Of a stretch of DNA of 24,394 nt, positions 1 to 24,394 are shown piece by piece. The notes beneath the pieces were generated by a model. That model was given only the letters and a program-made list of their open reading frames with translations. It was not told the origin of the DNA and did no database searches. The stretch covers positions 1 through 24,394 of IMG/VR virus record IMGVR_UViG_3300008266_000818, one strand, 5' to 3'. Source of the DNA: a virus. A program made the position numbers and the translations under genes. Numbering within the stretch: the first letter of the stretch is position 1; each line of letters opens with the position of its first letter.

Positions 1-435
1 TGCAAAATAAATCCACGTAGAAAGCAGCATCGGCTATGCAAAGAATGTCAGGCAAAAAGAGATAAGCAAAATAATAGCCTTCCTAAGAATCAACATAAAA
101 ATAGGATTTCTAGGATTGCGACAATTTACAAAGTCACAAAAGATGTGGCCGAAAAACTAGCCAGCGAAACAAATTGCTTTGTTTGTGAAAAAGAATTTAG
201 CGACCCTAGAGATCGACACATAGATCATTGTCACAAGACCGACAAAGTTAGAGGCGTTCTTTGCTTTAACTGCAATGCATCACTTGGTCATGTGAATGAC
301 AATCAAACTAGGCTTGCAAAGCTGATCGAATATTTAGCAAAGCATCAGAATGGCGCTGCTGACATCCGCAAGGCCATTCACTACCTAGAGTTGCTGCTGG
401 AATTGCAGTATCAAGACAAGACTTCCAGAACGTGA
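1..435 (+). CDS. Recombination endonuclease VII-like HNH nuclease, 5'-partial
   Basis: The plus-strand frame is open from base 1, so the gene starts outside the window; a GTG at 145 is only an internal candidate start. Seen: an N-terminal Cys cluster (C at the first codon, then LCKEC), followed by CFVC, HIDHCHKTDKVRG, VLCFNCN and a helical tail. This CxxC / HIDHCH / CxxCN layout is that of the endonuclease VII (T4 gp49-like) zinc-bound HNH family, which cuts branched DNA, or of phage free-standing nucleases that share the fold. It is the only gene read on the plus strand and overlaps the endolysin gene by 25 nt tail to tail, so it belongs to a different transcription unit. Family is fairly sure; whether it resolves junctions or acts as a homing enzyme is not. 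Confidence 0.8.
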   Translation, partial: CKINPRRKQHRLCKECQAKRDKQNNSLPKNQHKNRISRIATIYKVTKDVAEKLASETNCFVCEKEFSDPRDRHIDHCHKTDKVRGVLCFNCNASLGHVNDNQTRLAKLIEYLAKHQNGAADIRKAIHYLELLLELQYQDKTSRT

Positions 436-1007
436 TTGATGTGCTTGATGCGGTCATCTAGGCCAATTACGCCGCCATTGATTTTCTTGGTCATGGCGGT
501 GTAATCCTTGGCATCTGCCTCTTTGTTGAGGCCACGCTTATTCCAGAACCATGCAGCCGACAGCGCAGCATATTTTGGCGACAACAAAAGGTCAGGCGAA
601 TGAATGAAGTCTTCACGCAAAGCATCACCACACAAGGTGTAGTTATCCTTGCCAGTCAATTGGATCAGGCCACGGCCTTTATACAGACTGCCCTCCTCGG
701 TTTCTTCGGTTCCATTCCCCATACGACCACCGTATACCTTGTTTGCGATCTTGTCGGGATTGCGGTGATACGGCTGTGCTGCCTCAAGATTCGGGAAGCG
801 GCTAGGCCAGACACGGCACAGGGCTTCCGCTGAATAGTTCAAGTTCTCTTGCAGCGTCTTGAAGTTGCCTGATTCGTGAGCGCATTGACCAATGAAAGCT
901 GCCATCCGCAATGTAGTGTTGATGTCGTAGCGGATCATGGCCTCGTTCAAAGGCTCAAGCCAATCTTCACTGATTTTCAGTTCTTTGAGTTGTTCTGCGG
1001 TAATCAT
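411..1007 (-). CDS. Endolysin, glycoside hydrolase family 19 (chitinase-like muramidase)
   Basis: A 198-residue soluble enzyme predicted to cut peptidoglycan glycan strands at the end of infection. The GH19 core is visible: AHESG with the likely catalytic acid E45, then NYSAEAL (57-63), YGGRMGN (92-98), and the strong YKGRGLIQLTGKDNY block (109-123), ending with a WFWNKRGLN region. There is no signal peptide or SAR segment, so it should need the holin encoded just upstream to reach the wall. Its ATG overlaps the holin stop as ATGA (1004-1007), so translation is probably coupled; a CAGGA about 10 nt upstream can serve as ribosome binding site. It is the last gene of the lysis cassette. Length is normal for phage GH19 lysins. 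Confidence 0.93.
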   Translation of the reverse strand: MITAEQLKELKISEDWLEPLNEAMIRYDINTTLRMAAFIGQCAHESGNFKTLQENLNYSAEALCRVWPSRFPNLEAAQPYHRNPDKIANKVYGGRMGNGTEETEEGSLYKGRGLIQLTGKDNYTLCGDALREDFIHSPDLLLSPKYAALSAAWFWNKRGLNKEADAKDYTAMTKKINGGVIGLDDRIKHINHVLEVLS

Positions 1008-1501
1008 TTCACTGGTCCTGCTTTAGAGAGTAAGTCGGTCTTGGCTTGCGATCCTGCACTGGAGCCAAAGTAATAGGCGATGATGCCCGTCCATGCTGTG
1101 CCAAGGCTACCAAGCATCATCAGGATGGCCGGGTTGTTGCTGTCGATCTGGTTGAAGAACATCATCACCATGATGCCAAAGAAGCCAATGGTCACAGCGC
1201 CAGCCAAGATAGGAGGCATCATCGACCGGGTAGTGGCTTGCATCTCCCGAGCAGACTTCCTGTCCTCCACCTCCAGCTTGGCAAAGTTTAGGCCCAACTC
1301 TTGCGCTTGCTTCTGGAGTTCAATCTCTGCCAGCTTGACCTGTGCGATCTGCTCGGCAGACAGCTTGTTGTTGGAAATCATGTCCTGAACTTGGTCAGGC
1401 TCGACACCAACAGCCTTTGAGATGGCCGAGACTGCCATGCCAGCCAAAGGACCGCCAAGCGCCGTAGCAATGGTGGGTGCAATTTGTTTAAGCCAATCCA
1501 T
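1004..1501 (-). CDS. Holin, 3TM family (GTA-holin-like)
   Basis: A 165-residue protein with an N-terminal hydrophobic Gly/Ala-rich segment (about 7-28), a charged helical middle (about 45-90, rich in Glu, Lys and Gln), and two clear C-terminal membrane spans (about 95-115 and 124-147). This matches the 3TM holin family first named from gene-transfer agents, which opens the inner membrane and lets the endolysin out. Context agrees: it lies directly before the GH19 endolysin, with an ATGA overlap. Its own ATG abuts the upstream stop (TGAATG) and is preceded by a strong AGGGGA site. Family assignment is from recognised pattern, not a search. Confidence 0.85.
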   Translation of the reverse strand: MDWLKQIAPTIATALGGPLAGMAVSAISKAVGVEPDQVQDMISNNKLSAEQIAQVKLAEIELQKQAQELGLNFAKLEVEDRKSAREMQATTRSMMPPILAGAVTIGFFGIMVMMFFNQIDSNNPAILMMLGSLGTAWTGIIAYYFGSSAGSQAKTDLLSKAGPVK

Positions 1502-2116
1502 TCAATTTCCCCTTTTGGTCAACATGGCGCTGGCAATCTCCAGCATGAATCTGGTCTGCTCCAAGTTCTCAGGCGGCTGCGTCCAACCCACTGTGACTTG
1601 ACCGACAAACCTGTGGCTGTCTGGCGGTACGCTCACCCGGCAGGTAAAGGCCACACCCTTTTCGATGTACCACAGACCCACTTCAGACTGTGCGTAACGA
1701 TACTCAGAACAAGGAATCTCGTTGGTCATCAACTTGACCACATCGCTGTTGTTTCCCGAGTTTTGGGTAAACAAACCAACGTCAATGTCTTCAATGCTCT
1801 TGTCCCTGCCATCCTTGGTGTACGCCTTGTAGAGAACCCGAGAGTTAAACAGAGGGTTGACCTTAAAGATGGCAACCACGGCAGCACCAGTTTGCTTGAA
1901 CAGCATTGCACTGGCTTCATCGGATCGGCTGGCGTTGATTTCTGGCAGCTTCTTGGACTCTTTGTAGGCATCCAGCATAAAGGTCTGGTTTTGCCACAGG
2001 AAGTACCCGGCAAAGGCTACTACGCCCATCAGGAGGATGGCAAACAGCTTGAATGGGCTATCCACATACCCGAGCACCTTGTCGAGCGTGGAATTGGCGT
2101 CTAGTTTTTCGCTCAT
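1502..2116 (-). CDS. Membrane-anchored protein of the lysis cassette, function unknown
   Basis: A 204-residue protein with one N-terminal membrane span (about residues 22-43, Lys before it), then a roughly 160-residue soluble part that should face the periplasm if the positive-inside rule holds. The soluble part has two Cys (in the IPCSEY and FTCRV stretches) that could form a disulfide outside the cytoplasm. The C-terminal part (VAFTCRVSVPP ... VGQVTVGW) reads like alternating beta strands. It has no lipobox and no obvious coiled coil, so it does not look like a typical spanin. It overlaps the upstream gene by ATGA (2113-2116) and abuts the holin start, so a role in lysis timing or envelope disruption is plausible but only inferred. 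Confidence 0.75.
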   Translation of the reverse strand: MSEKLDANSTLDKVLGYVDSPFKLFAILLMGVVAFAGYFLWQNQTFMLDAYKESKKLPEINASRSDEASAMLFKQTGAAVVAIFKVNPLFNSRVLYKAYTKDGRDKSIEDIDVGLFTQNSGNNSDVVKLMTNEIPCSEYRYAQSEVGLWYIEKGVAFTCRVSVPPDSHRFVGQVTVGWTQPPENLEQTRFMLEIASAMLTKRGN

Positions 2117-2559
2117 CGGATGTACTTGATGTAAATGACAAGACCATAGATCAGAAGTGCAGCAAAAATGATGGAGGCCATGCCTATGGCGATGTACTCA
2201 GCCATCTTTTCCAACTGTGCTGCCCTACGAGCCTGTTCGCGTTTGGCGGCTTCCTGTGCCTCTCTACGCTTTCTGGCTGCGGCAGCTTGGAACCTCACCC
2301 AATCATTCCACATTCCCGGCCTACCAGCGTAGACCATGCGCTCACGCAACTCTTCCTCTTGCTGCTTGAGTTGCTCCAGCGCCATGAACTCCGCAAGGTC
2401 CGAGCCGCCACCTTTTTGAGTGGCCTTTTCCTGAATCTTGGCTTTGTTGTCAAAGTAGTCGAACACCCGGCTACCAAGCTGATGCAACTCCTTGCCATTG
2501 GCAAGCGCACCTTTGATGACCGCAAAAGCAGCATTAGCAGCAGCTATCTCTGCAATCAT
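2113..2559 (-). CDS. Coiled-coil protein with C-terminal membrane anchor, function unknown
   Basis: A 148-residue protein. Seen: an Ala-rich N-terminal helix (1-20), a long charged helical region rich in Glu, Gln, Lys and Arg (about 40-118, with runs such as QQEEELRER and ARKRREAQEAAKREQ), and one C-terminal membrane span (about 123-145) ending in KYIR. Such a tail-anchored coiled coil resembles in general shape some holin-associated or spanin-like accessory proteins, but no family is recognised. Start is the ATG at 2559, preceded by GAGGTGCTTCT, a good ribosome binding site. It is coupled by ATGA overlaps to the genes on both sides. Confidence 0.75.
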   Translation of the reverse strand: MIAEIAAANAAFAVIKGALANGKELHQLGSRVFDYFDNKAKIQEKATQKGGGSDLAEFMALEQLKQQEEELRERMVYAGRPGMWNDWVRFQAAAARKRREAQEAAKREQARRAAQLEKMAEYIAIGMASIIFAALLIYGLVIYIKYIR

Positions 2560-2648
2560 AGAAGCACCTCAACAAACACTTTGGCGCACCAGACGATGAG
2601 CCCTACAAGGAAGGCTGCGGCAATAAATGCTACAGCCCAGTCTTTCAT
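2556..2648 (-). CDS. 30-residue single-span membrane peptide
   Basis: A very short gene. The peptide begins MKDWAVAFIAAAFLVGLIV and ends VFVEVLL: an acidic-aromatic head, one hydrophobic span (about 5-20), a single Cys and a short tail. Evidence that it is real: its ATG overlaps the stop of the 74-residue gene upstream as ATGA (2645-2648), and its TGA overlaps the start of the 148-residue gene as ATGA (2556-2559); without it there would be an 85-nt gap in an otherwise gapless cassette. The Shine-Dalgarno site is weak, so translation likely depends on coupling. Function unknown; small phage membrane peptides next to holins may be holin regulators, but that is inference. Confidence 0.65.
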   Translation of the reverse strand: MKDWAVAFIAAAFLVGLIVWCAKVFVEVLL

Positions 2649-2869
2649 GGCTTATCTTGTTTGTTGTCCAGTTTGTCAAAGATTTGCTTGAGTATGGACT
2701 TGACCTCGGCAATGTCTGAACGGTAATCGTCTTTTGCCACATAGGTGTGCGGCAAGTCGTTTACTTTGTCTTCTAGCTTCTGAATCGTGCGAGTCAGGTT
2801 GTTGATGACATAGATCGCCAAGAACCCGGCAACTGATACGACTAAGTTGAAAAGCTGTTGGTTGTCCAT
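2645..2869 (-). CDS. Small membrane protein with coiled-coil tail, first gene of the lysis cassette
   Basis: A 74-residue protein (MDNQQLFNLVVSVAGF...) with one N-terminal span (about 6-23) and a charged helical tail (NNLTRTIQKLEDKVND and SDIAEVKSILKQIFDKLDNK). The layout of one membrane span plus coiled coil is like XhlA-type and other small phage lysis helpers, with the order reversed relative to XhlA. Start choice: the ATG at 2869 gives a clean MDNQQ start; an in-frame TTG at 2908 would add 13 residues and has a GAAGG seven bases before it, so it cannot be excluded. The stop overlaps the next start by ATGA. Function not assigned. Confidence 0.72.
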   Translation of the reverse strand: MDNQQLFNLVVSVAGFLAIYVINNLTRTIQKLEDKVNDLPHTYVAKDDYRSDIAEVKSILKQIFDKLDNKQDKP

Positions 2870-3009
2870 GTTGCGACTCGACAAAAAAATGTTACCGCAT
2901 TTTATCAATACTTGCCTTCAGAAAACACATCAACAAGCATTAGACCGTTTTGCGTCACAATGAAAGTGAAATGATTAAATTTGCAAATGATGCGTTCGTT
3001 AATTTTTGG
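2870..3009. other. 140-base gap between fibre genes and lysis cassette
   Basis: This is the largest gap in the left half of the window. It is AT-rich. On the minus strand a weak hairpin AAAATG / CATTTT (6-nt loop) is followed by a run of T near 2885-2905; it is too weak to call a terminator. No convincing -35/-10 pair was found for the lysis genes. The minus-strand frame of the 73-residue gene stays open for 33 codons after its TGA, which may be chance or a gene remnant. Confidence 0.4.
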
Positions 3010-3231
3010 TCAAACAGGCGTAAGTGGTGGAATATACTCAGCAATTGGGCCATATTTACCAGCGGTAATGTCAGCAAACATGGCACGGCCATGTGACTCT
3101 ACGTCATGCTGTGCAGCGGTAAATGGCAAAACTTCGTTACCAAACTGCGATGTTGTAATTTCGCAGTCGATCATTGTGTGTTCTGCATTTGACCAACGTG
3201 GGTTGGTTACGGATGTAAGTGTAGATTGCAT
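3010..3231 (-). CDS. Small conserved protein next to tail fibre, function unknown
   Basis: A 73-residue soluble protein (MQSTLTSVTNPRWSNAEHT...) with a compact mixed sequence, the pattern TMIDCEITTSQFG in the middle and an IAEYIPP end. Proteins of this look are frequent directly after short tail appendage genes in phages from water samples, where they are left as hypothetical or suspected fibre-associated proteins; that memory is not backed by a search here. The gene starts ten bases after the appendage gene stop, with AAGAGAT as ribosome binding site, so it is in the same operon. A fibre assembly or attachment role is only a guess. Confidence 0.65.
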   Translation of the reverse strand: MQSTLTSVTNPRWSNAEHTMIDCEITTSQFGNEVLPFTAAQHDVESHGRAMFADITAGKYGPIAEYIPPLTPV

Positions 3232-3241
3232 GATTTATCTC

Positions 3242-3802
3242 TTAGGAAATTCTTAACCAAACAGCAGACCAAGCAGCATCTACTGCACCCATAAGTCGCC
3301 ATGTCCCGGACGGGCCGGGAGTGCCAACAAAACCAGTCGGGCTAAGATATTCTAAAGAAGAGCCCGCTAAAGTTGTTCCCGGATTTAATTGCTGTCTTGG
3401 ATTTGGACACAAATAAGCATAAGTACCAACTGCACCGACAAGAGCCCCTGCGGTTGCCGCAAGCACTTGGGCTGTTGTAGGAGCGGGTATTGTTACTGTA
3501 ACTGCTCCTGTAAATCCGTTTACACTTGTCACGCCACCGTTCCCGGCAGTTGTTGCGCTTGTTGCTGTAGCAGCATTGCCAGTAATGTTGATAGCCCATG
3601 ATCCTGAAGCACCTCCACCAGTAGGGCTTGGTACGTTTGTTCCAATTACAAGCCCAAGGTTTGTTCTTGCCGCCGCAGCAGTGGTTGCTCCAGTACCGCC
3701 GTTGGCAACAGGAACAGCGTTCACCAGACCATCGGTAGCATCAAGCTGTCCCGCAGTGTTCAGGTTGTTCGCAAGCTGCGAAAGGTTGTAAGCTTGTGTC
3801 AT
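3242..3802 (-). CDS. Short tail fibre / appendage protein
   Basis: A 186-residue Gly-, Thr- and Ala-rich protein. The N-terminal part holds VANGGTGATTAAAARTNLGL (about 32-51), the GGTGAT...A..NLGL motif seen in many phage tail-fibre shafts. It is followed by SWAINITGNAATATSAT, a common fibre repeat, then VTSVNGFTGAVTV. The C-terminal part (SGTWRLMGAVDAAWSAVWLRIS) looks like the aromatic terminal module of short phage appendages. Likely a host-contact or tip-attached fibre. Its ATG directly follows the hub gene stop (TAAATG), with GGAG inside the hub gene as ribosome binding site. Receptor is not predictable. Confidence 0.8.
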   Translation of the reverse strand: MTQAYNLSQLANNLNTAGQLDATDGLVNAVPVANGGTGATTAAAARTNLGLVIGTNVPSPTGGGASGSWAINITGNAATATSATTAGNGGVTSVNGFTGAVTVTIPAPTTAQVLAATAGALVGAVGTYAYLCPNPRQQLNPGTTLAGSSLEYLSPTGFVGTPGPSGTWRLMGAVDAAWSAVWLRIS

Positions 3803-6800
3803 TTATGCGGCTCCATCTCGGGCAAAGGTTTGTTGATTCAAGAGAGTTGAATTGTTGTTGAATGCTGTCGTCAAAATGTAGTTTGCCGAACTAGCAGTGT
3901 AATCGTATGACGCACCTTGAGCAAGCAAAGCGCCGTTGGCGTAAATCTCCAATGATAAAGGATTGCTTACGAATGGGTAAGTTGTTTGACCTGCTGTAGA
4001 GTATGCCGTGACGTTCACTATGTTGGAAGCTGGTACGTTCAAGTTGTTTGGCGAATACAAAATAACGGTCATGTTTCCAGTCAAGGGGGCAGGGAATCCA
4101 TCAATTGCTGCTCCAGTGATGTTGTAATCAATTTCGTTGATTTGAGAGCCGTTAACATAGATTGACTCGGCTCCGTTTTGAATCGCCCATGTTGTTGGCG
4201 TGTATGTCGTGGCGTTAGTCAAAGCAAATGTGTATCGGCTAAATGGCTTATAGTTTGAACCAGCAGCCCGAGCAATGAACACTTGACTTCCAGCAGTTGC
4301 GCCAGCAATGGTCGTGGTAAAGGTAATCACCTTTGTCGTGGTGTTGATGCTTTGTACTGTGTACTGCGTTGGTGGACTTGGCAACACAACGTCTGTGAAC
4401 GTCAACTTGTCGCCCACGTTAACAACTTGCCAAGGCGCATTGCTGTATGTGATGGTGTTGCTGGTGCTGGATGCAATTGTCATGTTTGTCTGGACATACG
4501 ATGCCGAGGTGCTGACGCCTCGCATATAGAAGACAGTGACAATTTCGCCAGCAGCGCAAGCGTTAGCCATTACCACCGTGGTTGATGTCTCGGAGTACTC
4601 TGTTGTGTCCAGCAGAATACCATTTCGGAAAACCAATATCCAGCCAACAGTGTGCGTGTTGCTAAATGTCGTTTGTGCAGCAGTGGCTGAGTAGACGGTT
4701 TCTGTGTAGAAGAATTGATCTTGCTCCAAGAACCCGACAACTCGGCCATAGACATCAACAGTCAACTTGGCTACGTCAAAAGATTTTGTGTAGATTCCAG
4801 CGCCAAAATTTAAGAACTGCTGCAAGTTAACTCGCATCTGTCCATCGGTGTTGTTTGTAATGGACAGGAATCCATCGTTTTGGTTTGAGCTAGAAAAGCC
4901 GTTAACAATTACTTGCCCAGTAGACTTGTCCAAGTCAATAAAACTCTGAACTCCACCAGTAGGGTCAACCAAACCAGACCAAACCGTTGAGTCGTACACA
5001 GATGTTTCTGTAGGCACAAAAGCACCGCCAAGATTGACGTAGCCAGCGTTGCCCACGTTAAAGCTGAATTTTCTGTTGCTGCGGTTTGCGTACAACAAAT
5101 AATTTTGTAACGCTGCACCAAAGTTCACTGGCGACAAATACCATTTGTATAGCGTTGGGTCTGTACCACCGTTGGCCGATACGTTGTTGTAAAGGCCAAA
5201 ATATGACTTGTTGCGAGGGTCATAACTAAAGCCAGACGTACCAGTGGCATTGTTTGCATAAGCAATTGCCAGCCATCTGTTTTCGTATTGGAATGTCAAT
5301 GGCCTCCAGTTAAGGACGGACCAATCGCCTTGAGGCAGGTTTGCAATAGTAACAACACCCATAGGCCCGTTTGGTGCATATGGACTTCCAGAAGGGTTGA
5401 TTGCTGTTGTCCCTGCAAAAAACCTTTGCACTTCAGTAGGTGATGAAAATGCAGAATAGTAAACTTCCGCATATTGAACGATACCATTTGCTGCCGCAAC
5501 AACTGCAACATCAAAAGAAGGTATTGGAGACGATGGCAAGATATTTGTGACTGTTGGAGCGTACAGCGTACCAAATGTCAGTGGAGAGCCAATGCCCGTA
5601 TTTGGTGATGGCGTGAACTGAGTTACAGGGATGTCATCGTAGACGGACGGGTTGTATTCCATCAATGTCAATGATGTAGTTAACTGTCCACCTTGCTCAA
5701 AGTTTTCAACGACTTGACTGACTCGGAATACTTTTGCAACCCAGCCATAGTTGGTGTTTGTCACGGTCACAAGATCGCCAGCCTCAAGCTGAAAGCCAGA
5801 GTAATTGATGGTCAGCTTGACCTGCAAATCTTCGCGTCCAGACTCAAGGAATCGGTTTGCCAAGTACTGCGCCCGAACGCTGTTGTTTACCAGAGGCAAT
5901 GCGATTGATTGCTTGTTGACAGGTTCATTTGGGTACATCAAAGAAGGGTTCAAAACGGCCAAGTTGTATGTGGCTGTGTTGAAAGAATCATTGTCTGCGC
6001 CGTCAGGGAATTTGACTTCAGCAATGTTGTAGCTTGACACCATATCCAATGGCGTGACCTGAATGGACGAAATGATGTTTGAGTCATTTAAGGCCATCGC
6101 ATACGAATATGAAGGCGACTGAACAATCACCCCCCAAAGACCCGTGATTTCGTTGTACTTCAGCAAGCAATCGCAACAAGTTGCCATTGATTGCAAGTTA
6201 TTCATGATGGATTGATTTGTATCAAGAACACCATCAAATCGAAATCTTGCTTGAGTAGCCGTACCACCACCAGATGGCGTATATGTGTACAGACCAGCAC
6301 TGTAGGTATTCAATGCCGCCAAGCTACCTGTGTCAACGCCAGCAACTGGAATTGCTGCGCCATATCTTGTTGATGTCAGGTAGTCGTAAAAACAATCACC
6401 GGGAGCGTGGCGGCTGTTGGTAAGTTGGAAGTTGGTTACCTGAAGACCAGTTAAGTTTGCCTCTGCGTTGTATGTAATTTTTAAAATTGCAAAAACGCAA
6501 TTTGACATCAATTTTGTTGTGTCCCACTGGTAAGTCAACAAAGAATCTTGCATGACCTGAATGGCCGTCAAAGATGTATTGACCCCAGAGGAAGAGCCAT
6601 TTCGATACAAGTACATGAACATCTTGCCATCGACATTTGTTTCTTGTACACCAGTTGATTCATCAAGCAATGCAACAATTCTAGTTGTATCAGTAACATC
6701 AAATATGCACTTCTTGCCACCGAAATAAATATCGCCAAACGTGAAAGTATCTGGAGTGCCGCCAGTCTCAGTGTTGGTTACTTCAGCAAGAGAAATAACA

Positions 6801-7090
6801 TAGTACAAATTTTGATTGTCTTCGGTGATGCTCAAGTCGGTGATGATTCCACCAACATAAGCTGAACCGTAAATGACTGGAAGCTTGTTGTCGCCAGCAG
6901 GAGGAACTTGAGTTCTATTGCCGGGGTTTTCCGCGCCTGTGTTGATGTTTGGCGCAAAGGCTTTACTGATGATTGTTGAGGCAACAATGTTGATGGCAAA
7001 AGAAGCCATTGCGTAACCAGTAGCCCCAAGCGCAGCGGCTGCTAAGAGAGCATCACCAAAAACCGCTCCAAGTACAATTGATGCTGGCAT
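3803..7090 (-). CDS. Tail tip hub / host specificity protein (J-like, phage-tail_3 type)
   Basis: A 1095-residue protein, by far the largest here. Residues 8-45 are hydrophobic (Ala/Gly-rich), as is common at the start of J-like hubs. Residues about 60-490 carry the hub pattern: LPVIYGSAYVGGIITDLS (70-87), Cys cluster ATCCDCLLKY (303-312), and ANRFLESGREDLQVKLT followed by LEAGDLVTVTN (411-445), typical of the central tail hub that closes the tube and guides DNA entry. From about 500 the protein is beta-rich and fibre-like. Near 795-856, 952-1014 and 1023-1095 there are modules of the type TA.QTTF...VYVNG..L....Y, known from many phage fibres, so the C-terminus probably binds receptor or attaches fibres. 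A GGGTGATC site precedes the ATG. Confidence 0.88.
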   Translation of the reverse strand: MPASIVLGAVFGDALLAAAALGATGYAMASFAINIVASTIISKAFAPNINTGAENPGNRTQVPPAGDNKLPVIYGSAYVGGIITDLSITEDNQNLYYVISLAEVTNTETGGTPDTFTFGDIYFGGKKCIFDVTDTTRIVALLDESTGVQETNVDGKMFMYLYRNGSSSGVNTSLTAIQVMQDSLLTYQWDTTKLMSNCVFAILKITYNAEANLTGLQVTNFQLTNSRHAPGDCFYDYLTSTRYGAAIPVAGVDTGSLAALNTYSAGLYTYTPSGGGTATQARFRFDGVLDTNQSIMNNLQSMATCCDCLLKYNEITGLWGVIVQSPSYSYAMALNDSNIISSIQVTPLDMVSSYNIAEVKFPDGADNDSFNTATYNLAVLNPSLMYPNEPVNKQSIALPLVNNSVRAQYLANRFLESGREDLQVKLTINYSGFQLEAGDLVTVTNTNYGWVAKVFRVSQVVENFEQGGQLTTSLTLMEYNPSVYDDIPVTQFTPSPNTGIGSPLTFGTLYAPTVTNILPSSPIPSFDVAVVAAANGIVQYAEVYYSAFSSPTEVQRFFAGTTAINPSGSPYAPNGPMGVVTIANLPQGDWSVLNWRPLTFQYENRWLAIAYANNATGTSGFSYDPRNKSYFGLYNNVSANGGTDPTLYKWYLSPVNFGAALQNYLLYANRSNRKFSFNVGNAGYVNLGGAFVPTETSVYDSTVWSGLVDPTGGVQSFIDLDKSTGQVIVNGFSSSNQNDGFLSITNNTDGQMRVNLQQFLNFGAGIYTKSFDVAKLTVDVYGRVVGFLEQDQFFYTETVYSATAAQTTFSNTHTVGWILVFRNGILLDTTEYSETSTTVVMANACAAGEIVTVFYMRGVSTSASYVQTNMTIASSTSNTITYSNAPWQVVNVGDKLTFTDVVLPSPPTQYTVQSINTTTKVITFTTTIAGATAGSQVFIARAAGSNYKPFSRYTFALTNATTYTPTTWAIQNGAESIYVNGSQINEIDYNITGAAIDGFPAPLTGNMTVILYSPNNLNVPASNIVNVTAYSTAGQTTYPFVSNPLSLEIYANGALLAQGASYDYTASSANYILTTAFNNNSTLLNQQTFARDGAA

Positions 7091-7091
7091 A

Positions 7092-7544
7092 TTAGATCAC
7101 CCAAAATTCTTCAAGCTTTTGAAACCCATACCGACCGTAATCAAGGTTTGGACTGTTGACCATTTTACTGATAAAGAAGTTTGTCACACGCCCTTCCTCT
7201 TTCATCTTTATGGCCTCTTCAAGGTACTTTGCAAGCAAACGATAGCCTGATGTTCCGTTGCGACATTCTTGCTTCACAAAATAAGCAAACTCTGTCAAAA
7301 AGAAATGCTTGGGCGACCACAGACTTGGCATCACTCCAGCAATCAGAATCCCTTCAATTTGGTCAGTCTCAGCAATCAAAACAATTCCTTGACCTGCTAT
7401 CAAATTAGAAAGCATTTGCGACACATACCTCTCGTCATCGGCATCAGACAAAAATCCATATGGCAGTTCAGCGCGATACTCCATAAGCAATTTATAGATT
7501 GTAGGAATGTCAAACGGCGATGCGTGACGAATGTTAGGACGCAT
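7092..7544 (-). CDS. GNAT-family N-acetyltransferase
   Basis: A 150-residue single-domain protein with the GNAT plan: N-terminal IRHASPFDIPTIYKLLMEY (beta 1 and helix 1), a middle sheet (GIVLIAETDQIEGILIAGV), and an acetyl-CoA loop region FVKQECRNGTSGYRLLAKYLEEA, where R-N-G-T-S-G-Y-R replaces the usual Q/R-x-x-G-x-G/A. The last strand and FYEK-like end appear as DYGRYGFQKLEEFWVI. It should transfer an acetyl group from acetyl-CoA to an amine on an unknown substrate. It sits between two tail-tip genes: its start overlaps the previous gene by 11 nt and its stop lies one base before the hub start. A tail protein or host surface target is possible but inferred. Confidence 0.78.
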   Translation of the reverse strand: MRPNIRHASPFDIPTIYKLLMEYRAELPYGFLSDADDERYVSQMLSNLIAGQGIVLIAETDQIEGILIAGVMPSLWSPKHFFLTEFAYFVKQECRNGTSGYRLLAKYLEEAIKMKEEGRVTNFFISKMVNSPNLDYGRYGFQKLEEFWVI

Positions 7545-8250
7545 TATTTCTTGACCTTAAAACCAATTTGTTTGGCACTGTCGGCGCTCTACCAAACGCA
7601 TAGTTGATTGTAGAAATGAAGTTCACGCGATTCATTGATGTGTCGCCGGGGTTGACTGACTGCCATGAATTGTCATTGGTATAGCGCCCAGAAGTCCTGT
7701 TCTGCAAGATCAATTGAAAGCTGGATGCACTCAAGGTCACAGCACCAGCATATTGCCTTGCCTCTTCCATCCACTGTTCAGAGATTGAAAAAGAGTTGAC
7801 GTAACCATTGAAGTACTGATAAAGCCCGTTGCCACCAGTGGCAAGTGTCCACGGAATTTCAGTCTCGGAATTATTCTTCCAATCCACCGTAAAAGAACTG
7901 TTGTTTATCCAGTTGGCATAGCTTAGTGTCAGAAGCTGATTGTTGTCATTGAAAAAACCATGCCACAACTGAATCCGCGAGCCTTTGATGTTTGAGCTAA
8001 GAACAAGTCCAAGCATCGCAGTGTCAATACCAACCAGTGTGATGGTTGTTTCATTGGCCGTGCTTTTAATGTCTCGCTGTGCCGAACTTACTTGAATAAG
8101 TTGACCAAGCGCCGTGAATGTCCCAACGCCAGCAACATTGATGGTGTAGGGTGCTGTTGAAAAATAATAAGTGCCTGAAGGCGTTGTCAACTTAAAGAAA
8201 TCCGCATAGCGAATTACGTTTGTATTTACAACTGGCAAGATTTCGTTCAT
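7534..8250 (-). CDS. Tail tip protein (distal tail/adaptor, DUF2163-like position)
   Basis: A 238-residue beta-rich protein. It starts with VIRYADFFKLTTPSGTYYFSTAPYTI and contains FTALGQLIQVSSAQRDIKSTANETTITLVG, the sort of short-loop beta pattern found in tail-tip proteins that sit between the tape measure and the hub (as gp13 of gene-transfer agents or the L/M region of lambda). The IQLWHGFFND motif followed by a wing (QYFNGYVNSFSISEQ) is also like that group. Its ATG overlaps the 225-residue gene stop as ATGA (8247-8250), with GAGG upstream. Family assignment rests on position and pattern; it is uncertain at the domain-name level. Confidence 0.65.
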   Translation of the reverse strand: MNEILPVVNTNVIRYADFFKLTTPSGTYYFSTAPYTINVAGVGTFTALGQLIQVSSAQRDIKSTANETTITLVGIDTAMLGLVLSSNIKGSRIQLWHGFFNDNNQLLTLSYANWINNSSFTVDWKNNSETEIPWTLATGGNGLYQYFNGYVNSFSISEQWMEEARQYAGAVTLSASSFQLILQNRTSGRYTNDNSWQSVNPGDTSMNRVNFISTINYAFGRAPTVPNKLVLRSRNNAS

Positions 8251-8924
8251 AGCACAACCTCAACGGCGCTAAATTGGCCGTCCCATTGGATAAAGCTGTC
8301 GTTTGTCATTGGAACCAGAGTGTAGGTTGGATACTCTCTCAACACAACAGGGAATGTCACGCCAGTGTACGCAGTTGCTCCAAGTATCACAGTTCCAAAT
8401 TGACCAATAACAGCGGCTACAGGAGCCGTGACGGTGCTTAAAAGAGTGCGGTGGACAGGAATGCTAACTGTTGTCAAAGCGCCTCTGGTGACGTTTGCAG
8501 TGGCAATGTAGGAGTAGCGGCCAATCTGAATGAAGTCGCCAACCTTGACGATGAACGATCCAGCACTGATGGCCGGCAAAGAGCCAAGAACAATGGTCTT
8601 GTTGGCAGACGATGTTTGCACCTGACAAGCAATGATCTGAGCTTGAGTCATGTCGCCTTGATAGCGAATGTAGTTCAGCCAGCCAGTGGAGCCAAAATTC
8701 ATGTACTGCTCTGTGATTCGATCAGCCTCTCGCAAGGTAGAAAGCACCCCACGGTTTTGCGAGTACAACAAATAATTCATTGGCCTGATGCCAAACTGAA
8801 ATGGTTGGACCGTCAGAATTTCCGAGGTGCTGATTCGCATATTCCTCGACATCATCTGACCTGCAAACTTGTGGTCGTTGATGCTGACAGACTCAGCCAC
8901 AGAAAGAATTGTTTGAAGACTCAT
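8247..8924 (-). CDS. Tail tip protein (distal tail-like)
   Basis: A 225-residue protein, beta-rich in the second half (FIVKVGDFIQIGRYSYIATANVTRG, VVLREYPTYTLVPM). The first half is more helical (ILSVAESVSINDHKF ... READRITEQYMNFG). Located between the fibre/tape measure genes and the second tail-tip gene, it most likely forms a ring or adaptor at the tail end. The pattern VGDFIQIG.YSYIAT with a following strand recalls the small OB- or beta-barrel modules of tail-tip proteins. I do not recognise a named family. Translationally coupled to the next gene by an ATGA overlap. Confidence 0.65.
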   Translation of the reverse strand: MSLQTILSVAESVSINDHKFAGQMMSRNMRISTSEILTVQPFQFGIRPMNYLLYSQNRGVLSTLREADRITEQYMNFGSTGWLNYIRYQGDMTQAQIIACQVQTSSANKTIVLGSLPAISAGSFIVKVGDFIQIGRYSYIATANVTRGALTTVSIPVHRTLLSTVTAPVAAVIGQFGTVILGATAYTGVTFPVVLREYPTYTLVPMTNDSFIQWDGQFSAVEVVL

Positions 8925-8943
8925 AATTTATCCAATCTTTCAC

Positions 8944-10386
8944 TTAGCTGATGCGGTACAGGATGAACGTGTTTGCCGCAGTACGCCGAATTCGGAAGTT
9001 GGCTGAAATGCCAGTGGCAATTGTCAAAGAGCCTAGCGATGTTACGCCTGTGTTGACAGCCATCGTGATTGTTCCAGAAGCAGTGTTGATAACGGTAAAG
9101 TCGTAGCCAAAATCAACACCTATCCACGGGACCAATGTTTCCATAGTCGTGCCAAGAGGCATTGTGACCGTGTATGTCGTGCCAGTTGTGTTGATGATCT
9201 GAGCTTGGATGTTTGCGTTGGTCAGTGTTGCGGCGGCGCTAATGGCCGCAGGTGCTGGCGCATCAACAACAATTGCTCCCGGAAACTGCGTGTTCCCAGA
9301 CGAGTCAACAACCTGACGGATAGTGCCAGCGCCATCAGACAACACAATGTAGCCGCTGGCCGTGCGGATGTCCAAGCCACCAGAGTTGCCTTGGTAGCTG
9401 CCGACAACCACGTTGTTGCTGCCCGTAGTCATCAAAGCACCAGAGCTTGCTCCAAGGAACAGGTTTGTAGCGCCCGTTGTTACAGCAGTTCCTGCGTTGT
9501 AACCCAGAGCCGTGTTGCTGCCTCCTGTTGCCGCTGTGAGGGCCGCATAACCAACAGCCGTGCCGTTGCCAGCAGTCAGCACATCATCCAGCGCAAAGTA
9601 GCCAATCGCCACGTTGTTGCTGGTGGTGCTGTTGCCCCACAGAGCACGGCGACCAACAGCGGTGTTAAGTGACCCCGTGGTGTTGCTGGACATTGCAAGG
9701 TAACCGATGGCCGTGTTCTCTGCGCCAGAAGTGTTTGCGTTTAGAGAGGAAGTTCCAACAGCGGTGTTGTTGCCGCCAGTGACAGCTCCGTTCATTGATG
9801 ATGCGCCAATAGCAATGTTATTGTCACCAGCAGTTGCAGAAGTAAGCGCAGCAGCGCCAATTGCAATGACGCTTGAAACGGTTTGCGCCGCGCCCAAAGC
9901 TCCGCTGCCAATAGCTACGTTACTTGCGCCAGTGGTGATGGCATCGGCAGCATTAGCGCCTACCGCCGTGTTGCCAGAGCCTGTCGTAGTCGCGCCCAAA
10001 GCAGCACCGCCAACAGCCGTATTGGTAGCCAAGTTAGCCAAGCCTCTACCTACGGTCATGCCATAGATAGTTGCGTTGCCGTTAACTGTGAATGTGGAAC
10101 TGAATGTAGTCGCACCAGTGAATGTCTGCGCGGTGTTTGCAAGGGTTGCCAGTGTGCCTGTAATGTTTGGCAGCGTGTATTGCCGGGTGGTTGCAGTTGT
10201 GATGCCACTCATCACAAACTCAGCCTTCTTGGTGTTGTCAGTTGGGTCTTCTAGTCTGAAGGTGTAGTTGACCTCCATAGCCGTACCAGCAATGGTGAAG
10301 GCATTGTCGTAATACTGAAAGTTTGCATCCAAATTAGCAAGAGGAATTGCACTGGTTGCGGTAGCAAATGAATTTGGCACTGGCAT
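8944..10386 (-). CDS. Tail fibre with YadA-head-like beta-roll repeats
   Basis: A 480-residue protein. Residues 1-40 (MPVPNSFATATSAIPLANLDANF) look like a tail-attachment head; 41-110 resemble the GTLATLANTAQTFTGATTF shaft motif of phage fibres. Residues 122-329 hold 13 copies of N-x-[AV]-[VIL]-G spaced 17 residues apart, as in head domains of trimeric autotransporter adhesins and in phage fibres that share this beta-roll. The end (about 380-480) is a beta-rich cap ending FILYRIS. The likely role is host binding as a trimeric fibre. It stands between the tape measure and distal-tail genes, where a fibre gene is not expected; start has TAAGGA upstream. Confidence 0.83.
   Translation of the reverse strand: MPVPNSFATATSAIPLANLDANFQYYDNAFTIAGTAMEVNYTFRLEDPTDNTKKAEFVMSGITTATTRQYTLPNITGTLATLANTAQTFTGATTFSSTFTVNGNATIYGMTVGRGLANLATNTAVGGAALGATTTGSGNTAVGANAADAITTGASNVAIGSGALGAAQTVSSVIAIGAAALTSATAGDNNIAIGASSMNGAVTGGNNTAVGTSSLNANTSGAENTAIGYLAMSSNTTGSLNTAVGRRALWGNSTTSNNVAIGYFALDDVLTAGNGTAVGYAALTAATGGSNTALGYNAGTAVTTGATNLFLGASSGALMTTGSNNVVVGSYQGNSGGLDIRTASGYIVLSDGAGTIRQVVDSSGNTQFPGAIVVDAPAPAAISAAATLTNANIQAQIINTTGTTYTVTMPLGTTMETLVPWIGVDFGYDFTVINTASGTITMAVNTGVTSLGSLTIATGISANFRIRRTAANTFILYRIS
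9400..10023 (-). repeat. 13 tandem 51-base coding repeats (17-residue beta-roll)
   Basis: Within the fibre gene the motif N-x-[AV]-[VIL]-G starts at residues 122, 139, 156, 173, 190, 207, 224, 241, 258, 275, 291, 308 and 325. The period is 17 residues except for one 16-residue step. Coding repeats diverge in DNA, so copy number is probably old rather than a recent slippage product, but unequal recombination could change it. Confidence 0.85.
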
Positions 10387-10395
10387 GATTTGTCC

Positions 10396-12831
10396 TTAAC
10401 GTGACACTGGAATGCTGCGGTTCGCGCTTTGATAAGCAGCAAACACGCCTTGTTTGTTTTTAGCCAAGAACTGAAGTCCCGACTGTGTATCAATGGCGCT
10501 CATGTTTTGAATGATCGGGCCATTGTAGTTAATCGTTTGACCGCCCATGCTGGACAAAGCATTGTTCGGGATAACTGTACCCGCTGTTCGTGGAACAAAC
10601 AACTCAGGTCCACGCTCACCAATGATGTATGGCGTGTTGGCTTCTGCTGGACCACCTTCGGCCAAAAAGCCGCCTAAGTCCATGTTGCCAAAAGCCTTGC
10701 CAGTTCCAAAACCACCACCAGAAAAGCTACCAGCAAATGAGCTAAACAAGCCACGCAGCAACGACATGGCTTGCATCTTCATTTCAATTGCTATCAGGCT
10801 TTGTATGGTGCTACGAGCAAAGTCCTTCATGTTCAACTTGCCAGTCTTGACAAAGTTGTCAATTGCAGAACTCATGTTGCCCCAAACGGAATCAAAGACC
10901 TCCTGTGTGCGCTTCATGGAATCTTCCATCGTCACAAACATTTTTGCCATTTGCTCTTGGCGATCAATTTGGTCAAGATTGAATTGTTTGTCTGGACCTT
11001 CCTCGACTTCTTTGCGCTTTCTGGCGTACTCCAAAGAAATCTGAGCAAGACGCTGCTCTTTTTCTGTGGCGTAAATTAACTTGTACTTCAAATCAAGGGA
11101 TTCCTTTTGGTATTCCATGTCCTTTGTTCTGGATTGATTGCTAGTGCGAATTGTTTGGCGTCTGTTTTCTTCGGCAACTTCGGCATCTGTTTTTTCTTTT
11201 TCTGTTCTTAAAAATTCTTCGTATTCAGACATCATTGTCTTGTTGCGAATCTGCCGCACCTTTTCCGCAGTTTCAGCGGAAATTGCAATTTCTTTGCTTT
11301 TGAAAATTGCAAGGTTTTGAGAAGTAGCACGACCATCTTCTTGACGGTTCTTCTCATTCATTTCTCTGCGAGCATCCTCCAGCTTTTTGGCTGCTTCAAG
11401 CTCAAGCATTTGTATTTCATTCAAGCCTTGCTTGGCAACTGCAAATTTGGCTTCTGCTTCAGCCTTGGCAACTTCATCTGCTTTGCTCTTGAGCATTCCT
11501 TTGTACTTGTCGTACTCGTCAATTTTCTCTTTGGCACTTCCAACAGCTTTTGATGCAGTAGACCTGTTTTGAAGACGTTGAATTTCTAGCAAGTTTTCTT
11601 TGCTTGCTTGCAAGGACGCCAATGTTTTGCGCCAGCCTCTTGCAAAAACAGTGTCTTCCTCTTCTGATGTTCCAGAAAGTTTTTGCTTGATGTCAGAAAT
11701 TTGCTTATCAAGAGCATCAAGAGTTTGAGATTGAGTAGGGCCAGTCAAGAACTCCTTGAACTTTTCCCAATAGTTGCTCATTGCAGTCGTGACTGTCTTC
11801 CACGCACCCTCAAGAAAACCAAGCTCACGGCGTTGCTGTGCAAGTTTCGTATTCAGGGCAACAGCCACAACCTGCGCGGCCTCTTGCTTTTTATTCGCCT
11901 TCTCCAATGCTTCAATCTGCTTGTATTGCTCAAGCGTCAAAAAATTCATTTCCTTGTTAAGCGACTTGGCCCCTTCAGCCGTTCCACTTAATCCACCCTT
12001 GAGTTTTTGTGCTGCCTCTGTAGCAGATACACCTGCAATTTGCGAATAGGTGATGATTGCCTGAGTCACTGCGTTTATTGATTCGCCAGTGAATTGACCA
12101 GACGAAATCACGGCCATCAATGCTTCCTTGGTTGTGCCAAGGCTTGCATTGGTTGCGCCGCTTAATGTGTTTGCCAGCTTTTGGAAAGACGCTTCAGTGA
12201 CCCCTGAATAATTGCCAGTCAACGTAAGAGCATCGCGCAACTTATCCAAATCATCTGCTGCTTGATATGCTGCAATGGCAACACTCCCCAAGCCAACTGC
12301 AACAGCGCCAAGGCCAACAGTGAATGGCGTGAACAATGTGCCGATTGCTCGGAACATATTTCCAATACCGCCCATCACATCTTTCAATTGACCACCTTGC
12401 TGCAAGATGGCAATGAACGGGCTTTGACCTGATGCGATCTGCGTCACCAAGTCAGTTGTTTGATAGGTCAACTGAATCTTTTGCTGCTCGTTCATCTTGA
12501 ACTGAGCATTAGTAGCGTTCTTGGCAGATGAAGCAATCTTGTCGTAAGCAGCCGCTTGCTGCAACAACCTGTCCTTCATGTCCTTCGTGGCATTCATAAA
12601 CCTGCCAGAAGTAACCTCGCGCTGGATCAACTCTACCTTTGTAAGAGCTTTGCCGTAGTCATCTGTTGCATGAGCCAATGCCTTCAACTCACCAGCAGCA
12701 GCGTTGGTATCCCTGCGAATGGCGTTTTTCAGCTTGGCGTTTTCTGAGATGGCCTTATCAATAGATGCCGTAAATTCAGCAGTATCCAGACCAAGGACAA
12801 CACCAAGTCGGGCAATGTTTTGTGATGACAT
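10396..12831 (-). CDS. Tail length tape measure protein (lambda H-like)
   Basis: An 811-residue protein. Residues 1-130 are helical and charged; SGQSPFIAILQQGGQLKDVMGG (134-155) is a hallmark of lambda-type tape measures. A hydrophobic stretch (about 163-190) follows that could cross the inner membrane during DNA entry. Residues about 340-640 are long coiled coil (AEAEAKFAVAKQGLNEI, KEKTDAEVAEENRR). The C-terminal part (SVWGNMSSAIDNFVKTGKLNMKDFARS) matches the lambda tape C-terminal pattern, ending in a Gly-rich segment with GERGPELFVPRTAG. By the usual rule of about 0.15 nm per residue the tail would be near 120 nm. The ATG overlaps the upstream stop (TAATG). Confidence 0.93.
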   Translation of the reverse strand: MSSQNIARLGVVLGLDTAEFTASIDKAISENAKLKNAIRRDTNAAAGELKALAHATDDYGKALTKVELIQREVTSGRFMNATKDMKDRLLQQAAAYDKIASSAKNATNAQFKMNEQQKIQLTYQTTDLVTQIASGQSPFIAILQQGGQLKDVMGGIGNMFRAIGTLFTPFTVGLGAVAVGLGSVAIAAYQAADDLDKLRDALTLTGNYSGVTEASFQKLANTLSGATNASLGTTKEALMAVISSGQFTGESINAVTQAIITYSQIAGVSATEAAQKLKGGLSGTAEGAKSLNKEMNFLTLEQYKQIEALEKANKKQEAAQVVAVALNTKLAQQRRELGFLEGAWKTVTTAMSNYWEKFKEFLTGPTQSQTLDALDKQISDIKQKLSGTSEEEDTVFARGWRKTLASLQASKENLLEIQRLQNRSTASKAVGSAKEKIDEYDKYKGMLKSKADEVAKAEAEAKFAVAKQGLNEIQMLELEAAKKLEDARREMNEKNRQEDGRATSQNLAIFKSKEIAISAETAEKVRQIRNKTMMSEYEEFLRTEKEKTDAEVAEENRRQTIRTSNQSRTKDMEYQKESLDLKYKLIYATEKEQRLAQISLEYARKRKEVEEGPDKQFNLDQIDRQEQMAKMFVTMEDSMKRTQEVFDSVWGNMSSAIDNFVKTGKLNMKDFARSTIQSLIAIEMKMQAMSLLRGLFSSFAGSFSGGGFGTGKAFGNMDLGGFLAEGGPAEANTPYIIGERGPELFVPRTAGTVIPNNALSSMGGQTINYNGPIIQNMSAIDTQSGLQFLAKNKQGVFAAYQSANRSIPVSR

Positions 12832-13322
12832 TATTTCTTCCTTCGCGCCAGTTTCTTGGCGTATTCAGGGATTCTGACCGCCAACTGAGATTTTAGTTCA
12901 GTAAGCACTGTTTGAGAGTTTTCTTGCAGTGCAGGGCGCAAGAATGGGTTAGCCCCCATCCTAGATGTGCCAAACTCGTTTGCAAGCGATACAGCACTCT
13001 TTTTGACCGATACAACAGCAATAGCTGCGTCAGTCTCGTTGACGTAATCGCTGCGCTTGTCCTTCTCGCTTGGGATACGAGCATCCAAGCGGATCGTGTC
13101 TCTCATGTGGATGGGGTTTTTGTCGTCCCGTGGCTTTTCGCCAACTGGCGCTTTGGTCTTGGCCGAGTTCAGCACAGACTCCATTGCTGCTTTGGCTGAC
13201 GGAACAAGTGTATTTCGAGCAACTAAGTCACCCCTGAACCCTTCAGCCATTTCTCTCAACTGCTGCTCAAATTCGGCAAACCCTTCCAGCTTGAAAGATT
13301 TGCTTTGCGGGTTGTAGGCCAT
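12831..13322 (-). CDS. HK97 gp10-like morphogenesis protein
   Basis: A 163-residue basic protein with the gp10 pattern: KLEGFAEFEQQLREMAE at the start, a middle KTKAPVGEKPRDDKNPIHMRDTI, and FGTSRMGANPFLRPALQE near the end, where the family has a conserved E-FGT-----PF-RPA. This family is tied to head-tail joining or tail completion. In most HK97-like phages it stands next to the head-closure and tail-terminator genes; here it follows the tail chaperones and precedes the tape measure. Coupled at both ends: start one base after the chaperone stop, stop overlapping the tape start. Function beyond tail morphogenesis is uncertain. Confidence 0.8.
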   Translation of the reverse strand: MAYNPQSKSFKLEGFAEFEQQLREMAEGFRGDLVARNTLVPSAKAAMESVLNSAKTKAPVGEKPRDDKNPIHMRDTIRLDARIPSEKDKRSDYVNETDAAIAVVSVKKSAVSLANEFGTSRMGANPFLRPALQENSQTVLTELKSQLAVRIPEYAKKLARRKK

Positions 13323-13323
13323 T

Positions 13324-13668
13324 TCAAACTTTCAAGAATGCCTCCGAGCCGGGTCTAGTCGCAATGAAACTCAGCAGTTGCTGGTTGACTTGTTCTTGCT
13401 GCTGTTTCTCGGTCAAAGGCGGGACGATGTAATCATGCGTTGACGGCAAAACATCCTTCATGCGGAATGGCGCTGCCGTCTTCTGAATTTTCGAGTTTAA
13501 GTTGCCCGTGGTCAAGGAACTTAGCGCAAGCAGCATCGCTTTGTTCCCAATCATCCCATCGCTCAACATAATCTCTATGTTTATCAAGTCGTCCACTGGA
13601 ACATCGTCAGGACACCCACCGTGAGCGTAAATGTACGCTCTGGCCTGTGAGTGAGCGTCCTGAATCAG
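13324..13668 (-). CDS. Tail assembly chaperone T extension, made by -1 frameshift from G
   Basis: This frame has no good start of its own (a GTG at 13596 lacks a clear site and would cut off the first 24 residues). It is read through a -1 shift at AAAAAAC (13668-13674): after N154 of the G protein the ribosome continues with LIQDAHSQARAYIYAHGGC and adds 114 residues, giving a GT fusion of 268 residues spanning 13324-14129. The extension has an N-terminal helical part, MLLALSSLTTGNL in the middle, and a QQQEQVNQQLLSF end. In lambda and HK97-like phages the rare GT form bridges the G-coated tape measure and tube subunits during tail assembly. Directly followed by the gp10-like gene. Confidence 0.85.
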   Translation of the reverse strand: MIQDAHSQARAYIYAHGGCPDDVPVDDLINIEIMLSDGMIGNKAMLLALSSLTTGNLNSKIQKTAAPFRMKDVLPSTHDYIVPPLTEKQQQEQVNQQLLSFIATRPGSEAFLKV

Positions 13669-13674
13669 TTTTTT
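13608..13674 (-). promoter_or_regulatory. -1 programmed frameshift signal (slippery site plus RNA structure)
   Basis: On the minus strand the zero frame reads CGA AAA AAC TGA. The heptamer A AAA AAC (13668-13674) fits X XXY YYZ, and the G stop is the next codon. After a 5-nt spacer (TGATT) comes a 13-bp stem: CAGGACGCUCACU (13650-13662) with GGUGGGUGUCCUG (13608-13620), including four G-U pairs. Inside its loop is a second perfect hairpin, GAGCGTA-CATT-TACGCTC (13623-13640). Spacer and stem length are typical of stimulators. Confidence 0.88.
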
Positions 13675-14129
13675 CGAGAGTCCTTGTAGCCGGGTTGAAT
13701 CGACTCAGTAATCTTTGCGATCATCTCAAGCTGAACTGCCATCGGCCACTCAGCGTCAATGTCTTCGTAGGTGATGTCATCAAGAGTGCCGACTTCTGGC
13801 ACAAGCAACCTGATGAATTGGACCATCCGATTTTCCATCATGATGATCTTCTTGACCAAATCCTTTGTGGATCGGCCTTCGATAATCACATCGTCCTCGG
13901 TGATTTCAATGCCTTCAATCACAGTTCCCGTGCGGAAGCTGGCAGACATTTTCTCGTAACGAGTTTGCAGGTCTTCGGGGTTGATTTTTTCGATTGCTTC
14001 TTCAATCTGTTCCATCTCTTTGGTCAAAGGGATACGAACTTTGAAGACATGACCACCAAGCTCGAATGTCTTGGTGCGTAGATGTGCTTTTTGATAGCTG
14101 TCGCCAAAAGCGGATTGAATGCGTGACAT
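13665..14129 (-). CDS. Tail assembly chaperone G
   Basis: A 154-residue helical, acidic protein (KEMEQIEEAIEKINPEDLQ; TRYEKMSASFRTG; LVKKIIMMENRMVQFIRLL). It is placed between tail-tube and tape measure genes, where lambda gpG and HK97 gp13 are found, and has the -1 frameshift signal at its very end. It should bind the tape measure while the tail tube polymerises and is not expected in the finished virion. The C-terminus ends GYKDSRKN, the last codons forming the slippery site. AAGGA eight bases upstream supports the ATG at 14129. Sequence similarity to a named chaperone family was not checked; the call rests on position plus frameshift. Confidence 0.87.
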   Translation of the reverse strand: MSRIQSAFGDSYQKAHLRTKTFELGGHVFKVRIPLTKEMEQIEEAIEKINPEDLQTRYEKMSASFRTGTVIEGIEITEDDVIIEGRSTKDLVKKIIMMENRMVQFIRLLVPEVGTLDDITYEDIDAEWPMAVQLEMIAKITESIQPGYKDSRKN

Positions 14130-14139
14130 GGTTTTTTCC

Positions 14140-14361
14140 TTATCGTGTCGTTTTGATGATCTTGTGGTAGATGGACTCGTTCAGACTCATGGCGTAATCC
14201 ACCACTTCGTCTGGAGTCATTTTGTCAGCATGGTTTCTTGCAATGTCATGTGCAAGAGCAATTGCTGTAATTCTCTGTTGCTGAAACCCAAACCAATTCT
14301 TGGAGGAATCGGATTGGGCTACAAGAAAGTTTAGGAGGTCATTGCTGTCTTTTACTATCAT
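14140..14361 (-). CDS. Small helical protein in tail operon, function unknown
   Basis: A 73-residue protein (MIVKDSNDLLNFLVAQSDSS...) that reads as three or four helices, with no membrane segment and no Cys. It sits five bases after the 74-residue gene and ten before the chaperone start, so it is co-transcribed with tail genes. GAG is present at a usable distance before the ATG. I do not recognise it. It may be a further small assembly factor, since chaperone-like proteins are commonly encoded in this slot. Confidence 0.6.
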   Translation of the reverse strand: MIVKDSNDLLNFLVAQSDSSKNWFGFQQQRITAIALAHDIARNHADKMTPDEVVDYAMSLNESIYHKIIKTTR

Positions 14362-14366
14362 TTCTT

Positions 14367-14591
14367 TTACTCTGTTGTGTCTGGTGCAACCTCTGGGGCA
14401 ACTTCTTCAATGACCACCACGGGTGCGGTCACGTTGTATTTTTTCAGCAGGGCCAAAGCAATGGCTTCTGCTGTGTCTGGCTCGGCAGTGGCTTCTGCAA
14501 GCTCACCAGCGTCAACCTCCAAGCCACGGGCAACAAGATTGATGTCGCCGTAGCTGGTCACAATCGCTTCAATTGCGTCAGTGAGTGTCAT
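14367..14591 (-). CDS. Small acidic protein after the tail-tube genes, function unknown
   Basis: A 74-residue protein starting MTLTDAIEAIVTSYGDINLV, with an acidic end (VVVIEEVAPEVAPDTTE). The start is taken as the ATG at 14591 because it overlaps the tube gene stop as TGATG; an upstream in-frame ATG at 14645 would lie well inside the tube gene. The fold appears helical up to LLKKYNV and then extended. It follows the second tail-tube paralogue, so a tail role is likely, but no family is recognised. Confidence 0.6.
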   Translation of the reverse strand: MTLTDAIEAIVTSYGDINLVARGLEVDAGELAEATAEPDTAEAIALALLKKYNVTAPVVVIEEVAPEVAPDTTE

Positions 14592-15109
14592 CAGTTGTTC
14601 GACCAGCCGTACTGGTTGCCCCGTGGATGAATCGTGAACATGCACTTAGCTTCAGCGCCGGGTTGTGCGTCAATTTGGAACTGACCCACGCGACCGTTGA
14701 AGGCATAAGCGACAGTGTTTGTGCCTTCCACTGCTGCGACCACAAAAGTGCGATCCACAACACCAGAATAAGCATCAGAACGAATCTGAAGCAATGCAGT
14801 ATTAGATGGGTCCCAAGCAGATGTAATGGTCAGGCTAGTAGGAGCCGCTTGCACTGGCATCTTGTCGCTTTGACGCGAACCAGCAACACTGAAGTTTGCC
14901 ATTGCGTCATCCATGCCAAACGCAGGGATGGCCTCAACAGGCACAGCAACACCAACAGTGCCAGTGCCGTTGGCAACAGTGCCAACAATGGTGGTCACTT
15001 GCGCCAGCCACACAGACAAGTTTGCCGTGGTCAATGGAGTTGGGGTTGCAGCCGACTGCATCCACAGCGAGGTGCTAAAACCGGGAAGAACTTTTGCAGG
15101 AATAGCCAT
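14591..15109 (-). CDS. Tail tube protein, paralogue 2
   Basis: A 172-residue protein, paralogous to the next-upstream gene. The final two thirds (PAFGMDDA to GWSNN) are near-identical in order and sequence, roughly four of five residues by eye: AGSRQSDK.PVQAAPTSLT, DAYSGV.DRTFVV, YAFNGRVGQFQIDAQPGAEA and FTIHPRGNQ.GWSNN. The N-terminal part diverges and this copy has an 8-residue Gly/Val-rich insert (TVANGTGTVGV). Size, position between tail terminator and chaperone, and abundance-type ribosome binding site (AAGGAGTCATC) point to the major tail tube subunit or a second tube subunit. The site overlaps the stop of the first copy (TAAGGAG). Confidence 0.8.
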   Translation of the reverse strand: MAIPAKVLPGFSTSLWMQSAATPTPLTTANLSVWLAQVTTIVGTVANGTGTVGVAVPVEAIPAFGMDDAMANFSVAGSRQSDKMPVQAAPTSLTITSAWDPSNTALLQIRSDAYSGVVDRTFVVAAVEGTNTVAYAFNGRVGQFQIDAQPGAEAKCMFTIHPRGNQYGWSNN

Positions 15110-15118
15110 GATGACTCC

Positions 15119-15613
15119 TTATGCGTTGTTGGACCAGCCGAACTGATTGCCGCGAGGATGGATTGTGAAAATGCACTTCGCTTCAGCACCGGGTTGGGCA
15201 TCAATCTGGAACTGGCCTACACGACCGTTAAAGGCGTAGTAAACAATGTTCGCACCATCTTCTGCCTCAACCACAAATGTGCGGTCAATTACGCCAGAAT
15301 AGGCATCTGCTCGCATCAACAGCAAGTTGGTGTCAGCAGGGTTCCATGCGGCAGTAACTGTCAAACTGGTAGGAGCAGCTTGGACCGGGATTTTGTCAGA
15401 TTGACGCGAACCAGCCACGCTGTAACTGGCAACAGCATCATCCATGCCAAAGGCAGGAACAGCTTGCACAGGCAGCAAGTTTCCAGTAACCGCAAGAGGC
15501 GAAACGCTTGCAACCAAAGACAACTGAGCAATTGTCAAAGGAGTTGGAGTAGCACCCGGCTGTGCGTACAGTGCCGCGCTAAAACCGGGAAGAATTTTGT
15601 TTGGTAAAGCCAT
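15119..15613 (-). CDS. Tail tube protein, paralogue 1
   Basis: A 164-residue beta-rich protein (MALPNKILPGFSAALYAQPG...), placed straight after the tail terminator, which is the usual place for the major tail tube subunit. Motifs shared with its tandem copy are PAFGMDDA, AGSRQSDKIPVQAAPTSLTV, DAYSGVIDRTFVV and AFNGRVGQFQIDAQPGAEA. AAGGA precedes the ATG. Which of the two copies is the main tube protein cannot be told from sequence; both keep a full core and neither shows decay. Family call (phage tail tube) is by position, size and general beta pattern. Confidence 0.82.
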   Translation of the reverse strand: MALPNKILPGFSAALYAQPGATPTPLTIAQLSLVASVSPLAVTGNLLPVQAVPAFGMDDAVASYSVAGSRQSDKIPVQAAPTSLTVTAAWNPADTNLLLMRADAYSGVIDRTFVVEAEDGANIVYYAFNGRVGQFQIDAQPGAEAKCIFTIHPRGNQFGWSNNA

Positions 15614-15650
15614 TTTGAGTATCCTTCAAAAGTTGAACAATTGTCTTGTA

Positions 15651-16070
15651 TTACGCAGGAATGTCAATGGTGCAGTCTAAAAAGATTTGCCCCATTTTTT
15701 CCTCATCGTTATAACTGTTATACAGCCACATGACATCAGCTTTGGAGATGTAAAACCCTTCAGCCGGGCTTCCCAAAATCCCGCTATACCCATGCAAGGC
15801 TTGCAGAATCTGATTTGAGATTGTAAATCCATCTTCAATCTGCTGAGTGAAAATAGAAATCTGGAAAACAGGACGGTCGATGCCTTTGTTGTTTTGCTGC
15901 GGTCCCGTATATACAGGCTGATGCACATTACGCAGCATCCAAGTAATGAACTTGGGCTGTGTCGCAAAGTTGCGGTTAAAAGCCGCATACACAGGCACAG
16001 GCGTGACAATGTTAGCCAGTTGGTACTGGATGGCTTTGCCGTAAACAACAGGGTTGAGTTGAGTTGCCAT
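15651..16070 (-). CDS. Tail terminator / tail completion protein (DUF3168-like)
   Basis: A 139-residue protein. Seen: NPVVYGKAIQYQLANIVTPVPVYAAF at the start, then RPVFQISIFTQQIEDGFTISNQILQAL and MGQIFLDCTIDIP at the end; this strand-helix-strand plan fits the tail terminator (lambda gpU / HK97 gp10-gp11 region) fold that caps the tail tube and joins it to the head. It stands between the head-closure gene and the tube genes, as expected. Its ATG overlaps the upstream stop (TAATG at 16068-16072), so translation is coupled. The family name is moderately certain. Confidence 0.72.
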   Translation of the reverse strand: MATQLNPVVYGKAIQYQLANIVTPVPVYAAFNRNFATQPKFITWMLRNVHQPVYTGPQQNNKGIDRPVFQISIFTQQIEDGFTISNQILQALHGYSGILGSPAEGFYISKADVMWLYNSYNDEEKMGQIFLDCTIDIPA

Positions 16071-16414
16071 TACACCGCCGTAACTGGATCAGAGCGATAA
16101 CACATGAAAGTAACATTCATCCTGTCATCAGACTCACGCACATTATCAATACGCCAATCTTTGCCGCGCCACGTAATCGAATAGAGGTTTTGGTTATCCA
16201 CTATCGTCTTCATGTTTGGCGTGTAGTTCAGCGTGAAGTTGGTCATGTCTTGATACAGACGATACTTGTCAGCGATTTTCAGGCTGTTTGCAACATCATG
16301 AACTCTTGCCCGAGTCGAGAACCACAATGCCTGAACTGTCGCAGACTCACCAAAATCTGACTTGGTGAAAGTCAGGTTGTTGACGTTGATGTTTTCAAAA
16401 CGAGCAATTGACAT
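16070..16414 (-). CDS. Head closure / head-tail stopper protein
   Basis: A 114-residue protein with a mainly beta pattern ending ITWRGKDWRIDNVRESDDRMNVTFMCYR. The stretch with tryptophans around W-R-G-K-D-W-R-I-D-N-V is typical of small head-tail joining proteins (SPP1 gp16 / HK97 gp7-like, phage H-T join type). It follows the gp6-like connector by direct adjacency (TAAATG) and GGTGATG serves as its ribosome binding site. It is expected to seal the portal channel after packaging and form the dock for the tail. Confidence 0.75.
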   Translation of the reverse strand: MSIARFENINVNNLTFTKSDFGESATVQALWFSTRARVHDVANSLKIADKYRLYQDMTNFTLNYTPNMKTIVDNQNLYSITWRGKDWRIDNVRESDDRMNVTFMCYRSDPVTAV

Positions 16415-17086
16415 TTACATCACCAATGGCTTGTAGCTTCTCAGCAGCGTTGTTACCCCAAATGGGATGTCCTTCAGCTTTGTCTCTGTCGCGTTGGCGC
16501 GGTTGTTATACAAGTGCGTCATCAGCAGCAATCCCGCTTGTTTGATGACCTTGTACGATGCCAGTGGGTTTGCCACGGTTGAGTACTCCACGATGATTGG
16601 AGCAGTCATTACTGTGTTCACATCAGTTGGCAAATTGTTAACCACCACTTTGTTGCCAGAGGCATCGTAGTAATAGCTTGTGTTTACCAAAGTCTGAAAC
16701 ACTGGAGGGAACGCATCATTCCAATAACCCACGGAGCCAATCGTGACACCCGGCAGGTTTGCCGTTGCGTTCTGGCTCACCTCTGGCAAGTCAAGGCTGA
16801 TAGGTGACGCTACAAGGCTTTCAGAGCCGTACCAGACGCGATAAGTCACAGGGAAGATGGACATACCCAAGTAATCTTCAATCGCCTGTCTGGTGGCGAT
16901 TTCAAGCATCGTCAGGTATGTGTCCTGACTGGTGTCATCAAACAAGTTGATTTGATTTCTGACTTCAGTCAGTGTCAACCAAGCAGAAGAACTATCACGG
17001 GCAATCTGCTCAACTTTTGCATAGTTGAACGGATTGCGCGTTTGTGCGCCAAATGGAGCAGCGTATTGATAGTTATCAAAGCTCAT
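16415..17086 (-). CDS. Head-tail connector (gp6-like adaptor)
   Basis: A 223-residue protein. Its helical core matches the gp6-like adaptor family: LTLTEVRNQINLFDDTSQDTYLTMLEIATRQAIEDYLG (about 36-73) and a C-terminal helix (YKVIKQAGLLLMTHLYNNR, about 183-201). Between these is an extended beta-rich wing (about 75-175), longer than in small gp6 proteins (about 100 residues) but found in the larger members. It should form a ring beneath the portal. It lies two bases after the second capsid gene and is followed by the head-closure gene, the usual order. Confidence 0.85.
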   Translation of the reverse strand: MSFDNYQYAAPFGAQTRNPFNYAKVEQIARDSSSAWLTLTEVRNQINLFDDTSQDTYLTMLEIATRQAIEDYLGMSIFPVTYRVWYGSESLVASPISLDLPEVSQNATANLPGVTIGSVGYWNDAFPPVFQTLVNTSYYYDASGNKVVVNNLPTDVNTVMTAPIIVEYSTVANPLASYKVIKQAGLLLMTHLYNNRANATETKLKDIPFGVTTLLRSYKPLVM

Positions 17087-17088
17087 GT

Positions 17089-18132
17089 TTAAGTCTCGAT
17101 AGAACGAACACCAGCAAAAACGTCACGCACAGTGCTTACCATGCGCTTTTCAGCATACATGGTCACAAAACCGGGCGTTGTCTGTTCCATTGCCTGAACG
17201 GTCATTTCTTCCACATCAGCGATGGTCATGAAACGAGGCCAGTTTGCAAGGTACATCGACTTGCAGCCAACAGTGCCAGTTGCGTCCAAGTATGGGTTTG
17301 GAATCACAGGGAAACCAAACACATGGAGCAGTGAACCAGCTTCAGCGGAGCCAACGTCAATGAACGAGTAGCCGCCACCACCGTGAGCATAGTTACGCAA
17401 CGTCTGGATGGCTGTTGGGTGCATCATCCAAGCAGTACCGGGCATAGACCAGTATTGCGCTGGCAAGGCATTCGCCATAGCAGACAAGGTTTCAGCCTCA
17501 AGGCCACCAGTGTTGTTGTAACCAACGGTAGCCAAGGTGTGCAAGCCGTTTGTGATGGCTGTGCCGCTTGTACCAAAAGCAGCAGTTGCACCAGCAGCGC
17601 CGGGGTAGCTGTTCAGGCCACGCAAGCCGTCAGTGCCACCAGTCGATGTGGTGGTCGAACCCGCTTGGTCATTGTTCAGGCCGCACGATGCGCCTTCAAG
17701 CTGTGCAAATTCCATCATCAGGTCTTCAACCAACTCGTCTTGCAGACCGTTGACATCAGACAGCACAGCCGAGCGAACAGGCATTTGTGCGGTAATCACG
17801 CGAGTTGGCAATTGCCAAATGCTTGTGTTGATGTTTGGAGAACCACTGTTGGGGGTGATTGTGTAGCCCCAAGGGTTTGTGCTGTTGGCAGCGTTACCAG
17901 TCTTGGCAACAAACTGAACAGCGGAATTACCGGGGACTTTGATGTTTCGTGCGCCTTGGCGAAACGGGTTGGCATATCGCAAAGCAGCAAATGCCTCATC
18001 AAAGTGAGTGCGACCACCGACATTCAAGCCTGAACCAGTGATGGCAGATGCCTCGCGCAAGTCAATCGTGACTCTATCGCCAGTTTCCAAAGTTTGCTTA
18101 ATTCCAGTCAGGATGCGTTCGGTAATGGTCAT
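17089..18132 (-). CDS. Second capsid protein, HK97 fold, without delta domain
   Basis: A 347-residue paralogue of the major capsid protein encoded just upstream. Aligned blocks: LREASAITG....GGRTHFDEAFAALR with LKEASALTA....GGRTGYDPTFTALR; NTSIWQL; NNDQAG; GGTDGLRGL; AAFGTSGTA; FGFPVIPNPYLD; PGFVTMYAEKRM. Identity looks to be about 40% by eye. It begins only some 25 residues before the homologous block, so it lacks about 80 residues of N-terminal coiled-coil scaffold (delta) domain. It lies after an intrinsic terminator, with its own AGGAA site. It may be a minor shell, vertex or portal-near subunit that co-assembles; no frameshift or decay is seen. Confidence 0.85.
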   Translation of the reverse strand: MTITERILTGIKQTLETGDRVTIDLREASAITGSGLNVGGRTHFDEAFAALRYANPFRQGARNIKVPGNSAVQFVAKTGNAANSTNPWGYTITPNSGSPNINTSIWQLPTRVITAQMPVRSAVLSDVNGLQDELVEDLMMEFAQLEGASCGLNNDQAGSTTTSTGGTDGLRGLNSYPGAAGATAAFGTSGTAITNGLHTLATVGYNNTGGLEAETLSAMANALPAQYWSMPGTAWMMHPTAIQTLRNYAHGGGGYSFIDVGSAEAGSLLHVFGFPVIPNPYLDATGTVGCKSMYLANWPRFMTIADVEEMTVQAMEQTTPGFVTMYAEKRMVSTVRDVFAGVRSIET

Positions 18133-18155
18133 AACAGTTCCTAAATTATTGGCAC

Positions 18156-18182
18156 AAAAAGGAGGGGCAGTTACGCCCCTCC
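18156..18182 (-). terminator. Intrinsic terminator after major capsid gene
   Basis: On the minus strand GGAGGGGC (18182-18175) - GTAACT - GCCCCTCC (18168-18161) forms a perfect GC-rich 8-bp stem, followed at once by TTTTT. It starts seven bases after the capsid TGA. Read from the plus strand the stem is followed only by GTTTTAT, which is weaker. It should end part of the transcripts and so raise capsid mRNA above the downstream genes. Confidence 0.88.
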
Positions 18183-18188
18183 GTTTTA

Positions 18189-19538
18189 TCAGGTAGCTGT
18201 ACCTGTCGAGCGATAGCGCACCAGTGCGTTTGGATCGCGAACCGATGTTGCCAGACGCTTCTCACCAAAGAAGGTGATGAAACCGGGCAATGTCTGGTCG
18301 TAGCGGCGCATAACCATGTTCAAACGATCAATGATGGTGTGACCACGGCTCCAGTCACCAAAGTACATTGGGTACAGGCTGTTAGTGCCAGCAGTGCCAG
18401 TTGTAGCTTGGCTTGGGTTGTCCAAGTACTTGTTCATCACCACATCAAAGCCGAGCATTTGACCAATGATGCCATCGGGGTTCAACGACTCAGTAGAGTT
18501 GAAGATTGGACGGCCATTGGTGTCTTGCAGACCACGGATGGCTTGAGCCAAGATTGGGCTGACCATGAACTTGGCGTTGGTGGTCCAATACTGCTGTGGC
18601 AAAGCGTAGATCGTGTTGATAACGTCTTTGTACTGGATGTTGTTAGCACCCACAGTGTTGGCGTTGGTGGTGATCTGGTCGTAAGTAGCCAGCGAGTGCA
18701 GACCGCTTGTAGAGCCAGTGCCAGAAGTGCCAAAGGCAGCAACAGACGATGTACCACCAGTGTAGGTAGCGTTAGAACCAGCGTACTGATCCAGACCACG
18801 CAGACCGTTTGTGCCACCGTAGGGGTTGCTCACGGATTGTGCGGCTTGGTCGTTGTTCTGGATCATCGACAGGGCTTCGCTCTGAGCGAACGAGGCCAAC
18901 ATATCGTCAACCACAACAGCTTCCAGACCATCAATGTCGTCCAGAGCAGCGGTACGGATTGGGAACTGCACGTTCAAGTCTTGCAGAACCAATTGCCAGA
19001 TGCTGGTGTCTTCAGTGGTGGCTGCGCCGTTGTTCTGGATCGCATAGCCCCATGCTTCACCGGGGTTGCCCGTGCGCACGCGAAACTGGTACGAGGAACC
19101 GTCAGTAGCCACAGTGCGCGAGATGCCACGCATTGGGTTCATCAGACGCAGAGCAGTGAAAGTTGGATCGTAGCCAGTACGACCACCCTTGCCATCACCG
19201 CCAGCGGTCAAAGCAGAGGCTTCTTTCAGGTACGCATCCATTTGGCTTTCGTCTGCAAAGATTTGCAGTTCTTTTTCCAAGCGGCTGTTGCCTTTGTAGA
19301 ACTGGCTCAGTTGCTCACGCACCGAACGGTTCACATCTTGACGAACAGTCTTCGCAGGAGCGCGAATGAACTCAGGCATCTGGATAGAAGCAACTTTGGC
19401 TTCCAGAGCAGCAACCTTTTCGGCCATTTCAGCTTTGACAGCCTCAACAGCAGCGGGGATTTTTGCTTCAACAGCAGCAACGGCATCGGCTTGTTTAGCT
19501 TCGATGGCGTCCAATTTTTCGATGATTTCTTTAGACAT
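18189..19538 (-). CDS. Major capsid protein, HK97 fold
   Basis: A 449-residue protein. Residues 1-55 are a coiled coil rich in Ala, Glu and Lys (AIEAKQADAVAAVEAK...), the scaffold-like delta domain, which extends to about residue 110 (FYKGNSRLEKELQIFADES). The protease gene just upstream suggests removal near 105-115, before the GGDGKGGRTGYD start of the shell domain. The shell domain holds TSIWQLVLQDLNVQFPIRTAALDDI, NNDQAAQSV, GGTNGLRGLDQY, and the C-terminal YPMYFGDWSRGHTI...PGFITFFGEKRLATSVRDP typical of HK97-like capsid proteins. AAAGG precedes the ATG. Followed by an intrinsic terminator. Confidence 0.94.
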   Translation of the reverse strand: MSKEIIEKLDAIEAKQADAVAAVEAKIPAAVEAVKAEMAEKVAALEAKVASIQMPEFIRAPAKTVRQDVNRSVREQLSQFYKGNSRLEKELQIFADESQMDAYLKEASALTAGGDGKGGRTGYDPTFTALRLMNPMRGISRTVATDGSSYQFRVRTGNPGEAWGYAIQNNGAATTEDTSIWQLVLQDLNVQFPIRTAALDDIDGLEAVVVDDMLASFAQSEALSMIQNNDQAAQSVSNPYGGTNGLRGLDQYAGSNATYTGGTSSVAAFGTSGTGSTSGLHSLATYDQITTNANTVGANNIQYKDVINTIYALPQQYWTTNAKFMVSPILAQAIRGLQDTNGRPIFNSTESLNPDGIIGQMLGFDVVMNKYLDNPSQATTGTAGTNSLYPMYFGDWSRGHTIIDRLNMVMRRYDQTLPGFITFFGEKRLATSVRDPNALVRYRSTGTAT

Positions 19539-19541
19539 GAT

Positions 19542-20342
19542 TCAACCTTTAAGTCGTTTGTCGAGGAGTTTAAGAAGTTCACGTTGCTCAAGAGCCGCGA
19601 GAATTTCTGCTTCGGTTGCCTCCGCATCAGAATCACTCTGAGTTGGCGCATTTTCAATAGGCACTTCAACAGCATCACGCTGTTCAATCACCGTCTTGAA
19701 CACAGATGCGGCGGCAACCGACATCTGCTTGGACAGACCTGCATCCCGCAGGGCTTCTTCCAATACTTTCAAATCAGCAGAACCATCAGCACGGAAATAC
19801 TCCAGCTTCTTGATTTCTGCCTTCATGTTATTTGGGTGCATGACCACGCTGGTTTCACGCAGACCACCTTTGGTAATTTGGAAATAACCAGACTCATATG
19901 GGTCATCAGAACCAATGGTCATTGCTTCGCCATCTTCCTTGACCCACTGATATTCTTCAGCATAAGCGCCAACAGAAACCCCACCAAACATATTGGGGGA
20001 TTCCTTCATCACTTGGTAAAGATCAGAACCAGTTGTGGTGTTGAGATACAGGCGACCAGAAGCGTTCATGCCTTCGTCATCCATTTCAATGCTTGTCCAC
20101 TCACCAACAGGGATGGCATCAGCATTGTGGTTGACATACATGGGCAGTGGCCGACCAGATGCGGCAAACTCTTTGGCCCATTGCATAAAGCCTTCTGGCT
20201 TGTAGAAGAATTTACGACCATCTTGACCTTCTCTTGGTCCCCAAGTCGTAATGCGAGCTTCAATCTGTCCAGACGGTTCGCCGTTGTCGGCTTTCTCGTT
20301 GAGATTCAGCTTGGCTTCGCAGATTAGATTCAATGTCTTCAT
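19542..20342 (-). CDS. Prohead protease (HK97 family, U35)
   Basis: A 266-residue serine protease. The motifs are MYVNHNADAIPVGEW with likely catalytic H72, MFGGVSVGAY with likely catalytic S123, and LRETSVVMHPNNMKAEI closing the core. After about residue 185 is an acidic, Gln/Glu-rich tail that may act in assembly. It matures the capsid by cutting the delta domain and itself. Start chosen at 20342 because AGGGG stands six bases before it and the core begins soon after. It is three bases from the capsid gene start. A full-length product with no odd residues. Confidence 0.92.
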   Translation of the reverse strand: MKTLNLICEAKLNLNEKADNGEPSGQIEARITTWGPREGQDGRKFFYKPEGFMQWAKEFAASGRPLPMYVNHNADAIPVGEWTSIEMDDEGMNASGRLYLNTTTGSDLYQVMKESPNMFGGVSVGAYAEEYQWVKEDGEAMTIGSDDPYESGYFQITKGGLRETSVVMHPNNMKAEIKKLEYFRADGSADLKVLEEALRDAGLSKQMSVAAASVFKTVIEQRDAVEVPIENAPTQSDSDAEATEAEILAALEQRELLKLLDKRLKG

Positions 20343-20475
20343 TGATTGCCCCTAAAGCAATGGATTGGTTATTGTCCTGTATTTTAGGGGGTTGCCCTAA
20401 TAGTACAGGCAACTTTTTGGTAGGCCGCTTGACCTGTTTGGCTAATGCTAACAGATATTGTGTATCAGTACGCAT
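20260..20475 (-). CDS. Doubtful 71-codon frame between portal and protease
   Basis: An ATG six bases after the portal stop opens a frame (MRTDTQYLLALAKQVKRPTKK...) that runs through the gap and ends 83 bases inside the protease gene in another frame. There is no clear ribosome binding site, and the last third, over the protease gene, is a run of Arg, Gln and Ser with no visible fold. The first 40 residues look moderately protein-like. It could be a short real gene or chance. The strong hairpin in the same gap favours a non-coding leader. Confidence 0.2.
   Translation of the reverse strand: MRTDTQYLLALAKQVKRPTKKLPVLLGQPPKIQDNNQSIALGAINEDIESNLRSQAESQRESRQRRTVWTD
20376..20409 (-). promoter_or_regulatory. 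Stem-loop in the portal-protease leader
   Basis: Read on the minus strand: CCTGTA ... TACAGG outer arms, a 3x2 internal loop, then TTAGGG - CAACC - CCCTAA, twelve base pairs in all. It lies in the 139-base gap, about 30 bases before the protease start. No T-run follows on the minus strand, so it is not an intrinsic terminator. It may be an RNA processing or stability element. No convincing promoter was found beside it. Confidence 0.5.
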
Positions 20476-20481
20476 TTTTAA

Positions 20482-21882
20482 TCAAGTCTTCGAGCCAATG
20501 TTCATTTTCTTGGTTTGGTTTCCACCACCGCCACCAGTATCTTGGGCACTTGAGCCGGGCACAGGTTCAGCAGGTTTGGCATCCTTGACCAACTCATCAC
20601 CACCTTCCATAGAAGGCAGATTCATGTAGTTACGGGCTTCGTTGGGTGTCATTATTCCACCTTTTACGCCAGCAGTCGCAAAGTTCATCTGGTCCAGCGG
20701 CGCACCCTTCAGGAAATCCTTGGTATCAAACTCAACACACAAAGAAGGGTAACCCTCCAGCAAATGCTGCGTCAACTTCTGTTGGATGTTGACGATTGTG
20801 GGATACATGGTGGTCTTGTAGAACTCGTCCAAAGCCGTTTGGCTGTTGTTGAACTTTCCGTCATGGATGCCAATCATGGAAGGCGGCACACCAAACAAAC
20901 CGCAGATGCGGCGCATAGTCTGCAACTTCAAAGCGGCAGCATCAGCGTCTTGCAGCGTCAGCATTTCCACAGTCTGGTACTTCATGCCTTGGTCAAGCAG
21001 CATACCCTGACCCGGCTTGCTTGGATCGCTGGCTTTGCTGCCTGTCATGTTGTTCCACGCCTCTTTCAGACGGGCTGCAATCTCTTTGTACTTGCCGTCA
21101 GGAATGACCTGATCCGTCACAAACATGCCAGAGGGCTTCGCACCGTTCTGCATGACAAAGTTGGCGTACAGGTCGATGTCTTGGTCAAGGCCGACCAGTT
21201 CAGTCGCCAAGATTGCCTTGTTGAAACCAGCAGAACCCTGCCACGCCATTTCCTTGCCGTGCATGACTTGGAAATACTTGAACTCATGGTCCTTGTTGAA
21301 ACCATAGCTTGGCGTAGACAGTCGGAATGTCGGATAACGGGTAGGCGTGATGTTCACCGCAATCAGCGTTGAATCCAGCACATACATTTCCAGCGGAGTT
21401 TCGGTGGAACTGTTCTGGTCTTTCCTCCACCACAAGGTAAAGGCTTCGCCAGACAACTCGTACCACATCAGCCACTGATACCAGAACTCATACTTGCTCT
21501 GGAAGTTGTTGGGATTGCCCAGCAGCTTGGCAACTTGCTTGGCTTTGGCCCTATCTCGCGCACCAACACCTTCACCACGGATGGCATCAACGGTTTTGCC
21601 GTCTGCTGTCTCGCAGCAAATCTTGATTGGCAACTGCGCCAAAGCCCGAGCCTTGACACCCACACACGACATGATTGTGCTGTTTCTGGTCAAAACAGAC
21701 ATGTCCACAGGGCGACCTGCGGTAGTTGTGCTGGCAGTCGTTACATAGAGGATTTGGGTGTTAACACCAGCACGTTTGTCACTGCCCTGATAAACAATGT
21801 TGTTGCCCAAAGCCGTTTGGCCGAACAATGTATTGCTCTCAGACTGAGTGTTTTTACGCTTGAAAATGTCAAGAATTGCCAT
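20482..21882 (-). CDS. Portal protein (HK97 family)
   Basis: A 466-residue protein that forms the twelve-fold ring for DNA entry and exit. Seen: an N-terminal NSTIMSCVGVKARALAQLPIKI (about 67-88), YEFWYQWLMWYELSGEAFTLWWR (about 130-152), the central VLDSTLIAVN wing, LQDADAAALKLQTMRRICGLFGVPPSMIG (about 323-351), and HDGKFNNSQTALDEFYKTTMYPTIVNIQQKLTQHLL, all hallmark portal blocks. The C-terminus has EARNYMNLP and a Gly-rich tail. GAGGGG stands before the ATG. It is the first gene after the large terminase, in standard order, and is of full length for the family. Confidence 0.94.
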   Translation of the reverse strand: MAILDIFKRKNTQSESNTLFGQTALGNNIVYQGSDKRAGVNTQILYVTTASTTTAGRPVDMSVLTRNSTIMSCVGVKARALAQLPIKICCETADGKTVDAIRGEGVGARDRAKAKQVAKLLGNPNNFQSKYEFWYQWLMWYELSGEAFTLWWRKDQNSSTETPLEMYVLDSTLIAVNITPTRYPTFRLSTPSYGFNKDHEFKYFQVMHGKEMAWQGSAGFNKAILATELVGLDQDIDLYANFVMQNGAKPSGMFVTDQVIPDGKYKEIAARLKEAWNNMTGSKASDPSKPGQGMLLDQGMKYQTVEMLTLQDADAAALKLQTMRRICGLFGVPPSMIGIHDGKFNNSQTALDEFYKTTMYPTIVNIQQKLTQHLLEGYPSLCVEFDTKDFLKGAPLDQMNFATAGVKGGIMTPNEARNYMNLPSMEGGDELVKDAKPAEPVPGSSAQDTGGGGGNQTKKMNIGSKT

Positions 21883-21906
21883 GATTTCCCCTCAATTTCC
21901 TACACT

Positions 21907-22554
21907 TTACCACTCCAACGACCTAAAGCCAAATGATTCGCTGACAAATACGTTATCCAAATGGCAGTGCAAGGCCATAATCATCGCAATAATGCCGTCA
22001 ACCTTGGCGCTTGGGTCGGCTTCGTTCTTGCGGACCTTTACGTTTCCGTTCACATCAATGTAAACCTCGCAGTTTCCAAGCTGCCATCCCACAAAAGGGT
22101 TGCCTTCGTGCTTGATGGCCTTCTTCAGGATAAGCTGCTCAGTGGTCTTTGACGGGTTCGACAACACAGCCATGCCCTGACCAACTTTCTTCACAGGCAA
22201 GCCGTCAGCGTACAGGTTCGCCACCAAAGCAGCGGCGTTGTACGGGTCATAGCCGATTTCTTTGACATCAAACTTCTCGCACTGCTGCTTGATGAACGAT
22301 TCAATCTCGTTGAGGTCCGTCACGTTGCCGGGTGTCAGCCGCAGAATGCCAGACCTGTGCGCTTCCATGTAAACAGACTTGTAATGGTTTGGCACAAAGT
22401 CCAAAGATTCCTCCGGCAAGAAGAATTGGAACTGAGCATAGAAATCTTCTTCGGCATATCGGTGCAAAGTCACCACCGCATTCAAGTCACGGGTGTGCGC
22501 CAAGTCAAAGCCAATAAAAGTGGACTCTGGCTTGTCAGTTGGTATCTTGTCCAC
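21907..22554 (-). CDS. Terminase large subunit, nuclease part (separate frame)
   Basis: A 215-residue open frame (GTG start by rule) that carries the C-terminal RNase H-like nuclease domain: FIGFDLAHTRDL with D17, EIGYDPYNA with D103, and AKVDGIIAM with D186, the three acidic positions of large-terminase nucleases. It is in the -1 frame relative to the ATPase part and overlaps it by 73 bases. The usual linker of some 50 residues between the LGVSV motif and the nuclease start is absent. Either a non-triplet deletion has split the gene, or the assembly is wrong here. No slippery heptamer or ribosome binding site suggests intended separate translation. Confidence 0.8.
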   Translation of the reverse strand: MDKIPTDKPESTFIGFDLAHTRDLNAVVTLHRYAEEDFYAQFQFFLPEESLDFVPNHYKSVYMEAHRSGILRLTPGNVTDLNEIESFIKQQCEKFDVKEIGYDPYNAAALVANLYADGLPVKKVGQGMAVLSNPSKTTEQLILKKAIKHEGNPFVGWQLGNCEVYIDVNGNVKVRKNEADPSAKVDGIIAMIMALHCHLDNVFVSESFGFRSLEW

Positions 22555-23453
22555 AGACTGACCGAAACCCCAAGCATGGGATTTGCTTTGCCCCAGACAG
22601 CAGGATCAGCCCAATTATCTCCGGGGTCGATGCTATAAAGAAGACCAAACCAGCGATGGCTGTCAGCAGCAGCGCCACGCAGCACGTTGCGAAAGTGAGA
22701 CAAGTCCTCATAGAACTTGGTTTCCTTGGTGAAGCTGGCAGTTGTCAGGTACATCCGCAGCGGGTTCTTTCGAGCGCCCATACCCGAGTGCAACACTTCA
22801 ATGGACTGCCTCTCAGTAATCTGAGCAGCCTCGTCAATCATGGCGCAAGACGGGTTCTTGCCGTCACCAGTCTTCCTGTTTTCCCGTGACAGCGCCCGGT
22901 AAGTGGAAGTCGAGTCGCCAGCCTTTTTCAGTTCGCTACGGTAAGCAATGAACTTGGCTCCCAACTCAGGCTTCATCGCCTCAACAATCGCCTTGGACGA
23001 ATCAAAGCAAATACTCGCCTGATCCCTGTTGGTAGCCAGAGTAAACACTTCAGCGCCAGCATCACCAAACTGCAACTCATACAGCGCAATGATGGACGCA
23101 ATGGTTGTCTTGCCAGACTTTCGAGGCACGAACAAAATGACATCAGTGACATAGCGATATGTGTGGTCTTTCCTGTCCCTGAACCCGTAGATAGCCGCCA
23201 AGTACATGACCTGAAACGGCTGAAGCTCAATGGATTTCCCGGCATCCGGGCCTTTGACATGGCGACAGAACTTGACGAATTTGAGGATGTGTTCAGCCTT
23301 GGCAGGGACAAACTCGTAAGGCGCATCCTTACGTTCGACCATATCCAAGAACCGTTGGCAAGCTAGTTTGACATCTTCACACGCCTGAATGTCACCCCTA
23401 GTTACCGCTACCGCATACTCAAACGCAGGGTTAAGCAGTGGCGAATAGCTCAT
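22482..23453 (-). CDS. Terminase large subunit, ATPase part (interrupted)
   Basis: A 323-codon frame holding the packaging motor ATPase of a Terminase_1/HK97-type protein: LQPFQVMYLAAIYGF (77-91), Walker A PRKSGKTT (110-117), Walker B CAMIDEAA with D207 and E208, and coupling motif TTAS (237-240). Homology lasts to KANPMLGVSV (289-298, near base 22560); the last 25 residues (SLWTRYQLTSQ...) are out-of-frame sequence of the nuclease part. The true protein should continue through a linker and the nuclease domain to about 550 residues. The start at 23453 overlaps the small terminase by 23 bases. Confidence 0.85.
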   Translation of the reverse strand: MSYSPLLNPAFEYAVAVTRGDIQACEDVKLACQRFLDMVERKDAPYEFVPAKAEHILKFVKFCRHVKGPDAGKSIELQPFQVMYLAAIYGFRDRKDHTYRYVTDVILFVPRKSGKTTIASIIALYELQFGDAGAEVFTLATNRDQASICFDSSKAIVEAMKPELGAKFIAYRSELKKAGDSTSTYRALSRENRKTGDGKNPSCAMIDEAAQITERQSIEVLHSGMGARKNPLRMYLTTASFTKETKFYEDLSHFRNVLRGAAADSHRWFGLLYSIDPGDNWADPAVWGKANPMLGVSVSLWTRYQLTSQSPLLLALTWRTPVT

Positions 23454-23802
23454 CTACGTCACTCACTTTTGCCTTCAACTTTGGACGGCCACGGGCAACC
23501 AAGCCCAACTCGGCCAGCATCTTGATAGCCTTGTCGGCCATCTCAGTGCGAATCTTGAACCAAGGGCTTGCCGCCTCACCAGAGTTATATTGATACAAAT
23601 GTCCCATTTCTCGGATGTTTATTTCAGCGGTCAGCAAACTGTCTACAGTAATAACCAACGAACCAACCAACAGTTCGTCAGATGCCGTGAGTGTGCCTGT
23701 CGATGCTTCGACTTCAGCACGAATGGCAGTTTCAAACGCAGCCCTGTCCCAAGTGGAAGGATCGTTTAAGTAGCCAAGAATATGCCTAGCTTTTTTTGTC
23801 AT
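23431..23802 (-). CDS. Terminase small subunit (P27-like)
   Basis: A 123-residue helical protein; it starts MTKKARHILGYLNDPSTW, and the part LLVGSLVITVDSLLTAEINIREMG ... SPWFKIRTEMADKAIKMLAELGLVARGRPKLK fits the P27-type small terminase, where an N-P-x-x-K helix is followed by LG-L-P-R. It binds packaging-start DNA and passes it to the large subunit. Location directly before the large subunit agrees. A strong GAGG site stands before the ATG. Slightly shorter than the usual 140-160 residues; the call is good but not certain. Confidence 0.78.
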   Translation of the reverse strand: MTKKARHILGYLNDPSTWDRAAFETAIRAEVEASTGTLTASDELLVGSLVITVDSLLTAEINIREMGHLYQYNSGEAASPWFKIRTEMADKAIKMLAELGLVARGRPKLKAKVSDVDELFATA

Positions 23803-23814
23803 ACATTCCTCTTG

Positions 23815-24315
23815 TTAGATGGTGCATCCTATATGCAATTTTCTTTTTGCGAAAATATAGGCTTCGTGAGCTTGCTCAACTGTGTCAAAGTAACCAATGT
23901 GACGCTGTTTTCCTTCTGTAGTAATAACAGCCCTCCATTTCCTATGATTCTTTTCTCTTGAAACCCCAAGGACACCGCAAGATTTGTTGTGACTTGGCGC
24001 AGCTTTTTGATTTTCCATATTGACCATAGTACTGACATCTCGCAAATTTTCAATACGGTTGTCAGTCACAACACCATTGATGTGGTCAATGTAATGTTTG
24101 GGCCACTCGCCATAAACATACAGCCAAGCAAGCCTATGCCCTCTATAAACAGAACCATCAACGCCAATTAACACATAGCCTTTAATTGATGGCGAACCAG
24201 CAACATCGCCAACGTGAACCCTTTTGCTGTTTGCAATCTTCCATTTGAACAATCCAGTTTCAGGGTCATAGTCAAGCAATTGCTTCAATCTGTTTTGCGT
24301 AAGATTTGAATTCAT
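23815..24315 (-). CDS. HNH endonuclease with AP2-type DNA-binding domain
   Basis: A 166-residue protein of homing-nuclease type. Residues 10-55 hold the NUMOD4-like start (LLDYDPETGLFKWK ... GYVLIGVDGS). The HNH core is HRLAWLYVYGEWPKHYIDHINGVVTDNRIENLR (60-92), with H60, H78 and N86 as likely active or metal residues. Residues about 110-160 (GVLGVSREKNHRKWRAVI ... HIGYFDTVEQAHEAYIFAKRKLH) match the AP2 DNA-binding fold. Such genes insert next to packaging genes and some nick DNA at cos sites; either is possible here. AGAGG precedes the ATG. It is separated from the small terminase by 12 bases. Confidence 0.9.
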   Translation of the reverse strand: MNSNLTQNRLKQLLDYDPETGLFKWKIANSKRVHVGDVAGSPSIKGYVLIGVDGSVYRGHRLAWLYVYGEWPKHYIDHINGVVTDNRIENLRDVSTMVNMENQKAAPSHNKSCGVLGVSREKNHRKWRAVITTEGKQRHIGYFDTVEQAHEAYIFAKRKLHIGCTI

Positions 24316-24332
24316 ATTTACCTCTCATGCTA

Positions 24333-24341
24333 AATATACCA
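24333..24341 (-). promoter_or_regulatory. Possible extended -10 promoter for the packaging-structural operon
   Basis: On the minus strand TGG TATATT (24341-24333) fits an extended -10 (TGn plus five of six of TATAAT). No good -35 is present at 16-17 bases. It lies about 18 bases before the HNH start. Weak; it would place a start site near 24326. Confidence 0.3.
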
Positions 24342-24394
24342 GAAATACCAAGTTCTTACACCCCCCTCTGACTTTGTATTCCTACGCACATGAC

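Follow-up and report, generated by a model that had tools for sequence, protein, structure and literature searches.

In most HK97-type phages a single protein builds both the pentamers and the hexamers of the head. The locus described here raises the question of what a tailed phage does with two HK97-fold capsid genes lying one behind the other. The window, i.e., the whole stretch of DNA analysed (24,394 nt), is a fragment (24.4 kb) of the genome of an uncultivated tailed phage, taken from a virus record. Its head module is encoded on the minus strand in the order small terminase, large terminase, portal, S78 protease, LONG, SHORT, and connector, followed by two more small genes, two tail-tube-like genes, and the tape measure gene. 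LONG and SHORT denote here the genes, and their products, of 449 and 347 aa, respectively; their ORFs are intact and consecutive in the order of transcription (Table 1).

Table 1. Positions of the capsid genes, their parts, and their neighbours in the window
Feature	Positions	Strand	Evidence and remarks
Portal protein	20482..21882	-	PF04860 2.9e-58
Prohead protease, peptidase S78 family, presumed processor of LONG and SHORT	19542..20342	-	PF04586 1.1e-08; phrog_3244
LONG, major capsid protein, 449 aa, HK97 fold with N-terminal coiled-coil delta (scaffold) domain	18189..19538	-	PF05065 3.4e-29; phrog_10 major head protein 8.7e-27; profile match to RcGTA capsid protein 5.4e-12
LONG delta/scaffold domain, about residues 1-105	19224..19538	-	Predicted helices 3-51 (long), 65-82, 97-111; no equivalent in SHORT
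LONG putative maturation junction and N-arm start, EASALTAGGDGKGGRT, residues 106-121, predicted cleavage	19176..19223	-	
LONG loop, residues 257-264, absent in SHORT, A-domain side	18747..18770	-	
LONG loop, residues 291-298, absent in SHORT, A-domain side	18645..18668	-	
LONG loop, residues 378-386, absent in SHORT, A-domain side	18381..18407	-	
Intrinsic-terminator-like hairpin followed by TTTTT, inside the 56-nt LONG-SHORT gap	18161..18182	-	
SHORT, second HK97-fold capsid protein, 347 aa, proposed vertex (penton) protein	17089..18132	-	PF05065 3.7e-19; 39% identity to LONG; model vs RcGTA; dN/dS 0.097
SHORT mini-leader, MTITERILTGIKQTLETGDRVTIDLR, residues 1-26	18055..18132	-	Predicted helix 3-17
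SHORT junction, EASAITGSGLNVGGRT, residues 27-42	18007..18054	-	Paralogous to the LONG junction
Head-tail connector, first gene past SHORT	16415..17086	-	PF05135 3.9e-05; phrog_40

Both products are HK97-fold capsid proteins, as an earlier note on this DNA had proposed for the tandem genes: LONG scores 102.5 bits and SHORT 69.6 bits against PF05065 (Phage_capsid), with a cut-off of 24.2, which makes both of them members of the family. The many aligned blocks noticed then correspond to 39% identity over 346 columns in a BLASTP comparison of the two proteins (E 2e-59), far beyond chance. The structure of SHORT was modelled with AlphaFold2 using 37 relatives, the row of the cultured relative P19250A being left out whole; the model, of middling confidence (mean pLDDT 67.5, pTM 0.68), matches the capsid protein of RcGTA (Foldseek E 2.2e-13, Z 20.9 over 261 residues) and the HK97 prohead (Z 17.6). 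The model of LONG is poor (pLDDT 54), yet it reaches RcGTA with a Z of 15.3; being too weak for detail, it was not used for any residue-level comparison of the two folds. The profile of LONG also reaches RcGTA by sequence, and so does that of SHORT. A phmmer search of SHORT directly against PDB sequences gave no match, and no match of SHORT was found among the PADLOC defence families.

The phages that carry the pair form a family, small (~38 kb) and found in both fresh and marine waters. Five scans of viral contigs, together with searches of phage records, yielded over 300 loci. In the first set both genes were found at 156 of 156 loci, each locus with LONG only ending at most 90 bases past LONG, while in the full set SHORT comes next after all 238 distinct LONG genes for which the test was possible (LONG complete and followed by 300 bases or more). 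Relatives with LONG but without SHORT, sought in order to place the duplication, were not found, all the apparent exceptions being contig ends; the search for the same pair in related phages, advised in the earlier note, thus ended with SHORT kept by every relative. The cultured relative, Methylophilaceae phage P19250A (KX815270), has a genome of 38.7 kb, and its LONG and SHORT are 59% and 56% identical to those of the window. They are annotated as "gene transfer agent capsid protein" and "hypothetical protein", respectively, and the latter annotation is corrected by the present findings. The marine isolate Methylophilales phage Venkman is reported to have a P19250A-like synteny and to belong to the same genus-level cluster (PMC8163748); with a cultured phage and a reported relative, testing is practical. 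The sole locus originating from the scan of genome contigs (L084, JAHEYD010000010.1) is a phage contig of this family binned in an archaeal MAG, Candidatus Nitrosotalea, most likely by misbinning. Another relative (L160) lies on a contig of 75,987 bases, double the usual size, and may be either a concatemer or a bigger phage that shares this head module.

When 38 representatives of each gene were placed in one tree, the LONG clade and the SHORT clade came out reciprocally monophyletic, with a support of 100 for the branch dividing them; the pair therefore stems from a single old tandem duplication, predating all the sampled diversity. No sign of gene conversion between LONG and SHORT is seen in this tree. 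The mean identity is 60% among SHORT proteins, 69% among LONG proteins, and 39% between LONG and SHORT within one genome. Calculated for the same genome pairs, the median dN/dS is 0.097 for SHORT, 0.115 for LONG, 0.110 for the protease, 0.105 for the connector, and 0.054 for the portal gene. SHORT is under purifying selection, and the value indicates that its product is needed. Relaxed selection, which the earlier note had suggested looking for as an argument against a role of SHORT, is not seen, its dN/dS not being above that of LONG or the protease, and the impression that neither gene is decaying is borne out by the intact ORFs and low dN/dS. None of the 153 complete copies of SHORT is broken; one of them (L020) codes for 326 aa.

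At its N-terminus LONG carries a helical delta domain of ~105 residues, the domain thought in HK97 to direct assembly, while SHORT has instead a conserved leader, 25-50 residues long and following the pattern MxxxExILxGIKxALxxG...V(D/N)L(K/R), in which I7, L8, and K12 are nearly invariant and G18 is invariant. SHORT had been described in the earlier note as lacking the scaffold domain and starting just before the shell; the coiled-coil delta domain is indeed missing, but the conserved leader and a LONG-like junction are present. This junction, EASALTGSGxxVGGRT, is common to LONG and SHORT and is the region in which the paralogues are most alike (74% consensus identity vs 37-54% in other regions of the mature shell, Fisher p 0.03). 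Its co-variation was assessed by comparing LONG/SHORT pairs from the same genome with pairs from mismatched genomes in 16-column windows. The same-genome excess of similarity is highest at SHORT residues 21-44, with z of 3.1-4.2 against a mean of 0.29 (sd 1.25) for all windows, the excess itself being small (~0.03) and z being inflated by relatedness, so that the contrast with the other windows is the meaningful part. Residues 314-334 of SHORT, lying in the C-terminal P-domain strands, also head the list. Examples of co-variation are LQGSG in both P19250A proteins and EASTLT in both proteins of L089 and L141. The residue preceding the junction is variable (K, R, T, N, S, A, Q, D, or E), and in L150 and L157 the junction is altered in LONG and unchanged in SHORT. 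Since the junction is the most alike region and co-varies within genomes, one protease probably matures both LONG and SHORT, as far as can be judged from the sequences. The co-variation would be most simply explained by a single protease and a single set of N-arm contacts acting on both proteins.

On balance, the evidence leans modestly towards SHORT being a dedicated vertex (penton) protein derived from the old tandem duplication. LONG would build the hexamers, with its delta domain acting as a built-in scaffold, and SHORT would join the assembly as pentamers via conserved contacts of the N-arm, E-loop, and P-domain. The single S78 protease would cut both proteins at the common junction, taking the delta domain off LONG and the short leader off SHORT, the N-arms of the two proteins would mature together after cleavage, and the terminator past LONG would hold SHORT to a fraction of LONG. 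The head is probably of the T=7 type like that of HK97 (39.7 kb), as expected from the genome size of ~38 kb, and a T=7 head would be expected to comprise 360 copies of LONG, 55 copies of SHORT, and the portal. In the HK97 fold the A domain faces the capsomer axis, while the N-arm, E-loop, and P-domain regions bind the neighbouring capsomers. Three loops of LONG, 8, 8, and 9 residues long, have no counterpart in SHORT; each is located on the A-domain side, where the least alike regions (37%) also lie, the N-arm, E-loop, and P-domain regions being closer. Such a clustering of differences is a suggestive trend of the kind expected of a vertex protein, comprising three indels only, not significant, and with domain limits taken from a model of mean pLDDT 67.5. 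Against the vertex reading stand the variable residue before the junction and the LONG-only change in L150 and L157; moreover, neither virion proteomics nor a structure was found for any member of the family, and a T=7 phage, e.g., HK97, can build pentamers from its major protein, which leaves the need for a second protein unexplained.

The gap between LONG and SHORT spans 50-77 nt in the relatives, while in the window a few bases separate the protease gene from LONG and SHORT from the connector gene. It contains a feature absent from the earlier note, a GC-rich hairpin followed by a U-rich tract, found in 37 of 38 representatives versus 0.54 expected from dinucleotide shuffles; the rest of the module has 10 such sites in 197 kb. 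Among all the relatives, 171 of the 175 distinct gaps contain the hairpin, and its stem arms come in 84 distinct versions, indicating that its structure is kept while the sequence changes. In one of the four gaps devoid of it (L205), an inserted ORF with an HNH-endonuclease-like motif takes the place of the terminator. The hairpin probably ends most of the transcription of the major capsid gene, its strength as a terminator being a prediction. SHORT would then lie, together with the connectors, on the low-expression side, a position more in keeping with a minor shell protein than with an equimolar partner. A hairpin peculiar to the LONG/SHORT pair was considered and rejected, since it is also found after the capsid gene in HK97, SfV, PMG1, Marinobacter AS1, and Proteus Pm34 (three of these five phage records annotate it as a terminator), and it also precedes connectors and tail genes. 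The hairpin marks low expression, not vertices.

Low expression behind a terminator fits any minor shell subunit, and SHORT might thus occupy variable or non-vertex positions in the shell, in mixed hexamers or in a ring round the portal, tuning its size, curvature, or strength. This is unlikely but far from negligible: the fold and contacts are the same in SHORT and LONG, the encapsulin structures 9bje and 9bix are among the fold matches of SHORT, and in two-component Family 2B encapsulins two HK97-fold paralogues can form one shell of variable composition (PMC12407261). A fixed and distinct position is suggested, however, by the strict one-to-one retention, the separate clades, and the lack of gene conversion, and the shortened leader of SHORT points to an assembly route unlike that of LONG. 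Having the whole capsid fold, SHORT could in principle self-assemble and form a separate or smaller particle, or it could set the head size, e.g., by poisoning larger shells. This is improbable given the strict synteny with LONG, the co-varying junction common to LONG, and a head module without a second portal or packaging gene; moreover, there is no known reason for all members to need a second particle.

The location of SHORT between the capsid and connector genes is a frequent site of small head genes, which would suit a surface decoration, a cap, or a connector-like head-completion protein built on the capsid fold. Such a function is nevertheless very improbable, as SHORT retains the capsid fold in full along with the N-arm, the best-conserved region between the paralogues, and an adaptor is already present as the next gene. 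The earlier note listed vertices, shell size, and a cap or decoration as possible roles; of these, vertices are favoured by the evidence, decoration being unlikely with the fold and the N-arm region preserved. Finally, SHORT could be regarded as a redundant duplicate with no role of its own, retained by chance or drift; tandem duplication is an ordinary origin, and the tail-tube-like pair of the same operon is also duplicated. This explanation is refuted by the dN/dS of 0.097, the retention in 238 of 238 cases in spite of a divergence down to 47% identity, and the lack of broken genes among the 153 complete copies.

For SHORT as a vertex protein, the T4 pair gp23/gp24, named as a precedent in the earlier note, is the right comparison. 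A vertex protein of the gp24 type occupies 11 of the 12 vertices as pentamers, 55 copies in all. In T4, gp24 forms the vertices and loses a leader of 10 residues, the same protease removes 65 residues from gp23, some of the gene-23 mutations bypassing gp24 fall in the A domain, and gp24 probably arose by duplication of the major gene (PMC9958956). Like gp24, SHORT is a paralogue of the major capsid protein with the HK97 fold, is needed by the phage, and has been retained (39% identity, reciprocal monophyly, 238 of 238), and it has a much shorter leader; this short conserved leader and the shared, co-varying junction are observed, and cleavage by the same protease is predicted. T4 differs in having a ~170-kb genome, a prolate head, and gp23 and gp24 ~20% identical, versus ~38 kb and 39% identity here. 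Unlike in T4, the pair goes with a protease of the S78/HK97 type and with a scaffold fused to the capsid protein as a delta domain, and the vertex site is a proposed one. No family or structure of T4 gp23/gp24 was found among the reported Pfam, PHROG, and PDB sequence matches of SHORT and LONG, and none appears in the top rows of the Foldseek and VIA lists, which is not evidence of absence. SHORT looks to work like gp24 without being a member of the gp24 family, and its origin looks independent, as no sequence link to T4 proteins was found among the matches. HK97 gp5 and RcGTA Rcc01687 share with LONG and SHORT the fold and PF05065, and the HK97 layout is that of LONG (a delta domain, the protease just upstream, and the terminator just downstream), but both systems use one capsid gene for hexamers and pentamers, in contrast to the two genes found here. 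Family 2B encapsulins (Streptomyces lydicus, PMC12407261) also comprise two HK97-fold paralogues in one system; unlike the phage heads, they are cellular nanocompartments without a portal, protease, or scaffold, and their shell composition is variable.

According to a 2026 review, separate penton and hexon proteins are rare, with T4 as the example, and are tied to its large genome (PMC13185644). A dedicated vertex paralogue is known from T4; no report of one in a small HK97-type phage was found in the open-access literature searched. The chances are about even that these ~38-kb siphophages, an entire clade with heads probably of T=7, have divided the HK97-fold capsid protein into a scaffold-fused hexamer protein and a mini-leader penton protein independently of T4. 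If this is true, a 38-kb clade with two such proteins everywhere contradicts the large-genome argument and amounts to a second natural head of two proteins, a minimal one, with the "one protein, both rings" principle abandoned for good. It would also provide a small system for asking what a pentamer-specific capsid protein must change, and SHORT with its ~25-residue leader would test how much scaffold a pentamer needs.

Several other genes of the window deserve a mention. Two tail-tube-like proteins are encoded in tandem at 14591-15109(-) and 15119-15613(-); they are 68% identical (E 3e-87), and one of them weakly matches the phrog_158 major tail protein. Both genes are present in most relatives, L161, L162, and L165 matching one only, and the pair is the second duplicated structural gene in the LONG/SHORT operon. 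The large terminase is split over two frames, the ATPase followed by the nuclease, at 21907-22554(-) and 22482-23453(-). The split occurs in this window only, all relatives with a complete large terminase having a single ORF of ~552-577 aa, and is probably a sequencing or assembly frameshift. Among the tail-tip genes, at 7092-7544(-), lies a gene coding for an acetyltransferase-like protein (phrog_1249, 3.6e-14), in the place usually occupied in lambda-like phages by a tail peptidase. Between the tape measure and tail-tip genes, at 8944-10386(-), a protein of 480 aa with repeated A-I-G-x-x-A motifs is encoded, resembling spike and virion structural families (phrog_6002, phrog_4636). An HNH endonuclease with an AP2 domain, typical of a homing endonuclease, is encoded at 23815-24315(-), adjoining the terminase genes.
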